A stretch of 64,000 nucleotides of DNA from Bacteroidia bacterium (GTDB lineage Bacteria; Bacteroidota; Ignavibacteria; SZUA-365), in the NCBI GenBank assembly GCA_027493955.1, contig JAOSJT010000001.1, forward strand, positions 5,070,552 through 5,134,551, written 5' to 3'. The notes under the pieces were generated by a model. It was given only the letters and a program-made list of their open reading frames with translations. It was not told the origin of the DNA and did no database searches. Of the stretch, positions 1 to 64,000 are shown one piece after another. A program made the translations under genes and the position numbers. The number at the start of each line of letters is the position of its first letter. Position 1 is the first letter of the stretch.

Positions 1-140
1 AACACAAAAAATGGCCTGAAATGTTGATTTCGTGCCGTCTGTCACTCTCGGGCTGAAGCTTCGGCACTATGTGCTTCTTCTACCTCGGCGGAGAGTCCGT
101 CTCAGTGGGAGTTCCTCGACCCTCAACAACTCCAGCCTCG
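1..140 (-). repeat. degenerate terminator plus tRNA-Lys 3'-end scar
   Basis: The first bases hold a hairpin with A-tract (A6, then GGCCTGAAAT with a complementary GATTTCGTGCC arm). Next comes a block resembling the sequence downstream of the intact tRNA-Lys at the right edge (GGCACTATGTGCTT here, GGGCACTTATGTGCTC there), then a CTCGGCGGAGAG segment. The order terminator, spacer, tRNA 3' end matches the better-preserved scars at 4466-4577 and 7145-7256. I read it as the oldest of several integration scars. Divergence is high, so a chance or partial match cannot be excluded. Confidence 0.4.
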
Positions 141-366
141 CTCTCGCGATAATCAACAGGCCTAACCACTCCGTGCGCACTCCGATATTTCTCACCCAGC
201 GTCAGAACTGAAACGGCATCACAGATATCGGCATGCAGGTGCGTATCGCTGCCCGTTCGAAACCGGTGTGTCGCTTACAACAACTGACATTTTGGTGACA
301 TCCCATCGCCGGATTTCCGCGAGATTTGTGCAGAAGTCGAACCATTTCACCGTCCCGGAGCATGTC

Positions 367-933
367 ATGAGTAGCCGTTTCCTTGTCATTGTTGTCATCT
401 CCCTCGGCAGCGTTCTGGCAATACACAGTGCGTCGGCCCAGAAGGGACAGCGGATGACCTTCGTCCTGCAGTCCGACACCGTGATGCACGCGATTCTGTT
501 GTTAGCGACGGACTCCGCACTCTATGTTGATGCGGTGAACAAATCCCTGTACCGGGACGCCGTCGTACGGATATGCAATGTGCGTGTCCTTCCGCTCGGT
601 GATATCCGCTACGTGATTGGTCGCGGTTCTGCCGGCAGTGGCGGTGGCGCCGCAGTGGCAGGCCTACTTGCGGGCGGATTGCTCGGCCTGCTGTCCTATG
701 AGAAACCATCCGGAGGGGGTGGCTTCATGACTCTGGATTTCGGACCGGGGCCGCCAATCGTCCTCGGGGCGGCCGCCGGACTCGGATTCGGGCTTCTGGT
801 GGACGCAGCAATAAAACCAGAGGCCCGTGAGAACAATCCGTTGTATCTCATGACCGACACCGGCGTGATCGAGAAGCTCCGCGACGTAGCGCTGCACAGC
901 GACGAACTGCGCGTGTTCACGAATCCCCGATGA
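367..933 (+). CDS. hypothetical exported protein with glycine-rich membrane segment
   Basis: This is a 188-residue protein of no family I recognise. I chose the ATG at 367 over an upstream in-frame ATG at 268. From 367 the protein opens with a clean signal peptide (MSSRFLVIVVISLGSVLAIHS, cleavage near A-S-A-Q), whereas the longer form begins with a charged stretch that fits no leader. The middle (about residues 79-150) is rich in glycine and alanine with small-residue repeats (GLLAGGLLGLLSY, GAAAGLGFGLLVDAA), like glycine-zipper membrane segments. The C-terminus is soluble and charged. It stands alone, with a tandem repeat starting about 100 bp downstream. A secreted or envelope-associated protein is likely; the function is unknown. 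Confidence 0.6.
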   Translation: MSSRFLVIVVISLGSVLAIHSASAQKGQRMTFVLQSDTVMHAILLLATDSALYVDAVNKSLYRDAVVRICNVRVLPLGDIRYVIGRGSAGSGGGAAVAGLLAGGLLGLLSYEKPSGGGGFMTLDFGPGPPIVLGAAAGLGFGLLVDAAIKPEARENNPLYLMTDTGVIEKLRDVALHSDELRVFTNPR

Positions 934-1030
934 AAACTGCTCTCGACCACATCTTCTGACCCGCGAAAAAAAGCGCCCTGAAATTTCTTTCAGAGTGTTC
1001 TGTCAGCCCAGGCGGACCGGTGCCCACACG

Positions 1031-2137
1031 CAGGGTGATAGACGAACGGTCATTCTGCGAGGAGCGAAGCGGAGTCGCAGAAACCATCCCTCCCCGCGCC
1101 CGACCCTCCGATTTCGCTCAGGACGCGCCTTTCGACTTCGCGCAAGGTCACAGACGAACGGTCATTCTGCGCGGAGCGAAGCGGAGTCGCAGAATCCATC
1201 TCTCCCCGCGCCCGACCCTCCGATTTCGCTCAGTACGCGCCTTTCGACTTCGCGCAAGGTCACAGACGAACGGTCATTCTGCGCGGAGCGAAGCGGAGTC
1301 GCAGAATCCATCCCTCCCCGCGCCCGACCCTTCGATTTCGCTCAGGACGCGCCTTTCGATTTCGCGCAAGGTCACAGACGGGCGGTCATTCTGCGCGGAG
1401 CGAAGCGGAGTCGCAGAATCCATCTCTCCCCGCGCCTGACCCTCCGATTTCGCTCAGGACGCGCCTTTCGACTTCGCGCAAGGTCACAGACGAACGGTCA
1501 TTCTGCGCGGAGCGAAGCGGAGTCGCAGAATCCATCTCTCCCCGCGCCCGACCCTCCGATTTCGCTCAGGACGCGCCTTTCGACTTCGCGCAAGGTCATA
1601 GACGAACGGTCATTCTGCGCGGAGCGAAGCGGAGTCGCAGAATCCATCCCTCCCCGCGCCCGACCCTCCGATTTCGCTCAGGACGCGCCTTTCGACTTCA
1701 CGCAAGGTCACAGACGAACGGTCATTCTGCGCGGAGCGAAGCGGAGTCGCAGTAACCATCCCTCCCCGCGCCCGACCCTCCGATTTCGCTCAGTACGCGC
1801 CTTTCGACTTCGCGCAAGGTCACAGACGAACGGTCATTCTGCGCGGAGCGAAGCGGAGTCGCAGTAACCATCCCTCCCCGCGTCTGCCCCTTCGATTTCG
1901 CTCAGGACGCGCCTTTCGACTTCACGCAGGGTGACAGACGAACGGTCATTCTGCGCGGAGCGAAGCGGAGTCGCAGAATCCATCCCTCCCCGCGCCCGAC
2001 CCTCCGATTTCGCTCAGGACGCGCCTTTCGACTTCGCGCAAGGTCACAGACGAACGGTCATTCTGCGCGGAGCGAAGCGGAGTCGCAGAATCCATCCCTC
2101 CCCGCGCCCGACCCTCCGATTTCGCCTCTTCGTCTGA
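1031..2137. repeat. tandem repeat, ten copies of an exact 112-bp period
   Basis: The marker CATTCTGC recurs at 1051, 1163, 1275, 1387, 1499, 1611, 1723, 1835, 1947 and 2059, exactly 112 bp apart each time. Every unit carries a dyad whose arms ATTCTGCG and CGCAGAAT flank GCGAAGCGGAG-type sequence, so each copy can form a stem-loop. Copies differ by scattered substitutions (TCTCTC/TCCCTC, GACTTCG/GACTTCA). Because 112 is not a multiple of three, the long open frames here (up to 290 codons) cycle through all frames and are not genes. A single-copy version with the same flanks lies at 4231-4457. There are no unique spacers, so it is not a CRISPR array. Confidence 0.95.
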
Positions 2138-2204
2138 CATGCTTGACGATACGGGGTGACTCTGTGGTAACGCCGCCGCGTCCGAGAACCCCTGACCCGC
2201 TGAA
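2138..2204 (-). repeat. tRNA-Lys T-arm/anticodon-side scar after the tandem repeat
   Basis: After the last repeat unit comes a segment (GACATGCTTGACGATACGG, then TCTGTGGTAACGCC) that recurs at 4393-4430. It ends at about 2187-2204 with GAGAACCCCTGACCCGCTGA. That final string equals the 3' half of the tRNA-Lys gene at 63415-63433, on the same strand. It therefore looks like a displaced tRNA 3' fragment left by an integration event, and it forms the left boundary of the AbiE module. Confidence 0.55.
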
Positions 2205-2384
2205 TGCAGGAAGCTGAGGGCAGGTAACCGAAGAAGCTTGAGGTTTTTGAAAAAATTAAAAACAACACACAAAAATAATATGTGATATTAGTAAAAATAT
2301 CAAATACCGGGTAAAAGATTTGACGTTATTCATGGAAACACATACATTGTTGTGTGTTATGCGATGCCATGTCCGGTGAATGGA

Positions 2385-3191
2385 ATGAAGCACGAAGAGT
2401 TTTTCAGGAGACATCCGGTGTTTTCCGGAGGGGAATTCGCCGAATATCTGAATTCGCGCGGCGGTTATGGCGCACGCGCACAGGAGGCGCTGCTCGCGTA
2501 TCATCGGCGGACGGGGAAGCTCGTTCAGATAAAACGAGGTTTGTATGCAGTTATTCCGGCCGGTGAAATTGGCAACACATGGCCAGTCGACCCATTTCTT
2601 ATCACCGGAAAGGTCACGCCCGATGCAGTGCTGTCGTACCACACGGCATTGGCGTTCCACGGACGTTCATACTCGATGCGTAACGAATTTTTCTACTCCT
2701 CCGTCCGTCCCGCCTCATCGTTCACCTTTCGCGCGCAGCGCTTTCGCGGCAGCCGTTTTCCCATCGGGCTGACGAAGACCGATTCAACGGACATCGGAGT
2801 CTTGCTTGCAGAGCGACAGGGTGTCACTCTGCGCGTCACCAGTCTGGAACGCACTCTCGTGGATGTGCTTGATCGTCCACGCCTGTCCGGGAGCTGGGAG
2901 GAAATCTGGCGTTCTCTCGAGAGCATCGAATTTTTCTCGATTGATTCGGTCATCACGTACACGTCCTTGCTTGGTAACGCGACCACCGCTGCGAAAGTCG
3001 GATTTTATCTCGAACAACATCGGGAGATCTTGATGGTAGAGGAGCAGCACCTCGGGCAGCTTCGCGCGTTGCGACCCCGGCAAGCCCATTATCTTGATCG
3101 CGGAAGCAGAGTTTCAGGCAAATTTGTAGCGAAGTGGAATCTGGTAGTACCGGAAGATATCTATCATGCGCGCTGGGGAGAAATTGCATGA
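2385..3191 (+). CDS. abiEi: AbiEi-type antitoxin/transcriptional regulator of a type IV toxin-antitoxin system
   Basis: This 268-residue protein has the AbiEi layout. An N-terminal winged-helix region (about residues 5-60, with the KRGLYAV turn) is followed by the conserved VLSYHTALAFHG segment near residue 88 and a C-terminal domain ending in a VPE-x-W-type tail. In known systems AbiEi represses its own promoter and counteracts AbiEii without a stable protein complex. The stop overlaps the downstream toxin start by ATGA, which is typical of this pair. The ATG at 2385 starts the recognisable domain, but neither it nor the in-frame ATG at 2352 has a strong ribosome site. AT-rich sequence just upstream (2240-2340) probably contains the autoregulated promoter. 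Confidence 0.85.
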   Translation: MKHEEFFRRHPVFSGGEFAEYLNSRGGYGARAQEALLAYHRRTGKLVQIKRGLYAVIPAGEIGNTWPVDPFLITGKVTPDAVLSYHTALAFHGRSYSMRNEFFYSSVRPASSFTFRAQRFRGSRFPIGLTKTDSTDIGVLLAERQGVTLRVTSLERTLVDVLDRPRLSGSWEEIWRSLESIEFFSIDSVITYTSLLGNATTAAKVGFYLEQHREILMVEEQHLGQLRALRPRQAHYLDRGSRVSGKFVAKWNLVVPEDIYHARWGEIA

Positions 3192-4159
3192 AGATATCGC
3201 GGGAGAAACTATTCGCCGAGGCAGCCTCCACCGGTTTCAGAGCGGACATGCTTGAAAAGGTCGCACGTCTGCTCGGGCTGCTTCACGCAATGCAGCAGCA
3301 TCCGTATTCCAACGGGAAGCTGGTGTTAAAAGGCGGGACGGCACTCAACCTCTTTGTGTTTGACGTGCCGCGGCTTTCGGTCGATATTGATTTGAACTAC
3401 ATTGGCGCGGTTGGACGAGATCAAATGCTCGATCAACGCCCGAAGCTGGAAGCGGCACTTCAGGCCGTATTTGCCCGCGAAGACTACACCGTCCGCCGCG
3501 TACCCTCCGAGCATGCGGGAGGCAAATGGTTGTTGAGATATACTGATGCATCGGGGATGTACGGGAATCTGGAAGTGGATCTGAACTATATGTTTCGCGT
3601 ACCGCTTTGGCCCATAAAGAAATCTGATTCTCATCGACTGGGGGCCTGGCAGGCATCGGAAATTCCCATCCTCGATCTTCACGAACTTGCGGCAGGGAAG
3701 CTCGCTGCGCTGCTCGCACGAGGCGTCGCAAGGGATATCTTTGACGCTGTAAAAATACTTGAGCATCCGGATATTGAGTTTGCGTCGTTGCGTACGGCGT
3801 TCGTCGTCTACGGCGCGATGAACCGGAAGGACTGGCGCACCGTGAGCGTTGATGATGTCGATGTTGACCCGGTGGAACTGGGCCGACAGCTCATCCCCTT
3901 ACTGCGCGTGGAGAGCGAGGAATTCACGCTGCCAGCAGAGGAGTATGGGGCTGGTCTGGTAGCTACATGCAAAAAACTCCTCGCTCGATTGCTTCCATTC
4001 ACCGGCAATGAACGCGCGTTCCTCGACAAACTCCTCGAGTATGGAGAAATCGATGCCGCGCTGTTAACCGATGACGCCGACGTCCAGACCCGCATTCAGA
4101 ATCAGCCGTTGCTCTATTGGAAAACTCTCAATGTCCGTGAACATCGGCATCTCGATTGA
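3188..4159 (+). CDS. abiEii: AbiEii/AbiGii family nucleotidyltransferase toxin
   Basis: This 323-residue protein is the toxin partner. Family members are DNA-polymerase-beta-fold nucleotidyltransferases that modify cellular RNA and block growth when phage infection or loss of the locus frees them from AbiEi. The signature is visible: KGGTALN at residues 48-54, then SVDIDL with the metal-binding aspartates D66 and D68, and the family helix ELAAGKLAALLARGVARD near residue 165. The start at 3188 overlaps the antitoxin stop (ATGA), so the two are translationally coupled. An upstream in-frame ATG at 3134 lies inside the antitoxin and is rejected. Both key motifs are intact, so the toxin is probably functional. 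Abortive phage defence or island stabilisation is the likely role. Confidence 0.88.
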   Translation: MKISREKLFAEAASTGFRADMLEKVARLLGLLHAMQQHPYSNGKLVLKGGTALNLFVFDVPRLSVDIDLNYIGAVGRDQMLDQRPKLEAALQAVFAREDYTVRRVPSEHAGGKWLLRYTDASGMYGNLEVDLNYMFRVPLWPIKKSDSHRLGAWQASEIPILDLHELAAGKLAALLARGVARDIFDAVKILEHPDIEFASLRTAFVVYGAMNRKDWRTVSVDDVDVDPVELGRQLIPLLRVESEEFTLPAEEYGAGLVATCKKLLARLLPFTGNERAFLDKLLEYGEIDAALLTDDADVQTRIQNQPLLYWKTLNVREHRHLD

Positions 4160-4230
4160 TTATCAATAGTGCCATACCGCACCGGAGCCTGCACACTCCG
4201 CCCGGATATCAATCCCATTTCCCTCGTGAA

Positions 4231-4457
4231 GACAAAAAGTGCCCTGAAATTTCTTTCAGAGTGTTCTGTCAGCCCAGGCGGACTGGCGGGCGCCCTCAGG
4301 GTGATAGACGGCGGTCATTCTGCGCGGAGCGAAGCGGAGTCGCAGAAACCATCCCTCCCCGCGCCCGACCCTCCGATTTCGCCTCATCGTAGGACATGCT
4401 TGACGATACGGGCTGACTCTGTGGTAACGCCGCCGCGTCGGAGAACCCCTGACCCGC
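4231..4457 (-). repeat. single-copy version of the 112-bp repeat element with the same flanks, ending in a tRNA-Lys fragment
   Basis: This segment copies the architecture at 980-2204 with one repeat unit instead of ten. It has GCCCTGAAATTTCTTTCAG (a short hairpin), TGTTCTGTCAGCCCAGGCGG, one CATTCTGC unit at about 4317, the GACATGCTTGACGATACGG block, and GAGAACCCCTGACCCGC at 4440-4457. The two copies bracket the AbiE pair in direct orientation. That is consistent with an inserted module or with recombination between repeats. Confidence 0.75.
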
Positions 4458-4465
4458 AATAAAAA

Positions 4466-4577
4466 ACGGCCCGAAATGTTCATTTCAGGCCGTCTGCATT
4501 GGGTTTGGGCACTTATGTGCTCGTACACGCGAGGTCCGCCTCAGGCGGAGAATCCCTGAACCGCTGATGAAGAGTCA
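4466..4577 (-). repeat. terminator plus tRNA-Lys 3'-end scar
   Basis: A hairpin (ACGGCC at 4466, complementary GGCCGT ending at 4493, inner arms GAAATG/CATTTC) faces an A6 run. Read on the minus strand it is a rho-independent terminator. It is followed by CTGCATTGGGTTTGGGCACTT, TATGTGCTCGTACACGCGAG and GAATCCCTGAACCGCTGATG, running to AGAGTCAGC at 4577. This is the same order as the 3' end of the intact tRNA-Lys (63334-63443). The T-loop is replaced by the palindrome TCCGCCTCAGGCGGA, which is also present at 7216-7230. It is best read as a displaced tRNA 3' end. Confidence 0.7.
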
Positions 4578-4659
4578 GCAAGGACTGCCATTATTGACAT
4601 GGATATGCATAAAAGTACCCCAATGTCGTCATACTGACCCGCCAAGTAAACGTATTGCA

Positions 4660-5355
4660 TCATGGTAACTTCGAGAGTACATCCAGTGAAAAGCGCTCCG
4701 CTTGCGAACACTGTTCGCGTACGCTAGCCCACGCGTCCTCGATTCTCTTGCTGTGATTCCTGTATTCAAGAGCATTTTTCTGTACCCGCTCGGCTACGGG
4801 TAGAACTCGAAGTTGCGTTGCGAGATTTGTGTTGCATTCAAGATTACTCGCAAGTGAGTGACCTCGACCGAATACCGCAGCAACGAGCCAGGCCTCTGAT
4901 GCCTTGGAAGGTACACACAGTATAGTTCTGGGTCCCGGTGCTGTGAGTCCCGCCCACGCGAGCAAGCGACTTCGCATCGCGTCCACACTTCCTTGCGGCG
5001 GCGGACATGGAAGCACGCAGGGCAATATCGGCCATCGCCGGTTATTTGCTTCTTCGGAGATTTTCTGACTCACGTCCTCATACCTGTCGTCTGCAACGTC
5101 CGCGTCCACATGAAGGATGAAAAGGTCAAAGTCTGGGAGCGTCGGATCGGTCTCAAGACTGGGATACCCGCGCTCCGTAAAATCAAGGCACCAGCGGAGC
5201 ACGCCACCCCATCCGGCACCCAGTTTCGGGCGGGTTTTTTCGGGTTGAAGTTGACTTAGTGTGAACGTTGTGGGGATGATCGCTCGCAGGGCGGATTCAA
5301 TGATGACCGTATCCGTATCCCCCTCGACGACAAGAGCTATGCGTAACTCAGACAT
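4660..5355 (-). CDS. TOPRIM-like protein (DUF4276/RloB-like), partner of the upstream AAA ATPase
   Basis: This 231-residue protein carries TOPRIM-like motifs: ALVVEGDTD at residues 7-15 (glutamate E11) and FDLFILHVDADVADD at 76-90 (DxD at 84-86). SKASEAWLVAAVFG in the second half recalls DUF4276 proteins. TOPRIM partners of AAA ATPases often act as nucleases in abortive defence, as with OLD/Gabija GajA and the AriB subunit of PARIS. I place the start at 5355, where ATGTCTGA overlaps the stop of the ATPase gene, rather than at 5412 inside that gene. The overlap implies a two-gene operon transcribed leftward. Nuclease or toxin activity is inferred from the fold; no target can be read from the sequence. 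Confidence 0.7.
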   Translation of the reverse strand: MSELRIALVVEGDTDTVIIESALRAIIPTTFTLSQLQPEKTRPKLGAGWGGVLRWCLDFTERGYPSLETDPTLPDFDLFILHVDADVADDRYEDVSQKISEEANNRRWPILPCVLPCPPPQGSVDAMRSRLLAWAGLTAPGPRTILCVPSKASEAWLVAAVFGRGHSLASNLECNTNLATQLRVLPVAERVQKNALEYRNHSKRIEDAWASVREQCSQAERFSLDVLSKLP

Positions 5356-6532
5356 TGGGAACGGCTCCGAGATTGCCCATAGCCCAAAGGCGTGAGAGCG
5401 GATACTCCTCATTCAACCTGAGTAACTCCGCAGAGACAGTGATGCGTCGAATCGTCGTATATCCGGCGCTGTTACGTTCCACAGCGAATAGACGGATCTC
5501 ATCGTCTTCGAGATCGAGTCCATCTAACACGGTTGGATTATGAGCCGTAAAAAGAAGCTGTCGATTTGGATCACTTGATCGAAGCCATTCACCCAGACGT
5601 TCAACCAGTCGCGTCACGAGTCGTGGGTTCAGTGCGGAATCGAGATTGTCGATCGCGAACACCGCAGGTGATGAAGATGACAGACACAGAATGGCGGCGA
5701 AAAGGACGTAGAGTGCTCCTTCGCTTGCGTCATACGCTGTGAGCGAATTTCGGGACTCAGCCATGAATCGATCCGTGAATTTCAAAACCCGTTTTGCCCG
5801 GGGAATTGCAGGCGAAAGCAGTGCGCCAGCGGAATCGGTTGCAGCCACGTCGCTCACCCAGTCGATAAGTGCCAAAACATCCGCGATTTCCTCTTCTCTC
5901 ATCTCCCGCTTCAAAGAATCAAATCCCTCGGCGAGACCGCCTCCTGCGAGCCCCACGGGCAACCGTGTTTGCGAATCAGGGACCGTCGCTCGTAATGCCG
6001 GTGTATTCGGAGTGTAAATCGCATAACCCTGCAGCGTCTTCATCAGAACGGAAGCCGGATCGTCGGTTTGAAGATTCACGAGTTTCAGGGCCGATAGCCC
6101 CGCCGTTTTATCAAAATTCTTCTCGTCCTGCACTTTGTCCCGCACTCCGCGACTCACGATTTCCTTGCCGCCTGAGGAGAGATACTCGGTCTTGAACGAC
6201 CAGGCCGGCTCAGGTTTATCGAGCGGATTAAGCAGAGACACACGGAAGATTGTATCGGATGCACTCCGCGCTTCCAGCATGATGTCTGGTGGAATCCTCA
6301 TACCAGCAAACGAACTTTTAAACAAGCGGGGCAGACCAGCCCGAACACCACGGCGGATGATAGCCTCGTCGTCGACTCTACCGGCCGCGGCTGCACTGAG
6401 GACACCCAAAGCCTCGAGAATGTTGCTTTTTCCAACTCCATTGCCGCCGATAAAGCAGTTCACGCGCCCTAATTCGACTTGCTGATCTACGATAGACTTG
6501 AAGCCTTTGATATGGATCTCACGGAGTTTCAT
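5348..6532 (-). CDS. AAA_21/AAA_15-type (RecF/OLD-like) ATPase of a two-gene defence-like operon
   Basis: This is a 394-residue SMC-like ATPase. It opens with the family signature MKLREIHIKGFKSI, then Walker A GGNGVGKSN at residues 29-37. The C-terminal half has the Walker B region VFAIDNLDSALNP followed by LLFTAHNPTVLDGLD (H-loop/switch). The ATG at 6532 matches the conserved N-terminus; the longer frame to 6583 adds residues unlike the family. Its stop overlaps the start of the TOPRIM-like gene. ATPases of this class sense invasion or DNA ends and control an effector nuclease (OLD, PARIS AriA, Gabija-like logic). A PARIS-like two-gene defence pair is the best reading, but the partner is not the canonical DUF4435. 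Confidence 0.8.
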   Translation of the reverse strand: MKLREIHIKGFKSIVDQQVELGRVNCFIGGNGVGKSNILEALGVLSAAAAGRVDDEAIIRRGVRAGLPRLFKSSFAGMRIPPDIMLEARSASDTIFRVSLLNPLDKPEPAWSFKTEYLSSGGKEIVSRGVRDKVQDEKNFDKTAGLSALKLVNLQTDDPASVLMKTLQGYAIYTPNTPALRATVPDSQTRLPVGLAGGGLAEGFDSLKREMREEEIADVLALIDWVSDVAATDSAGALLSPAIPRAKRVLKFTDRFMAESRNSLTAYDASEGALYVLFAAILCLSSSSPAVFAIDNLDSALNPRLVTRLVERLGEWLRSSDPNRQLLFTAHNPTVLDGLDLEDDEIRLFAVERNSAGYTTIRRITVSAELLRLNEEYPLSRLWAMGNLGAVPNV

Positions 6533-6714
6533 GCGATTGCCCGTTGCGACTGTGGATTGAGCACGGAATTTCCGTGCATACAAACCGTTCGGTGACGTAT
6601 ATCAGGATTCCAAACGGCTACTGCAAGGAAAAATACGTGCTCATTCTCCGAATGGCAAGGAAACAATGGAAATTGGGTGCGGATTCTGGCTGTATTCAAC
6701 TGCGAGAAAGCAAT

Positions 6715-6900
6715 GAGAGGTATGGCAAAAAATCGACGATGATCAGAAATCAACTTCCGATCGAACATTGGCACAAATGGATTGGTGAAGCGAGCCTCGG
6801 CGATGCGATCACGGACCGTCTGATTCACAATGCGTACACCATGACGCTGAAAGGAGATTCAATGAGAAAGCGGCTCGCCGTGACCCTCAATTTGAAGTAA
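6715..6900 (+). pseudogene. istB: IS21-family istB (transposition helper ATPase), 3' remnant
   Basis: Only the C-terminal ~60 residues of an IstB protein remain: ERYGKKSTMIRNQLPIEHWH, then IGEASLGDAITDRLIHNAY and LKGDSMRK. Full IstB is about 250 residues with an N-terminal Walker A, which is absent here. The open frame extends upstream to 6544, but that part does not resemble IstB and crosses the promoter region of the neighbouring ATPase gene. No istA or IS21 ends are visible. This is a fossil of an IS21 insertion inside the accreted DNA. Confidence 0.75.
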
Positions 6901-7138
6901 AGCGACCACCTCTCATGTCAGCAACACCATCGTCACTGCGCTCCGATCTGCTGGTACGTTTGCGCAGGAAGTACAGGTCGCTTTCGCAGGAGTACACATC
7001 GAATCGCCCGCATCCCCCTATCCCGCGACATTCGGGGTTCTGGACGAGTGATCTTCTTCCTGCTTTTTTCCTACCCACCCCCGTCACACCCCGTCACGAT
7101 CAGGCAATTCTCAACAAATCCTGCTGCTGCAACCCCAA
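6901..7138. other. intergenic stretch, no supported gene
   Basis: Roughly 240 bp between the istB remnant and the terminator/tRNA scar. Open frames here are short, lack ribosome sites and have no recognisable content. Confidence 0.5.
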
Positions 7139-7174
7139 GAAAAAAACGGCCCTTCTCTTACGAAAAAGGCCGTT
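7139..7174 (-). terminator. rho-independent terminator belonging to the displaced tRNA-Lys 3' end
   Basis: Arms AACGGCC (7145-7151) and GGCCGTT (7168-7174) pair. The A7 run at 7139-7146 becomes a U-tract when read leftward. It holds the same position relative to tRNA-derived sequence as the terminators at 4466-4493 and 63334-63367, but with a different stem. Confidence 0.75.
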
Positions 7175-7230
7175 CTGCATTGGGTTTGGGCACGTTTGTG
7201 CTCGTACACGCGAGGTCCGCCTCAGGCGGA

Positions 7231-7256
7231 GAACCCCTGACCCGCTGATTAAGAGT
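7231..7256. repeat. attL core (26-bp direct repeat shared with the tRNA-Lys gene)
   Basis: Identical to 63415-63440, spanning the tRNA T-stem to anticodon loop on the minus strand. Just outside (7191-7230) the displaced tRNA 3' end continues with CTCGTACACGCGAGG. The T-loop is replaced by the palindrome TCCGCCTCAGGCGGA. Confidence 0.85.
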
Positions 7257-7303
7257 GCGTTGAAATCGCTCGAAACGGGCTCGGAATCGCCAATTTTGAC
7301 CCC

Positions 7304-7325
7304 ATTGTTACGTTGTGTGTTACGT
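7304..7325. promoter_or_regulatory. candidate integrase arm-type sites, left end
   Basis: ATTGTTACGT at 7304-7313 and GTGTTACGT at 7317-7325 put two GTTACGT cores exactly 12 bp apart, between the att core and the integrase start. Three ATTGTTACGT copies with the same 12-bp spacing and orientation lie near the right end (63237-63270). Joining the ends into a circle would place these sites on both sides of the core, as in lambda-type attP. Binding is inferred from pattern only. Confidence 0.55.
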
Positions 7326-7344
7326 CCATAGACAATGAGGGTCC

Positions 7345-8349
7345 ATGAAAAGCAAAGTTTGGCTGCAAAAGCGAGCCAATGGGTATTACTATGCTCGCTA
7401 TCAACTACCCGATGGAAGTGAAAAATGGCGGTCCACAGGCAAGAGGACAAAACGCGAGGCGATGGCGTTTGTCCAGGCGCACGCGGAACCGCAGAAGAAG
7501 CTGGTACCGGTTCGACTCGTCACATTCGCCGACCGTGTATGCGAGTATGTCAAAGCGAATCAGGCATATAGAACTTTCCTGTCGTACGATCTGGCGTTGA
7601 GGAGCTTCATTCGAATCATCGGTGATAAGATGCTTGAAGACGTCACCCGCGCGGATGTAGACAAGTTCAAGATTGCACGTATGTCCGAAATCTCATCGAT
7701 CACGGTGAACATACAACTACGAAGTCTTCGAGCAATCTTCAATCTGGGCGTACGATGGGAACTCATGCAGTCAAATCCGTTCACCAACGTCAAGATGATT
7801 CGCCTTCCTGAACGGGTACCGGTCTTTCTGACTCGCGACCAGTTCAGCAAGCTGAGGGTCACGATTGATGGACATTGGATGCAGGATATCATCGTGTTCG
7901 CGGTCTGTACGGGCATGCGGCAAGGCGAGATACTAAACCTTCAATGGCGACAGGTCGATCTCGAACGCCGTGTCGTTCATGTGACCAATACCGAAAGTTT
8001 CAAGACCAAGACCGGAAGGGGACGAATAGTGCCGCTTAATGACTTGGCCGTCAAGACCTTGGAAGGACGATCGAGGAAGTGGGATCTCGTGTTCACCTAC
8101 AAGGGGCGACCAATACGGGCGGACAGTCTCAGGCACCTCTTCAAACGCGCCGTACGCCGTGCGGAACTCCCCGAGGCCATCCACTTCCACTCCCTTCGTC
8201 ACACGTTCGCTTCATGGCTCGTACAGGACGGCGTATCGCTGTTTCAGGTGGGACGCCTGCTTGGACATTCGGACTCCAAGACGACCGAGATTTACGCCCA
8301 TCTGCAGCCGGAAACGATGCATGATGTGGTGAGCCGATTGAAGTTGTGA
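7345..8349 (+). CDS. int: tyrosine recombinase/integrase
   Basis: This 334-residue phage-type integrase has a basic N-terminal arm-binding region (residues 1-55), a core-binding domain (about 60-155), and a catalytic domain with all expected residues: R192 in TGMRQGEILNLQW, a beta-hairpin lysine near 220-222, H282-x-x-R285 in HSLRHTFASW, G307-H308 in LLGHSD, and the nucleophile Y317 in TEIYAHL. It should catalyse integration and excision at the adjacent tRNA-Lys core. ATG 7345 follows AATGAGGGTCC, a modest ribosome site. It is the first gene inside attL and is followed by its own terminator. No excisionase is recognisable nearby. Confidence 0.95.
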   Translation: MKSKVWLQKRANGYYYARYQLPDGSEKWRSTGKRTKREAMAFVQAHAEPQKKLVPVRLVTFADRVCEYVKANQAYRTFLSYDLALRSFIRIIGDKMLEDVTRADVDKFKIARMSEISSITVNIQLRSLRAIFNLGVRWELMQSNPFTNVKMIRLPERVPVFLTRDQFSKLRVTIDGHWMQDIIVFAVCTGMRQGEILNLQWRQVDLERRVVHVTNTESFKTKTGRGRIVPLNDLAVKTLEGRSRKWDLVFTYKGRPIRADSLRHLFKRAVRRAELPEAIHFHSLRHTFASWLVQDGVSLFQVGRLLGHSDSKTTEIYAHLQPETMHDVVSRLKL

Positions 8350-8352
8350 TCC

Positions 8353-8383
8353 AATGGCCGGCACTTTGTCGGCCATTTTATTC
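8353..8383 (+). terminator. rho-independent terminator after int
   Basis: AATGGCCG (8353-8360) pairs with CGGCCATT (8370-8377), followed by TTTATT. It begins three bases after the int stop codon. Confidence 0.75.
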
Positions 8384-8493
8384 ACAATTGCGTCCGACAT
8401 TCAGATGCAATTTTCACCAACTCGGCTGACTGGTCGTAATTGTACAGAGGAAACAAAGTCCTCTATCGATAAAATTAACACTTGGAGACAAAC

Positions 8494-9927
8494 ATGAGAA
8501 TATCAGTCGTAACTACCTTTGCACTGGTGTGCATGCTTTCGAGTCAGTGTTTACCACAGTCTACAGAAATGAAAGTCCTTTATGGGGCTGAATTCGGCTG
8601 GACAAAGCAACAAGTGAAAGAACAGCTGAAAGACTATTACAAGCTTCGATCTGAGGATGCAACCAAGTTGCAGTACGCGAAGGTTAAAAAATACAGGTCG
8701 ACCGTTCCTGAACTGGTCCAATTCGGTTTTATAGATGATAGATTAATTCAGATATTATATATTATTGGTTCAAATTTGGAATCATATCGAGCGTTGTACT
8801 CGGACATCTCCAACGATTATAATGAACCTCGGGAGAACAAGACGGAGGAACTGGATCCAGACCTAACTGATCCAGCATGGCTGATGGCGAACCGCCTGCC
8901 ATCTGTTCAGGACATGAGATTATTGGGAGCCGCGATATGGGATATAAAGCCGAACTATGTGTTGACTCTTTGTAACGGTCTAGTGCCAATCCGCGATGAG
9001 ATACCCGGTGTCAAAGATGTCAAAGAGATGCAGTTCACCTTTGTACGTCTAGGCTTCAAAGACGCCTTCGAGGCATTGTTGGAATTTGACGGTACCGTAG
9101 GACAGTGGGATAGTACACAGGTGGTGCGCGATTCCGTAGGGAGTTATAAAACTTGGAATAGATACAAAGGCAACAATATTGTGTTCACAGAATTCCATAC
9201 GAATGGGGCGGTGAAATGCAAAGGTCAGCGAATTGACGGAAAAAGAGAAGGAACGTGGATCTGGTGGTACGACAATGGGGTGAAGGAATCGAAAGGCACC
9301 TATAGCGCTGGATTGGCTAATGGAAGATTCACCGATTGGGCTTATAATGGCAATATCCAGTCCGAAACCGATTGGAAAAATGACATACAACATGGAATTA
9401 GAGTTGAATACAAGGATGGCCGGCTCGTGAGCGAAGCAGAATGGAAGAATGGTGTTATGGATGGAGCTTGTAGGGAGTTCAATCCTTACTCAGGAGCGAT
9501 CACAAGTACTGTATATTGGAAAGAAGGTAAGCGCATTGAGTCACCCATGGCAAATTTGGGTAAATCATGGAATGAGGCTGTTAAAAAAGGTGGCTCGTAC
9601 TTCATTGGGAAGTGGATTGGTGATGGTACACATCCTCAGTACGGAAAGGTGTACGTGGAAATAAATGTATCGGTGCCCAATAAAGAGGGTATATGTAGGT
9701 GGTCTTACGAGGTTGTGGTTCCTTCTGCAAAGAACATGGGGGGAACTACATCCGGTCGTTTAGTACTATCTCAAGTTAATTTCTCAACCGATGAAGCAAT
9801 GGGCAAGGTTTCATTAACACCGAGTACGGGCGAGCTTTCAATGCTGTACTTGCCGAATGAAGGTTGGGTAAAAGCTGTTCTGCCGATTGGCCCAAATTTT
9901 GCAAAGGTTATTCTTAAAAAGTATTAA
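8494..9927 (+). CDS. exported MORN-like repeat protein
   Basis: This is a 477-residue protein. The start is ATG 8494, preceded by TTGGAGACAAAC (GGAG ribosome site); the in-frame TTG at 8482 is less likely. A signal peptide is present (residues 1-23, ending CLPQS). The central part (about residues 225-350) has imperfect repeats of the YwqK/MORN-variant type: GQRIDGKREGTWIWWYDNG, then GLANGRFTDWAYNGN, NDIQHGIRVEYKDGR and NGVMDGACREF. Such repeats occur in envelope proteins and in proteins with toxin-immunity-like roles, but they do not specify a function. It is monocistronic, between the int terminator and its own terminator. It is less GC-rich than the phage genes beside it, which suggests separate acquisition. 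Confidence 0.7.
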   Translation: MRISVVTTFALVCMLSSQCLPQSTEMKVLYGAEFGWTKQQVKEQLKDYYKLRSEDATKLQYAKVKKYRSTVPELVQFGFIDDRLIQILYIIGSNLESYRALYSDISNDYNEPRENKTEELDPDLTDPAWLMANRLPSVQDMRLLGAAIWDIKPNYVLTLCNGLVPIRDEIPGVKDVKEMQFTFVRLGFKDAFEALLEFDGTVGQWDSTQVVRDSVGSYKTWNRYKGNNIVFTEFHTNGAVKCKGQRIDGKREGTWIWWYDNGVKESKGTYSAGLANGRFTDWAYNGNIQSETDWKNDIQHGIRVEYKDGRLVSEAEWKNGVMDGACREFNPYSGAITSTVYWKEGKRIESPMANLGKSWNEAVKKGGSYFIGKWIGDGTHPQYGKVYVEINVSVPNKEGICRWSYEVVVPSAKNMGGTTSGRLVLSQVNFSTDEAMGKVSLTPSTGELSMLYLPNEGWVKAVLPIGPNFAKVILKKY

Positions 9928-9942
9928 TCCTAGTCAATCATC

Positions 9943-9970
9943 GCCCTTCCATCCGGAGGGGCTTTTTTTT
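9943..9970 (+). terminator. strong rho-independent terminator
   Basis: GCCCTTCC (9943-9950) pairs with GGAGGGGC (9955-9962) around an ATCC loop, followed directly by eight T residues. It insulates the MORN-like gene from the phage portal gene. Confidence 0.9.
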
Positions 9971-10024
9971 GTGACAGCATAACCGATGTTCCTATCGCCC
10001 CTGCGGTAAAGTCATATTTGCCGC

Positions 10025-11980
10025 ATGGAGCTGCAGAGAACACGGCCGAAAAAACTGTCCCGCAAGGAAGCGGAGTTCGAGAAACAACGTTTCGAATTCT
10101 ACCAGTCCGAGCGGGGCGGCCATCTTGACAAGCGGGCGATCGAGTCATGGGAGCTCTATCACAACGACCGCGACGGCACCAACACGCAGTACACCAAAAA
10201 GCAGATCGAGGCGCTTGAACACCTGAAGTCGCCCGTGGTGAGCATGAACATGATCATGCCCATCATCCAGAACCAGAAGGCGGTCCTCACGGCCGACAGA
10301 CCCACCGGGCGGGTGATGCCGTCGTACGGCGAGTACGACAAGCGGGTGGCGAAGCTCTACGACGCCCTCCTGGGAGCCATGTGGCAGCGGTCCTACGGCG
10401 ACGCGCACTACAAGAAGGCGATCAAGGACATGCTGATTACCTACATCGGCTGCATGATCGTCGAGCCTCAGACATTCTACCGCAGGGGAAAGTTCAACCT
10501 CACATTCGATCACGTCAGCTGGCAGGACCTCTACATCGACCCGTCGGCCAAACGCAGCGGCCTGTGTTTCGAGGACGCCGAATGCATTTACGTCGCGAAG
10601 GTCATGCCGAAGCGCAAAGTGCGGAACATCTACGGTTTCGTGCCGGAAGACCGGGGGAACTTCATCAAGACCGAGTGGAACGCCACGGCCGAAGAACAGG
10701 ACAACGAGAACGTCCTGATACGCAACGCCTACGAGAAGGTCTACGGCATATACTGCCTCCTGAACGTCACGAACCCCGAGGCAGAATCGCATTACGTCAC
10801 CCGGCGGGTGTTCGCATCCGAAGCCGAGCTTGACGCCTTCCGCAAGAAGTATCAGGCGAAGCTCGTACGCTATACCGAAAACGTCTACATGCGCCGCCGC
10901 ACGATCGTCGGTTATGAGGACATGATCGAGGAGAAGATGCTTCCCCTCACGGTGTACCCCATGGCCGTCTATACGCCCGACGATTTCGACAATCCCTTCG
11001 GCAAGTCGCCCGTCGAATTTCTGCGCGAGATGCAGAAGGCGATGAACAAGTTCATCCAGACGACCATCCTCAACGCCAACGTCGGTTCGCACATTCGCCT
11101 CATCGCCGCCCAGGGTTCGATCATCAACCGTGACGCCGTCGTCAAGAACGGCGCTGCCGCCGGCGGCCTTATCGAATACAAGCCAGACCCCAACCTGCCG
11201 AATAACGGCGCGCCGACACCGCTGTACCCCGCGCCGTTAGCGGCCGCATGGTTTCAGCTGGGGAATTTCATGAAGGACGCCATGGAGTATTCCGCTGGCC
11301 GTCCGGCATTCACGCAAGGGGACCCGTCGCAGTCGCCGAACACTGCCACGGCATCGAGCCAAATCGCATCCTTCGCAGACCTTCGCCCTCGTGACATCCG
11401 TTCGCGCTGCGAGACCGCCACGGCGATGATGTACAAGGCGGCGGTCGAATATATCAACTACTACGGCAACCGCGAGGAGATCGTCCGCTACATCGATGAC
11501 CGCGACGAGATCGTCGACATACCGCTTGCGGACATACTCGACGACAACAACCTCATCGAGCACGACGTGGTTATGAGCACCAAGTCGTCCCTTCCGACCG
11601 ACCGGGTGGAGATGCGCAACGACATTCGCCTGGCGCTGCAGCAGACGGCCGATCCCGGCTGGCAGAAATTCCTGTTCCTCGAAAACATCGAGATGTCGGA
11701 TTCGCCGGCCGCCGAACGCATCCGCAAAAAACTGGACATGTTCGAGGAAATGAACGGCCAGATTCAGCAGCTACAGGAACAACTGGAAGAACGCGACAAG
11801 CTCATCGACCGTCTGTCGACCGAAGTGATCGTCGGCAAGCAGCAGGTGGCGGTCGCGAAGCTTGACGGCGACGTGAAGGCCATGAAGGCCGAAACGAAGG
11901 CCAAAATGCAGGTCGCCTTGGCGAAGGTCGAACAGGGCGACGTTGGCGAGCAGGCACAACAACAGATCGAGGAAATGTAA
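10025..11980 (+). CDS. phage portal protein (P22-type)
   Basis: This 651-residue protein resembles the P22-like portal family, the dodecameric ring at the capsid vertex through which DNA is packaged. The N-terminal domain has the usual SPVVSMNMIMPIIQNQKAVL segment near residue 70. HVSWQDLYIDPSAKRSGL follows near 160, and the crown/stem part has QKAMNKFIQTTILN. The last ~70 residues (about 575-640) are a charged coiled coil (IQQLQEQLEERDKLIDRL). The frame is intact and GC-rich, like the right-end replication operon. The stop overlaps the next start by one base (TAATG). No terminase, capsid or tail gene accompanies it, so it is a surviving piece of a morphogenesis module. Confidence 0.85.
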   Translation: MELQRTRPKKLSRKEAEFEKQRFEFYQSERGGHLDKRAIESWELYHNDRDGTNTQYTKKQIEALEHLKSPVVSMNMIMPIIQNQKAVLTADRPTGRVMPSYGEYDKRVAKLYDALLGAMWQRSYGDAHYKKAIKDMLITYIGCMIVEPQTFYRRGKFNLTFDHVSWQDLYIDPSAKRSGLCFEDAECIYVAKVMPKRKVRNIYGFVPEDRGNFIKTEWNATAEEQDNENVLIRNAYEKVYGIYCLLNVTNPEAESHYVTRRVFASEAELDAFRKKYQAKLVRYTENVYMRRRTIVGYEDMIEEKMLPLTVYPMAVYTPDDFDNPFGKSPVEFLREMQKAMNKFIQTTILNANVGSHIRLIAAQGSIINRDAVVKNGAAAGGLIEYKPDPNLPNNGAPTPLYPAPLAAAWFQLGNFMKDAMEYSAGRPAFTQGDPSQSPNTATASSQIASFADLRPRDIRSRCETATAMMYKAAVEYINYYGNREEIVRYIDDRDEIVDIPLADILDDNNLIEHDVVMSTKSSLPTDRVEMRNDIRLALQQTADPGWQKFLFLENIEMSDSPAAERIRKKLDMFEEMNGQIQQLQEQLEERDKLIDRLSTEVIVGKQQVAVAKLDGDVKAMKAETKAKMQVALAKVEQGDVGEQAQQQIEEM

Positions 11981-12402
11981 TGAGCACCACAGCCACCGAC
12001 ACCGCGACGACGACCGAACAACAGGCGCCCCTGGGCGGGCTGCGTCCGCAGGACATCAACCTGTCTGATGCGCAGTACGAACAGCCGGGCGGCCGCGAAC
12101 GCGCGCTGGAAAACACGTCGGTGGACTGGCTTCCGAACGATCCCTTGCTCGCATTTTTGAATGACTCGACGCATCCGAATCAGGATACCGGACTTCATCC
12201 GTCATCGGAGGAGCCGTTTGCCATACCGCGGCCCGAACGGGACCAGCAGCAGCAAACGCGGCAATTCCAGACGGACCAGTCTGCCCAGCAGACGCAGTCT
12301 ACGACGCAGACACAACAAACGGCACCGACGGCCGCACAACAGTCGACGCAACAGACGCCCCAGGGCGAGACGCTGGAAGGCCTCAAGGCCCAGCTCGCGT
12401 AG
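11980..12402 (+). CDS. scaffold-like phage protein, truncated by an in-frame TAG
   Basis: This 140-residue product is dominated by Gln and Thr (QQQQTRQFQ, TTQTQQTAPTAAQQ). In position and composition it resembles a capsid scaffolding or head-assembly protein downstream of a portal gene. It starts one base inside the portal stop. The TAG at 12400-12402 falls within a helix that continues in frame: LEGLKAQLA, stop, then LQEVKTLVETQDYKDAMAVL. The natural protein was therefore longer. Without suppression the C-terminal helical part is lost. No homology is claimed; the scaffold role is inferred from context. Confidence 0.55.
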   Translation: MSTTATDTATTTEQQAPLGGLRPQDINLSDAQYEQPGGRERALENTSVDWLPNDPLLAFLNDSTHPNQDTGLHPSSEEPFAIPRPERDQQQQTRQFQTDQSAQQTQSTTQTQQTAPTAAQQSTQQTPQGETLEGLKAQLA

Positions 12403-12642
12403 CTTCAGGAAGTCAAGACGCTCGTCGAGACGCAGGATTACAAGGACGCCATGGCCGTGCTGACGCTGTTCCGGCAAGATCCGGACGCATTCTATCGGCA
12501 GTACGTCCCGGTAGCCAGAAAACGTGGATTGACGCATCTGAAACGGTATCGTGCACGACAGCGCATAACCCGCAGGCACCTCGCTATCACGGCGTATACA
12601 CTGCTACGAAGGATTGCTTACAGACGTGAAATTCCCAACTGA
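12403..12642 (+). pseudogene. in-frame continuation of the scaffold-like gene beyond TAG, ending in foreign frame
   Basis: The reading frame continues 80 codons to TGA at 12640-12642. The first ~37 codons (LQEVKTLVETQDYKDAMAVL, TLFRQDPDAFYRQYVPVA) look like native helical protein. From about 12515 the product turns into Arg-rich sequence (RRHLAITAYTLLRRIAYRR) that looks like non-coding or shifted frame. The gene is thus interrupted by TAG and then cut off by a deletion junction near 12515. The rest of the morphogenesis operon is missing from this point. Confidence 0.55.
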
Positions 12643-12751
12643 CCGATGTCCCTTTGACTCGAATGGTTGTTTGGCACCGGACATGGTCTCCTCCCGATAA
12701 AACTGCACCCAAACTTAAATCAAACGTACTCTTCAGCTTAAAGGAGCAACC

Positions 12752-13528
12752 ATGAGAACCGATTTTGACCGCATGTTCGATTCCCCGTTTGACGTTCATA
12801 CGCCAATTGTGAAAGAACAGTATACCATCACGCAAGGGCATATCGTGCAGTGGGGCGTACTGGCGATTCGTCCGCATTGGAAAGAAGCACAGAAAGTTGA
12901 GATCCAGAACCCGGCGACTTCCATTGACGAAGCCGTGCCTTGGCATGCAGGGGTCGTCATGGACCTCATTGCGTTACAAACGATAGATCATCGAGGTATT
13001 GTTCGAAGCATGTATTCGGAAACAGGGGATGGCGGTGTGACGCTGCCGTTCTGGCCAAACTATCTTTCCATCCGGACCAAGCTGGAAAAACGCGAGGTGG
13101 AAAGCGGGTGGGCGCGCGAGTACAGTGAGGAAGGCCGCATTCTTCGATACGAATTTCCACAGGGCTGGAACGAGATGGAGCCCGCAAGAAGGCGGGATTA
13201 CTGGATAACCATGCTAGGTGGCAGGTTCGGTTTCCAACGCGGCGGTTTGGCGCCAGGACGGACATTCAGCGCCTTCTTCACCCGCAACAAATCTAAAACG
13301 ACCGGCAAATGGTACCAGGACGCCAAAATGAGCTATCAGGACGAATCTGGTCATTGGCATTCCGACTGTCCAGTAATCCTGGGCGCGGTCGATTTGAGCC
13401 TTCTCCAAAAGATTAACGCCAAGTGCGATGAACTGTATGGTTTGCGAGCGTCGCAATGCGATACCAGTGCGATGAGCTCCTCTGTCAGCATTCACAAACT
13501 GATGGATGATCCCAATATCGGGTTTTGA
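12752..13528 (+). CDS. paralogue of the 56080 replication-operon protein, with SSB-like acidic C-terminal tail
   Basis: This 258-residue protein is clearly related over its length to the product of 56080-56883. Shared landmarks are YTITQGHIVQWGVLAI / YTLAHGHQVKWGVLEI, VPWHAG / VPWRAG, WAREYSEEGRILRYEFP / WARQYSREKRKLVYDLP, LGGRFGF / LGGRYGF, and KTTGKWYQDAKMSYQD / ESTGKWYSDVKKVYKD. It ends LMDDPNIGF, an acidic tail finishing in a hydrophobic pair, like the protein-interaction tip of bacterial SSB (DDDIPF). The start has a strong AAGGAG site. It stands alone, next to the deletion scar. A DNA-binding or replication role is inferred from the paralogue's operon; the family is unknown to me. Confidence 0.65.
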   Translation: MRTDFDRMFDSPFDVHTPIVKEQYTITQGHIVQWGVLAIRPHWKEAQKVEIQNPATSIDEAVPWHAGVVMDLIALQTIDHRGIVRSMYSETGDGGVTLPFWPNYLSIRTKLEKREVESGWAREYSEEGRILRYEFPQGWNEMEPARRRDYWITMLGGRFGFQRGGLAPGRTFSAFFTRNKSKTTGKWYQDAKMSYQDESGHWHSDCPVILGAVDLSLLQKINAKCDELYGLRASQCDTSAMSSSVSIHKLMDDPNIGF

Positions 13529-14565
13529 TCGCCGCACCATCCGGCTCGCCGGCGGAGCCGTCGCTGCCAGTTTTGGCAATCAGGCGACAGCGCTCCGTCG
13601 GCATCGTGTTTTTTGCACTCCTTCTATGGCGTGTTTCTCCAAGTGGGGTGACTGGTCGCACTATGTTTCAGACCAGCATCTCGGCGATACGCTGATCAAT
13701 TAGCACCCGCAATCGTCCGTGACATGTGAGTCCTGCCGTACTGAAGGCCGCCCAGGGGATTCGTACGACGACCGAACTGGTCACCGCGCTCAAAACGACA
13801 GCGAACGCAACGCTTCTGGGTGAGCGTGAAGTGAAAGCACAGTCAAATGGTTCGGTGTAGGTCCATGCATCTGATCCGTCGATCATCAACGGCATTCTGA
13901 TCATTTCCATAACACACCGGTAGCACGAAGCGCCAAGCGTGCCCATGACCGTGACGTCTCGTGACAGCTAGCATCAGATGGCACTGGATTGTTACTCCAG
14001 CGGGTAACATTAATAATAGGGTTTGACGCTTTCGTAGACGTACGGGCCGTCAGACGAACATCCGGATCCTCGCACCGGCATAGGGGGCACACAGTTATAG
14101 ATCACTCGCCAATAGGGAAATTGATCCCTTGCTCCCGGTAAGACCGAAGGTCCGCGATTTGGCAGCATTTTGCACATTCGCATCTGCTTCGTATCTTTCT
14201 CCATCCATCGCCTAACGTGAGGTGCCTCCGTGCCTGAATCGTGATCCATACTGCATGCCGAGCATCGGTTCGTGCGGGCTGTTATATTCGTTCCGTTACG
14301 TCAGAAAATTTCACCTTCATGCGGAGAGATCGCAATATCAGTGGAAGCGGGATGGTGGATTCGCGAGGAATGTTACTTTCGCGCGAGACCAACTTCCAGG
14401 TATCAAGCCACATGCGCGGGCTCTCGTCGGTTCATCGGATCACGGCGGTCAGACTTCGTTGCTCCATTGGTACACCAGTCCAAGCACGCCTCGAACCGCC
14501 CGACGGCTATCAACAGCAATAAGAAAAGCGAAGACTTGATTTCACGATTAAAGTAGAGGCAACAC
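13529..14565. other. about 1 kb without a supported gene
   Basis: Open frames on both strands are short, overlap each other and lack ribosome sites. A minus-strand frame (13668-13946) has protein-like composition and could be a decayed gene, but it matches nothing I know. The last ~60 bp probably hold the promoter and ribosome site (TAGAGGCAACAC) of the following gene. Confidence 0.5.
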
Positions 14566-17271
14566 GTGCAGTTTGAGAATGAATTTCGATCAACATTGCG
14601 TCCATTTACCACTGCACTCATCATTATGGCCGTCCTCTGTTCGACAGCCGAGGCGCAACCAGATTTGACCTTTAAGCGAGTGACGTTGAACTGGCCGACG
14701 GTCGCACTGTACTTTACGGTTGGATGTGACGGTAATCCGGCATATAACATGACGAAGCAGGATTTCCGCGTCTTCGAGAATGGCGTAGAGATCAAGGACT
14801 TTACGTTTTGGTGTCCGGACCCGACAATACGTTGCGCATTTTCCGTGTCGCTGGTCTTCAGCGCATCCGGGTCCATGAGTGGTTCGGGGCAAGCAACCGC
14901 CAAGCAGGTGGGGCATGGCTTCATTGATCTCATGGATGGTTTGATCGACGAGGCGACGATCCTGTGGTTTACGTCCGTGGTGTCAGTATTCCAACAAATG
15001 TCAACAAACAAACCGATGCTGCATTCGGCCGTGGACGCGTTGCCGGCTAGCGGAGGATCAGCATTATGGGACGGGGCGTATGCCGGTTTAATAGAACTTA
15101 TCAACAATGGTGTAAACCAATGTCGGGCCATGATTCTCGTCACAAACGGCTACTCTTATGGCTCGACTCGTCAAATGTCGGAGGTCCTCGACCTCGCGAT
15201 CAGGCATCGCATCCGCGTGTTCTCGGTAGGTTTGGGTTCCGTAGCCAATGGCGCGGCTCTGGACTCGATCGCGCAGCTGACAGGCGGTGAGTACTTCCAT
15301 GCACCCAACGGTAGCCAGTCGGGGGCGATCAGCGCCGAGTTGTACTCTCTCATCTCTAGCTATTTAGGCTTTCCACCCGTAATAACCTACGAACGTGATT
15401 GCGCCGACGGTGGTGTACGCTCGGTGCAACTCGGTGTGAATAATTTCTGTGGCGGTTCGGATACAGTTGTAACTTCATATACAGCACCACTTGACTCGTC
15501 AACTTTTAGCAGTATCCATTTGAAGCTTGGGGACGTCAACGCCGGGGGTGGCAACGATTTCGTTGTTCCTTTGAACTTGATAACTCCGATTCAAAATAAA
15601 TCGATCTCCCCATTCTCATTCACTTTGTCAGTGGATACATCGTGTGTGAAGTTCGTGACCGCATCGACTGCATCGAGTACGCTTTTGTCGGGGATGCCTC
15701 TTTCAGTGATGCAGGTTCCCGGTGGCGTTAGTATTTCCGTTAATGATGAGAAAAATATTGACGGAACCGGTTTGCTCATGGAACTAACTTTACATGCTTC
15801 CGCACCAGTCGATTCGGTTCAATGTCAGATTCGAGCCACAAACGTCATGTTAGCGAACGGTTGCTTCCGCCCAAGCATCGAGCCGAGTGCAGTTCGCATC
15901 ATAAATCTTAACATCCCAATTATAACGGCGGACGGACCACAGTCATTTTGTGAGGGCGACAGCGTTGTACTCAGCGCCTCGGGCGGATTTTGGTCATATC
16001 TTTGGTCAACCGGACAAACATCACAAAACATTACCGTCCGCCATAGTGGTACATTCTGGGTACGAACTGTCGATCAACAGGGAGTTCAGGCGACCTCGGG
16101 AAGCGTACAAGTGTTCGTCCAGCCTGCACCAGCTCCTGTTATCATGCCATCGGGCACGATCCGTTTATGCAAGGGCGGTTCGGTAGAATTGGACGCAGGC
16201 GGTGGGTATACGTCGTATCAATGGAATAATGGGAAACAACAGCGGAGGATTTCCGTCAGCACGGCGGGTGTTTACGCTGTGACGGTTACTTCGAGCTACG
16301 GATGTTCCGGTACCTCTGCGCCCGTCATCATTAGCATTGGGGATTCACTGCAGCCCGTCATTCGACCGGAGGGTCCCACTTCGTTTTGCGATGGCGGCAG
16401 TGTTGTGCTCGATGCGGGTGCCGGATATGCGACGTATCGCTGGTCTAACGGGGCAACGACGCAAAAAATCATGGCATCGAATTCAGGTGTGTTTGCGGTG
16501 ACGGTGACCGATGATAAGGGTTGCGTCGGAATATCAGATCTGCTCTCGGTGGAGAAATACCAAGCACCCGAACCCAAAATCTCCCCAACGGGGCCGATCA
16601 TGATCTGTGAGGGCGACTCCGTCTTGCTGGATGCGGGTCCAGGCTACTCCAGCTATCAATGGAACGATGGTACGACATCGTCGATGAAGGTAGTACGAAA
16701 TGCTGGAAAATATTTCGTGACGGTTCATGACATTCATGCGTGCATAGGACATTCTGATACCATCGATGCGAGCACGCTTCCTTCACCTGCAAAACCAATT
16801 ATTCAACGCACTGTCGACCTCCTAACGACTGGCCTTGCATCCAGTTACCAATGGTATAGGAACGGCATCCCGATACCCTCCGCCGTCAACCAATTCCACA
16901 TTGTAACGGAACCTGGGATATACCAGGTCCGTATTTCGAACATCGCAGGATGCACAGCCATGTCGGACCCGTTCGACGTTACCGTCACTGGAATCGAGGC
17001 CATTCCATCGCCGTCAGCCGCCGCCGAACTGCACGTCTACCCCGAACCAGCGGATAACGTCCTTCATGTCGCGATTCGTTCTGCAGAAGCGGGGTCGATG
17101 CGCGTTATCATCAGCGACCTGTCGGGGCGGTATGACGTCCTCCATGACGGTGCGGGTACGCCCCCTGGTTTGGACTTGGTTGTGCCGCTTCGGGAGCGGA
17201 GCAAGGGTGTGTACTACGTAATCGTCTTCATACGCGACATGGTGCTGAGTCAGCGGGTGACGAAGTTGTAG
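14566..17271 (+). CDS. secreted VWA protein with Ig-like repeats and type IX secretion C-terminal sorting domain
   Basis: A 901-residue protein starting at GTG 14566 (GAGG six bases upstream), with a signal peptide to about residue 31 (CSTAEAQ). The domain order is a VWA domain (about 85-265), a cohesin/dockerin-like or beta region (about 310-440), four related Ig/PKD-like repeats (each with CEGDSVVL or similar, Y-x-W-NG and G-x-Y-x-V-x-V), and a C-terminal sorting domain (YPEPADNVLHVAI to VLSQRVTKL). The last is the Por/T9SS tag of Bacteroidota, so the protein is exported through the outer membrane and probably surface-attached. The VWA metal site reads FSASGSM instead of DxSxS, so its first aspartate is missing and metal-dependent binding may be weakened. 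It is unrelated to the phage genes and is probably adhesive cargo. Confidence 0.85.
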   Translation: MQFENEFRSTLRPFTTALIIMAVLCSTAEAQPDLTFKRVTLNWPTVALYFTVGCDGNPAYNMTKQDFRVFENGVEIKDFTFWCPDPTIRCAFSVSLVFSASGSMSGSGQATAKQVGHGFIDLMDGLIDEATILWFTSVVSVFQQMSTNKPMLHSAVDALPASGGSALWDGAYAGLIELINNGVNQCRAMILVTNGYSYGSTRQMSEVLDLAIRHRIRVFSVGLGSVANGAALDSIAQLTGGEYFHAPNGSQSGAISAELYSLISSYLGFPPVITYERDCADGGVRSVQLGVNNFCGGSDTVVTSYTAPLDSSTFSSIHLKLGDVNAGGGNDFVVPLNLITPIQNKSISPFSFTLSVDTSCVKFVTASTASSTLLSGMPLSVMQVPGGVSISVNDEKNIDGTGLLMELTLHASAPVDSVQCQIRATNVMLANGCFRPSIEPSAVRIINLNIPIITADGPQSFCEGDSVVLSASGGFWSYLWSTGQTSQNITVRHSGTFWVRTVDQQGVQATSGSVQVFVQPAPAPVIMPSGTIRLCKGGSVELDAGGGYTSYQWNNGKQQRRISVSTAGVYAVTVTSSYGCSGTSAPVIISIGDSLQPVIRPEGPTSFCDGGSVVLDAGAGYATYRWSNGATTQKIMASNSGVFAVTVTDDKGCVGISDLLSVEKYQAPEPKISPTGPIMICEGDSVLLDAGPGYSSYQWNDGTTSSMKVVRNAGKYFVTVHDIHACIGHSDTIDASTLPSPAKPIIQRTVDLLTTGLASSYQWYRNGIPIPSAVNQFHIVTEPGIYQVRISNIAGCTAMSDPFDVTVTGIEAIPSPSAAAELHVYPEPADNVLHVAIRSAEAGSMRVIISDLSGRYDVLHDGAGTPPGLDLVVPLRERSKGVYYVIVFIRDMVLSQRVTKL

Positions 17272-17477
17272 TCATGAGGTGCAAACATAGTTTTTTATGC
17301 CGATACATCACCTTGCTTCAACTGTGTTATGAAGAAGGTCGAGGGTGGAGGGGGGGCACCATCACGCGACGATATGTATCGCCGCATACGCATTTCTGAT
17401 CGCTGGATTCTCTATGTATGGTCTCTACCCTGGAGTGAAGTGGGTGGTGATGAGGTGGGTAAGTTCCGGAAATAGGA

Positions 17478-17506
17478 ATAAAAAAGCCCGGTTTGTATCG
17501 GGCATA
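17478..17506. terminator. hairpin with A/T tracts, possible bidirectional terminator
   Basis: GCCCG (17486-17490) pairs with CGGGC (17499-17503). An A7-rich run lies to the left (a U-tract on the minus strand) and ATAATT to the right. It sits between the VWA gene and the next plus-strand gene. The stem is short. Confidence 0.35.
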
Positions 17507-17559
17507 ATTCTTGCGTACTATGACCTAAAATTGTGCCAGAACCAGCGAGTCACTTCACG

Positions 17560-18477
17560 ATGGATGCGGAAAGGCAGAAGGAAAATCGCGAGGATGGATC
17601 ATCTTCACGTAATCAATGGATTGGTCATGCAATAACTTTTATTATTGGTGCATGCATCCCTTTGCTCATCTTTTATATCAGCAAACCACAGTCTCCTGAA
17701 GATCAATATGTTGAGAAACAATTGGCTCATTTCCCAAAACTGCTGTCTAAGGATACCGCGAGAGTTGAAGGCACCGCTACACATACGATAGCGCTGACTA
17801 TTGCGATGGAAAAGTGGCAGAACCGTTTCGATTCAGCGAGGTGGGAAAATAAGGCGCGTGGTATGAACCATTCTCCCATCCCCAATATCAAGTGGTTTAG
17901 CGAAGCCGAGATTGTCGAATGTGTCGTCCCCATCACCTTCAGGCTGGTAAATGAGTCACCGGACGAACCGGCGGTCCTTCTATTTGAGGTTGCCGGATCG
18001 GTAGATCTCGACACCAAGTTTCATCCATACGATGCTCTTATAGCTGGGAAGTGGACGGAAAAAATCGATACACTCGAATTGAACTTAGACGAGATCGTAC
18101 CTGCTGACAAGGGCGAACATATCGTAAACTGTATGCTTCGGCTAAATATGAAGAAGAATTCTTCCCGAGTGTATTACTTTGCGGTCTATAAAAACGCATC
18201 AGACCAATATTTTTATACGCACTGCGACATCATCTGCAAATACGATATTCCGCTTGACAGTTTGATCAAGCTTAGGTATCAGCCTGGGAAACCTACACTC
18301 AATTGGGTCGTTGACCCGTCTAGAGAGGGCATCCAGAGCCTCGTCCCGTTTATTCAGGTTGGTTCGAACTACTACGACACCATTCCGTACGACAAAGTCG
18401 ACCGTCTCATGTTGGCGTTGGAACAATTGGCGCGAATGCCTGTTCGCGAGGATAGCGAAGACGAAAAGACTCGTTGA
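17560..18477 (+). CDS. hypothetical membrane-anchored protein
   Basis: This 305-residue protein is not a family I recognise. The N-terminus (MDAERQKENREDGSSSRNQW) is charged and cytoplasmic. It is followed by one transmembrane helix (about residues 24-43, HAITFIIGACIPLLIFYI), then a ~260-residue soluble domain with beta-rich stretches (IVECVVPITFRLVNES, AVLLFEVAGSVDL). I chose ATG 17560 over the in-frame GTG 17533 because the ATG sits just before the natural charged N-terminus. The gene faces the convergent minus-strand pair at 18528-19957. A signal-anchor protein with its domain outside the membrane is likely; the role is unknown. Confidence 0.6.
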   Translation: MDAERQKENREDGSSSRNQWIGHAITFIIGACIPLLIFYISKPQSPEDQYVEKQLAHFPKLLSKDTARVEGTATHTIALTIAMEKWQNRFDSARWENKARGMNHSPIPNIKWFSEAEIVECVVPITFRLVNESPDEPAVLLFEVAGSVDLDTKFHPYDALIAGKWTEKIDTLELNLDEIVPADKGEHIVNCMLRLNMKKNSSRVYYFAVYKNASDQYFYTHCDIICKYDIPLDSLIKLRYQPGKPTLNWVVDPSREGIQSLVPFIQVGSNYYDTIPYDKVDRLMLALEQLARMPVREDSEDEKTR

Positions 18478-18527
18478 CCAGCGGCACACCGTAGCCACGC
18501 CTTTAGGCGGTGGTCATTCACTTTGGT

Positions 18528-19649
18528 TCAAGACTGTAGTGAGCCAAAAGCGGGGTGATTTTGAATCGAAGATGCTGATAGTGATAGTGAGGCGCCTACG
18601 TTGTCGATGGCAGGTTTATTCCGAAAATAAAATATGTCGTCCTCCGTTACCTGAAAGAGGCACATCGCAAGGTCCATGGTGTGTGGGCGGATTTTTCGGT
18701 TGAGGTAAGCTGCAGCAACCGCTCCTGAAACCGCACCTCCGAAGGTGCCAAATCCAGGCAACACTGCGGTTCCCGCTGAACCACCAACTATTGTGCACAC
18801 GGTAGAAACTCCGAATCGCTGGAACAAAACGAGAGCTTTCATTGCATGCATGCGCCCACGGTCATCAATGTTCACGGACCCGAAGTCACGCTCCACCTTC
18901 ACTATATCGTAGATCAACCTGATCCCGAGTACAATCTCACTGACGTATGGAAGAAAGTCCCCAACGGCGTCAGGGACATCGATGCCAAAGTTGTCTGCCA
19001 GAAGATTCATGTTTTCTTGAACTTCGGAGGTGAGCTCATAATTGGAGAGGTTCACGTGGAGAAGCTGTCCCGCCATTTCCGGATGATGCGTGACAATTGC
19101 ATCCCTGATCTCATTACTGACCACGAAGAGGGTATCGGGATTAGCTTCCATGCTTGACATTACGTTGTTGGCGTAGCCCGAGCCACCCACTTTGACCTGG
19201 AAGAAAACATCGGTGCCCTCAACGTTCGTGCCAAAGATGTCCCATCCTGCTTGATTTTGACTGGAAGCAAGCGAGAAGGAAAATCCAGGATATTCTTGTG
19301 CAAGATGCTCCGGCATCCGAATCTCTGCCAGTTTGCCTTTGACGTTACTTATGAATCCTACAGCACTATCCGGACCACGCTCAACCATTTCCAAATACCG
19401 ATCATAAAGAGAAAATTTTGTGGCGATGTCTGGAGCAGCCCGCTGATAGGCCTCGAAGAGGTCATCTGTCACATTATGAGCATCGAAGATTCCACGCAGT
19501 CCAACCTCAAGACCTGCTCCGATTTCTATCGCAAACAGATCGTTTCTCATCCGATTGGACTGTTTGATCGTTTCTGACCACGAGTATCGGCGGTGCTTAT
19601 TGCGAAGCGGAATACGCTCCAGTTCAGGAAGCTTTGCGTAGGAGTGCAT
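18528..19649 (-). CDS. unknown effector-like protein: PD-(D/E)XK-like motif plus glycine-zipper membrane region
   Basis: This is a 373-residue protein. The middle has SQNQAGWDIFG, about ten residues, then VFFQVKVGGSGY. The spacing of D and Q-x-K resembles restriction-endonuclease-fold nucleases (Mrr-like QxK variant), and nearby FVVSNEIRDAI would fit the following helix. The C-terminal third has a glycine-zipper hydrophobic stretch (VGGSAGTAVLPGFGTFGG, then AVSGAVAAAYL) able to insert into membrane. ATG 19649 lies two bases after the stop of the upstream gene (TAGAAATG), so the pair is coupled. The longer frame to 19685 overlaps that gene and is rejected. The nuclease call is motif-based and tentative; a membrane-acting effector is the alternative. 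Confidence 0.55.
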   Translation of the reverse strand: MHSYAKLPELERIPLRNKHRRYSWSETIKQSNRMRNDLFAIEIGAGLEVGLRGIFDAHNVTDDLFEAYQRAAPDIATKFSLYDRYLEMVERGPDSAVGFISNVKGKLAEIRMPEHLAQEYPGFSFSLASSQNQAGWDIFGTNVEGTDVFFQVKVGGSGYANNVMSSMEANPDTLFVVSNEIRDAIVTHHPEMAGQLLHVNLSNYELTSEVQENMNLLADNFGIDVPDAVGDFLPYVSEIVLGIRLIYDIVKVERDFGSVNIDDRGRMHAMKALVLFQRFGVSTVCTIVGGSAGTAVLPGFGTFGGAVSGAVAAAYLNRKIRPHTMDLAMCLFQVTEDDIFYFRNKPAIDNVGASLSLSASSIQNHPAFGSLQS

Positions 19650-19651
19650 TT

Positions 19652-19957
19652 CTACCGAACCAGCTGAAAGATTGAGAGCGCGCACGAAATGAACGACAGC
19701 ACAAGAGCTGCGTAGGCGACAAGTTTGAGATGTTCTGATGGGAGCACCATCTTTTTCTGGTATTTCTCGCCCACGGTTTTGAGCACTCGAGCCTCCGCTG
19801 CAGCAATCTGTCCAGTGATGTCCGCCGTTCGTTTATGAAGCTCACAAACAGATTCGTGTAGCTCGATTACCCGAGGGATAAGTGCCAGATTTATTTTGTC
19901 CTGTTCTTCCCAAAAGCGGACTTTTTCTGCAATGTTCGGAACTGTTTTCTTTGCCAT
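19652..19957 (-). CDS. small helical protein with C-terminal membrane anchor, partner of 18528-19649
   Basis: This 101-residue protein is helical and heptad-like from about residue 10 to 70 (WEEQDKINLALIPRVIELHE, then ITGQIAAAEARVLKTVGEKY). A single C-terminal transmembrane segment follows (about 79-98, LVAYAALVLSFISCALSIF). Tail-anchored helical proteins of this shape often accompany effectors as sensor or immunity partners. It is the first gene of a two-gene leftward operon, two bases ahead of the effector-like gene. I recognise no family. Confidence 0.6.
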   Translation of the reverse strand: MAKKTVPNIAEKVRFWEEQDKINLALIPRVIELHESVCELHKRTADITGQIAAAEARVLKTVGEKYQKKMVLPSEHLKLVAYAALVLSFISCALSIFQLVR

Positions 19958-21219
19958 TTCGATCCGATTTGATGTGAGAGACTCGTTTTGCCACGCAAGG
20001 AGTAAGTATCGTGATTTTATCCATTATCAACAAAAAAGAAAAAAATGTTGATATACGATGACAGGGCGGCTAAGAGACCTTACGCGGGTTTCGCCCCAAC
20101 GATGTTCACGGACAGACTAATCGAATGGAAAAAATGGCAGCGCGAGAATCTTCCCTCTAGATGACTCCAGCACGCAAAAATGATATTAGTTGGGACGGCA
20201 ATCGCACGACCCTGCCGACAAGTATTGGCGATGCTGATGCATCACAAGCCCGCATTGAATTCGAACGCAGACGCGCAAGGATCCATGAATTAGACTGGTC
20301 GAGGGTGGGGCGGGGGAATTTCACCCCCTGCTCTAGTCCTCATCGTTTAGCGCCCTTCGCATTCATGCAGCGTTCAGTTATATCTGACTACAAGTGACAG
20401 AACCGTAAGTTCGGTCGCCCCGCTAGAGCTGCCCCAAGAGCCATTACTGCAACGACGAGTTCCATAGTGACCTCCTTCAAAAGAAATTGAATTATGGTGA
20501 CAAGGGCTCTGCAGCCGGAAAAAACTGAAAGGATTACACCAATGGTTGGACAAACGATTGAGCTTGTTGTGAGTTGAGAAGGAGTCTCAACGATCAATTC
20601 AAATCCAATATAGATAATTTCGCTTTATGCAGATAATGGTGTTGATGATGGGCTATTGGTGACGGGCAAACCTCTCGAGTACAGCCCTTCGCGAGTAATG
20701 GCTATAGATAGCGATGAACCCCAGAAGGGTTGGTCAACCCAATGCCAATTACCCGCATATTGCGACCCTATCCTCGTGCGACCCTATCCTCGATGAACCA
20801 CCCTTTTATCTTTCATCGGAGAACCGTACATTCTCCGTACAGATTCCAGCCAACACATGCGAGGTCGTGGTGCTGAATCAGCAGTTTGTAAAACCATGGG
20901 GAGGCATTCAAGTACGCTTGAATGGATGGGATAAATGCTGATTTCGATCCCACGTATTCTTCTTGCCGAAATTCTTCCACACGGTGCTACCTTTCCGAAT
21001 GATGAAGCCCTATGCCGATTCGTTGCGGAGCATTCTAGACGGGAGGTTGCGTGCCGTAGATCAGGATTGAGGGGGATTTGGCACTTATGAAGTTTGGTGA
21101 GGCTGATTCTGCCCGCAACTTGCTCTCGCGAGCAGCAAAAATATTCATGGCAACTCAAAATCTGATGCTGGTGCTGATTGGTGAGGCGCCAACTGATACA
21201 GAACTGGGAAAATACCAAC
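19958..21219. other. 1.26-kb gap with one possible small ORF (20045-20164)
   Basis: No convincing gene of normal size. An ATG at 20045 opens a 39-codon frame whose end (MFTDRLIEWKKWQRENLPSR) looks like real protein and may be a fragment of a larger gene. Other frames (20161-20397, 20388-20597 minus, 20714-20941) lack ribosome sites and conserved content. Promoters for the leftward pair and for hsdM are presumably here. Confidence 0.4.
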
Positions 21220-23607
21220 ATGCCCCTTAAAAAATCCGAACTTTACTCCTCACTCTGGAAAAGCTGCGATGAACTGCGCGGCGGAATGGATGCATCGCAG
21301 TACAAGGACTATGTGCTGGTGCTGCTGTTCGTCAAGTATGTCTCTGATCGCTATGCGGGGAAAAAGGATTCCCTGATTCAGGTGCCGAAGGGCGGCGGGT
21401 TCGCGGACATGGTGACCCTCAGAGGCGACAAGGAAATTGGCGACAAGATCAACAAGATCATCGGGCGGCTCGCTGAAGCGAACGACCTGAAAGGTGTGAT
21501 CGATGTAGCGGATTTCAATGATGCGGACAAGCTGGGCAAGGGAAAAGAGATGGTAGACCGCCTCTCGAACCTTGTCGCCATCTTTGATGCGCCTGGACTG
21601 GATTTCCGTTCCAATCGTGCGGAGGGTGATGATCTGCTTGGTGACGCGTACGAGTACCTCATGCGTCACTTCGCGACGGAGTCCGGGAAGAGCAAGGGGC
21701 AGTTCTACACTCCGGCGGAGGTCTCCCGTATCATGGCCAAGGTGATAGGCCTGAGGACTGTGAAGAGCTCCACTCAGACGATATACGATCCTACCTGCGG
21801 CTCCGGATCGCTGCTGCTCAAGGCGCACGACGAAGCGAAGGGTAACACGGGAATTGACATCACCATTTACGGCCAGGAGATGGATGTCGCTACCGCCGCG
21901 TTGGCGCGCATGAACATGATTCTGCACGACTGTCCGTCAGCTGAGGTTTGGCGTGACAATACGCTTTCCACGCCGCATTTCACTGAGCCGACTGGTGCGC
22001 TTAAAACCTTCGACTTTGCGGTTGCAAATCCTCCGTTCTCGACGAAGGCTTGGAGCAATGGCTTCGACCCTGAGAACGATGTGTACGGCCGCTTCCACTA
22101 TGGTATCCCGCCCATGAAGAATGGCGACTATGCGTTTCTTCTGCATATTCTCGCATCGCTTAAAAGCGCGGGTAAGGGTGCGGTGATTCTGCCGCACGGT
22201 GTGTTATTTCGCGGTGGCGCGGAAGGGCAGATCCGCAGGCAAGTTGTGAGTCGGGGCTATATCAAGGGGATCATTGGACTGCCCGCGAATCTGTTCTACG
22301 GCACAGGCATCCCCGCCTGCATTATTGTGCTGGACAAGGAGCATGCTGTTGGCCGAAAAGGCATCTTTATGATCGATGCCAGCAAGTACTTCGAGAAGGA
22401 CGGCAACAAGAACCGACTGCGGGCGCAGGACATTCACAAGATCGTCGATGCATTCACCCGGCAACTGGAGATTGATCGGTATTCCCGCCTGGTGCCGCTC
22501 GCGGAAGTAGAGGCAAATGATTTTAATCTGAACATCCCGCGCTATATCGACAGCACGGAGCCGGAGGATCTGCAGGATATTGATGGACATCTGCGCGGAG
22601 GCATACCAAATCGCGACATCGATGCTCTCCATCCATACTGGCGGGTGTTCCCGGCCGTGAGGAAGGCATTGTTCAAACGCGCTGATCGCCCGGGATACAG
22701 TCTGCTTCGGGTTCCCGCGACAGAGATCAAGAGTACGATCTTCGACCATGAGGAATTTACCGCCTTCAATCAAACTGTTACCGCTCTCTTTGCGCGATGG
22801 AAGAAGACGTATACACCACGACTGAAAAACCTCTCTATTGGCGATCGGCCAAAAACACTGATTGAGGAAATTTCCGAAAAGATGCTGGCGACGTTCGCGA
22901 ATGCGCCGTTGCTCGATGCCTACGACGTATATCAGCATCTGATGGAGTACTGGGCCGGCACGATGCAGGACGATGTGTACATCATCGTGCAGGAAGGGTG
23001 GAAGGCCATACTGGACGGCAAGCCCAATACCGAGCTCATTCCTGCGGAACTCATCATCAACAGGTATTTCTTACTGGAGGAAGAGGCGATTGAACAGCTC
23101 GAATCCCAACGTGAGGACCTCGCCCGGCAGTTGGAGGAACTGGACGAAGAGCATGGGGGCGAGGATGGCCTGCTTGCTGATGCGAAAAACGACAAGGGGA
23201 AACTGACGAGACTGAGCGTGAAAGCACGGATGACCGACATCAAAACAGACAAGGATTCCGGAGACGAACAGAAGCTTCTGGATGCTTGCCTCGCACTCAT
23301 CGACGCGGAAACCGATGCTCGTAAACAGGTGAAGGATGCGATGAACGCGCTGAATGCCAAAGTCGCCGCAAAGTACGCGAAACTGGATGCTGATGAGATC
23401 AGGACGCTGGTCGTGGACGATAAATGGCTGGCTGCACTCGCAATTGCTGCACAGTCTGAACTGGACCGCGTATCGCAAACCCTCACCGGCCGCATCCGCC
23501 AGCTCGCCGAACGCTACGCCACACCGCTGCCGCAGCTCGTGGATGAAGTGGCCGCTCTCGCCGCAAAGGTGGACGGACACCTCAAGAAGATGGGGGCGAA
23601 AACATGA
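21220..23607 (+). CDS. hsdM: type I restriction-modification DNA methyltransferase subunit HsdM (long form)
   Basis: This is a 795-residue N6-adenine methyltransferase subunit. The N-terminal helical domain has MDASQYKDYVLVLLFVKYVS. S-adenosylmethionine motif I is YDPTCGSGSLLLKA near residue 188, and the catalytic NPPF is at about 269-272 (VANPPFSTKAW). Beyond ~500 residues it carries a C-terminal extension with coiled coil (EEEAIEQLESQREDLARQLE) seen in the long HsdM subfamily; it may contact HsdS or HsdR. ATG 21220 starts the conserved LKKSELYSSLW sequence; an upstream in-frame start at 21178 adds unrelated residues. It methylates the host sequence chosen by HsdS. Its stop overlaps the next frame (ATGA). 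Confidence 0.95.
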   Translation: MPLKKSELYSSLWKSCDELRGGMDASQYKDYVLVLLFVKYVSDRYAGKKDSLIQVPKGGGFADMVTLRGDKEIGDKINKIIGRLAEANDLKGVIDVADFNDADKLGKGKEMVDRLSNLVAIFDAPGLDFRSNRAEGDDLLGDAYEYLMRHFATESGKSKGQFYTPAEVSRIMAKVIGLRTVKSSTQTIYDPTCGSGSLLLKAHDEAKGNTGIDITIYGQEMDVATAALARMNMILHDCPSAEVWRDNTLSTPHFTEPTGALKTFDFAVANPPFSTKAWSNGFDPENDVYGRFHYGIPPMKNGDYAFLLHILASLKSAGKGAVILPHGVLFRGGAEGQIRRQVVSRGYIKGIIGLPANLFYGTGIPACIIVLDKEHAVGRKGIFMIDASKYFEKDGNKNRLRAQDIHKIVDAFTRQLEIDRYSRLVPLAEVEANDFNLNIPRYIDSTEPEDLQDIDGHLRGGIPNRDIDALHPYWRVFPAVRKALFKRADRPGYSLLRVPATEIKSTIFDHEEFTAFNQTVTALFARWKKTYTPRLKNLSIGDRPKTLIEEISEKMLATFANAPLLDAYDVYQHLMEYWAGTMQDDVYIIVQEGWKAILDGKPNTELIPAELIINRYFLLEEEAIEQLESQREDLARQLEELDEEHGGEDGLLADAKNDKGKLTRLSVKARMTDIKTDKDSGDEQKLLDACLALIDAETDARKQVKDAMNALNAKVAAKYAKLDADEIRTLVVDDKWLAALAIAAQSELDRVSQTLTGRIRQLAERYATPLPQLVDEVAALAAKVDGHLKKMGAKT

Positions 23608-23912
23608 GCAAGGCAAAAAAGACCGCCATCGACGTCCAGGGCACGGCTATCACCATCCTGTCCAGGGAGCACGGCGACTACATCTCGCTCACCGACATGG
23701 TGCGTAATTTCGATGGCGGTAGCGCACTCATCGAACGATGGCTCAAGAACAAGGACACCATCATCTTCCTTGGGGTCTGGGAACAGATTCACAACCCGGA
23801 TTTTAATTCCCTCGAATTCGAGGGAATTAGAAATGAAGCAGGACGGAACAGCTTGCTCACCACCAGCGCCGCGGCACGGCAGCTTGATGCGCCCGGAAAG
23901 GGGATGAAATGA
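23604..23912 (+). pseudogene. KilA-N domain protein, 3'-truncated fragment
   Basis: A 102-codon frame begins with the usual KilA-N start: ITILSREHGDYISLTDMVRN, then GSALIERWLKNKDTIIFLGV and FEGIRNEAGRNS. These are the first ~85 residues of a KilA-N protein, a phage- and RM-associated DNA-binding domain. After GRNS the sequence switches to unrelated LLTTSAAARQLD. Full proteins run past 250 residues, so this is a 5' fragment. It overlaps the hsdM stop (ATGA) and ends just before a duplicated hsdM tail, so it is debris from recombination between RM loci. Confidence 0.7.
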
Positions 23913-24526
23913 GCGCACATTGTACCGCCACCCCGCTGCCGCAGCTCACCGACAAAGTGGCGACGCTCGCATCACGCGTCGACGGACACGTCAAGAAGAT
24001 GGGAGCCAAGCTGGACACCCCTTCCCGGATTCAACCGCCGCTGTCGGTTGAATTCACAGGCTCGACCAGTTGGCCAATAAATCTGTCGGCGCTTCTGGAG
24101 ACGCTTCCGCGCAGTTTCACCCTCGGCTGGTCCCATTATGTCGAATTGCTCACGATCAACGACACCGCCGAACGTCGTTTCTACGAGATCGAAGCCGACA
24201 CCAACCAGTGGAGCGTCCGCGAACTCACCCATCAGTATCTCGGCCAGATGCAGATCTATGTGAATTATTTCGACCGCCACGTGAAGCTGCCGGAGGAACT
24301 CCCCACCATCGGCATCGCCCTATGCCACCGGAAAAACGACGCCCTCGTGGAACTCACTCTGCCTAAAGACGCCAATATCTTCGCCTCCAAATACCAGCTT
24401 TACCTGCCGTCCAAAGAGGAACTGAAAGCCCGCTTGAAAAGGATCACGGAGGAGCTTGAACACGGCTCACGCGGTGACGCGGAGAGTGTGGAGAATGGAG
24501 AGTTGAAAATGGAGAATGGAGAATGA
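23909..24526 (+). pseudogene. chimera: duplicated hsdM tail fused to internally deleted YhcG/DUF1016 nuclease
   Basis: The first ~30 codons (ATPLPQLTDKVATLASRVDG, then HVKKMGAK) are a second copy of the HsdM C-terminus. The rest matches YhcG/DUF1016 proteins in two pieces: LGWSHYVELLTINDTAERRF up to SVRELTHQ, then directly LGQMQIYVNYFDRHVKLPEE to KYQLYLPSKEEL. In intact family members more than a hundred residues, including the PD-(D/E)XK active centre, lie between those pieces. They are missing here although the frame is kept. The product may be made but should lack nuclease activity. It overlaps hsdS by ATGA, so it may still couple translation to hsdS. Confidence 0.7.
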
Positions 24527-24569
24527 AAGTCAACAATAATTCTCAATTCTCCACTGTCCATTCTCCATT
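24508..24569 (+). promoter_or_regulatory. inverted repeat sequestering the hsdS ribosome-binding site
   Basis: AATGGAGAATGGA (24508-24520) is a perfect 13-bp inverted repeat of TCCATTCTCCATT (24557-24569), with the hsdS start codon (24523) in the 36-nt loop. The best-spaced ribosome site, GGAG at 24511-24514, lies inside the left arm. Folding would hide it, so hsdS translation may depend on ribosomes arriving from the overlapping upstream frame. The structure is directly visible; the regulatory effect is inferred. Confidence 0.5.
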
Positions 24570-25857
24570 GATCCCGCCCGGCTATAAACAAACCGAGGTG
24601 GGCGTCATTCCGGAGGATTGGGAGGTAGCCCACCTTGGCGACTTGAAGCCGTTCGTCACGAGTGGTTCACGCGGTTGGGCCTCCTATTATTCCGAACGAG
24701 GCGACCTGTTCGTCCGGATCACGAATCTTTCTCGCACGAGCATCTACCTTGACCTCACCGAATGCAAATTTGTAAGACTGCCACCGGAAGCGAGAGAAGG
24801 TGTTCGCACACAACTAATCGAGAACGACGTTCTGATTTCCATCACCGCCGACATCGGAATCGTGGGATACGTCAACGCAAGCGTGCCCTCTCCAGCTTAC
24901 ATCAATCAACACATCGCCCTCGTGCGTTTTGATTCCTCAAAAACGAGCGGGAAGTTTGTGAGCTACTTTCTGGCATCGGAAAAGCCGCAGAATCTTTTCC
25001 GAGCCTCAACGGATACGGGCGCAAAAGCTGGGATGAGTCTGCTGACGGTGCGGAAAATCCAAACGGCACTTCCTCCCCTTCCCGAACAACGCGCCATCGC
25101 TACGGCGTTGAGCGATGTCGATGAGCTGCTGAACGGGCTGGACCGTCTCATCGCCAAGAAGCGTGACCTCAAACAAGCTGCTATGCAGCAACTCCTCACC
25201 GGACAAACCCGCCTCCCTGGCTTCAAGGGCGAGTGGGAGGTGAAGCGGCTGGGGGACTTGTTCAACTTCAGCGGTGGCTATCCAGCCTCCCGTGACCAGT
25301 TATCAACGGAAGGCCATTGTTACTTGCACTACGGCGACATCCACGGTTCAACGAAGACGTACATTGATACCGATGCCGACTTTCAGGACATTCCGAAGCT
25401 CGATATCCCACTGAAGCGCGTGTCGTCCACATCACTACTAAATGATGGCGATGTTGTCTTCGTTGACGCCTCAGAAGATGATTCAGGCACGAGCAAACAC
25501 GTCGTCGTCATGAACAAGGCCAAGAAGCCTTTCATCTCTGGTCTTCACACCATTGTCGCGAAGAGCAAGACAGACGAGTTGGCCCATGAGTATCGGCGCT
25601 ATTGTTTTCGAACGCTTGTGATCCAGCAGCAATTTCTTTTTTACTCCGTGGGCACGAAGGTCACGGGGATCAGTAAAAGCAACATCCCCAAGCTGACGCT
25701 TTCATTTCCCTCCCTCACCGAACAAACCGCCATCGCCGAAGTTCTGTCGGACATGGATGCGGAGCTGACGGGGTTGGAGGAGCGACGGGAGAAGACCCGC
25801 GCCCTCAAGCAGGCAATGATGCAGGAGTTACTCACTGGTAGGACGAGGCTCGTATGA
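24523..25857 (+). CDS. hsdS: type I restriction-modification specificity subunit HsdS
   Basis: This 444-residue protein has two target-recognition domains. Each begins with a W-E-V-x-x-L-G-D-L motif (PEDWEVAHLGDLKPF near residue 27; GEWEVKRLGDLFNFSGGY near 235) and is followed by a conserved helical spacer (LPEQRAIATALSDVDELLNG near 185; LTEQTAIAEVLSDMDAELTG near 405). The tail ends ALKQAMMQELLTGRTRLV. HsdS directs the HsdM/HsdR complex to a bipartite DNA target; the target cannot be read from sequence. Start 24523 overlaps the preceding stop. The 3' end overlaps the next gene by ATGA, and degraded copies of this same 3' end recur at 27538, 28590 and 30768. Confidence 0.93.
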   Translation: MKVNNNSQFSTVHSPLIPPGYKQTEVGVIPEDWEVAHLGDLKPFVTSGSRGWASYYSERGDLFVRITNLSRTSIYLDLTECKFVRLPPEAREGVRTQLIENDVLISITADIGIVGYVNASVPSPAYINQHIALVRFDSSKTSGKFVSYFLASEKPQNLFRASTDTGAKAGMSLLTVRKIQTALPPLPEQRAIATALSDVDELLNGLDRLIAKKRDLKQAAMQQLLTGQTRLPGFKGEWEVKRLGDLFNFSGGYPASRDQLSTEGHCYLHYGDIHGSTKTYIDTDADFQDIPKLDIPLKRVSSTSLLNDGDVVFVDASEDDSGTSKHVVVMNKAKKPFISGLHTIVAKSKTDELAHEYRRYCFRTLVIQQQFLFYSVGTKVTGISKSNIPKLTLSFPSLTEQTAIAEVLSDMDAELTGLEERREKTRALKQAMMQELLTGRTRLV

Positions 25858-26915
25858 AGACCCACATCGTTGGCGGAAAGACATACAGGCTGCCCAATGC
25901 ACTCAGCGATTTTCAGACGAAGATGTTCGTGCATCTGATCGACTGGAAGCGGGCATACATCACGGATGATCCCGGCTATTACGAAAGAAAGGGCATGAAG
26001 TTTGCCTACGACGCGATACTTCCGGAAGACTATGAGCGCGATGAAAACATGCAGCACGTATACGAACCGGCCCGGGCGCAGCTTGCGTCGCATCGAGAGG
26101 TCAACGATTTTCGGATTCACGAGCATTTCTATCACATGGCCAGCTCGCAGGCGGCGAACATCAACCTCTTCCTGCCGATTCTGCACCATCCCAATGCCAG
26201 TGCCATCCTCGCGGGTATCAACGGCGCCCCGCCAGACTTCGTGACGCTGGCCACTGATGCACTCGACCATGGTTATTGCCTCGAGTTCTGGGGCGGAAAT
26301 TTCGGAAAGAACAAGAAGGACAAGGGACCACTGGGAGACAAGTCACCCAGGGCTGGAACCGATTCGGATATCGCCATTGGCTATCTCAATACGCAGGGCG
26401 AGCTGTGTTTCTGGTTGATAGAGCATAAACTGACCGAACTTGAGTTTACCACCTGCGGAGGATCTACAAGCGAGGGGCGGTCAGATAAGGTGCGGCACGA
26501 CTGCAAACGTGGGTTCACATATCTTCTGGGAAACAAGAGCAGCTGTTACTATCACGACATGTGCGGGTACGCATATTGGAACATTACTGAGAGGAATGCG
26601 GCATTCTTCGCGAATCCCCCGGGCGATGACAAGTGCCCCTTCAAAGGTGGCATGAACCAGTTATGGCGCAATCAGCTTCTGGGACTCGCGATTGAAAACG
26701 AAGGGACCGATTTCAGGCACGCCCATTTCTCCGTTGTGCGCCACCCAAAGAACAAAGCTCTCGACCAGTCGCTGAATGCCTACAAGCACCTGATCGCCGA
26801 CAATCCAAAATTCTCCAACTTTACTTCCGAGTCGGTTATCAGGTCCGCAGAAGAACACGGCGATGCCAGCCTTATAACCTGGGCCCAATGGTACCGGGAT
26901 CTTTACATGTTGTGA
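25854..26915 (+). CDS. putative PD-(D/E)XK endonuclease (PGN_0703-like), RM-cargo gene
   Basis: This 353-residue protein carries a nuclease-like core: GTDSDIAIGYLNTQGELCFW at about residues 166-185, followed by LIEHKLTE (E189-x-K191). The D...E-x-K arrangement is that of PD-(D/E)XK nucleases. Flanking cysteines and histidines (CGGSTSEGRSDK, CKRGFTYLLG, YHDMCGYAYW) may bind zinc. The closest family I recall is the PGN_0703-like putative restriction endonucleases; that assignment is from memory of motifs, not a search. The ATG overlaps the hsdS stop (ATGA). It is the first of several unrelated genes between hsdS and hsdR and probably acts as an accessory nuclease. Confidence 0.65.
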   Translation: MKTHIVGGKTYRLPNALSDFQTKMFVHLIDWKRAYITDDPGYYERKGMKFAYDAILPEDYERDENMQHVYEPARAQLASHREVNDFRIHEHFYHMASSQAANINLFLPILHHPNASAILAGINGAPPDFVTLATDALDHGYCLEFWGGNFGKNKKDKGPLGDKSPRAGTDSDIAIGYLNTQGELCFWLIEHKLTELEFTTCGGSTSEGRSDKVRHDCKRGFTYLLGNKSSCYYHDMCGYAYWNITERNAAFFANPPGDDKCPFKGGMNQLWRNQLLGLAIENEGTDFRHAHFSVVRHPKNKALDQSLNAYKHLIADNPKFSNFTSESVIRSAEEHGDASLITWAQWYRDLYML

Positions 26916-26920
26916 TAGTA

Positions 26921-27475
26921 ATGAATACCAAACCTTTTACAATAGAACAGCATAAGCACCGTCACGCCGCATGGGCAGCTTCCACGGCAGCCAGAGCCAG
27001 CAAGCTTTGTCGCTTCAGTGTTGAGAAAGGCATCGCCATTCTTGACGCGTGCGGCTTCGATAGCAGGTTTGCGAGTCCGGACCAATTGCCTGCCGACGTG
27101 AATATCGATAAGACTCACAGGAAGTGGCGGGAGACCGCAGTTGCTGCGGCTTGCGATATCGGCGTGGAGGGTTTTACCCATGGTGTGGCGGCCAAGCTCA
27201 TCAATTGTTACCTGAATACCCGTTTCGTCTGTGGTGGCCATCACGAACACAAGCGCGTAATGTGTCTGCATCCACCAATTGATGATCTGGTACTAAAAGC
27301 ATTAGCTGACAAGGATTTTGGCGGTCAGGCAAAGCAGTGGCGTATCTTACGCAGTAAGCGTTGGTCAAAGTTTGACTCCGACACATACCAGGATGTGATT
27401 GATCTGCTGCGGCACTCATTGCCCGCCGGTGAGCCACTTTGGAAAATCGAAGAATATTGGCAGGGCCATCAATGA
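26921..27475 (+). CDS. unknown RM-cargo protein
   Basis: This 184-residue protein is of no family I recognise. It is rich in His and Cys (QHKHRHAAWAAS, KLCRFSVEKGIAIL, FVCGGHHEHKRVMCLHPPID) and ends with an aromatic tail (LWKIEEYWQGHQ). ATG 26921 follows the previous stop by three bases; an in-frame start at 26888 lies inside the previous gene and is rejected. Tight spacing suggests it works with the nuclease before it, as a two-gene cassette. Downstream it runs into an hsdS-tail scar. Confidence 0.55.
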   Translation: MNTKPFTIEQHKHRHAAWAASTAARASKLCRFSVEKGIAILDACGFDSRFASPDQLPADVNIDKTHRKWRETAVAAACDIGVEGFTHGVAAKLINCYLNTRFVCGGHHEHKRVMCLHPPIDDLVLKALADKDFGGQAKQWRILRSKRWSKFDSDTYQDVIDLLRHSLPAGEPLWKIEEYWQGHQ

Positions 27476-27537
27476 GAGATTTTGGAACCGCATTGTTGGT
27501 GAAGTGGCGGGGGGAGACACATACCGACAAACGGGGG

Positions 27538-27600
27538 ATGATGCAGGAATTTCTCGCCGGAAGGACGAGGTCTGTCGCCAGAAAAAGGATATTAAAATAA
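27538..27600 (+). pseudogene. hsdS 3'-end scar 1
   Basis: An in-frame stretch reads MMQEFLAGRTRSVARKRI. The first eleven residues match the HsdS terminus MMQELLTGRTR. No further hsdS sequence is recognisable upstream. It lies directly before the TIR-like gene. Confidence 0.65.
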
Positions 27601-27630
27601 ATATTAACAGGAAAGTAGAGGAATACTTCA

Positions 27631-28458
27631 ATGTCAAAATATGCAACCATCAAATGCTGGAGCCTTACGGATGCCGTTACCGATCCAAAGATTATTACTG
27701 TGAAGGAACCATCACTCCTGCTCATAAAAAAGAGCATCCTGAAACTTGGATATCGCGCATTCGCGATAAACGAAAGGGAAGCCATTGAGAAACAGGCTTG
27801 GTACCCTGATTTTTTATTGGGTAATGAAGTCAGATTCTACATCGATGGCAGCGGTGTGTATCGGTTGGTCAACTGCGATCTGACGGAAAGCGAATTATAC
27901 TTCGAACGACTAAACATCCCTATCGGTCACAAGCCTTGGGTGTTCTACAGTTGGCAATCAGATTACAACTCATCGAGGTCAGCAATTGACGAAGCCATTA
28001 AAGAGGCCATTAATGAAATCAATAAAACATTAAACCCTCGTCAGGAACTTGAGATAGTTTCTGCCACTCGACCAGAAGACGGCGCGAAGGACATCGTGGA
28101 CGCCATTCAAGATAATCTGAATAAGTGTATGCTTGCCGTCTTTGACATTACCAACATCGCACAGGTGGTACGTAAACCGGAGGTGAAGGGAGATGCTGAT
28201 AAGCCAAAGGATGAAGCCAAATGCTACCCGAACCCGAATGTGGTCTTTGAACTGAGTTACGCCTTAGCCCACAAAAATCCTGCCCAGATCGTCCTGGTGA
28301 AGAAGGGACGCAAGAAAGAGCTTAAAGACGACCGAGTGCCGTTCGATTTCGAGCACAACCGCCGACTTGATTATGAGAAGCCGGCGGATCTGAAGCAAAA
28401 ATTGAAAGGAATCATAGTTCAGTATTTTCGCAGCGTGAACTACATCGCAGCCGAATGA
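27631..28458 (+). CDS. TIR-like/nucleotide-binding effector-type protein
   Basis: This 275-residue protein has an N-terminal ~95-residue domain I do not recognise. A domain of the TIR-like nucleotide-binding type follows: KPWVFYSWQSDYN (101-113), IVDAIQDNLNKCMLAVFDIT (155-174), PNPNVVFELSYALA (200-213, with glutamate E207 at the position of the TIR catalytic residue) and IVLVKKGRKKEL. TIR proteins with this layout cleave NAD or make signalling nucleotides in several anti-phage systems. No CD-NTase, Argonaute or Sir2 partner is adjacent, so if it is an effector its trigger is unknown. It sits alone between two hsdS-tail scars. Confidence 0.65.
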   Translation: MSKYATIKCWSLTDAVTDPKIITVKEPSLLLIKKSILKLGYRAFAINEREAIEKQAWYPDFLLGNEVRFYIDGSGVYRLVNCDLTESELYFERLNIPIGHKPWVFYSWQSDYNSSRSAIDEAIKEAINEINKTLNPRQELEIVSATRPEDGAKDIVDAIQDNLNKCMLAVFDITNIAQVVRKPEVKGDADKPKDEAKCYPNPNVVFELSYALAHKNPAQIVLVKKGRKKELKDDRVPFDFEHNRRLDYEKPADLKQKLKGIIVQYFRSVNYIAAE

Positions 28459-28589
28459 GCGATTGAGACGTTGAGGTCAATGCCGAATCGGCACCCTCAC
28501 CACCGTGGCCACCCAATATACTGGTGATACCATGCCTGGAATCCTCAGCTCCGAACGCAAGCCACAAAACCACGCCAACTCCCTGGTAC

Positions 28590-28702
28590 TTACGGATATG
28601 CACACGGAGCTGGCGGGATTGGACCAACAGCGGAATACGATACGTGCTCTCAAGCAAGTCATGATGCACGAATCACTCACAGTAAGGATACATCACGCAT
28701 GA
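28590..28702 (+). pseudogene. hsdS 3'-end scar 2
   Basis: The frame reads LTDMHTELAGLDQQRNTIRA followed by LKQVMMHESLTVR. It parallels the HsdS end (LSDMDAELTGLEERREKTRA, then LKQAMMQELLTGR) over about 37 residues. Its TGA overlaps the next ATG as ATGA, exactly like the true hsdS junction with 25854. The longer open frame starting at 28505 has no hsdS similarity before this point. Confidence 0.8.
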
Positions 28703-30651
28703 AGATTTCTACAATACTCGACCACATTGATAATGGACACATGGCTTTGCCAGAGTTTCAGCGCGGGTACGTCTGGAACCGGGATCAGGTGAGAAGCCTG
28801 TTCGACTCACTCTATCGCCGCCATCCCGTGGGTGGATTGCTCGTGTGGGCAACAGAATCCATGACTGCCACGCATCGCGGCGATGGACCCTTGGCTCCCG
28901 GTGTTGTGAAGTTGCTGCTTGACGGCCAACAAAGGATGACCTCGCTATATGGCGTCGTCAGAGGGACGGCACCGAAATTTTTTGATGGCAACTCGCAGGC
29001 GTTCACCGGGCTCCGATTCCATCTTGAAACGGAAACGTTCGCTTTTTATCAACCCGTGAAAATGCAGGACGATCCTCTTTGGATCGATGTCACACATCTG
29101 ATGAAAAAAGGGATGATCGGACTTGGGGAGTATGTAACGCGCCTCAATATGCTGCCGGACCTTTCTCCAAAGGTGGGTGGTTACGTAGCACGACTCAGCC
29201 GTTTGCTCGGGGTGACCGACATCGAGCTGCATGTTGAAGAAGTGACCGGAGCTGATAAAACATTGGATGTGGTGGTTGATATTTTTAACCGGGTAAACAG
29301 CGGCGGAACCAAGCTCTCCAAGGGTGATCTTGCGTTGGCGAAAATTTGCGCTGATTGGCCGGAGGCGCGCGATACCATGAAGGTTAAACTCAAAGAGTGG
29401 GCCCAGGTCGATTACCATTTCAATCTTGACTGGCTCTTGCGTTCGGTGAATACGGTGCTGACTGGTGAGGCAAAGTTCCAGTATCTGCACGGCAGGAGCG
29501 CTCATGAGATTCAGGATGGTCTAAAACGAGCAATCAAGCATATCGACACGAATTTGAACCTGATCGGTGGACGGTTGGGACTTGATCATGATCAGGTGTT
29601 TTTTGGGCGCTTCGGTGTGCCGGTTATGGTCCGCTACCTCGACAAACGAAACGGACCAATGGGCGAGAATGAGCGGGACAAGCTGTTGTTCTGGTTCGTG
29701 CAGGCGGGTATGTGGGGTCGTTTCTCGGGTTCCACCGAGTCGTTTATTGATCAGGATCTTGCGACGCTTGAAGGTCCAGATGGCGGGTTGGACAAGTTGC
29801 TGGATCAGCTTAGACTTTGGCACGGTGGACTGAGGGTGGAACCTGGGCATTTCACCGGTTGGAGCCTCGGCGCGCGTTTCTATCCAGTGCTGTATATGCT
29901 GACGCGTATGGGGCAGGCCCGCGATTGGGGCACAGGCTTGACGCTTAAGGCCAGTCTGCTCGGAAAGATGAGCAAGCTGGAAGTACATCATATCTTTCCC
30001 AAGGCTGGACTTTATAAACACGGCTACAAGCGTCCGGAGGTCAATGCATTGGGTAATTTCTGTTTCCTGACCAAAGACACCAATCTCAATATCAGTGATA
30101 GACTTCCGGAGGATTACTTCCCGAAGATAGAGGAGGCTCACCCCGGCGCACTTGCGTCGCAGTGGATCCCAATTGACCCTGTGTTATGGAAAATCACGAA
30201 TTTTCGAGACTTCCTCGAAGCCCGGAAATCGTTGCTTGCAGCTGAAGTCAACATGCGTATGGAAGAACTGTTGCATGGTGACAAACGCTGGCTTGAAGGT
30301 CCTGCTGTCCCGGTTCAATCGGTGGTGGACGTTATTGGTGGTATCAGCAGCGAGGAAGAGGAGGCGCAGCTCGGAGAGCTGAACATCTGGATGGAAGACA
30401 GAGGCCTGCCGCCTGGCTTTATGGCGTACGACTATGCAGATCCCGACACGGGCGAGCAGAAAGCGATATTTGATTTGGCGTGGCCTAACGGAATCCAAGA
30501 GGAACTCACTGAACCAGTCGCTGTGCTGTTGAATGAAGGCTCCGAGACGCTCGCAATCGCGAATCAGGCCAGGTTCCGCTGTTTCATTACCGTTGCGGAT
30601 TTCAAACTCTACGTGCAGACAGAGGTTTTAATGGAGGAGTTGATTGCGTGA
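28699..30651 (+). CDS. GmrSD/BrxU-type protein: DUF262 plus HNH (DUF1524-like) domain
   Basis: This 650-residue protein has an N-terminal DUF262 domain with LPEFQRGYVWNRDQVRSLFD near residue 16 and the ParB-like nucleotide-binding signature LDGQQRMTSLYG at about 73-84. A C-terminal HNH region has KLEVHHIFPKAGL (about 427-439) and NALGNFCFLTKDTNLNISDR. Fused DUF262/HNH proteins (GmrSD, BrxU, SspE-like) are nucleotide-dependent nucleases that act on modified phage DNA or complement other systems. Both signatures are intact. Here it sits as cargo in a type I RM locus, its ATG overlapping an hsdS-tail scar. Confidence 0.85.
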   Translation: MKISTILDHIDNGHMALPEFQRGYVWNRDQVRSLFDSLYRRHPVGGLLVWATESMTATHRGDGPLAPGVVKLLLDGQQRMTSLYGVVRGTAPKFFDGNSQAFTGLRFHLETETFAFYQPVKMQDDPLWIDVTHLMKKGMIGLGEYVTRLNMLPDLSPKVGGYVARLSRLLGVTDIELHVEEVTGADKTLDVVVDIFNRVNSGGTKLSKGDLALAKICADWPEARDTMKVKLKEWAQVDYHFNLDWLLRSVNTVLTGEAKFQYLHGRSAHEIQDGLKRAIKHIDTNLNLIGGRLGLDHDQVFFGRFGVPVMVRYLDKRNGPMGENERDKLLFWFVQAGMWGRFSGSTESFIDQDLATLEGPDGGLDKLLDQLRLWHGGLRVEPGHFTGWSLGARFYPVLYMLTRMGQARDWGTGLTLKASLLGKMSKLEVHHIFPKAGLYKHGYKRPEVNALGNFCFLTKDTNLNISDRLPEDYFPKIEEAHPGALASQWIPIDPVLWKITNFRDFLEARKSLLAAEVNMRMEELLHGDKRWLEGPAVPVQSVVDVIGGISSEEEEAQLGELNIWMEDRGLPPGFMAYDYADPDTGEQKAIFDLAWPNGIQEELTEPVAVLLNEGSETLAIANQARFRCFITVADFKLYVQTEVLMEELIA

Positions 30652-30825
30652 TCCCGGTAGGCCAACGCGAATGCGCCACGCAGAACCGCGACACCGCCAT
30701 GTTTGCGGCAAATGCTCATTCGAATTGCCATCCTGGATACCATAAGGGTAATGAGACCCACGTCCCCAAGCAGGCCTTGACACAGGAATTGCTCATCGGA
30801 AAAACCAGACTCATATGAGGTCGTT
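30652..30825 (+). pseudogene. hsdS 3'-end scar 3 (recognisable part 30768-30818)
   Basis: From 30768 the frame reads KQALTQELLIGKTRLI then TGA, matching HsdS KQAMMQELLTGRTRLV. The ~115 bp upstream are not recognisable. The scar ends seven bases before the next start codon. Confidence 0.75.
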
Positions 30826-31752
30826 ATGAAGAAGTACTACTTCCTGAAACTCGGCAAGCAGCACACCCACGCAGCAGAATGCTTCGCCGAGGACTTTATT
30901 GGCATCGATATGGGTATACGGCAGAATGTGTCGGCCGATCTGTCAGATGACTGGTACGGCTTCAATGAGAAGTATCGCCCTGTATTTCTTGCATCCCACC
31001 CCGACCATACCAAGGTAGGTGCAGGGCTTGCATGCGGGGCGATTTGGACGCTGGGAAAGGGGATTCATGAAGGTAACATTGTCCTGTGCAATGACTGGGA
31101 GGGCAACTACCAATTCGCTGAAGTGACGGGCTCGTATGAGTACGTCGCCGATGCAGTCCTTCCGCACCGGCGGCGGGTTCAGTGGATTGGTCAGGCCATC
31201 ACCAAGGATGACATGAGCGAGGCTCTCCGTAAGCCCGTCAGTTTCCCCGGCACTATCTGTGACATCACGCAACATCAGGATGAGATTGAGAGGCTGCTTG
31301 CAGGACTCAGTGCGCCAACCTTATCAATAAATGACGAGACCGTTCTGGACCCTGCGGCGTTTGCGATGGAACGGCATCTGGAAGACTTCCTCGTACAGAA
31401 TTGGGCCCAGACGGAACTTGGGAGAGATTACAACATTTTCGAACAGGATGGGGCCCTGGTTGGTCAGCAGTACCCAACTGATACTGGTCCGCTTGACATC
31501 CTTGCCATCAGGAAGGACAAGTCCGAACTTCTGGTAGTCGAGCTCAAGAAAGGCCGCGCCAGCGATGTCGTTGTGGGGCAGGTCCTTCGCTATATGGGAT
31601 TCGTGCAGGAAGAACTCGCGGAGACCGGGCAGTCTGTCCGCGGTGCCATTATTGCTCTTGAAGACGATAAGCGTATTCGCCGTGCGCTTGCGGTCACACG
31701 GAACATCGATTTCTATCGCTATCAGGTGAGCTTCAAACTGGTGAAGGGTTAG
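30826..31752 (+). CDS. NucS/DUF91-like PD-(D/E)XK nuclease domain protein
   Basis: A 308-residue protein in two parts. Residues 1-150 are an unknown domain (KKYYFLKLGKQHTHAAECFA, then a Trp-rich region). Residues ~170-300 resemble the NucS/DUF91 endonuclease fold: MERHLEDFLVQNW, then TDTGPLDILAIRKDKSELLV (aspartate near 222), VELKKGRASD (E-x-K near 239-241) and GQVLRYMGFVQEEL. The active-site motif is complete. It precedes hsdR by one base and probably supplies an additional nuclease within the locus. ATG 30826 follows TATGAGGTCGTT. Confidence 0.75.
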   Translation: MKKYYFLKLGKQHTHAAECFAEDFIGIDMGIRQNVSADLSDDWYGFNEKYRPVFLASHPDHTKVGAGLACGAIWTLGKGIHEGNIVLCNDWEGNYQFAEVTGSYEYVADAVLPHRRRVQWIGQAITKDDMSEALRKPVSFPGTICDITQHQDEIERLLAGLSAPTLSINDETVLDPAAFAMERHLEDFLVQNWAQTELGRDYNIFEQDGALVGQQYPTDTGPLDILAIRKDKSELLVVELKKGRASDVVVGQVLRYMGFVQEELAETGQSVRGAIIALEDDKRIRRALAVTRNIDFYRYQVSFKLVKG

Positions 31753-31753
31753 C

Positions 31754-34700
31754 ATGGATGCAGTAGGGCAGAGAGAGAAAAAAACGCAGCAGCGGGTTGT
31801 CACGTTATTCCGCGACACACTCGGATATGAGTATTTGGGCGACTGGACCGATCGGGAAGGCAATAGCAACATCGAGGCGGAGTACCTGCAGGCGTTTCTC
31901 CTGAAGTCCGGGTATGACGAAAACCTGATTAAGCGGGCGCTCTACTCCGTCACAAAGGAAGCCGGTGATACAAGTAAAAGCCTGTATGACCGCAACCACG
32001 CTGTCTACGACCTTCTGCGCTACGGCGTGAAGGTGAAGCCCGCCGTCGGTGAACATACCATCGACGTATGGCTTATCGACTGGAAGATCCCGGAGAACAA
32101 TCATTTCGCAATCGCGGAAGAAGTGACCGTCGAAGCGAAGGACGAGAAGGCCCACAGCAAGCGGCCGGATATCGTGCTTTACATCAACGGTATAGCAATG
32201 GGAGTTCTGGAGCTGAAGCGGTCGACTGTATCGGTCGCCGCAGGCATTCGGCAGAACCTCGACAATCAGAAGAAAATATTCATCCAGCACTTTTTCTCGA
32301 CCATGCAGCTTGTCATGGCGGGCAACGACACCGAGGGACTTCGTTACGGGACGATCGAGACTCCGGAGAAATATTACCAGACATGGAAAGAGGAAAGCCC
32401 GGTTGCTAACCTGCTTGACAGACATCTCATCCAACTTTGTACGAAAGAGCGATTCCTCGAACTGATACATGATTACCTGCTCTTCGACGCCGGGACGAAA
32501 AAACTCTGCCGTCACAACCAGTACTTCGCCGTTCGGTCTGCACAGGAATATGTGCGGAAGCGCGAGGGCGGCATCATCTGGAACACGCAGGGCTCGGGCA
32601 AAAGTCTCATCATGGTATGGCTGGCCAAATGGTTGAGTGAGAATATCACCGGAGCGCGCGTACTGATCATTACGGACCGCACCGAGCTTGACGAGCAGAT
32701 CGAAAGTGTATTCGAGGGTGTCAAAGAACATATCCACCGCACGAAAAGCGGTGACGACCTCATTTCCCGCCTGAACGCAACCACTCCATGGTTGATTTGC
32801 TCGCTCATTCATAAATTCGGGAACAAGGAAGAGGGGGTTGAGGTCGGCGACATCGAGAAGTACATCGAAGATGTGCGCAAATCGCTGCCTCCCGGATTCT
32901 CACCCAAGGGCGATCTGTTTGTGTTCGTCGACGAGTGTCATCGCACACAAAGTGGCGAGCTCCACAAAGCGATGAAGGCGATACTTCCGGGTGCCGTGAT
33001 GATAGGCTTCACGGGTACGCCTCTTCTGCAAGCGGACAAGAAGCGCAGCATCGAGATATTCGGCGGTTACATCCATACCTACAAGTTCAACGAGGCCGTG
33101 CAGGATGGTGTGGTTCTGGATTTGCGGTACGAAGCACGCGAGATCGATCAGAACATCACGTCGCAGGAAAAAATTGATCAGTGGTTTGAAGCGAAAACCA
33201 GCGGCCTTACAGATCTCGCGAAAGCGCAGCTGAAGCAGCGTTGGGGTACGATGCAGGCGGTGTTGAGTTCGCAGGACCGGCTCAAGAAAATCGCCGACGA
33301 CATCATGATGGATATGGAAACACGTAACCGGCTCAAGAGCGGGCGCGGCAATGCCATATTGGTGGCCGGCAGCATCTATCAGGCGTGCAAGCTGTTCGAA
33401 CTCTTCGACAAGACCGACCTCCATGGCAAATGCGCTATCATCACTTCCTACGTACCGAGCATCGCAAGTATCAAAGGCGAAGAGTCGGGCGAGGGCGAAA
33501 CGGAGAAATTGAATCAGTACGCCATCTATCAGAAAATGCTGTCCGATTGGTTCAACGATCAGCCTGAAAAAGCTGTGAATCGGGTGGTGGAATTTGAGCG
33601 TGTGGTCAAGAAGAAATTCATCGACGAACCAGGACAGATGAAGCTTCTCATCGTCGTGGACAAACTGCTCACCGGTTTCGATGCACCTCCCGCGACCTAT
33701 CTGTACATCGACAAGCAGATGCGCGATCATGGACTATTCCAGGCCATCTGCCGCGTGAACCGGCTCGACGGCGAGGACAAGGAATACGGCTACATCGTCG
33801 ATTACAAAGACCTTTTCCGTTCGCTCGAGTCCGCGGTGCAGGAGTACACCAGCGGCGCACTCGATGGCTACGACAAGGACGATGTGGCGGGACTCCTGAT
33901 CGATAGACTTGCGGCCGCAAGGCAGGATCTGGAGGAGGCGCTTGAGGCCGTCAGGGCTCTGTGCGAGCCTGTGGAGGCTCCCAGAGACCAGCTGGCTTTC
34001 CAGCACTACTTCTGCACCAGAGACTCCGGCAACGCCGAGCAGCTCAAGGAGAATGAACCAAAACGCTTGTCGTTGTACAAACTCACCGCGGCGCTGATTC
34101 GTGCATACGCGAATATTGCCAACGAGATGAAAGAGGCCGGGTATGGCAAAGCTGAGATTGAGACCCTGAAGGCCGAAGTGGCATTCTACGAAAAAGTGCG
34201 CGACGAAGTAAAGCTCGCGAGTGGCGACTACATCGACATGAAAATGTATGAACCGGCGATGCGCCATTTGATCGACACCTATATCCGTGCAGAGGAGAGT
34301 GAGAAAGTCTCGGCCTTTGACGATATGTCGCTCGTCGAATTGATCGTGCAGCGGGGTCCCGAGGTCGTGAACGTGCTGCCCGATGGATTGCGGAAAAATG
34401 AAACCGCCACAGCCGAGACCATCGAGAACAACGTACGCAAGCTCATCATCGATGAACATCCGATCAATCCGAAGTACTACGACAGGATGTCGGAATTGCT
34501 GGATGCGCTCATTCTGCAGCGCAAGCAGGAGGCGATCGACTATCAGGAATACCTCGCGAAGATCGTGGAGTTGACCAGGCAGGCAAAGAATCCTGCGACC
34601 GGAGAGAGCTATCCGGCGACCATCAACACGTCAGCGAAGCGTGCACTGTTCTACAATCTTGGTAAGGACGAAAAGCTCACTCTCGACGTTGATACTGCAG

Positions 34701-34840
34701 TCATGGAAAGCCGGCAGGATGATTGGAGGAACAACCGCTTCAAGCTCTTGAAAGTGAAGTACGCCATCGGTGCTGTACTGAACGACGAAGAACTGACCGA
34801 CAAGACACTCGACTTGGTGAAGAATCAGATTGAATACTGA
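31754..34840 (+). CDS. hsdR: type I restriction enzyme subunit HsdR
   Basis: This 1028-residue motor and nuclease subunit is full length for the family. The N-terminal nuclease core reads SKRPDIVLYINGIAMGVLEL followed by KRSTVS (D, then E-L-K near residue 155). The helicase motor has Walker A WNTQGSGKSLIMVW near 278, DECHRTQSGEL near 393, GFTGTPL near 417, and motif VI FQAICRVNRLDGEDKEYGYI near 665. The C-terminal helical domain that docks on the methyltransferase is present. It translocates DNA and cuts when HsdM/HsdS finds unmethylated sites. ATG 31754 comes one base after the previous stop. Confidence 0.95.
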   Translation: MDAVGQREKKTQQRVVTLFRDTLGYEYLGDWTDREGNSNIEAEYLQAFLLKSGYDENLIKRALYSVTKEAGDTSKSLYDRNHAVYDLLRYGVKVKPAVGEHTIDVWLIDWKIPENNHFAIAEEVTVEAKDEKAHSKRPDIVLYINGIAMGVLELKRSTVSVAAGIRQNLDNQKKIFIQHFFSTMQLVMAGNDTEGLRYGTIETPEKYYQTWKEESPVANLLDRHLIQLCTKERFLELIHDYLLFDAGTKKLCRHNQYFAVRSAQEYVRKREGGIIWNTQGSGKSLIMVWLAKWLSENITGARVLIITDRTELDEQIESVFEGVKEHIHRTKSGDDLISRLNATTPWLICSLIHKFGNKEEGVEVGDIEKYIEDVRKSLPPGFSPKGDLFVFVDECHRTQSGELHKAMKAILPGAVMIGFTGTPLLQADKKRSIEIFGGYIHTYKFNEAVQDGVVLDLRYEAREIDQNITSQEKIDQWFEAKTSGLTDLAKAQLKQRWGTMQAVLSSQDRLKKIADDIMMDMETRNRLKSGRGNAILVAGSIYQACKLFELFDKTDLHGKCAIITSYVPSIASIKGEESGEGETEKLNQYAIYQKMLSDWFNDQPEKAVNRVVEFERVVKKKFIDEPGQMKLLIVVDKLLTGFDAPPATYLYIDKQMRDHGLFQAICRVNRLDGEDKEYGYIVDYKDLFRSLESAVQEYTSGALDGYDKDDVAGLLIDRLAAARQDLEEALEAVRALCEPVEAPRDQLAFQHYFCTRDSGNAEQLKENEPKRLSLYKLTAALIRAYANIANEMKEAGYGKAEIETLKAEVAFYEKVRDEVKLASGDYIDMKMYEPAMRHLIDTYIRAEESEKVSAFDDMSLVELIVQRGPEVVNVLPDGLRKNETATAETIENNVRKLIIDEHPINPKYYDRMSELLDALILQRKQEAIDYQEYLAKIVELTRQAKNPATGESYPATINTSAKRALFYNLGKDEKLTLDVDTAVMESRQDDWRNNRFKLLKVKYAIGAVLNDEELTDKTLDLVKNQIEY

Positions 34841-35558
34841 TCGTCATTATATCACAGTGAGCGGCATCAGCGTCGAAATCGTACGCAAAGCCATCAAGAA
34901 TCTGCATCTGGGTGTGTACCCTCCGCACGGCCGTGTACGCGTCGCAGCACCGTTAACGGTCAGCGATGAAGCCGTACGTCTCGCCGTCATCGGCAAACTG
35001 GGATGGATCAAACGTCAGCAGTCGAAATTCGAAGGACAATCCCGGCAGTCCCGCCGCGAGATGGTCACCGGCGAGAGTCATTACTATCTGGGCCGCCGCT
35101 ACCGACTCAACGTCATTGAGCACGATGGATCCGCCCGAGTGGAGCTGCGCAGCAAGACCACGATGGATATGTACGTCCGTCCCGGCGCCGCTACACCCAA
35201 GCGAGAGCAAATCCTGAACGACTGGTACCGTCAGCAACTCAGAGCGCTGATCCCGCCATTACTCGAGAAGTGGGAGCCCGTGCTGAATGTTCAGACCTTG
35301 GAATGGGGCATAAAACGGATGAAGACCAAGTGGGGCACCTGCAGTCCGGCAGCCCAACGCATCTGGGTGAACCTTGAACTCGCCAAGAAACCGCCCCAGT
35401 GTCTGGAATACATAGTCGTGCATGAACTGGTGCACCTGATCGAGCGTCATCACAACGACCGCTTCCTCGCCCTCATGGACCAGCACCTGCCGCAATGGCA
35501 GCTCTCCCGAGCAGAACTCAATCACGCGCCGCTCGGGCACGAGGAGTGGGGGTATTGA
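34830..35558 (+). CDS. YgjP-like M48/DUF45 zinc metallopeptidase
   Basis: This 242-residue protein has the zinc site HELVHLIERHHNDRF (H-E-x-x-H near residue 195). It is preceded by MKTKWGTCSPAAQRIWVNLE, the family signature. It starts at TTG 34830, overlapping the last 11 bases of hsdR, so it is the last gene of the RM operon. DUF45 proteins very commonly sit beside type I hsdR genes. Their role is unclear; processing or turnover of the restriction complex is an inference. Confidence 0.85.
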   Translation: MNTDRHYITVSGISVEIVRKAIKNLHLGVYPPHGRVRVAAPLTVSDEAVRLAVIGKLGWIKRQQSKFEGQSRQSRREMVTGESHYYLGRRYRLNVIEHDGSARVELRSKTTMDMYVRPGAATPKREQILNDWYRQQLRALIPPLLEKWEPVLNVQTLEWGIKRMKTKWGTCSPAAQRIWVNLELAKKPPQCLEYIVVHELVHLIERHHNDRFLALMDQHLPQWQLSRAELNHAPLGHEEWGY

Positions 35559-35670
35559 ACGTGACCTGGACGTGAGCCAATTGCAGGCAATGGCAAGAGC
35601 TGAACTTCTGAAGAAGTTAGAACAAAAATGATGATAAAATGCAATAGTGCCATCACAACCAAAGAGAGCT
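35557..35670 (+). other. gene-tail-like in-frame remnant and short intergenic
   Basis: A frame beginning inside the stop codon of the peptidase reads ERDLDVSQLQAMARAELLKK then LEQK and TGA (35557-35631). It has no start codon and looks like the C-terminal end of some lost protein, similar in nature to the hsdS-tail scars. The parent gene is unidentified. Confidence 0.35.
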
Positions 35671-35883
35671 ATGAAGCCATACGAGTCCGACCACAACTGC
35701 ATTGCCCATGTGAGCGAAGCAGCGATCGATGTAACTGTACGCTACTGGGAGGGCCGGACCGGGCGGCGGCTTACTCGCGAAGAAGCTCGTGAGTCGGTCG
35801 AAAATATTCTGGGGCTGGCCAGATTACTTGATGAACTCAAGGCCAACGAGGCCAGCTTTGATGAAACTGAACATCATGAATGA
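35671..35883 (+). CDS. small acidic protein, first gene of the methyltransferase/DISARM-like operon
   Basis: This 70-residue protein (MKPYESDHNCIAHVSEAAID to FDETEHHE) is helical, with RLTREEARESVENILGLARL in the middle. It starts at ATG 35671 after AGAGAGCT. Its stop overlaps the next start (ATGAATGA). I recognise no family; such small proteins ahead of RM methyltransferases are sometimes controllers, but no helix-turn-helix is evident. Confidence 0.55.
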   Translation: MKPYESDHNCIAHVSEAAIDVTVRYWEGRTGRRLTREEARESVENILGLARLLDELKANEASFDETEHHE

Positions 35884-36244
35884 ACTTGACTTTATGTCGG
35901 ATCAACGTCTGCTTCCACGCTTCGGCTGGCTTGCACCTGATGTGCGTTTCTCTACGCTCAGCCAAAAATCCCACATCACGAAGGAGTTCGTGAGAGTGCT
36001 GCATGAGCATCCCGAGATGGTTCCGTCCGAACTAGAACTTTACAAATTTGGGCCAGACAAGCATGCCCAGTGGTTTGAGGCGAGGGAAGTCCAACCCCTG
36101 ATACATGAGTCACAGTGCAAGGAGCAATTCAGGAGGTGCCGCTGTCCGATGTTTGAGAACTATTCTTCAGGAAGAAATAATATCTTTGTACTTCGTGATC
36201 GTCTCTTTTCCACAAACTGGACCAGGGTACAGACACATGATTAG
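35876..36244 (+). CDS. hypothetical protein overlapping the cytosine methyltransferase gene
   Basis: A 122-residue frame (MNELDFMSDQRLLPRFGWLA onward). It overlaps both neighbours: the previous stop at its start and the methyltransferase start at its end (ATGATTAG). The overlaps at both ends suggest a genuine operon member. No family is recognised. A longer start at 35789 lies inside the preceding gene and is rejected. Confidence 0.5.
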   Translation: MNELDFMSDQRLLPRFGWLAPDVRFSTLSQKSHITKEFVRVLHEHPEMVPSELELYKFGPDKHAQWFEAREVQPLIHESQCKEQFRRCRCPMFENYSSGRNNIFVLRDRLFSTNWTRVQTHD

Positions 36245-37802
36245 AGTTGTTGACATCTTTGCGGGTCCAGGGGGACTTGGAGAAGGTTTCTCGGCTGCAA
36301 GGGACGAATTCGACCGATCTGTGTTCGATGTGATTCTGTCAGTGGAAATGGAAAACTTTGCCAATGAGACACTGAAACTCCGTACGTTTTTTCGACAGTT
36401 CCCTACGGGCGCACCTGAGGAATACTTCCAACATCTTCGGGGTGCGCTCTCCCGCAAAGCTTTGTACGATTCTTTCCCGCAAGAAGCAGCAGAGGCAGCG
36501 TCACGTTGCTGGCAGGCACGACTTGGACCCAACGGTGTATCGACGGATATGGTACGGCAACGAATCGATGCGGTGGTCGGTCATGAGGAACACTGGGTAT
36601 TAATCGGTGGACCACCATGTCAGGCCTACTCGCTTGCAGGACGATCACGTAATCGTGGAATTCCAGGTTACCAGCCGGAGCTGGATGGACGACAACGCCT
36701 TTATATCGAATACCTGCAGATTCTCGCTGACCACCGCCCAACAGTATTCATCATGGAAAACGTCAAGGGGCTCCTCTCGGCGACACTTGGGAATGTCAGG
36801 ATGTTCGAGAGGATTAGAGAAGACCTCCAGAATCCGGGGTTGGCGCTCGCTCGAGATGGTCGGGACATGGTTGGCGGGAAGCGAGGTGGTTATCGACTGT
36901 TTTCCCTGGTCTTGCCGATGAGTTTGGACGAACGAGGTCCAGCAGGTGCACTTATACGTTCTGAGGAATATGGCATTCCACAGGCACGTCATCGGGTGAT
37001 TCTTCTTGGGATCCGGGACGATTGCAGCGGGGTGACGCCGAAGCAGCTTCTCAGTCAGCCCAGAGTCAGTGTGGCCTCTGTGATTGCATCTCTGCCACCA
37101 CTGCGCAGTGGTTTGTCACGACAGACCGATTCAGCCGAGAAATGGAAACAATGTCTGCATGACCAGCTCGAGCGACGATGGGTTAATGCCGGGGCGAAAC
37201 GAATCGGCGGACAATCACTCAGCGATCTTATCCGTCGCTCGCTGCTTGCGGTGCGTATGCCTGCCGCGAATCGCGGGAATAACTTCATTCCCGGTTCGTT
37301 TATACCTGCGCATGCACCAGCCTGGTATGTTGATGAGAGGCTTGGCGGCGTCTGCAATCATCATTCACGCAGCCACATGGATTCCGATCTCTTCCGCTAT
37401 TTTTATGCTGCATGCTATGCCCGTCAATACGGAAAATCACCATCATTAAGGCATTTTCCGACGGATCTGCTGCCCGCGCATGTGAATGTGGATGCGGCTG
37501 TCGAGAATGGAGGCAACTACGCTGATCGCTTCCGCGTGCAGGTTGCAGATCGACCCAGCACAACAATCGTTTCGCATATCAGCAGGGACGGCCACTATTA
37601 CATCCATCCAGATCCGCTGCAATGCCGCAGTTTCACGGTTCGTGAAGCCGCCCGCTTGCAGACGTTCCCTGACAATTATCTTTTCTGCGGTCCAACAACA
37701 GCGCAATACACACAGGTCGGAAACGCCGTTCCGCCACTGCTTGCGAAACAGATTGCGGATATTGTTCTGGACATTTTGAAACAGGCAGGAGTCAAGACCT
37801 GA
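36237..37802 (+). CDS. DNA (cytosine-5) methyltransferase, DISARM DrmMII-like by context
   Basis: This 521-residue C5-methyltransferase has motif I DIFAGPGGLGEGFS (residues 5-18), catalytic motif IV GGPPCQAYSLAGRSR near 122-136 (Cys in PCQ), motif VI IMENVKGLLS near 172, and motif X YTQVGNAVPPLLAKQIADIV near the end. The region between carries the target-recognition domain, and the target cannot be inferred. It is longer than simple Dcm enzymes because of an insert after motif I (residues ~30-110). It is followed by vsr and the DrmA/DrmB genes, so it most likely marks self DNA for the DISARM-like system. Start 36237 overlaps the previous gene; the in-frame 36105 start is internal to that gene. 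Confidence 0.9.
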   Translation: MIRVVDIFAGPGGLGEGFSAARDEFDRSVFDVILSVEMENFANETLKLRTFFRQFPTGAPEEYFQHLRGALSRKALYDSFPQEAAEAASRCWQARLGPNGVSTDMVRQRIDAVVGHEEHWVLIGGPPCQAYSLAGRSRNRGIPGYQPELDGRQRLYIEYLQILADHRPTVFIMENVKGLLSATLGNVRMFERIREDLQNPGLALARDGRDMVGGKRGGYRLFSLVLPMSLDERGPAGALIRSEEYGIPQARHRVILLGIRDDCSGVTPKQLLSQPRVSVASVIASLPPLRSGLSRQTDSAEKWKQCLHDQLERRWVNAGAKRIGGQSLSDLIRRSLLAVRMPAANRGNNFIPGSFIPAHAPAWYVDERLGGVCNHHSRSHMDSDLFRYFYAACYARQYGKSPSLRHFPTDLLPAHVNVDAAVENGGNYADRFRVQVADRPSTTIVSHISRDGHYYIHPDPLQCRSFTVREAARLQTFPDNYLFCGPTTAQYTQVGNAVPPLLAKQIADIVLDILKQAGVKT

Positions 37803-38215
37803 TGGATAAAGTGACGAAAGAGGTGCGGAGCCGGAATATGTCACGAATCCGCTCAGAAGACACAACTCCCGAGCTGATAGTCCGACGACTCATCCATCGT
37901 GCAGGATACCGATACCGATTGCACCACCGCGACCTTCCCGGTCGACCGGATCTGACATTCAGTTCTCTGAAGAAGGCGATTTTCGTTCACGGATGCTTCT
38001 GGCATCGTCACAGCTGCTCAAACGGCACAGTGGTCCCTGCCACGCGGACAGAATTCTGGCTTGAGAAATTTCGCACCAATGTTGCGAGAGATGCAGCAGC
38101 CCTACAGCAACTGCGGCTGAACGGCTGGACTGTCCTCATCGTCTGGGAGTGCGAAACACGTGTAGGTGACCATACACAGCTTCAGTCCAGACTGATCAGA
38201 TTTCTGGAATCATGA
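37802..38215 (+). CDS. vsr: very short patch repair endonuclease Vsr
   Basis: A 137-residue Vsr protein: SRNMSRIRSEDTTPELIVRR at the start, GRPDLTFSSLKKAIFVHGCF with the catalytic aspartate, then WHRHSCSNGT with zinc/histidine residues and WTVLIVWECE. Vsr nicks T:G mismatches that arise when 5-methylcytosine deaminates, protecting DNA from the partner methyltransferase's mutagenic effect. It starts at the last base of the methyltransferase stop (TGATG). Length and motifs are complete. Confidence 0.93.
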   Translation: MDKVTKEVRSRNMSRIRSEDTTPELIVRRLIHRAGYRYRLHHRDLPGRPDLTFSSLKKAIFVHGCFWHRHSCSNGTVVPATRTEFWLEKFRTNVARDAAALQQLRLNGWTVLIVWECETRVGDHTQLQSRLIRFLES

Positions 38216-38273
38216 TATACCGCACGACAAATCTCGTGAAGATAAGACCACCAGCAGAAATGCAGGTTCCCGC

Positions 38274-39920
38274 ATGAAAATATTTCCAAGTGTCGTTCAT
38301 GAATTCAGAAGCAACGCAGAGCGGAAAGTGTACGATATGCTCCTTGCGACTGACCTGGGCCCAAACGCGTTTGCCCTTCACTCACTGAACCTGTCAAAGC
38401 ATGAATATAAGCGGTGGGCTGAACTGGATTTTGTGGTTGTATGGGAAGATGGTATTTATGCCCTTGAGATAAAAGGTGGGCGGGTCTCCTGCCAGGAGGG
38501 GATCTGGTCCTTCACCAACCGTTTTGATGAGACTTCACGCAAATCTGAAGGACCCTTCGAACAGGCCAAAACTGGACACGAGGCGCTGCGCGAGATACTT
38601 GCAGCACACGCCGACCGACCAGCTCTTGGCAGTTTCTGTTGGGGCTGGGGAGTAGTTTTTCCAGACATCGAATTTGACGTATCCTCAGTCTCCTGGTCCA
38701 CGACGCTCATCGCAGATCGCCGGGACTTGGTCAAGCACAGTGATCTTGGCAGGTATCTTAATAATCTTGCCAAGTGGTGGCGTGCGCGTGGGAGGGGGCA
38801 TCGTGCTCTTGCCTCCGCGCACGAACTTGCTGCAATCCGACAGGCTTTGCGGCCCGATTTCGATAAGGTGAAGTCCATCGGAACATCCATCGATCAGGCA
38901 TTTGAGATTATAGTCCGATTGACGGATGAGCAGATCCAGGTTCTGGATGCCATCGATGACAATGACCGTATCCTTTGTATCGGCGGAGCCGGAACTGGTA
39001 AAAGTTTCCTTGCACTTGAGGCTGCACGTCGCGAGGCGGTAAAAGGGAAGCGGACCATCTTGCTATGCCGAAGTCCAATCTTTGCGGGGTTTTTACGTGG
39101 GCGTATCCAAAATGACAGCGTCACCGTCGCGCATCTGGATTCACTCGAAAGCATTGCTGCCTCTCAGGATCGTTTCGACATGATGATTGTCGATGAAGCT
39201 CAAGATTTCCTTTCCGACTATGGAATTTCCGTGCTTGATGCCGTAGTCGCAGGGGGACTGGAATCCGGTAGCTGGCGAATGTTTCTGGATCCTAACAATC
39301 AGAGTGGGCTGCATGAAGCGCCTGAACCGGATGTTCTGCGAATGCTGCAGAAGTTGGCCTTTCAGTACAACCTGAAGCGTAACTGCCGCAACACCGAGCA
39401 GATTGTGCTTGAGACGCAGCTGTTGACCGGAGCGGATATTGGGATCGCCGTGATCGAAGGGTCAGGACCACCGATTGAGATCAATGATGTGAATGATCGG
39501 GAAGACGCTGCCACCGCCTTGGATAGACGAATCGAAAGCTGGCTGGATGATGGGGTACATCCGGGCCATATCACGATTCTCTCACCGAACGCATTTACCG
39601 ATTCATCAGCCTGCTTGCTGCCAGCGCGATTCAGATCAAAGATCTTGACGGTCGATGCCGACATTGCATGTCGCTGGCCATCAGTATCAATGACGTTTTC
39701 AACAATTCTTGATTTCAAAGGACTCGAAAACCGCTGCATCGCAATTATTGATCTCGACCCGTCTGCCATTACAGGGATTGACATTGCACAGCTATATGTT
39801 GCGATGACTCGTGCGCATGCCGGTCTCTGGCTGAGCGTACCCAAGGACAAACGTCCAATTCTGAATAATCTGATCCGCGAGCATACTGTTCGTTTGCTGG
39901 AACAAGGAGGCCGTTCATGA
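38274..39920 (+). CDS. NERD nuclease-domain/SF1 (UvrD-like) helicase fusion
   Basis: This is a 548-residue protein. An N-terminal NERD domain (residues ~8-120) has ELDFVVVWEDGIYALEIKGG, giving the D...E-x-K nuclease pattern. It is joined to a superfamily-1 helicase: Walker A CIGGAGTGKSFLALEA near 240, Walker B MMIVDEAQDFLSDYG near 305, RNCRNTEQIVLETQ near 366, and DFKGLENRCIAIIDLD and YVAMTRAHAGLWLSV as motifs V/VI. It probably unwinds or senses DNA and may cleave it. It overlaps the next gene by ATGA. It is not a standard DISARM component. One possibility is that it substitutes for the missing DrmC nuclease. Confidence 0.8.
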   Translation: MKIFPSVVHEFRSNAERKVYDMLLATDLGPNAFALHSLNLSKHEYKRWAELDFVVVWEDGIYALEIKGGRVSCQEGIWSFTNRFDETSRKSEGPFEQAKTGHEALREILAAHADRPALGSFCWGWGVVFPDIEFDVSSVSWSTTLIADRRDLVKHSDLGRYLNNLAKWWRARGRGHRALASAHELAAIRQALRPDFDKVKSIGTSIDQAFEIIVRLTDEQIQVLDAIDDNDRILCIGGAGTGKSFLALEAARREAVKGKRTILLCRSPIFAGFLRGRIQNDSVTVAHLDSLESIAASQDRFDMMIVDEAQDFLSDYGISVLDAVVAGGLESGSWRMFLDPNNQSGLHEAPEPDVLRMLQKLAFQYNLKRNCRNTEQIVLETQLLTGADIGIAVIEGSGPPIEINDVNDREDAATALDRRIESWLDDGVHPGHITILSPNAFTDSSACLLPARFRSKILTVDADIACRWPSVSMTFSTILDFKGLENRCIAIIDLDPSAITGIDIAQLYVAMTRAHAGLWLSVPKDKRPILNNLIREHTVRLLEQGGRS

Positions 39921-42900
39921 ACACAGAAAATCCCATCGATTTCCGATGCGAGCGCGAGATGATGGTCGAATATCTGGGCCGACAGCTCATCGGCCCATTG
40001 AACGGCCGGGAGGAATCATTCGTTGGCGATCCACTGGATCGCTACCTGCTTGGTATACTGTATCCCCGAAGCGCACCCGCGATCGAGATGATACAAGAGG
40101 AGGACAGTGTGGACACGACAGCCTCTGATGAGGAGATCGAGCTCGACAATCCCATCAGTATGGCATTTGAACGGTTACCGGCTTCGCTGGGTCTGAGTTT
40201 TTATGTCCAGGGTACTGATCATCTCACTTGCAGAGTACAGGGCAGCTGCTACCGCCTCGTCAAGAAGGAGAAAGCAAATGAAACCTGGGCACGTGTCTCC
40301 ATCGCCGAACCGGAAGATCCTGAAACGTACACCATTATCTGTCCTTTGCCCGGGAGCGCAACAGAAAGACGACCTGTTCTTCAGAACCGGGCATCGCTTC
40401 ATTCTCTATGGCGACCCCTCGGTAACGGTTTTCTCGTAACTGTGACACTTTTAAATCAATACACTGCTGGCGAAGGGCGACCAAGCACGGACAAATGTCT
40501 TTTTCAGATTGGATTGTCCTGCACTGGTGACGGTGGAAGCATTTCCGATTATCCCATACTTTCAGCAACTCGTTATGATCCTGAAGAGGAGGAACTTGCT
40601 CTTCTCTATCGGGGACGGCGCGTATTCGCGGTGGGGCATGGCTGTGCTGCAATGTGGCATGGCGAAGGCCAGGGGCTCACGGTAAGCACGGCTGTTATGC
40701 CTGTACATGAGACGTTCCCTGTGACACGTGATCTTGCCGAAATGACGCAGGAACGAGACGAAGAGTTTTCGATGGAGCTTCTGTCCCTGCAATACCTCGC
40801 TGACCATCGGGTCCCGCATGCACGTCTGTGCGCGGAGCTGCGCGCGTTCGTCCGTCGCTACCAGAGATGGATACAAGGCATCGCAGCCGAAGCAAAAGCT
40901 GTCCCTTCACTGCATAAACAGGCTGCTGAACGCATTGTTGAGCGCATAAACTGTGCAGTGGACAGAATGGAGCGCAGTATCAGATGCCTCGAGAGCGATG
41001 ATCTGGTTTTACGGGCGTTTCGGTTAGCTACACGAGCAATGCTTATGCAGATGGTGCACAGTGGGAGTGAATATGGTGGCACGATGCGGAAGTGTAACGA
41101 AAAGGTTTTTGCTGAGCCAGCATATCAAGGGGAGTCAGTCAGACAATATCGATGGTACCCCTTCCAGCTTGCCTTTATGCTGCTGACAATGGAATCAGTT
41201 GTCGACCCCTCTGTAAAGGAACGTGAGATCGTCGATCTGATCTGGTTCCCGACCGGTGGTGGAAAGACGGAAGCGTATCTCTGGGTCGCCGCTCTGGAAT
41301 TGTTCCTTCGAAGGCTGCGTCATGGCGACATGGGGGCAGGAACTGCGGTGATTAAACGGTATACACTGAGACTGCTGACCTCACAGCAATTTCAGCGAGC
41401 CGCATCACTTATCTGTGCATGCGAAAGAATCCGGCAATCTGAAAACAACCTGGGGTCGATAAACTTTTCACTCGGACTCTGGATCGGTGGTCAATCAACT
41501 GCCAATTCGCACCAGGAAGCCACCCGACAATATGAGAATCTTCTCGATCAGATTGAGCCTGAGAACCCCTTTCAACTGCAACGTTGCCCATGGTGTGGTA
41601 CGCGTATCATTCCCGAACTTCAGGAAGCTGATCGTGCTTTTTACGGGGTGCGGGCAAGCAACACGCGGTTCGATTTTTTCTGCCCGACTGTATCCTGCCC
41701 GTTCAATGAACGTCTTCCCATTGCTGTGGTTGATGATGAGTTGTACCTGCGTCCGCCCAGTATGCTGATTGGTACAATTGATAAATTTGCGCGAATGGCG
41801 TGGGACGAGCGATCCAAAGCATTTTTTGGTGGCCGGTTTCTTCCCCCTGGTCTTGTGATACAGGATGAACTGCACCTGATTTCTGGACCCTTGGGTACAA
41901 TTGCTGGAATTTACGAAGCGGCTATTGACGGTCTGCTGACGGCAAATGGCCATCGGCCCAAAATCATTGCCGCTACGGCAACCATTCGTCGTGCACAGGA
42001 CCAGGCACAGCGCCTGTACGCACGCGATGTAGCGATCTTTCCTCCTTCCGGGTTGAACGCGGAGGACTCTTACTTCGCCAGAATCGATGACTCAAAGCCG
42101 GGTCGGTTATATGTCGGAATAATGGGACAGGGCCATACTTCTGTTACATCGCTAGTCCGTTCTGTTGCAGCCGTGAGCCAGGCACCGATGGAACTCCCCG
42201 CACTCAGTGAAGAAACAAAGGACGGATACTGGACCGTTCTGGTTTACCATAACAGCAAGCGCGAACTTGGAAAAACCATGGCTTTGGCAAGAGACGACAT
42301 CCCCGCGCGTATTCACGTGATTGCTGCTGATGAGTCGAATCTTAGGGTGATCGAAAATGTCGAAGAATTATCGGCAAACATAAGCGGCAGGCGCATCCCG
42401 GAGGTACTTGCGCAGCTAGGGAGGTCGCTTGGTGACGATGCAATTGATATTCTCCCATGCACCAACATGGTTTCCGTAGGTGTGGATGTAAAGCGCCTCG
42501 GACTAATGGTGGTTGTGGGGCAACCGAAAACCACAGCAGAGTACATTCAGGCCACGAGCCGAGTCGGACGCGATGTCGTCCCCGGGCTGGTTATCACAAT
42601 GTTCTCTCCGACAAAACCGCGTGATCGCTCACATTACGAGAGCTTCAATTCGTATCACGATGCTTTATATCGGTGGGTAGAGCCGACGAGCGTAACACCT
42701 TTTGCCCTTCCTTCAAGGGAACGGGCGTTACATGCAGCTCTGGTGATTCTGGCAAGACATCTTGCAGGTCTGAGTGAAAACGCAGCAGCGGAACGTTTTG
42801 ATCCAGAAGTCGATCCGATGAAATCACTGATAGAATGGCTCATCGCACGCACATCCAGAGCCGAACCCGCAGAGGCTTTCGCAACTGAACGGCATATCCG

Positions 42901-43108
42901 TCGTCTTGTGGATCAGTGGGCAAAGCGTGCGCTAGACGCGCGTGACCGGAGGACAAGCCCGTTGCGTTATAATGGTGCCGTTGGGAATCAGTTTGAGGCC
43001 CTTCTCTGCACTTACGAGAATCAGAGTCCACCGGCATGGCCCACGCTGAATTCAATGCGTCATGTTGACCTCGAGACTCCGATTTGGGTAAAAGGCGAAA
43101 CTATTTGA
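39917..43108 (+). CDS. drmA: DrmA-like SF2 helicase
   Basis: This 1063-residue protein has the DISARM DrmA helicase layout. The first ~420 residues are a non-helicase region. Walker A WFPTGGGKTEAYLWVAAL is near 445, followed by a zinc-ribbon insert (CPWCGTRI near 555 and FFCPTVSCPFNE near 593), Walker B VIQDELHLISGPLGT near 650, AATATIRR near 685, and the C-terminal motifs CTNMVSVGVDVKRLG and YIQATSRVGRDVVPGL near 880. In DISARM, DrmA with DrmB forms the core that loads on incoming DNA and is held inactive on self DNA. It overlaps the NERD helicase gene, and drmB follows 25 bases later. Confidence 0.87.
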   Translation: MNTENPIDFRCEREMMVEYLGRQLIGPLNGREESFVGDPLDRYLLGILYPRSAPAIEMIQEEDSVDTTASDEEIELDNPISMAFERLPASLGLSFYVQGTDHLTCRVQGSCYRLVKKEKANETWARVSIAEPEDPETYTIICPLPGSATERRPVLQNRASLHSLWRPLGNGFLVTVTLLNQYTAGEGRPSTDKCLFQIGLSCTGDGGSISDYPILSATRYDPEEEELALLYRGRRVFAVGHGCAAMWHGEGQGLTVSTAVMPVHETFPVTRDLAEMTQERDEEFSMELLSLQYLADHRVPHARLCAELRAFVRRYQRWIQGIAAEAKAVPSLHKQAAERIVERINCAVDRMERSIRCLESDDLVLRAFRLATRAMLMQMVHSGSEYGGTMRKCNEKVFAEPAYQGESVRQYRWYPFQLAFMLLTMESVVDPSVKEREIVDLIWFPTGGGKTEAYLWVAALELFLRRLRHGDMGAGTAVIKRYTLRLLTSQQFQRAASLICACERIRQSENNLGSINFSLGLWIGGQSTANSHQEATRQYENLLDQIEPENPFQLQRCPWCGTRIIPELQEADRAFYGVRASNTRFDFFCPTVSCPFNERLPIAVVDDELYLRPPSMLIGTIDKFARMAWDERSKAFFGGRFLPPGLVIQDELHLISGPLGTIAGIYEAAIDGLLTANGHRPKIIAATATIRRAQDQAQRLYARDVAIFPPSGLNAEDSYFARIDDSKPGRLYVGIMGQGHTSVTSLVRSVAAVSQAPMELPALSEETKDGYWTVLVYHNSKRELGKTMALARDDIPARIHVIAADESNLRVIENVEELSANISGRRIPEVLAQLGRSLGDDAIDILPCTNMVSVGVDVKRLGLMVVVGQPKTTAEYIQATSRVGRDVVPGLVITMFSPTKPRDRSHYESFNSYHDALYRWVEPTSVTPFALPSRERALHAALVILARHLAGLSENAAAERFDPEVDPMKSLIEWLIARTSRAEPAEAFATERHIRRLVDQWAKRALDARDRRTSPLRYNGAVGNQFEALLCTYENQSPPAWPTLNSMRHVDLETPIWVKGETI

Positions 43109-43133
43109 TCTATTATCCTGCGAGAGGATTTAA

Positions 43134-44999
43134 ATGAGAACAATAAGACGGTCTGCTACTGTCGCGCCTTTTGGTGTTGGTGCGATTTACGATTTCGGTG
43201 ATGAATCCTTGGTCGCGATGGATACATACCATTGGAATAATCGAGGAGAATGGCTTCACCTGCACAGACTCGAGAGGGCACTGGGTGTAGATCATTTTCT
43301 CATGGCACCTGTTGTACGCGACCGCAATAATCCTCATACCAGTAAAATCCCGTACTTCCGATTTCCCCAGTGGATGTTCTGCCCATCATGCAGAAAGATG
43401 ATCCGTTGGAGCTATAAAATGGAAAGACAAGGTGAACCTCCAAAATGTATGCAATGTGCAAAACATTCAAAGCTTGTGCCCATGAGATTTGTCGTTGGCT
43501 GCAAGGGTGGTCATCTGTTTGACTTGCCGTGGTGGAGATGGGCTCACAGTAAAGCAACTGAACCAAGGCAAAAGCAATGTCAGGATAGCGATCATCTGAA
43601 ATTTGAGACACACCGCGGCAGTGGTGGAGGTTTGGGGTCACTTGTTGTAGTCTGTGATTCCTGTCACGCGTCGCGCTCACTGTATGGTATCGCACGCAAG
43701 GATAGCCTCAAAGGTGTCATCGGAAACTGCGAGAATCGACAGCCATGGGAGTGGGCAGACCCGGAACAGCAGCAGCAACCATGCACACATTTCCCGCAGG
43801 TCATGCAGCGTGGTGCGACAAATCTGTATTTCCCGAAGGTCCAGACGGCGATTGATATTCCGGAAACCTCGATTGAAGGAGTCAATCCGCTGAAAGCAAA
43901 CATACAAGGACACAGCCACTATCGAATCCTGACACAAATGTTTGAGGCGACAGCAACGCCTGATACTGATCCGGGGGTTTCTTTAGTGGCAAAGATAATT
44001 GCCGACGATCTTCTCACTGTGCCGGATGAGGTGCTGAAGGTACTTAAGGGGGAGATGAAGCCAATAATTGTTGTCCCTGAGAATAGTATTGAGAAGCTCT
44101 TGCGTGAAGAGTGGGAAGCATTCATCCAGGCAGAGCCAATTGATGATCAGCGAGCGAGCTTCATCGCAGAGAAGGCAGATCTCGATTCATGGCTGATGGA
44201 AATATCCTATGACCATCCTTTTCGTATGCTCCACTCCCACATTGATCGTATTGTGCTCGCAAAACGGTTGCGTGAGGTTCGAGTTCTTCAGGGCTTCGAA
44301 CGCCAGGAACCGGGCACGACAATGGTCAACCCTGCAATTGATCGAAGGCTCGGCTGGTTGCCGGGGATAGAGGTATTCGGTGAGGGTATATTCCTGACAC
44401 TGAACGAGGAGCGACTTCGCGCGTGGGAGGCGGACAACAGGCACACAATCGAGACCCGGCTTGGATCGATGGAGAGCAGTCGAAAGCGCTCAACGTTAGC
44501 CTTCCTGCCGAGTTTTTCCGCCCGTTTTGTGCTGATTCACACCCTCGCTCATATACTCATACGTCAACTCAGCTTTGAATGTGGCTACGCATCCTCCTCG
44601 CTCCGTGAGCGCATATATTCGGCGGAGCCGCTTGATGGAGCGGATGGAATGGCCGGCGTTCTGATATACACGGCAGAAGGTGACTCCGAAGGTTCCTTGG
44701 GGGGACTTGTACGTGAAGGTCTGCCTGAACGGTTGTTTCCTACTCTCCTGACGGCACTGCAGACTGCCAGATGGTGTTCTGCTGATCCGATCTGTCGAGA
44801 GCTTGAAGCCCAAGGTTTACAGGGGTTGAACAGGGCAGCTTGCCATGCCTGTGCGCTGGTGAGCGAAACAAGTTGCATATGTTCAAATGTAATGCTCGAT
44901 CGTTCCATCCTGATAGGAGATGATGCAGGTATGCCTGGGTTCTTTGACTCAGTATGTCGAGCGATGGACGATTTTTCGTCGAAGGAGATGATTCAATGA
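43134..44999 (+). CDS. drmB: DrmB (DUF1998) zinc protein
   Basis: This 621-residue protein opens with RRSATVAPFGVGAIYDFGDE, the DrmB start. Zinc clusters follow (FCPSCRKMIRW, PPKCMQCAKH, VVCDSCHASRS), then a KGGHLFDLPWWRWAHS segment and the C-terminal DUF1998 signature: LIHTLAHILIRQLSFECGYA, SSLRERIYSAE and AACHACALVSETSCICSN. DUF1998 defines DrmB of DISARM and partners DrmA. ATG 43134 follows GAGAGGATTTAA. The stop overlaps the next start by ATGA. Cysteine pairs are intact, so it is probably functional. Confidence 0.9.
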   Translation: MRTIRRSATVAPFGVGAIYDFGDESLVAMDTYHWNNRGEWLHLHRLERALGVDHFLMAPVVRDRNNPHTSKIPYFRFPQWMFCPSCRKMIRWSYKMERQGEPPKCMQCAKHSKLVPMRFVVGCKGGHLFDLPWWRWAHSKATEPRQKQCQDSDHLKFETHRGSGGGLGSLVVVCDSCHASRSLYGIARKDSLKGVIGNCENRQPWEWADPEQQQQPCTHFPQVMQRGATNLYFPKVQTAIDIPETSIEGVNPLKANIQGHSHYRILTQMFEATATPDTDPGVSLVAKIIADDLLTVPDEVLKVLKGEMKPIIVVPENSIEKLLREEWEAFIQAEPIDDQRASFIAEKADLDSWLMEISYDHPFRMLHSHIDRIVLAKRLREVRVLQGFERQEPGTTMVNPAIDRRLGWLPGIEVFGEGIFLTLNEERLRAWEADNRHTIETRLGSMESSRKRSTLAFLPSFSARFVLIHTLAHILIRQLSFECGYASSSLRERIYSAEPLDGADGMAGVLIYTAEGDSEGSLGGLVREGLPERLFPTLLTALQTARWCSADPICRELEAQGLQGLNRAACHACALVSETSCICSNVMLDRSILIGDDAGMPGFFDSVCRAMDDFSSKEMIQ

Positions 45000-46201
45000 A
45001 AATACCACCGTTCGACGACTTGAGTGAGGAGCAGGATGAGATTTGTGTGCTTGCACCTTTGGACGAAGTCATTCTCGTTTCGGGGCCACCAGGTACCGGT
45101 AAAACAGTTGTTGCGTTTTACCGCGCTGAGGCTGTATCAGGAAAAGGGTGTACCCCAGTTCTCGTCATGTACAATGCGGTACTATGCAGATACTCACACA
45201 ACGCGTCAAATCTGCCGGCCGTAAGAGAAGGGGTAAAAACATGGTTCAGCTGGTTCGGGCGATGGTGGAAGGTTGTATTTGGTCAATATTATCCACAGAA
45301 AGGCCCGTATATCCCAGATTGGGAGCCGATGCTGAAGAGCACGGTCCAGCTTGTCACAGACCCACAGAGGCAGCTGCGAGCATTCCGTGAATGGGGTCAT
45401 TTGATCGTTGACGAAGGACAGGATTTCCCTTGCGACTTTTATCATCTTGCACGGCTCGTATTGAATATTGCTGAAAGCTCAAACGTCAAAAAAGTCTCCC
45501 TTACGGTCCTCGCTGATGAAAATCAGCGACTTCAGGCCGGAAAAAATTCCAGTATTAAAGAGATAAAACAAGCGCTGGCAGTTAAGCAGGAGAGGCACTA
45601 TCACTTGACAAGGAATTACAGGAACACGTACGAGATTGCTCGCGCTGCAGCCCATTTTTATGTTGGCCTGCCGGATGGTATTCCAAAGCTGCCGGTAAAC
45701 AGGCGCGGTCAAAAGCCACGCATCACTCGCACTGAGAATCTTGATGCATCCGTGGATTTGATCAGACGCTTTGTAGTCAATCAGAGCGATCTTGAAATCG
45801 GAGTCTTCTTGCCCACTCAGGCGCTGCAGATCAAATACTACAACGAATTGAAACGCCGGCTCAGGGATGTTGCAGGCGTGAACGTGCAGAGATATACCAA
45901 TAATGATCATGAGCACGGAGATGCAAATCGTCTTCAGTTCGATACCCATGGTGTTGTCACGGTGCTGTGTGATCAAAGCAGCAAAGGTCTAGAGTTCGAT
46001 GTGGTGTTTGTGCCAGAAATCCAGGCAAGGAGATGGGACCCTGTCGCCATCGATCAGTTTCGTATGCAGTTCTATGTCCTCACCTCACGAGCCCGACAGT
46101 TCCTTTTCTTCCAGTATACAAGCAAGAATGGCGATCAGATTCCCATACTTGATCATTTCCCTCGCCCTGATTCAGATATAATGGAGTGGATAAATGGCTA
46201 A
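44996..46201 (+). CDS. SF1 helicase (UvrD/DUF2075-like), DISARM-associated
   Basis: This 401-residue protein has Walker A LVSGPPGTGKTVVAFY near residue 27, Walker B LIVDEGQDFPCDFYHL near 138, LTRNYRNTYEIARAAAHFY near 205, SSKGLEFDVVFVPEI near 330 and YVLTSRARQFLFFQYT near 365. It has no nuclease domain, unlike the NERD fusion upstream. The system thus has two SF1 helicases plus DrmA. The start at 44996 overlaps the drmB stop, and the 3' end overlaps the next gene by eight bases. Confidence 0.82.
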   Translation: MKIPPFDDLSEEQDEICVLAPLDEVILVSGPPGTGKTVVAFYRAEAVSGKGCTPVLVMYNAVLCRYSHNASNLPAVREGVKTWFSWFGRWWKVVFGQYYPQKGPYIPDWEPMLKSTVQLVTDPQRQLRAFREWGHLIVDEGQDFPCDFYHLARLVLNIAESSNVKKVSLTVLADENQRLQAGKNSSIKEIKQALAVKQERHYHLTRNYRNTYEIARAAAHFYVGLPDGIPKLPVNRRGQKPRITRTENLDASVDLIRRFVVNQSDLEIGVFLPTQALQIKYYNELKRRLRDVAGVNVQRYTNNDHEHGDANRLQFDTHGVVTVLCDQSSKGLEFDVVFVPEIQARRWDPVAIDQFRMQFYVLTSRARQFLFFQYTSKNGDQIPILDHFPRPDSDIMEWING

Positions 46202-48023
46202 ACGCGCTGCTACCCCCGACACACCTCTGTTCGAGAGCGGAAACAGACTCTTTTTCGTCACCAATCGCATGAATCTGATTCAGGTTCTGTCTACCGGCCT
46301 AATCCGACCGAGAGAGGCGTATGGGAAATACTATCCGGATCTGCTTGAGCTTTTTCCAGGTAGTGTGCCTCTCTTTCATGGTGGTTTTCCGAAATCTCTC
46401 TTGCAGATGGTATCAGATCGTGAGCGAGGGATTTTCCCGGTTCTTATTGAGATAGATTCCACACAATTGTCAGCTGCCGGCAAACGAATGCAAATAGGGA
46501 ATAATCTTTGCATTTTTGAAGGGAATACTCAAGTAAGTGGGGACATACTCGTTGAAATCGTTGAAGCTCCAATACCCATTGCCGCTGTTGTGCAGCTCTG
46601 GTTTGTTAAACAAGATGATCTGGAGGATTTTGAAGCCAGGGATTTTCCCAATGTCCTCGCATCGCCACAAACAGGAGTGAGCGAAACATTATTGCTCGAC
46701 AGTGGACCCGATCCGGATCAGTTCAGAGACTGCCTCAGTACCATCACTCATTCACCAGCGAGTGCAGAACACTTTAGACACCTTGATGCTGCCATGGGCG
46801 CAGCGGCTCTTCTGTCCATCCAGCTACCACCAGTATACTCCTGGATAGAGGATTTTACTGCTGCAGTATCATTTCTGCGTCCGATTAAACCCAAACCATC
46901 ACATACGCCGGCATGGCTGGCGTCTTCTATCAAGCATATCATGCTACCGGATCGCGGAATGCTTGAAGTCTCCAGTGTGGATGAGAGGCTCATGTTGGCC
47001 GCCATTCACGTGCTTAGATCCCTTCACCCGCAGGAGGGGTGGCTCGAGGAGAAAATTGCAGATGCAATTGCATTGCAGGCTGCATCCGATGCGGAGCCAG
47101 CGTTGACAGCTGAAATCAATAAGTGGAGAGAGCACGTGATTGCCGTAGCCAGGGCAGAAAAATCAGCTCCAACTCTCGACGACTCTGGTTCTGTCGTCCG
47201 CAGAGGTCTCATGCTGCTGCTACTGCGTTGTGATCCTGAGCGCATTCTACGCGCCTGCGACACTCCATTAAATCCGGGCCCGCAGGTCGCTGCGATTGCC
47301 GGGATGCTTTCAGGTTTATTCCATGGATACAGCCGCTTGGACAGGTCCATCAAGTCAAGGGCCTGTCATTTAGATCTGCTTTCCAAATTGGCAGTTCACT
47401 GGTGGTCGGGCACAGTTGGTCAGTCAACAACCAATGATTTTGGTGTAACTATTCGCCACAAAGATCAAACGACGGCGATAGTTGCAGCCACCGTTGACCA
47501 GAGCATAATGCTCGAGCGGACAATCAAACCGAGTGACGCCATGATGCGCGTATATTACGAAGCTAAATCGGTGGGGTTTTCGTCCGAATTCAGACCTGAA
47601 TTCAATGCCCTTGTCTATAACTACCAGTCAGAACAGAACACCATTCGACAGATCATCATCGAGGAGGGGCCGCCGACCAACCACCCAGACATCACGATCA
47701 GGGTCCGAACGTCTTGCCTCATGAGGAATGGGAAACCGGTCAGAATTACAAAGCGAGAAGAGGCGACAGATCTTCTTGAACGAAACTACAATCCGTCCGC
47801 TCTGTGTCGCTTCGCAGTTCAACCGGGTACCGGTAATGTTGAGGTGCTGGTTCACCAGCTTCTGTCAACAATGGATTCTGCCGAACTTCAGATGCATATA
47901 GAAGCAGTCGGCAATACGGCGGATGAATACGAGATTGCCTGGATGGACCGCCAGAAAAGCTCAACAAAACGAAATGCAAAGAGAGATGAAGACCAACAGC
48001 CTGACGCCTTCACGGAGAGTTAA
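46194..48023 (+). CDS. unknown 609-residue protein, last gene of the DISARM-like operon
   Basis: I recognise no family. The N-terminus (RLFFVTNRMNLIQVLSTGLI, RPREAYGKYYPD and VPLFHGGFPKSLL) loosely recalls ADP-ribosyltransferase-type folds such as DarT, where a Y/F-x-T-x-x-x-N-L-x-x-I-L-x-x-G-L element starts the domain. That is only a pattern resemblance. Residues ~120-450 are mostly helical, and the C-terminus ends in a Lys/Arg-rich tail (RQKSSTKRNAKRDED). The start overlaps the helicase stop (ATGGCTAA), so it is co-translated. It occupies the operon position where DISARM loci usually carry DrmC or DrmE, so it may be the effector or a loader. It lacks a phospholipase-D HKD motif. Confidence 0.6.
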   Translation: MAKRAATPDTPLFESGNRLFFVTNRMNLIQVLSTGLIRPREAYGKYYPDLLELFPGSVPLFHGGFPKSLLQMVSDRERGIFPVLIEIDSTQLSAAGKRMQIGNNLCIFEGNTQVSGDILVEIVEAPIPIAAVVQLWFVKQDDLEDFEARDFPNVLASPQTGVSETLLLDSGPDPDQFRDCLSTITHSPASAEHFRHLDAAMGAAALLSIQLPPVYSWIEDFTAAVSFLRPIKPKPSHTPAWLASSIKHIMLPDRGMLEVSSVDERLMLAAIHVLRSLHPQEGWLEEKIADAIALQAASDAEPALTAEINKWREHVIAVARAEKSAPTLDDSGSVVRRGLMLLLLRCDPERILRACDTPLNPGPQVAAIAGMLSGLFHGYSRLDRSIKSRACHLDLLSKLAVHWWSGTVGQSTTNDFGVTIRHKDQTTAIVAATVDQSIMLERTIKPSDAMMRVYYEAKSVGFSSEFRPEFNALVYNYQSEQNTIRQIIIEEGPPTNHPDITIRVRTSCLMRNGKPVRITKREEATDLLERNYNPSALCRFAVQPGTGNVEVLVHQLLSTMDSAELQMHIEAVGNTADEYEIAWMDRQKSSTKRNAKRDEDQQPDAFTES

Positions 48024-48319
48024 GGAGGAATCGCAGTCGGTTTTATTGTCTGCTCCGGTATGGAAGCAAAAATGGCAAATGCATTACGTTTCGGGCCCCC
48101 GAACAGGGGTGCGGCAAAAAGCCTGCATCTTGATGACCAGTTCCTCTCATGGACAAACGCACCGAAAGGGGGTATTGATGCTATTTCTGTTACTCGATCA
48201 CTACGGTATCGCTATCCAGCTGTAATTCTAAATCAGCACCGCTGGCATTGCTGATGCTTCTTACTCATGATAGGTCAAGAGGGCCGCGATTTACTCGCGA
48301 TGTTTTCATGGAGAGGAAC
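48024..48319. other. intergenic, no supported gene
   Basis: About 300 bp after the DISARM-like operon. Short frames only. A promoter and the ribosome site GAGAGG for the following broken gene lie at the right end. Confidence 0.5.
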
Positions 48320-48655
48320 ATGGCGTTAAATATTGTACCAGACGAGGCAGAATGCGGCGCGCTCACAGTCAACATGGCAAATTACCGTCAGACCGCCCGG
48401 TTCCACCCTCACATCATACAGAACGTTGAGGACAACCTTGGCATCGAGATCATCATTCGTGACAAGCAGTACAAGGGTTACAAAAATAGAGGCAAGCGTT
48501 ACTTCCTCTAAGCGGAAGACAAGGAGACGGCCCTAGTAAAGGCCCATATCAAGGAGGACAGGAAGGCTCTACGGAAGAAACATAAGGTGGTACTTGATGC
48601 GACAAAGCGAAGAATTGACAAAATTATTGAAAAAATGAATACTCCGCAAAAATAA
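48320..48655 (+). pseudogene. small basic protein gene interrupted by an in-frame TAA
   Basis: From ATG 48320 (GAGAGGAAC upstream) the frame reads MALNIVPDEAECGALTVNMA and continues to KGYKNRGKRYFL, where TAA (48509-48511) stops it. It then continues open for 47 more codons with similar lysine-rich helical content (AEDKETALVKAHIKEDRKAL, DATKRRIDKIIEKMNTPQK) to TAA at 48653. The matching character on both sides indicates one ~111-residue gene split by a nonsense mutation. Its function is unknown. Confidence 0.5.
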
Positions 48656-48714
48656 ATGGATTTTAAAGAAAAAATAAAAGTACATGCGAATTTATTCTTA
48701 AAACGAGGTATGAA

Positions 48715-49935
48715 ATGTGCATAATAGGAAAAAGTAATATTGCCGATACGAAGAGATCTACAGTGTATTGCGCAATTATGATTACAATGGCTATAATGGT
48801 CGTTTCGGTGTCGAGTACGGAAGCTCAGGTCGTTGTCACGTTGAAAAACGGAAAGGAAGTTTCAGGTGAAATTGTACGCTTCACCGAAAATGTTATTGTA
48901 ATGAAGCGGTACTCTCAGCAAACGCAGAAGTACATTGAGTTTAACCTAGATAAAACTGAAGTAGCAAAAGTTTTTGACATTTTAAGCGACAAAGATGTCA
49001 CATTATTAATTCTAGGTAAGCAATATGTACCTGACAGCATCAACGAAAACGTTTACGAAAACAGCAACAAATTAGACGGAAATTCTTCGAAGAAAGATCA
49101 AACAATCGCACCACGTGTTGAAATAGCGCCATATCAATCGAGAAACGTTACAAAGGATTCGAGTATAAATAGCGCACGTGAAGAATCAATTGGCGTTTCA
49201 AAGATAATTCACCCGAGAAATACACTTGGTTTTATGATTGGTGGAGGTTATAGTACCATATCTCAAGATGACTGGAATAGTGATTTTATAACCACCCCAA
49301 ATAGGTTCTATGAATCGATTAATATGTCTACTGAATTTCAAGAAATGAATAATGGCTTTCCTGTTACAGCGGGATTGCGCTATATTTTCGGAAATTCTTT
49401 TGAAGTAGAGCTCGATGGTTTCTATCTCTTTGGCGGATCAAATATACATGCGAGTGGTTTTATTTATCATACAGTTTTGCAAAGCGATGTCTACACAAGG
49501 GTTTCCGATGAGATTGAAGTACACCATATCGAAGGACGAATGGGGTTGCGCGTGTATTTTGTAGATGCAAAAAGCAACCTAGCGCTATATTTACGCGTGG
49601 GTGGAGCCGGTGCGTATATGGCAACGGATCGCTCTGTGGAGATGGTATATTCCGGTTATCCATATATGTCTGAATATTGGCTTGAGAGATATCATGCGTA
49701 TGGAGTTTCAATCAATGGCGGGTTTGGTGTCCGAGCTGCTCTGTCCCCGATATCGATCAATGTAGGTGCTAATTACAGGCATACGCCAAAGAAGGATTGG
49801 AACAAATTTACGGCGGATAAGACATCCTACAAAAATGGCGATGCTGATGATCTTGTCCCTCCGTCCGGATCCTCTTCGGTATTTTATGATATGAGCGGTA
49901 TTGAGGTGATATTACAGCTTGTAACTTACTTATAG
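48715..49935 (+). CDS. putative outer-membrane beta-barrel protein with N-terminal KDG-type domain
   Basis: This 406-residue protein has an N-terminal hydrophobic leader (about residues 18-38, IMITMAIMVVSVSSTEAQ). An N-terminal domain follows (VVTLKNGKEVSGEIVRFTEN) that recurs in the next gene. The C-terminal ~240 residues alternate polar and aromatic residues (LGFMIGGGYSTISQ, FEVELDGFYLFGG, LALYLRVGGAGAYMATD) and end VILQLVTYL, as outer-membrane barrels do. ATG 48715 follows ACGAGGTATGAA. It is distinctly AT-richer than the DISARM-like and phage genes, so it has a separate origin. It is probably co-transcribed with the next gene. Confidence 0.65.
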   Translation: MCIIGKSNIADTKRSTVYCAIMITMAIMVVSVSSTEAQVVVTLKNGKEVSGEIVRFTENVIVMKRYSQQTQKYIEFNLDKTEVAKVFDILSDKDVTLLILGKQYVPDSINENVYENSNKLDGNSSKKDQTIAPRVEIAPYQSRNVTKDSSINSAREESIGVSKIIHPRNTLGFMIGGGYSTISQDDWNSDFITTPNRFYESINMSTEFQEMNNGFPVTAGLRYIFGNSFEVELDGFYLFGGSNIHASGFIYHTVLQSDVYTRVSDEIEVHHIEGRMGLRVYFVDAKSNLALYLRVGGAGAYMATDRSVEMVYSGYPYMSEYWLERYHAYGVSINGGFGVRAALSPISINVGANYRHTPKKDWNKFTADKTSYKNGDADDLVPPSGSSSVFYDMSGIEVILQLVTYL

Positions 49936-49958
49936 AATGACTAACTCGTGGAGAAATC

Positions 49959-50864
49959 ATGACCTCACATTCGATGTCGTATGTATGCGGTTTAGTTGCG
50001 ATTCTCGTGCTAAACACGAATTTTTTATCTGCACAGTATATCGTCACGATGAAGGACGGCAAGATCGTCGACGGTGACGTCAAAGAATATTCCGGCAGTG
50101 TTTTAGTTTTAAAGGTTTATTCTAAAACCCTAGACAAATACAATGATCTGACCTTGCAAAAAGACATCATCCGTTCAGTTTATGATGTTCTGAATGATAG
50201 GGACGTAACCTTGACATATCTTGCAGTATCGACCTTGCCTTCGACCCAGACTGGCGTGGACCAAGATTTGTACGAGAGACAATTGAAAACCCAACAACAG
50301 CAGCCTGTATCAATTCCAGGCAATACTTATGGCAAGAATTTGATTGATGTAGTATATCTTAATGATGGTTCGGTAATAAAAGGAGTCATTATTGAACAGA
50401 TTCCAAATCAGCTACTTCGTATCCAAACTCGCGATGGCAGTATCTTTACCTATGAGTATACCAAAATTACTCGGTTAGGAAAGGACGTAGACCCGTTTGA
50501 GCAAGAGGAAGTATCCGAGAAATCGCCATTATTAGCCTTTGTACTATCATTTATGATTACAGGTGTTGGACAGTTCTACAATGAACAAGTTGGCAAAGGT
50601 GTGCTCATGATGGGTGGAGCTATTGCAGGATTTGCAATGATGGCATCAAATCCCAGAGACCCGGAGCCCGGTTTAATCGTCTGGTTAGGTTGCACGCTTT
50701 GGTCATTGATTGACGCTCCAGTGTCGGCTTCAGCAATAAATAATGACGCCAAGAAGCGCAGATACGGTTATCTTTATGAGAAAGAGGTGGGACCAGGTAC
50801 ACTTGGATTTGATATTACCTCAATAGACAGACAGATTGGCGTGAAATTCGCTTACCATTTCTGA
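49959..50864 (+). CDS. exported/membrane protein paralogous in its N-terminal domain to 48715, TM2-like C-terminus
   Basis: This 301-residue protein has a signal peptide (residues 1-26, VLNTNFLSAQ). Two copies of a short beta domain follow: YIVTMKDGKIVDGDVKEYSG, then DVVYLNDGSVIKGVIIEQIP. The first matches the start of the neighbouring 48715 protein. A membrane region comes next (LLAFVLSFMITGVGQFYNEQ and GVLMMGGAIAGFAMM), with the G-x-G-Q-F-Y-x-x-x-x-x-K-G pattern of TM2-type domains. It starts 23 bases after the previous stop with GTGGAGAAATC. An envelope protein of unknown role. Confidence 0.65.
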   Translation: MTSHSMSYVCGLVAILVLNTNFLSAQYIVTMKDGKIVDGDVKEYSGSVLVLKVYSKTLDKYNDLTLQKDIIRSVYDVLNDRDVTLTYLAVSTLPSTQTGVDQDLYERQLKTQQQQPVSIPGNTYGKNLIDVVYLNDGSVIKGVIIEQIPNQLLRIQTRDGSIFTYEYTKITRLGKDVDPFEQEEVSEKSPLLAFVLSFMITGVGQFYNEQVGKGVLMMGGAIAGFAMMASNPRDPEPGLIVWLGCTLWSLIDAPVSASAINNDAKKRRYGYLYEKEVGPGTLGFDITSIDRQIGVKFAYHF

Positions 50865-50913
50865 TCGTGACATTTGGATCGCGGTTCATACTAACGTCAG
50901 TTGCTTTTTGGAG

Positions 50914-50936
50914 AGCCCTGGCATCGGGGCTTTCCC
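50914..50936 (+). terminator. rho-independent terminator
   Basis: AGCCC (50914-50918) pairs with GGGCT (50927-50931), followed by TTCCC. It lies 50 bp after the membrane-protein gene. The T-tract is weak. Confidence 0.5.
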
Positions 50937-50939
50937 ATT

Positions 50940-51244
50940 CCATGCAATGACCAATAATCCGGACCCCACTTGACTTGAATAGGTCCCAATCCTTATCCTG
51001 CCAGGGAGTCTTACGACCTGGCTCTTTTATACCCCATGGACGTCATTTTGACGCCAAACGCGCCTTCCTCATACCCCGTACACCCACTCGCAAAAAAAAA
51101 ATATTCGTGCGTATTCGCACGATGCAGCGCACACCGGGCGTAGCCCGAGTGCTTGGCGCATACCTGCCATCCTTACACATAATCCTTCGTCCTACCCAGT
51201 CACATTGATGTCTAAATAAGTCCTCATTAAGGCACTTTGAGGAT
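50940..51244. other. intergenic between convergent operons, no supported gene
   Basis: About 300 bp with only short frames. It separates the plus-strand envelope pair from the minus-strand small-protein operon and probably marks a junction between AT-richer cargo and GC-rich phage DNA. Confidence 0.45.
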
Positions 51245-51269
51245 AAAAAAAGTCCCCATGAGGGGACTG
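51245..51269 (-). terminator. rho-independent terminator of the minus-strand small-protein operon
   Basis: AGTCCCC (51251-51257) pairs with GGGGACT (51262-51268). The A-run at 51245-51251 is a U-tract on the minus strand. It is placed 25 bp after the stop of the last gene. Confidence 0.8.
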
Positions 51270-51291
51270 TATGCGTACGGGTGAGAGCGTC

Positions 51292-51453
51292 TTACTTCGA
51301 GTCGTTATTGAAATCCTCAAGAAACTTCGCCTGCCGTTCATGGAATCGTTTGACCGCCGTGCCACGAATGAGGATGGCAACCAAAAGGGTAGTGAGTGCG
51401 AATATAACCGCGCAGATTAGCGCCATTAGGAATAGCGGTTCGGAATCAAACAT
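51292..51453 (-). CDS. small single-pass membrane protein (53 aa)
   Basis: It reads MFDSEPLFLMALICAVIFAL to FLEDFNNDSK. Residues 7-29 form one transmembrane helix, followed by a basic and then acidic cytoplasmic tail. A near-perfect ribosome site, GGAGGAGG, lies seven bases before the ATG at 51453. It is the last gene of a four-gene leftward operon just before a terminator. Its size and shape recall phage membrane peptides (holin-like or superinfection-exclusion), but no motif decides this. Confidence 0.6.
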   Translation of the reverse strand: MFDSEPLFLMALICAVIFALTTLLVAILIRGTAVKRFHERQAKFLEDFNNDSK

Positions 51454-51475
51454 CACGACCTCCTCTCCAGGTTGC

Positions 51476-51616
51476 TCAAATATTTCGGAAAATGCGCCTC
51501 ACGTTTACAAACTTGACCAGATCCTCGCCAAAGGCCATGAGTCCAAGGAACACGGCTACGAGCCCGATCATGACAGCTGTCGACAGAATGACGAAGATTG
51601 GAACAGGAACATACAT
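51476..51616 (-). CDS. small single-pass membrane protein (46 aa)
   Basis: It reads MYVPVPIFVILSTAVMIGLV to NVRRIFRNI. One transmembrane helix (residues 5-28) is followed by a basic tail. ATG 51616 is preceded by AAGAGGAAGTCGTC (GAGGAAG ribosome site); the longer frame to 51679 crosses a terminator hairpin and is rejected. It lies 22 bases ahead of the 53-residue membrane protein, so the two may form a pair. Confidence 0.6.
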   Translation of the reverse strand: MYVPVPIFVILSTAVMIGLVAVFLGLMAFGEDLVKFVNVRRIFRNI

Positions 51617-51648
51617 GACGACTTCCTCTTGAATGTATGAGTCAATGT

Positions 51649-51676
51649 AAAAAGACCCCTTGGTCTTTCCAAGGGG
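51649..51676 (-). terminator. rho-independent terminator inside the minus-strand operon
   Basis: CCCCTTGG (51656-51663) pairs perfectly with CCAAGGGG (51669-51676). The A5 run at 51649-51653 gives a U-tract on the minus strand. It separates the 81-residue gene from the two membrane peptides, so the latter may be expressed at lower level or from their own start. Confidence 0.75.
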
Positions 51677-51685
51677 CAATATGGG

Positions 51686-51931
51686 TCATCGTGGCGCGCA
51701 GTCATGGGCTTCCTGCAGCATGGCGAGCTCGATGCCGGCTATCAGCTGGCTCAAGGCATTCGAACATGCGAGGAAGTCTCCGGACCATACGAACGCACGG
51801 GCCTGTCGCAAGTGATCCGCCAGGTGATACGACGACGAGCTCACATGGTCCAGCCGCAGCGGTCCGCGGCGCATTTCGGTCCTCAGCACGGACATATCAT
51901 GCAGCATGGCCGTCTCTTCGGTCGTAGGCAT
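51686..51931 (-). CDS. small helical phage-like protein (81 aa)
   Basis: It reads MPTTEETAMLHDMSVLRTEM onward, mainly helical, ending AMLQEAHDCAPR. ATG 51931 has an excellent AGGAGGTC ribosome site, which overrides the longer frame to 52162. No family is recognised. GC content and spacing match the phage replication genes. Confidence 0.6.
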   Translation of the reverse strand: MPTTEETAMLHDMSVLRTEMRRGPLRLDHVSSSSYHLADHLRQARAFVWSGDFLACSNALSQLIAGIELAMLQEAHDCAPR

Positions 51932-52046
51932 TATGACCTCCTGAACATGATGGAAACACGGACATAGACGATACGCAAAGGGGCGGACCCTGGCCTCCCT
52001 CGCCAAGGTCCGCAGTGGTGTTCCGTAGCGGAAACCCGTAGTGGTA

Positions 52047-52523
52047 TCAGAACGGGCAGTCTTCGAGGACGACGCGCTCTTTCGGCACGTAGGTCCGGAA
52101 GCGTGGCGCCTCTGCCGACGCCTCGCGCATGAAGTACGCGCTGTGCGGTATGCCGTCCGCATCGACGATGGTCGCCGTGAGTCCGCTCGTGAGGTTCGAC
52201 GTGAACTGGCGGGTCGCGGGCAGCGTCAGCCAGTAGGCCTTGTACGCCTCGATGGCTGCCGCATCGGCGTCCGGATTCTCGGCCTTGTATTTGGCGAGTG
52301 AGTCCTGCCATGCGGCATCCAGCTTGTCCTGCTTGCCCTTCAGCTCGTCGGCGCGAAGCTGGGCGTCACGCGGCTTGAGGAAGGACTTGTAATCCTTGCC
52401 CGAAAGCAGAAGACTGTCGATGAGGACGACGCTGTAGGTCTTGCCCGTGGTCGAGACTTCCGACAGCATGCTGCCGGTCGCCTGCATCTCTTTGCCGTTG
52501 ATGATGACGGTGAACTGTGCCAT
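52047..52523 (-). CDS. phage-like protein with SSB-like acidic tail (158 aa)
   Basis: It opens MAQFTVIINGKEMQATGSML with beta-strand character and has a helical middle (ADELKGKQDKLDAAWQDSLA). It ends VVLEDCPF, an acidic-hydrophobic tip like the SSB terminus. ATG 52523 is preceded by GGAGGCTATC. It is first in a leftward operon of small proteins. A DNA-replication accessory role is plausible given that two other proteins of this element end in similar tips; there is no recognised family. Confidence 0.6.
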   Translation of the reverse strand: MAQFTVIINGKEMQATGSMLSEVSTTGKTYSVVLIDSLLLSGKDYKSFLKPRDAQLRADELKGKQDKLDAAWQDSLAKYKAENPDADAAAIEAYKAYWLTLPATRQFTSNLTSGLTATIVDADGIPHSAYFMREASAEAPRFRTYVPKERVVLEDCPF

Positions 52524-52580
52524 GATAGCCTCCAAACTTGCAATGAACGGTCCAAGCTTCGGGTCATTCCCAAAGGACCA

Positions 52581-52622
52581 AAAAAACAAGCCTGAAAACC
52601 CCACAACGGGGCACTCAGGCTT
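52581..52622 (-). terminator. rho-independent terminator
   Basis: AAGCCTGA (52588-52595) pairs with TCAGGCTT (52615-52622), with an inner CCCC/GGGG pairing. The A6 run at 52581-52586 is a U-tract on the minus strand. It ends a transcript coming from the right, probably that of the 65-codon ORF. Confidence 0.75.
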
Positions 52623-52648
52623 GCCTACGAGGGGCGGACCAAGGGCTG

Positions 52649-52846
52649 TTACTTTACTGCGCCTCGCTGAAGCAGATTTTCGTCAAGACGGGCGGCGGGG
52701 AAGAGACTGAAGGGATATGGCTCACGGATGGCCCTGTATTCATTGGCGATAGGCTCGCGGACGGCCGTTACCAGACCATCGTGACTGACGGTGAGCTGCT
52801 GTCGGGAGGGGGTTTTTACCCCACATTCCATGTGCGATGCGTTCAT
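52649..52846 (-). CDS. possible small protein (65 aa)
   Basis: The frame MNASHMECGVKTPSRQQLTV to LLQRGAVK follows GGAGTACGC and is followed 27 bases later by a strong terminator. The central VREPIANEYRAIREPYPFSL looks protein-like. The longer frame to 53122 has no ribosome site. The call rests on ribosome site, composition and terminator placement only. Confidence 0.4.
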   Translation of the reverse strand: MNASHMECGVKTPSRQQLTVSHDGLVTAVREPIANEYRAIREPYPFSLFPAARLDENLLQRGAVK

Positions 52847-53472
52847 GCGTACTCCATTGGTGGTTGCGTGCGCGGTCACTTGCCGCACTGAAGACGCAAG
52901 CCTGAAGGCGTCACAAGACGCGCAGGAGAGGGCGGCACAAGGGCGCTCAAGGTGACTGCGTGGGTACACGTACGCGTATCGCTTTACGCGTCCTTTGTGG
53001 TGCGACAGCGCCACCGTTACGTGTACGAATCGACCCCCCGCCCTCAAAGTCGACCCCCGCCCCGTCCGCACTAGGGGGTACCTCTCTCCCACTGCATGGT
53101 ATTTCTGAAAATCACCGGCCATCTGCTTGCCTTATGCGGACAAGGGCGGATAAGCTGCATGCCATGATGACCTATGGTGACGTGGTGCATCGGTATGCCG
53201 ACTCGTCGTCGTCCTACCGATGCACTCGCATCGTCATGCGCGACGGGCGTGGTGATGGTCACTGGCGTGTGTGTGGTGGTGGGTGCGTGTGGTGTCTGCT
53301 TTCAGGCCTGTTTTTTCGGCTCCCGGTAAAAAAAGTTGAAACCGCCGTTATTCCTTGCGGCATAACCGCTTACCGGCCCGGCCTCAAGTGGGGACTCAAA
53401 ACAAGTGTATCAGTTTGTCAGCGGGGAGTACGCCCCGCGCCTATCTTGGACACCCTAAAACATGGAGGACGA
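52847..53472. other. about 600 bp regulatory/intergenic region between divergent phage operons
   Basis: No convincing gene. Divergent transcription to both sides means the promoters of the minus-strand small-protein operon and of the rightward replication operon should be here. I see no unambiguous operator pair or repressor gene. Confidence 0.45.
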
Positions 53473-53538
53473 ATGTCCCGATTGAACATCACAAGCCCGC
53501 ACAAGGGTGGAATTGATGGAGGAAGGACGCATGTCTGA
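53473..53538 (+). CDS. possible 21-residue leader peptide
   Basis: MSRLNITSPHKGGIDGGRTHV follows GGAGGACGA and its stop overlaps the next start (ATGTCTGA). It may serve as a coupled leader for the zinc protein gene. It is too short to judge by composition. Confidence 0.3.
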   Translation: MSRLNITSPHKGGIDGGRTHV

Positions 53539-53908
53539 AACGGGCGTGTACCTGAACAAATGCATCGTCTGCGGACTGGTCGAAGTCGGCGCAAGGCGAT
53601 CGGTACTCGAAGACGGTCCGCCGATGAGCCTGTGTTCGCAGCATGCGTTTCTGCTTGAGAGCGACCACGCATACGGCGTGTACTGCATGCGCTGCGACCG
53701 GCTGACCGCCGTGCTGCATATCGCCGGCTACGAGGGCGACAAGCTGGTGTTCGCCGAGACGTGTCCCTTGTGCGACGAGAGCGTAGTCAAACTTGAGGCC
53801 CGATCATGGAAGAACCGTTCGACGAATGTCGCCTCATCGAGTCCATCGCCAAGGGACATCGATCCGGACGACGCATCATCATCCACGGACCCCACGGCGA
53901 CGCCCTGA
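53531..53908 (+). CDS. zinc-ribbon phage protein, 3' end probably extended by loss of its stop
   Basis: The frame is 125 residues. Cysteine pairs CIVCG, CSQH, CMRCD and CPLCD in the first ~80 residues indicate a zinc-binding fold. ATG 53531 is preceded by GGAGGAAGGACGC. After about residue 92 (EARSW) the sequence becomes Ser/Pro/Thr-rich (SSSPSPRD, SSSTDPTATP), which is simply the shifted frame of the next gene that starts at 53806. In a typical phage overlap the codon at 53806 would end this gene; here it reads TGG. A lost stop is the likely explanation. Confidence 0.65.
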   Translation: MSETGVYLNKCIVCGLVEVGARRSVLEDGPPMSLCSQHAFLLESDHAYGVYCMRCDRLTAVLHIAGYEGDKLVFAETCPLCDESVVKLEARSWKNRSTNVASSSPSPRDIDPDDASSSTDPTATP

Positions 53909-54033
53909 GGATCCATACGACCGACCGCAGAGTCCGCCGCGATACGTCCGCAAAACGTCTGCGGGATGCCCTGTGGGAGTTTCTTGACCCATCCATCTAC
54001 GAAGAACTCAAGGAGATTTTCCGGAATGAATAA
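53806..54033 (+). CDS. small hypothetical phage protein (75 aa)
   Basis: It reads MEEPFDECRLIESIAKGHRS onward, with a basic middle and a helical acidic C-terminus (WEFLDPSIYEELKEIFRNE). It overlaps the zinc protein gene by ~100 bases and the RecT-like gene by ATGAATAA. The overlaps and GC content match the operon. No family is recognised. Confidence 0.6.
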   Translation: MEEPFDECRLIESIAKGHRSGRRIIIHGPHGDALRIHTTDRRVRRDTSAKRLRDALWEFLDPSIYEELKEIFRNE

Positions 54034-54952
54034 CGAACCCGCAACAGTCCAGGAGCCCGCGGCCGCCCTTCAAACGCTGCCGAATGTAGCGATGACGAAG
54101 GCCGTGGACGCTCCGTTGGCCCTCGCGCGCAGGCCCTCGTACGACCTGCCGCTGGCCGAACTGGCCGAATCGATGTACCTGTCGGGCATGTTCAAAGACC
54201 TCAAAAGCGTCCACCAGGCGAAGGTGAAAATACCCGCAGGACGCGAGCTGGGCGTCCCGCCGGTGCAGGCGATGAACTCGCTGTACATCATCGAAGGCAA
54301 GGTCGCAATGGCGGCCGCGCTCATGGGCGGACTCATACTCCGCGACGGACGCTACAAGTACCGCGTAACGCAGCTGGACGACTCGGGCTGCACCATTTCG
54401 TTCTACGAACGCAACGACATGCAGGAATGGACCGCGTGCGGACCGCCGTCGACGTTCTCGCGCGCGGACGCGCAAGTGGCGCAGCTTTTGGGCAAGGAGG
54501 TGTGGAAGAAGTGGTTCCGCAACATGGCCTTCTCCCGCGCGCTTTCGAACGGCGCACGGTGGTACTGCAGCGACATCTTCTTAGGTCCCGTGTACGTGCC
54601 CGAAGAACTCGGCGCCATCGTCAACGAGGACGGCGATGTCGTGACCGTCGAGATACCGACGCAGGCCGACGGCGAGCCCAAACCCGACCGCAACGACTGG
54701 CAGCGCGAAGCCGCCAAATCGATCTACCCGCGCGTCGCGCCCAACGTGGCCGAACGCGTCCGCGAAAACGCCCGCAACCCCGACATCTCGAGCGAAGACT
54801 TTACGTCCTTCCTCGTCGACGTGGCGAAGATCCACGGCATTTCCATTCCACCACCACCGCAACAACCGCAAGAGGCCAGCTATGTCGACATCGCAGCAGA
54901 TGAACTCCCCTTCGGACAACATCCCGCTACCGAAGGCGAAGCTCATGCTTGA
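54026..54952 (+). CDS. RecT-like phage single-strand annealing protein
   Basis: This 308-residue protein has the pattern of a phage RecT-type recombination family: LAESMYLSGMFKDLKSVHQA, VKIPAGRELGVPPVQAM, LYIIEGKVAMAAALMGG, ISFYERNDM and FRNMAFSRALSNGARWYCSD. Such proteins anneal complementary single strands at phage DNA ends. A proline-rich linker (ISIPPPPQQPQ) leads to a tail with DELPF, another acidic-hydrophobic element. ATG 54026 overlaps the previous stop. It sits at the head of the replication genes. Assignment is by remembered motif pattern. Confidence 0.65.
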   Translation: MNNEPATVQEPAAALQTLPNVAMTKAVDAPLALARRPSYDLPLAELAESMYLSGMFKDLKSVHQAKVKIPAGRELGVPPVQAMNSLYIIEGKVAMAAALMGGLILRDGRYKYRVTQLDDSGCTISFYERNDMQEWTACGPPSTFSRADAQVAQLLGKEVWKKWFRNMAFSRALSNGARWYCSDIFLGPVYVPEELGAIVNEDGDVVTVEIPTQADGEPKPDRNDWQREAAKSIYPRVAPNVAERVRENARNPDISSEDFTSFLVDVAKIHGISIPPPPQQPQEASYVDIAADELPFGQHPATEGEAHA

Positions 54953-55136
54953 GGTCTCAGGAGGCGTCATAACGTCGATGCTCGCGAGCGAACTTGTCGA
55001 AGTCACGATCGTCGACCGGGACTTACAGAAGACCGGCGGCGCCGTGGGCGAGGTCCTGCAGACCACCATGGCGTTTCCCATCGCCGACTTCGAGGAGGCC
55101 GTCATGGCCATCAGAAACCAGATCATCGAGGGATAA
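54882..55136 (+). CDS. small phage protein (84 aa)
   Basis: It reads MSTSQQMNSPSDNIPLPKAK to VMAIRNQIIEG, a compact alpha/beta protein. It overlaps the RecT-like 3' end by ~70 bases; ATG 54903 is an alternative start that shortens the overlap. The primase-like gene starts on the next base after its stop. The function is unknown. Confidence 0.55.
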   Translation: MSTSQQMNSPSDNIPLPKAKLMLEVSGGVITSMLASELVEVTIVDRDLQKTGGAVGEVLQTTMAFPIADFEEAVMAIRNQIIEG

Positions 55137-56096
55137 ATGCTGCATCTCAAGGAATTCGCGCCGGTGGGCATCTGGAAGCGGCGCTTCGGAGCGACGGAGT
55201 ATCAGCCGTCTCAGCGCATCTGGACGGTCCCGAAAGGACTCGGCTTCATGCCGGTGTACGGCTCGCTGTACTCGTGGGAGATCCCGGCGAAGGGCGAAGA
55301 CCCCAATTTCGCCATGCCGATCATCCATGAGATCATATGGGACTTCGATTCCAGCCTCGGCCTTGAGTACGCGCAGGAAGACGCCCGCAACTTCGTCACC
55401 TATCTCGCCGAAATCCACGACGTGGACTGCGGGACCATCGGCATGTACTTCAGCGGTCAGAAGGGCTTTCACATCGTCCTGCCGATCGCGTCCATCGTCG
55501 ACATGAACGACCAGGCGGACGGACTCTGGGGCGTGCGTCCGCAGATCATCCGCAACTTCGCCCTGCAGATCGCGACCGGCTTCAAGACGCTCGACCAGTC
55601 GGTGTTCGACGCCCGCAGGCTTTTCCGCTTGCCGTACGCCGTCCACCCGGGATCGGGACTCTACAAGACGCCCCTGGACTTCGCGCAGCTTCGCGACATG
55701 ACGCCGGACGACATACGCGAGTACGCGAGCGTGAGCCAATGGGCGGACCCTGTGGTGTTCAACACACCAGTGCCGTCGCCCTCGCTCTACGAGCTGCTGC
55801 TGCAGACGAGCGAGACGCTTGAGGCCTCGCATGAACCCGCACCCAGGGCGTCGCTTGCCGCCATGTTCGACATCGCCGCGCCTGGCGAACGCAACGTCCG
55901 CGCAACGCAGCTCGCCGGCGTCCTCGTCAAGGCCATGGACGACCTGCCGATGATCCGAGAGATCATGAAACTCTGGAACCGCCAGCACAGGCAACCGCTA
56001 TCGCAACACGAACTCGACGTCGTCACCACCGGCGTCTACCAACGATATCACACCAAAGCACACACAAGAAGGAACCACCATGTCCCAGGATTTTAA
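55137..56096 (+). CDS. archaeo-eukaryotic-type (AEP) primase
   Basis: This 319-residue protein carries the AEP small-subunit motifs: catalytic DxD in IIWDFDSSLG (residues 66-75), FSGQKGFHIVLP (103-114, the S-x-K-G-x-H motif), and RLFRLPYAVHPGSGLYKTPL near 160-179. AEP enzymes make primers, and sometimes extend DNA, in plasmids, phages and archaea. It probably initiates replication of this element. It is followed by the SSB-tailed protein (16-base overlap) and a DnaB-like ATPase, a compact replication set. Confidence 0.85.
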   Translation: MLHLKEFAPVGIWKRRFGATEYQPSQRIWTVPKGLGFMPVYGSLYSWEIPAKGEDPNFAMPIIHEIIWDFDSSLGLEYAQEDARNFVTYLAEIHDVDCGTIGMYFSGQKGFHIVLPIASIVDMNDQADGLWGVRPQIIRNFALQIATGFKTLDQSVFDARRLFRLPYAVHPGSGLYKTPLDFAQLRDMTPDDIREYASVSQWADPVVFNTPVPSPSLYELLLQTSETLEASHEPAPRASLAAMFDIAAPGERNVRATQLAGVLVKAMDDLPMIREIMKLWNRQHRQPLSQHELDVVTTGVYQRYHTKAHTRRNHHVPGF

Positions 56097-56883
56097 TACC
56101 ATCATGCCGCCCACCATCCCGATCACGAAGGAGGACTACACGCTCGCCCACGGCCATCAGGTCAAATGGGGCGTCCTCGAAATCATGCCGCTCAAGACCG
56201 AAATCGAAGCCCTCGGGGAGGGCCAAGAAGCGGTCGACATCCGCAAGCTCGTCCCGTGGCGCGCCGGCATCATCCTGCGTGCGATCGCTCTCAAAAGCCG
56301 CGTCGTCCTCGAAGACGGCCGCAGCATCATCCGCGAGCTGTATACGTGCGACCCGAACGGCAACGTCGCGCTGAGCTACAACGGCAAGTACATGTCGCAG
56401 TGGTGCAAGCTGGACCTCGGCGAGGTCGAACGCGGGTGGGCCCGCCAGTACAGCCGCGAAAAGCGCAAGCTCGTCTACGACCTGCCGCCGAACTGGGACG
56501 CCATGCGGCCGGAAGAACGGTATGCCTACTGGCTCGGCATGCTGGGCGGCCGCTACGGCTTTCCCATCGGCTCGCTGCAGGAAGGCTCGACGTTCTACGG
56601 CTACTTCACGCGGTCGAAGTCCGAGTCCACGGGCAAATGGTATTCGGACGTGAAGAAGGTCTACAAGGACGGCGCGGGCGACTGGCACGACGCATGTCCG
56701 ACCGAACTCGGGTCCATCGATGTGCCCGTCCTGCGCAAGCTGGCCATGCTCATCGAGGACGAGTACCAGCGCAACGATCCGGCCTCGTTCAACTTCGGCG
56801 CGAACGTCGGCCGCCAGCAGTCCGGAAACGGTCACGGCAACGGCGGCGGCGTGCGGTCCTTCGACGAGGAAGCCGGTTTCTGA
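56080..56883 (+). CDS. replication-operon protein with SSB-like tail, paralogue of 12752
   Basis: This 267-residue protein is related along its length to the 12752-13528 product. A central ~200-residue domain (KWGVLEIMPLK, VPWRAGIILRAIALK, AYWLGMLGGRYGFPIG, STGKWYSDVKKVYKD) is followed by a flexible Gly/Asn/His linker (GNGHGNGGGV) and an acidic tip SFDEEAGF. A folded domain, glycine linker and acidic-aromatic tip is the architecture of single-stranded-DNA-binding proteins. Sitting between the primase and the helicase-like gene, it is a good candidate for the element's SSB, though no OB-fold signature is obvious. It overlaps the primase 3' end by 17 bases. Confidence 0.65.
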   Translation: MSQDFNTIMPPTIPITKEDYTLAHGHQVKWGVLEIMPLKTEIEALGEGQEAVDIRKLVPWRAGIILRAIALKSRVVLEDGRSIIRELYTCDPNGNVALSYNGKYMSQWCKLDLGEVERGWARQYSREKRKLVYDLPPNWDAMRPEERYAYWLGMLGGRYGFPIGSLQEGSTFYGYFTRSKSESTGKWYSDVKKVYKDGAGDWHDACPTELGSIDVPVLRKLAMLIEDEYQRNDPASFNFGANVGRQQSGNGHGNGGGVRSFDEEAGF

Positions 56884-56951
56884 AATCATTTCCGCGGGCG
56901 GCCCTGGGGCTTCGGCCTTGGGGTCGCCGGCGCATAAACAGCAGGTAACGC

Positions 56952-57242
56952 ATGCCACCACGCCAATCACGAATAAAGCCGCATCTCTACAGCCGGGACC
57001 TTGAGTACGCCATTATGCGCGCAAGCCAGGCGGCCATCAGCGCGGAAAAGAAAGCGCTCATATGGTTCTTCGCCAATTGTATGGACTTGGGCTACACCGA
57101 GGCGCAGATCACCGACGCCTTCGCGGCGTTCTCATCGGACCCGGCGAAAAACACACTGGGACTGCGGTACTTCAAGGCGTATCTGGCCAAGTACGTCGCG
57201 GGCGACACGCAGTCCACAACCAACTACAGCGAAGCATGGTAA
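56952..57242 (+). CDS. small phage protein (96 aa)
   Basis: It reads MPPRQSRIKPHLYSRDLEYA onward. A basic N-terminus precedes a helical body (KKALIWFFANCMDLGYTEAQ) and a C-terminal helix (LRYFKAYLAKYVAG). Its stop overlaps the DnaB-like start (ATGGTAA). Position directly before a DnaB-type gene suggests a helicase-loader or primosomal accessory role, but this is context only. Confidence 0.55.
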   Translation: MPPRQSRIKPHLYSRDLEYAIMRASQAAISAEKKALIWFFANCMDLGYTEAQITDAFAAFSSDPAKNTLGLRYFKAYLAKYVAGDTQSTTNYSEAW

Positions 57243-58561
57243 AACTCAACGACCCGAAATGGACGGTGCTTCGGCACTTTATCGACACAGGTGATCGTGC
57301 GGGACTGGCCTCGCTCAATCAGTCGTACTTCACCGGCCTTGCCCGCACCGTCTACAACATCGCCTGTGAGCAGATGGAACTCTCCATGCCCGTTATCCGC
57401 GAGGCCATGTCCGTCGCGATGGACCCGGTCAACGCCGACGAGGCGTACCGGCTGCTCATGGACAACCGCCCCGACGACTACGGCATCGACAGCTACATCG
57501 CCGCGCTGGCGAAAGCATGGATGAACTATCGCATCAAGGAATCGGTCGACTGGGCCGCCGAACAAATCGGGGAAGGACAAAACCGCCTGATCGTCGCCGA
57601 AGAACTCATGTCGCGCCTGTCGACCGTTCACGACGCCAAGGAGCTCAAGTCCCTCGAAGAAGTCTTCACCGTGATGGAAACGCTCGAAGGGACATCGATA
57701 CCGACAGGAATGCGCGAACTCAAGGACATCGGCATCGACAGCTGGCAGATGGGCAATCTGATGATACTCGCCGGCGACACCGGCACCTTCAAGACCACGG
57801 CCGCCGTGAACCTGAACATGGCCGCGCTCACCGCCGATCCCGAGCTGCACGTGATTTACTTCATGAAAGAGCAGCCCTTCCACGAGGTCTGGTACAAGGC
57901 ATTCACGTACTGGTCGCCGTACAGCTACACGCGCATCCAGAGTCAGATGAACGCCCGCAACGCCGAACTCGTAAGAGACGTGCGCCGCAGCCTCACAGAC
58001 GAAGCCTTGGGCGTCCTGCAGCGCTTTCACGTCGTCGACCAGAACGACTTCTCGCGCCCGGGCGACGTTGCCAATCAGCTGCGTCATTACGCATCGAAAT
58101 ACAAACGCGTCATGTGGGTGGTCGATTACATCACCCGCCTGGACTTCGGTGGGCGTCCGGAGCATTTCAACAGCTACTACACCGCCGGCCTCGAAGTCCT
58201 CAAGAACATCGCGCTGCAGACGCAGTCCTTCGGCATCATCATCTCGCAGTTCAAGGACGGCTGGAATATCGATTACAAATCGTCGAAGCCGGTGAAGATG
58301 TTTCCGAACCGCTCGCACATCATCTGGTCGTCGGAAAACAAGAACCTCGCCGCGTACATCCTGCTGCTGTATCACCCCGGGACGTACTTCGACTATCCGA
58401 AACGCTACCTCTACGGCGTCATGGGAAAGGTGCGGCATACCGACAGCGCCCGCCGCATGAACTGGATCATCGACGGCGCCAAGCAGAAGGTCCTCACGCC
58501 CAGCGACGAGGAAACATTCAACATGAACACACTTGTCTCACAGTTCAAGAGCACGCAATAA
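57239..58561 (+). CDS. DnaB/RecA-fold replicative helicase-like ATPase
   Basis: This 440-residue protein has an N-terminal helical domain, then ATPase Walker A LAGDTGTFKTTAAVNLNMAA near residue 176, Walker B-like MWVVDYITRLDFGG near 295, and IALQTQSFGIIISQFKDGW near 325. KHVPN-type elements appear as RSHIIWSSENKN. The P-loop is a variant (GDTGTFKT instead of GxxGxGKT), as in some phage DnaB relatives. It presumably unwinds element DNA with the AEP primase. ATG 57239 overlaps the previous stop; the frame extending to 57062 is internal to the upstream gene. Confidence 0.78.
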   Translation, partial: VKLNDPKWTVLRHFIDTGDRAGLASLNQSYFTGLARTVYNIACEQMELSMPVIREAMSVAMDPVNADEAYRLLMDNRPDDYGIDSYIAALAKAWMNYRIKESVDWAAEQIGEGQNRLIVAEELMSRLSTVHDAKELKSLEEVFTVMETLEGTSIPTGMRELKDIGIDSWQMGNLMILAGDTGTFKTTAAVNLNMAALTADPELHVIYFMKEQPFHEVWYKAFTYWSPYSYTRIQSQMNARNAELVRDVRRSLTDEALGVLQRFHVVDQNDFSRPGDVANQLRHYASKYKRVMWVVDYITRLDFGGRPEHFNSYYTAGLEVLKNIALQTQSFGIIISQFKDGWNIDYKSSKPVKMFPNRSHIIWSSENKNLAAYILLLYHPGTYFDYPKRYLYGVMGKVRHTDSARRMNWIIDGAKQKVLTPSDEETFNMNTLVSQFKSTQ

Positions 58562-59538
58562 TGGCACATGAAATAATCAACAACATGATGTTCTCCGTCC
58601 GCCTCACGCCGTGGCACCGGCAGGGGACCGTCCTTCGGGACGCTCCGACCACCGAGGAAGCGATTCTGGCGGCCAAGCTGGACTGGGAAGTCCGCAAGGC
58701 GCAGAACTACCTGCGGGTGGGCGACGAGTTCGTCGAAGCGCCGTCCATGTCGGTATTCCGCACGTCCGACGACGGGCCCATCGTCCTGGGTACGGTCACC
58801 GACCGCTACACGCCCGTGCAGAACGTGCGCGCGTTCGCCGTCTTCGACCGCATCATGAGCGAGCACGGTTACTCGTACGAGACCGCCGGCGCGATCAAAA
58901 ACGGCAAGAAGGTCTGGATCCTGGCCAAGGCTCCCGAAGGCGCGAGCGTGGGGGACGATCACCTTGACAAATACGTCCTCATGGTCACCTCGCACGACGG
59001 CACGGCGAACCTGCGTCTTCTGCCGACGGGCGTGCGGGTCGTCTGCAACAACACGTTGACGCTGGCGCTCGGCCGCGGCGAGGACGACGGATTCAGCATC
59101 CGCCATACGGGCGACATCGACCTCAAGCTTCGTCAGGCCGAGGACGCGCTGGCGTGGTCTGACGTGAACTTCCGCAAGGCCGTCGATGTCTGGCAGATCA
59201 TGGCAGACACGCGCATCGAGCCGATGACGGCCGTCCGGTATTTCGAGAAGGTCATCCCGGCCCTCAAGAAGCGGCACGACGACTCGAAGGCCTGGAAGCG
59301 GGCGTTCGATGTCATCGGCGAGTCCTTCATGTACGGACGCGGCAACAGGGGCGAGACGCTGTGGGACGCATACAACGCGCTCACCGAATGGGTCGACCAC
59401 CTCAAGGGCGTGGACAACGACCGCATCGCCGACTACGCCGTCTTCGGCGAAGGCGCGCGCATCAAGCGCGAGGCCATCACGGTCGCAAGCGAGGTCATCG
59501 CGGAAACGGTCTTCGCACCGGCAATGGGGGTGAACTGA
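58561..59538 (+). CDS. DUF932 phage/plasmid protein
   Basis: This 325-residue protein matches the DUF932 phage/plasmid-like family: TPWHRQGTVLRDAPTTEEAI at the start, LGTVTDRYTPVQNVRAFAVF, KKVWILAKAPEG, YVLMVTSHDGTANLRLLPTG and VRVVCNNTLTLAL. The family is common in phages and plasmids of many phyla; its biochemical role is unknown. ATG 58561 shares a base with the previous stop (TAATG). Confidence 0.85.
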   Translation: MAHEIINNMMFSVRLTPWHRQGTVLRDAPTTEEAILAAKLDWEVRKAQNYLRVGDEFVEAPSMSVFRTSDDGPIVLGTVTDRYTPVQNVRAFAVFDRIMSEHGYSYETAGAIKNGKKVWILAKAPEGASVGDDHLDKYVLMVTSHDGTANLRLLPTGVRVVCNNTLTLALGRGEDDGFSIRHTGDIDLKLRQAEDALAWSDVNFRKAVDVWQIMADTRIEPMTAVRYFEKVIPALKKRHDDSKAWKRAFDVIGESFMYGRGNRGETLWDAYNALTEWVDHLKGVDNDRIADYAVFGEGARIKREAITVASEVIAETVFAPAMGVN

Positions 59539-59539
59539 T

Positions 59540-59755
59540 ATGGACCTTGCACTCGCCATCATCCAGGCCGCCGCCATCGCGATTCTCGCTCTTGCCTACG
59601 TCCACCTGTGGCGGAAATACCGCGAGGTGCGAAAGGCGCTCGCAAGTCAGATGCTCGTTTCGATCGTGCGTGAAATCGACATGACGCTTTTGCGCAAGCG
59701 ATCGGGAAGGGCGGAACACAACGAACCACAAACCACCGGAAAGGAATCCACATGA
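59540..59755 (+). CDS. small membrane-anchored protein (71 aa)
   Basis: It reads MDLALAIIQAAAIAILALAY onward: one N-terminal transmembrane helix (residues 3-23), then a basic helix (WRKYREVRKALASQ) and a hydrophilic tail. It starts two bases after the DUF932 stop and overlaps the next gene by ATGA. The function is unknown; its place in a replication operon is unusual for a membrane peptide. Confidence 0.6.
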   Translation: MDLALAIIQAAAIAILALAYVHLWRKYREVRKALASQMLVSIVREIDMTLLRKRSGRAEHNEPQTTGKEST

Positions 59756-60225
59756 GAGACTTCGCATTCGACGACGACGAGCACCCCGTGAGCATCGTCG
59801 ACCTGCAGATCGTCCCGTACGAGATGCCGGCGGAATTTCCGAAGAAGCAGGAAATCAGGTCCTACCGGGCCGACCTGCTTGAGCAGCTGACCGGACGGCT
59901 TAATCCGCTGCGGGCGTATATCCTCGTCAAGTTCATCGAAAAGGTGATCGCCGAAAAGGACGAGGGCATGGTGTCGATGCTCAAGGATCTGGCCAAGGAC
60001 GAATTCATAAACAGCTTTCCCGGCGTCAAGACGCACGACATCAACGGCGTCACCGTGTCGATCAAAGGGCAGACGCGCTATGAGTACCCGCCGCACATCG
60101 CCGAAATGGAAAAGGAGGTGGCGGTCATGAAGCAGAAGATCGACAACGCGAAGAAGATCGCGGAAATCGACGGTTCGGCGCTCAAGTTCGTCAACCCGCA
60201 CGGCACCATCGCCGTCAGCTTTTGA
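59752..60225 (+). CDS. hypothetical phage protein (157 aa)
   Basis: It begins MRDFAFDDDEHPVSIVDLQI, has a helical middle (YILVKFIEKVIAEKDEGMVS), and a C-terminal coiled coil (ISEMEKEVAV-like, IAEMEKEVAVMKQKIDNAKK). It ends LKFVNPHGTIAVSF. It overlaps the previous stop and precedes the 49-residue ORF. No family is recognised. Confidence 0.55.
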   Translation: MRDFAFDDDEHPVSIVDLQIVPYEMPAEFPKKQEIRSYRADLLEQLTGRLNPLRAYILVKFIEKVIAEKDEGMVSMLKDLAKDEFINSFPGVKTHDINGVTVSIKGQTRYEYPPHIAEMEKEVAVMKQKIDNAKKIAEIDGSALKFVNPHGTIAVSF

Positions 60226-60232
60226 GGCCGCC

Positions 60233-60382
60233 ATGCTTATCGACACCGTTCAGCTGATATCCACCGCGCCGTACATCGACATGCCGCTTCCTCCCATTGA
60301 GGAATGGCCGAAGGTGGCCGGACTTCTGACCGACGACAATCCGCCGCCCCCGGGCGACGAGGACGCCCCGCCGGATAACTGA
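60233..60382 (+). CDS. small acidic proline-rich protein (49 aa)
   Basis: It reads MLIDTVQLISTAPYIDMPLP to GDEDAPPDN and starts seven bases after the previous stop (TGAGGCCGCC includes a GAGG ribosome site). The acidic, proline-rich tail is unstructured. GC content matches the operon. Confidence 0.5.
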   Translation: MLIDTVQLISTAPYIDMPLPPIEEWPKVAGLLTDDNPPPPGDEDAPPDN

Positions 60383-60473
60383 CATTCACACCCCGCGTGC
60401 GGGCGGGCATTCAATCACCGTACGTCGGCGGCGGGCCGCACACCGCCGATTTAATAACAACCCCGGGCCGCCA

Positions 60474-62078
60474 ATGAAAATCATCGAAATAGAAGTCGAA
60501 AACTTCAAGAATATCACGAGCAAGAAAGCGACGCCCAACGGCGCCAGCATGTATCTGGTCGGACCGAATCAGTCCGGCAAATCGTCGTTCGTCCAGGCGG
60601 TCTACGCGGCGCTCACCGGCAAGGAAATCCCCATCGAGGCCATCACGCGCGGCGAAAGCGAATGCACCATCAAGGTCAAAGTGGGCGACGACCCGTTGAA
60701 GGCCGTGACCGTGAGCCTGGGTCTGAGGGAAGGCAAGCGCGGCCTCAATCGTTCGCTCTCCATCGTCGACGAAAAAGGCAACGTCATTCGCGACAGCCCG
60801 CGCACGTGGCTTAACGACTACCTCGGCAACTTCGCAACCGACGTTGAAGGCCTCTTCGACGGCGACAAGGCAAAGAAGATGACCGTCATCGCGCAGGCCC
60901 TGGGGCTGGAGGAAAGCGAGCGTCACTACGCCGGACGCATGAAGCAGCTTTCCGAAGACCGCCGCAAGGATGATGTGAGAATCAAGACGCTTGAAGCGGA
61001 AACCACGCGTGTCGCGGGCGAACTTGAAGCCGAACCCGCCATACGCGAACTGCGGGCGACAATCGAACCCGACATCCGCCTTTCGTCGCTCCTCATGCTG
61101 CCGTACGACGACATGATCGATGCCCTCGATAAGGTCATCCTTACCGAATCGGTCAAGCTCGAAACCCTGCCGTCCAAGGCCGACCGTCTCGCGGACCTCG
61201 AACGCCGGTACGTCGAACGCAAACAAACCCTCGACAACGAACTGGCCAAGACGCAGACGATTATCGAGGTGGCGGGCCAGTCTCAGGTCTCCATCCAGAA
61301 TGACATCACGTCGATGCGCGAGCAGATCGAGGTCCTTGAGCGCCGCATCCGCGAGAAGGAAGATGACTACAAACGGGCCCAGAGCAACATCGTGGCCGAC
61401 ATCGAACGCAAACAGCATATCGAACGGATGATCACCGGGTGGGAGAGCACCGTCGCAGAAGACCGCCGGACCATCGAATCGGACGACGACGGCAAGAGGC
61501 TCGCAATCGAGGCGCACATCGAAGGCCAACGGGCGGAACGAGACAAGTACGTGAGACTCAGGTCACTCAAACCGCGGGCGTACGACCTCGAAGAGAAGCT
61601 GCAACAGCTCGTTCAGGCCCGCCGCGAATACCAGTCCGTCATGAGGGCCATCGAGGACCTTGCCAGCGACCGCATGGCCGCCATCAACACGGCGCTTGGA
61701 TCAATCGACATACCGCTCGAGTGGGACGACGTGCGCGAGGAATTCACCTACAACGGTTTCGAACTCGACGGCGAACAGGTCAATACCGCGCTCATGACTG
61801 AACTGGCCCTGCAACTCGTCATGCTCAACAAGGACCAACGGCTGCGCGTCGTACGCCTCAAGGACGCCGCCCTGCTGGACGAAACCACGAGGACGCGCAT
61901 CCTGCAATACGCCGAAAGCAAGGGTTTCCAGCTCTTCCTTGAGATCCCGATGACCACCGGCGAAAGCGACCTCGTCATCCAATACATCGAATCCCATCCG
62001 GACGAAATGAACTTACCGGTGGCACCACCAGCGGCCACACCGGCACCGAAACCAACCATCATCAACGACGGATTTTAG
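60474..62078 (+). CDS. Rad50/SbcC-like ATPase with coiled coil
   Basis: This 534-residue protein opens MKIIEIEVENFKNITSKKAT with Walker A VGPNQSGKSSFVQAVYAALT near residue 29. About 250 residues of coiled coil follow (for example ERRYVERKQTLDNELAKTQT). The C-terminal lobe has VRLKDAALLDETTRTRILQY, a degenerate Walker B/D-loop region. This is the short phage version of Rad50-type ATPases that pair with a nuclease; no SbcD-like nuclease is present nearby. A role in DNA-end processing with the RecT-like protein is likely. A GC-rich hairpin (TCGGCGG at 60425, CCGCCGA at 60443) lies just before it. Confidence 0.78.
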   Translation: MKIIEIEVENFKNITSKKATPNGASMYLVGPNQSGKSSFVQAVYAALTGKEIPIEAITRGESECTIKVKVGDDPLKAVTVSLGLREGKRGLNRSLSIVDEKGNVIRDSPRTWLNDYLGNFATDVEGLFDGDKAKKMTVIAQALGLEESERHYAGRMKQLSEDRRKDDVRIKTLEAETTRVAGELEAEPAIRELRATIEPDIRLSSLLMLPYDDMIDALDKVILTESVKLETLPSKADRLADLERRYVERKQTLDNELAKTQTIIEVAGQSQVSIQNDITSMREQIEVLERRIREKEDDYKRAQSNIVADIERKQHIERMITGWESTVAEDRRTIESDDDGKRLAIEAHIEGQRAERDKYVRLRSLKPRAYDLEEKLQQLVQARREYQSVMRAIEDLASDRMAAINTALGSIDIPLEWDDVREEFTYNGFELDGEQVNTALMTELALQLVMLNKDQRLRVVRLKDAALLDETTRTRILQYAESKGFQLFLEIPMTTGESDLVIQYIESHPDEMNLPVAPPAATPAPKPTIINDGF

Positions 62079-62080
62079 GC

Positions 62081-62281
62081 ATGAAACGTAAGCCAATCAC
62101 AGCACGCACGCGCGTCGCACTGATGAAGCGGGCGATCCGCTACGACCTTCGGGGCGTCCATCCGGACCACACCGTCACCATACTCGGGATGGTGCTGCTG
62201 CGGGATAAGTCGGCCGTCGACATCGACTATACCGGACCCGTCCGCAACGTCGGACGCATTCGGACGAGGGCGGCGATATGA
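62081..62281 (+). CDS. small basic phage protein (66 aa)
   Basis: It reads MKRKPITARTRVALMKRAIR onward, strongly basic in the first half, then beta-rich (HTVTILGMVLLRDKSAVDID). It starts two bases after the previous stop and overlaps the next by ATGA. Nucleic-acid binding is plausible from charge only. Confidence 0.5.
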   Translation: MKRKPITARTRVALMKRAIRYDLRGVHPDHTVTILGMVLLRDKSAVDIDYTGPVRNVGRIRTRAAI

Positions 62282-62487
62282 CAACGGAAGGACTGCCCGA
62301 ACGCGCTGAACGCAGGGTCGAGTCGTTGCATGACCTCGAAGGTCTCCGCATCCAACGACGGTCGGTCTTTACCGAAGGCGGCTACCTTTCGAAGCCGAAG
62401 CCCGCGGCCGTCGTGATCAATTTCAACGGCGCACAGATACTCCACCTCTTGAATTGGGGCCTGTACGTCTACAAGAAAAAGGAATAA
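62278..62487 (+). CDS. small phage protein (69 aa)
   Basis: It reads MTTEGLPERAERRVESLHDL to LNWGLYVYKKKE. ATG overlaps the previous stop. No family is recognised. Confidence 0.5.
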   Translation: MTTEGLPERAERRVESLHDLEGLRIQRRSVFTEGGYLSKPKPAAVVINFNGAQILHLLNWGLYVYKKKE

Positions 62488-62490
62488 CCC

Positions 62491-62652
62491 ATGGCGCATA
62501 CAACCGTCGTGACGGGGGTCAGGCTCAGGCTTGTCCCCCGTCTTCATTACAAGCAGAAGGGGTCACTCGAAGATCCCTGGAACATCCTCATTACCAACCA
62601 GCTCGTCTTCCGCTGGCTCACCTTCGCATACATTCTGGAGTGGTACCGATGA
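62491..62652 (+). CDS. small phage protein (53 aa)
   Basis: It reads MAHTTVVTGVRLRLVPRLHY to LTFAYILEWYR, starting three bases after the previous stop with AAGGAATAACCC as ribosome site. Its stop overlaps the RadC-like start (ATGA). The overlap and ribosome site support it. Confidence 0.55.
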   Translation: MAHTTVVTGVRLRLVPRLHYKQKGSLEDPWNILITNQLVFRWLTFAYILEWYR

Positions 62653-63230
62653 CCGAATTATCGCAACTGACCAACGACGAACTTCTGGCCATCATTGCGC
62701 CGTCCATCAGGCTCGACGGGCGAACCCTGAAGGATGTCGCCATCACGCCGATTACGGACCTTCATAAAAGCGGAGTCACGATGCAGTCCGCCAAACGCAT
62801 CAAGGCGGCGTTCGAACTCGGCTACCGCTACCTCAGCCAATGCAAAACGGCGGGGGAGACCATCAACTCGCCGGAAGACGTGGCGCGCATATTTATCCCT
62901 AAGCTGCGGCCGCTTGACCACGAGGAATTTCACGTCGTCATGCTCTCGAACAGCGGACGCATCATCGAGGACTTCACGGTGTCGAAGGGCATCCTGAACG
63001 CGTCGCTCATCCATCCGCGCGAAGTCTACAAGCGGGCGGTCCTGCTATCCGCCGCAAGCGTCATCCTCGTGCACAACCATCCTTCCGGAATACGCGAGGC
63101 CAGCAAGGAAGACCATCACATCACCAAGCAACTCGTCAGCGCCGGCAAGATGATGGACATACCCGTACAGGACCACGTCATCGTCTGCGGCGAGTCGTAC
63201 ATCAGCTTCGCGGAGAGTGGGTGGTTGTAA
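62649..63230 (+). CDS. radC: RadC-like JAB/MPN domain protein
   Basis: This 193-residue protein has the JAB metalloprotease-like site: E in DHEEFHVVMLSNSGRIIED, then ILVHNHPSGIREASKEDHHI (H-x-H...D near residues 141-155), and VQDHVIVCGESYISFAESGW. RadC-like proteins are frequent last genes of phage and island replication operons; their role in DNA repair or anti-restriction is unsettled. ATG 62649 overlaps the upstream stop, and the longer frame to 62454 is rejected. It is the last gene before attR. Confidence 0.9.
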   Translation: MTELSQLTNDELLAIIAPSIRLDGRTLKDVAITPITDLHKSGVTMQSAKRIKAAFELGYRYLSQCKTAGETINSPEDVARIFIPKLRPLDHEEFHVVMLSNSGRIIEDFTVSKGILNASLIHPREVYKRAVLLSAASVILVHNHPSGIREASKEDHHITKQLVSAGKMMDIPVQDHVIVCGESYISFAESGWL

Positions 63231-63236
63231 GGAAGG

Positions 63237-63270
63237 ATTGTTACGTGAATTGTTACGTAAATTGTTACGT
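63237..63270. promoter_or_regulatory. candidate integrase arm-type sites, right end
   Basis: Three copies of ATTGTTACGT at 63237-63246, 63249-63258 and 63261-63270 have exact 12-bp spacing. They lie 145 bp inside the attR core. The same motif with the same spacing occurs beside attL (7304-7325). They begin just after the RadC-like stop and are not coding. Confidence 0.6.
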
Positions 63271-63333
63271 GACTAGGTCAAAGTTGTCGATTTCGGTCTG
63301 TCGGTCGTACCGCGTGAAAATCCCATTGGACAC

Positions 63334-63367
63334 AAAAAAATGCCGTAAAACGTTAATTTTACGGCAT
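63334..63367 (-). terminator. rho-independent terminator of tRNA-Lys
   Basis: ATGCCGTAAAA (63340-63350) pairs perfectly over 11 bp with TTTTACGGCAT (63357-63367). The A7 run at 63334-63340 gives the U-tract on the minus strand. It lies 30 bp beyond the tRNA 3' end and, by the island model, was brought by the element. Confidence 0.85.
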
Positions 63368-63397
63368 CTGCATTGGGTTTGGGCACTTATGTGCTCG

Positions 63398-63470
<73 letters not shown>

Positions 63471-63559
63471 ACAACCAAATTACGGCGGCACGCGGAATTT
63501 TCAAAGCGGAAAAAGAAAAATATCTGAATAGACTTACAAAATGCACGGAAGTTGCGAGA

Positions 63560-64000
63560 AAGACAAACGAGTTACATTTGAAGTTAAACGTTAAACGTTA
63601 AACGTTAAACGATGGGGAGCTTACCTTGAGGCTGACGATTCTATCGATTGACGACTACGATTGACGATTGATCTGCCTCGGACGGAGCGATTTCCAAACG
63701 TATCTGGTATCCCATACGGTATCTTCGTTTAACGTTTAACGATTAACGTTAACCGTTAAAAGTTAAACGATGGGGAGCCTACCTTGAGGCTGACGACCCT
63801 ATCGATTGACGACTACGATTGACGATGGATTTGCCTCGGACGGAGCGATTTCCAAACGTATCTGGTATCCCGTACGGTATCTTCGTTTAACGTTTAACGT
63901 TTAACGATTATCGATTAACGTTAACCGCTAAAAGGTAAACGATGGGGAGCTTACCTTGAGGCTGACGAATCTATCGATTGACGACTACGATTGACGATTG
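63560..64000. repeat. tandem repeat array with TTAACG microrepeats, running off the window
   Basis: GATGGGGAGC(T/C)TACCTTGAGG recurs at 63611, 63769 and 63941 (spacings 158 and 172 bp). Each unit holds ATCGATTGACGACTACGATT, TTGCCTCGGACGGAGCGATT and ACGGTATCTTCG, joined by variable numbers of GTTAAAC/GTTTAAC blocks in both orientations that can pair as cruciforms. The 14-bp difference in spacing is extra GTTTAAC units. It is noncoding and outside the element. Confidence 0.85.

Follow-up and report, generated by a model that had tools for sequence, protein, structure and literature searches.

Canonical SSBs dock on their partners through the free carboxyl group of their C-terminal tip, as seen in structures of SSB-partner complexes. 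Across five gp2.5 proteins, with identities to T7 down to 29%, only the final Phe is kept at the end of the tail. T7-type phage SSBs as a whole diverge down to approximately 15% identity with each other (Enc34 ORF6; PMC5686142), so that a missing sequence match to them, as in the family described here, is unsurprising. This family consists of three sequences in all, two of which are encoded in a single prophage-derived element and the third in the genome of a relative.

The element, its borders and its cargo

The window analysed here, a stretch of 64,000 nucleotides, is part of a complete 5.24-Mb genome, the closest named relative of which among the genomes found is a Bacteroidetes MAG (MAG20; G009). 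The 3' part of the tRNA-Lys(CTT) gene is repeated three times in the window (4493-4575, 7174-7256 and 63367-63440), and the second and third repeats enclose a 56-kb element. Just inside the left att repeat (7174-7256, forward strand) lies the tyrosine integrase of the element (7345-8349, forward; PF00589, E = 2.2e-34), and inside the right end, where the att repeat lies partly inside the intact tRNA-Lys(CTT) gene and partly next to it (63397-63470; feature 63367-63470, reverse), sits a RadC gene. The 24-kb contig 22 of the MAG20 genome (JACZJN010000168.1; loci L009, L010 and L012) served as the reference for comparison. It has in common with the element a RecT gene, a small ORF, a primase gene, the SSB-like gene, a second small ORF and a DnaB gene, and further a DUF932 gene, a 157-aa gene, RadC and the portal gene, all at about 30-65% identity, and it is because of this common gene set that the element is classed as a prophage. 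The portal protein (10025-11980, forward) is 60% identical to L009 10315-12279, an ORF that itself matches the portal family PHROG 156 (E = 3.4e-34). It is followed by a scaffold-like gene (11980-12402, forward) that stops early at an in-frame TAG (12400-12402), with in-frame homology to the relative, in which the gene is intact, running on to about 12516. The capsid and later genes of contig 22 have no match anywhere in the window. The element is a defective prophage that carries a defence island and has lost most of its head genes.

The stretch at 21178-44999 includes type I RM genes (M at 21178, S at 24523, R at 31754), a methyltransferase gene (36105), DISARM-like DrmA and DrmB genes (39917 and 43134) and a YhcG-type nuclease gene; these defence genes occupy the place that would be expected for the capsid and tail genes of the prophage. 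A separate 2.7-kb insertion (4493-7256) lies between two of the tRNA-Lys repeats and holds an AAA ATPase gene with a partner gene, matching the candidate defence pair PDC-M31A/B; this insertion is a mini defence element in tandem with the prophage. Further out, at 917-2224, a 112-base tandem repeat is present in ten overlapping register copies. In another genome of the family (G002, contig 241; L025, 103-3187), RadC and, close by, a truncated ORF of this portal-like type are found, and this stretch is the remnant of a related prophage.

Two diverged homologues and a third member

The first of the two homologous proteins (P0001; 12752-13528, forward; 258 aa) is encoded after the truncated scaffold gene and ahead of the cargo, has its own AAAGGAG ribosome-binding site and ends in MDDPNIGF. 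The second (P0002; 56080-56883, forward; 267 aa) belongs to the replication module and has a Gly-rich linker followed by the tip FDEEAGF. A sequence-only reading of the window had described them as two divergent paralogues, homologous throughout and placed at opposite ends of the element. Homology over the full length holds, with 43% identity over 221 aligned residues (E = 1.8e-58) and approximately 40% end to end, as does the placement, the 12752 and 56080 genes lying approximately 5.5 kb and 7 kb inside the att repeats at 7174-7256 and 63367-63440, respectively. No further copy was found in the 5.24-Mb genome.

The term paralogue fares less well, given the third homologue. This protein, from contig 22 (JACZJN010000168.1), is approximately 56% identical to the 56080 protein and 38% identical to the 12752 protein, and its gene has the same neighbours as the 56080 gene, in the order RecT, small ORF, primase, SSB-like gene, small ORF and DnaB. 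A single copy was found in the MAG20 genome, on a contig that also has a major capsid gene of the SU10 type. Of the three proteins, the 56080 protein and the contig 22 homologue pair with each other, with the 12752 copy branching off outside them as the outlier, which was therefore not copied from 56080 after the two phages parted. The third-position GC of the 12752 gene (0.595, vs 0.74-0.87 in the phage genes measured) is an added argument for a separate history. Judged by sequence, the 12752 copy is an older homologue, either acquired separately or split off anciently, and no recent duplicate. Its frame is open for 258 codons behind a good ribosome-binding site, beside a truncated gene. Ratios of dN/dS of 0.23-0.46 (NG86, three pairs), with synonymous sites near saturation, point to purifying selection on the family.

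Searches for further members returned no homologue in IMG/VR (with a single sequence, an alignment and two DNA patterns) and none that was accepted in INPHARED or PLSDB (protein searches, also at E = 10). The search of genome contigs gave only the contig 22 relative, and none was accepted from 395 genomes of the phylum and 391 of the class. A weak match in one genome of the phylum search (G210, E = 5e-4) was rejected as chance, the ORFs listed there having no resemblance to the family, as was a match in a Paracoccus phage (E = 1), which lies beside a repressor gene in a phage that has its own SSB. Related phages were also sought via DnaB, RecT and the portal, and the RecT relatives found had other neighbours.

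Gene neighbours, profiles and C-terminal tips

As had been read from the sequence, the 56080 gene is flanked by a primase gene and, beyond a 96-aa ORF, by a DnaB-like gene. The module begins with a RecT-like annealing protein (54026-54952, forward; PHROG 561, E = 2e-11; homologue in L009), followed by a small conserved ORF of 84 aa (54882-55136, forward; homologue L009 2783-3067) and a PriS-type primase (55137-56096, forward; PF01896, E = 4.6e-6; PHROG 16345, E = 2.4e-17). The start of the 56080 gene overlaps the end of the primase gene by 17 bases, which suggests coupled expression of the two. Downstream, the 96-aa ORF (56952-57242, forward; homologue in L009), a rival candidate for a helicase loader, overlaps the start of the DnaB-like helicase (57236-58561, forward; PF03796, E = 9e-8; PHROG 19, E = 6.9e-23). 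The primase ends VPGF and AVGF were considered as docking tips and rejected, since the codons in question are those with which the next gene begins, read in another frame: the GF ends (55137-56096; L009 3067-4017) are a by-product of the overlap with the SSB-like gene and its conserved MxxDF start.

No member of the family matched any SSB family in Pfam, PHROGs or NCBIfam. With PF00436 (hmmscan) the family gave no match up to E = 1, and the host SSBs scored 109-135 bits with the same model. In the chromosome this model finds two SSBs; within the element it finds none. Comparison by hhalign with canonical SSB, gp2.5 and the Enc34 SSB gave probabilities of at most 1%, and below 1% for the T7-type proteins, from a shallow query profile (Neff 1.8), and because of this shallowness and the approximately 15% identity among true T7-type SSBs, the outcome of this comparison is weak evidence either way. 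AlphaFold2, run with the three sequences, gave low-confidence models (mean pLDDT 37.6 for the whole protein, 43.6 for the trimmed core), both with the order strands, helix, two strands, helix, which is compatible with an OB fold and also with many others. Foldseek and VIA-align searches with the low-confidence model stayed at noise level: the PDB matches, mainly MHC class I and kinesin chains (Z of at most 3.6), and the unrelated viral proteins from BFVD were set aside. The core of the 56080 protein comprises 230 residues, is rich in conserved aromatic residues and has no net positive charge.

The acidic-hydrophobic tip noted earlier is present on both proteins of the element, each closing with Gly-Phe, and the contig 22 homologue ends in DADPDLGW. 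The linkers of the three cannot be aligned and the last two residues (Gly-aromatic) are kept, so that an acidic-aromatic tip is conserved in three of three members behind a variable linker; the glycine-rich linker also described is found in the 56080 copy and the contig 22 homologue and is missing from the 12752 copy. A tail that varies among homologues had been named as a refutation in the sequence-only reading; checked against the third member, the tail proved to be conserved. All three tips carry only two or three acids before the terminal aromatic, with no long acidic stretch, and the Pro-Phe end of canonical SSB is replaced by IGF, AGF and LGW. Among 245 host ORFs (at least 150 aa, from twenty 20-kb chromosome stretches), 17 end in an aromatic residue, three combine this with at least two acids in the last eight residues, and none has the strict tip (those acids and a Gly/Pro-Phe/Trp end) that all three family members have. 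When the linker and tail of each member were shuffled, such ends arose at frequencies of 0.0001, 0.002 and 0.006; with a tip definition made post hoc and three related sequences, these counts and frequencies are a guide and no test. The host SSB ends in DKDDLPF and that of the MAG20 genome in DKEDDLPF, and given this DDLPF end in both, the family tip resembles the host tip without being a copy of it.

Two further proteins had been proposed as partners using the same docking mode, a proposal that our data do not support. The RecT-like protein does contain DELPF (54896-54916), yet internally, about 13 residues before the C-terminus, so that it lacks the free carboxyl group of the canonical tip, and the motif is altered in the relative. 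This DELPF resembles the DDLPF of the host SSB, and the aligned place in the L009 homologue reads QEPLF; none of the 245 host ORFs contains the motif [DE][DE]xPF (x being L, I, V, M or C), which makes the RecT case a curiosity worth noting. The 52047 protein ends in LEDCPF as reported (158 aa from its ATG, 52047-52523, reverse, this start being preceded by a good ribosome-binding site; longest ORF 52047-52604). It is an orphan for which no relatives were found in INPHARED, IMG/VR or 296 genomes of the phylum, and as one sequence with one tip it cannot be told from chance. The family tip itself, x-Gly-Phe/Trp, also differs from the Leu-Pro-Phe of the host SSB.

Candidate roles and known SSB systems

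Our data suggest, with slightly better than even confidence, that the 56080 protein is a candidate phage SSB of the element, which is its likeliest role given its position, the absence of a PF00436 match in the element and the anatomy of its tail. Of the non-canonical SSB family proposed from the sequence, this candidate stands without the partner set, supported indirectly by gene order, the lack of another recognisable SSB gene, the variable linker and the tip. In its favour, the same position by primase, RecT and DnaB recurs in two phages with genes at only about 34-65% identity, the tip is kept in three homologues despite diverged linkers, with no strict tip in the 245 host ORFs, and gp2.5 likewise combines a variable linker with an invariant terminal Phe; the PF00436 result for the element and the dN/dS range argue the same way. 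Against it stand the missing SSB profile match, the hhalign result, the lack of a credible fold, a short tip on a tail unlike the long acidic ones of gp2.5 and Enc34 ORF6, and a core that has no net positive charge, and the host SSB could serve the element. The position between primase and DnaB, with the start overlapping the primase end, would also fit an accessory factor of primase or helicase, such as a PriL-like partner or a helicase loader, with a tip that docks on the helicase or on host SSB partners. The primase is of the small-subunit type with no recognisable large subunit nearby and a 230-aa core is large for a single-OB SSB, but a tip and a flexible linker are not what loaders usually have, the ORF overlapping the DnaB start is the better placed loader, and no loader or PriL family in Pfam, PHROGs or NCBIfam showed any similarity, leaving this a secondary and rather unlikely reading.

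In both phages, RecT is encoded three genes ahead of the family gene. A nuclease or an SSB is a frequent companion of RecT in phages; in S-LBS1, for example, a VRR-NUC gene precedes and an SSB gene follows the annealing protein. The family could on these grounds be a recombination partner of RecT or of another DNA-processing enzyme, which we consider doubtful, as the invariant residues hold no nuclease motif by eye and no nuclease family was matched in Pfam, PHROGs or NCBIfam. Three sequences, a definition made post hoc and residues shared by descent could also mean that chance produced the tips and that the family is an early phage protein of some unrelated kind; with linkers fully diverged, Gly-aromatic ends with acids kept in every member and none in the host sample, this is very improbable. 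Equally doubtful as the recombination partner is the far-reaching version of the SSB reading, a phage SSB family with a core fold new among SSBs, a convergent SSB-like docking tip and two diverged versions in one element.

If the 56080 protein is an SSB, its core would bind the ssDNA exposed by the DnaB-like helicase, and its flexible linker and acidic-aromatic tip would dock on helicase, primase, RecT or polymerase; alternatively, as in T7 gp2.5, tip and ssDNA may be rivals for the same surface of the core. The 12752 protein would be an older relative of this type, left behind at the site of head-gene loss, and may be a spare SSB or may be doing little. If confirmed, this would be an SSB family overlooked by current profile libraries, and one from phages of Bacteroidota with next to no relatives among the phage collections searched; it would also mean that tail architecture and gene position can flag replication proteins where sequence search fails. 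Since the 12752 copy is still open next to head genes in decay, one may ask why two versions persist in a remnant that carries defence genes.

The contig 22 homologue is a true family member, approximately 56% identical to the 56080 protein with the same neighbours, and differs in its tip, which ends in Trp, in the capsid gene on its contig and in the single copy found in its genome. Canonical SSBs (PF00436; host SSB, DKDDLPF) likewise combine a core, a linker and an acidic tip with a terminal aromatic, the linker being Gly-rich in two of the three family members, whereas the family has no PF00436 match, a tip without Pro-Phe and a core twice as long. T7 gp2.5 and the T7-type phage SSBs (Enc34 ORF6, DUF2815) differ in having no detectable sequence relation to the family, a far more acidic tail and Asp or Pro, where the family has Gly, before the terminal aromatic; the acidic tail of Enc34 ORF6 ends in Val, whereas the family ends in Phe or Trp. 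They resemble it in being encoded in a phage replication module, in a size of approximately 200-270 aa and in a variable tail, which in gp2.5 closes, as in the family, in an invariant terminal aromatic after acids.
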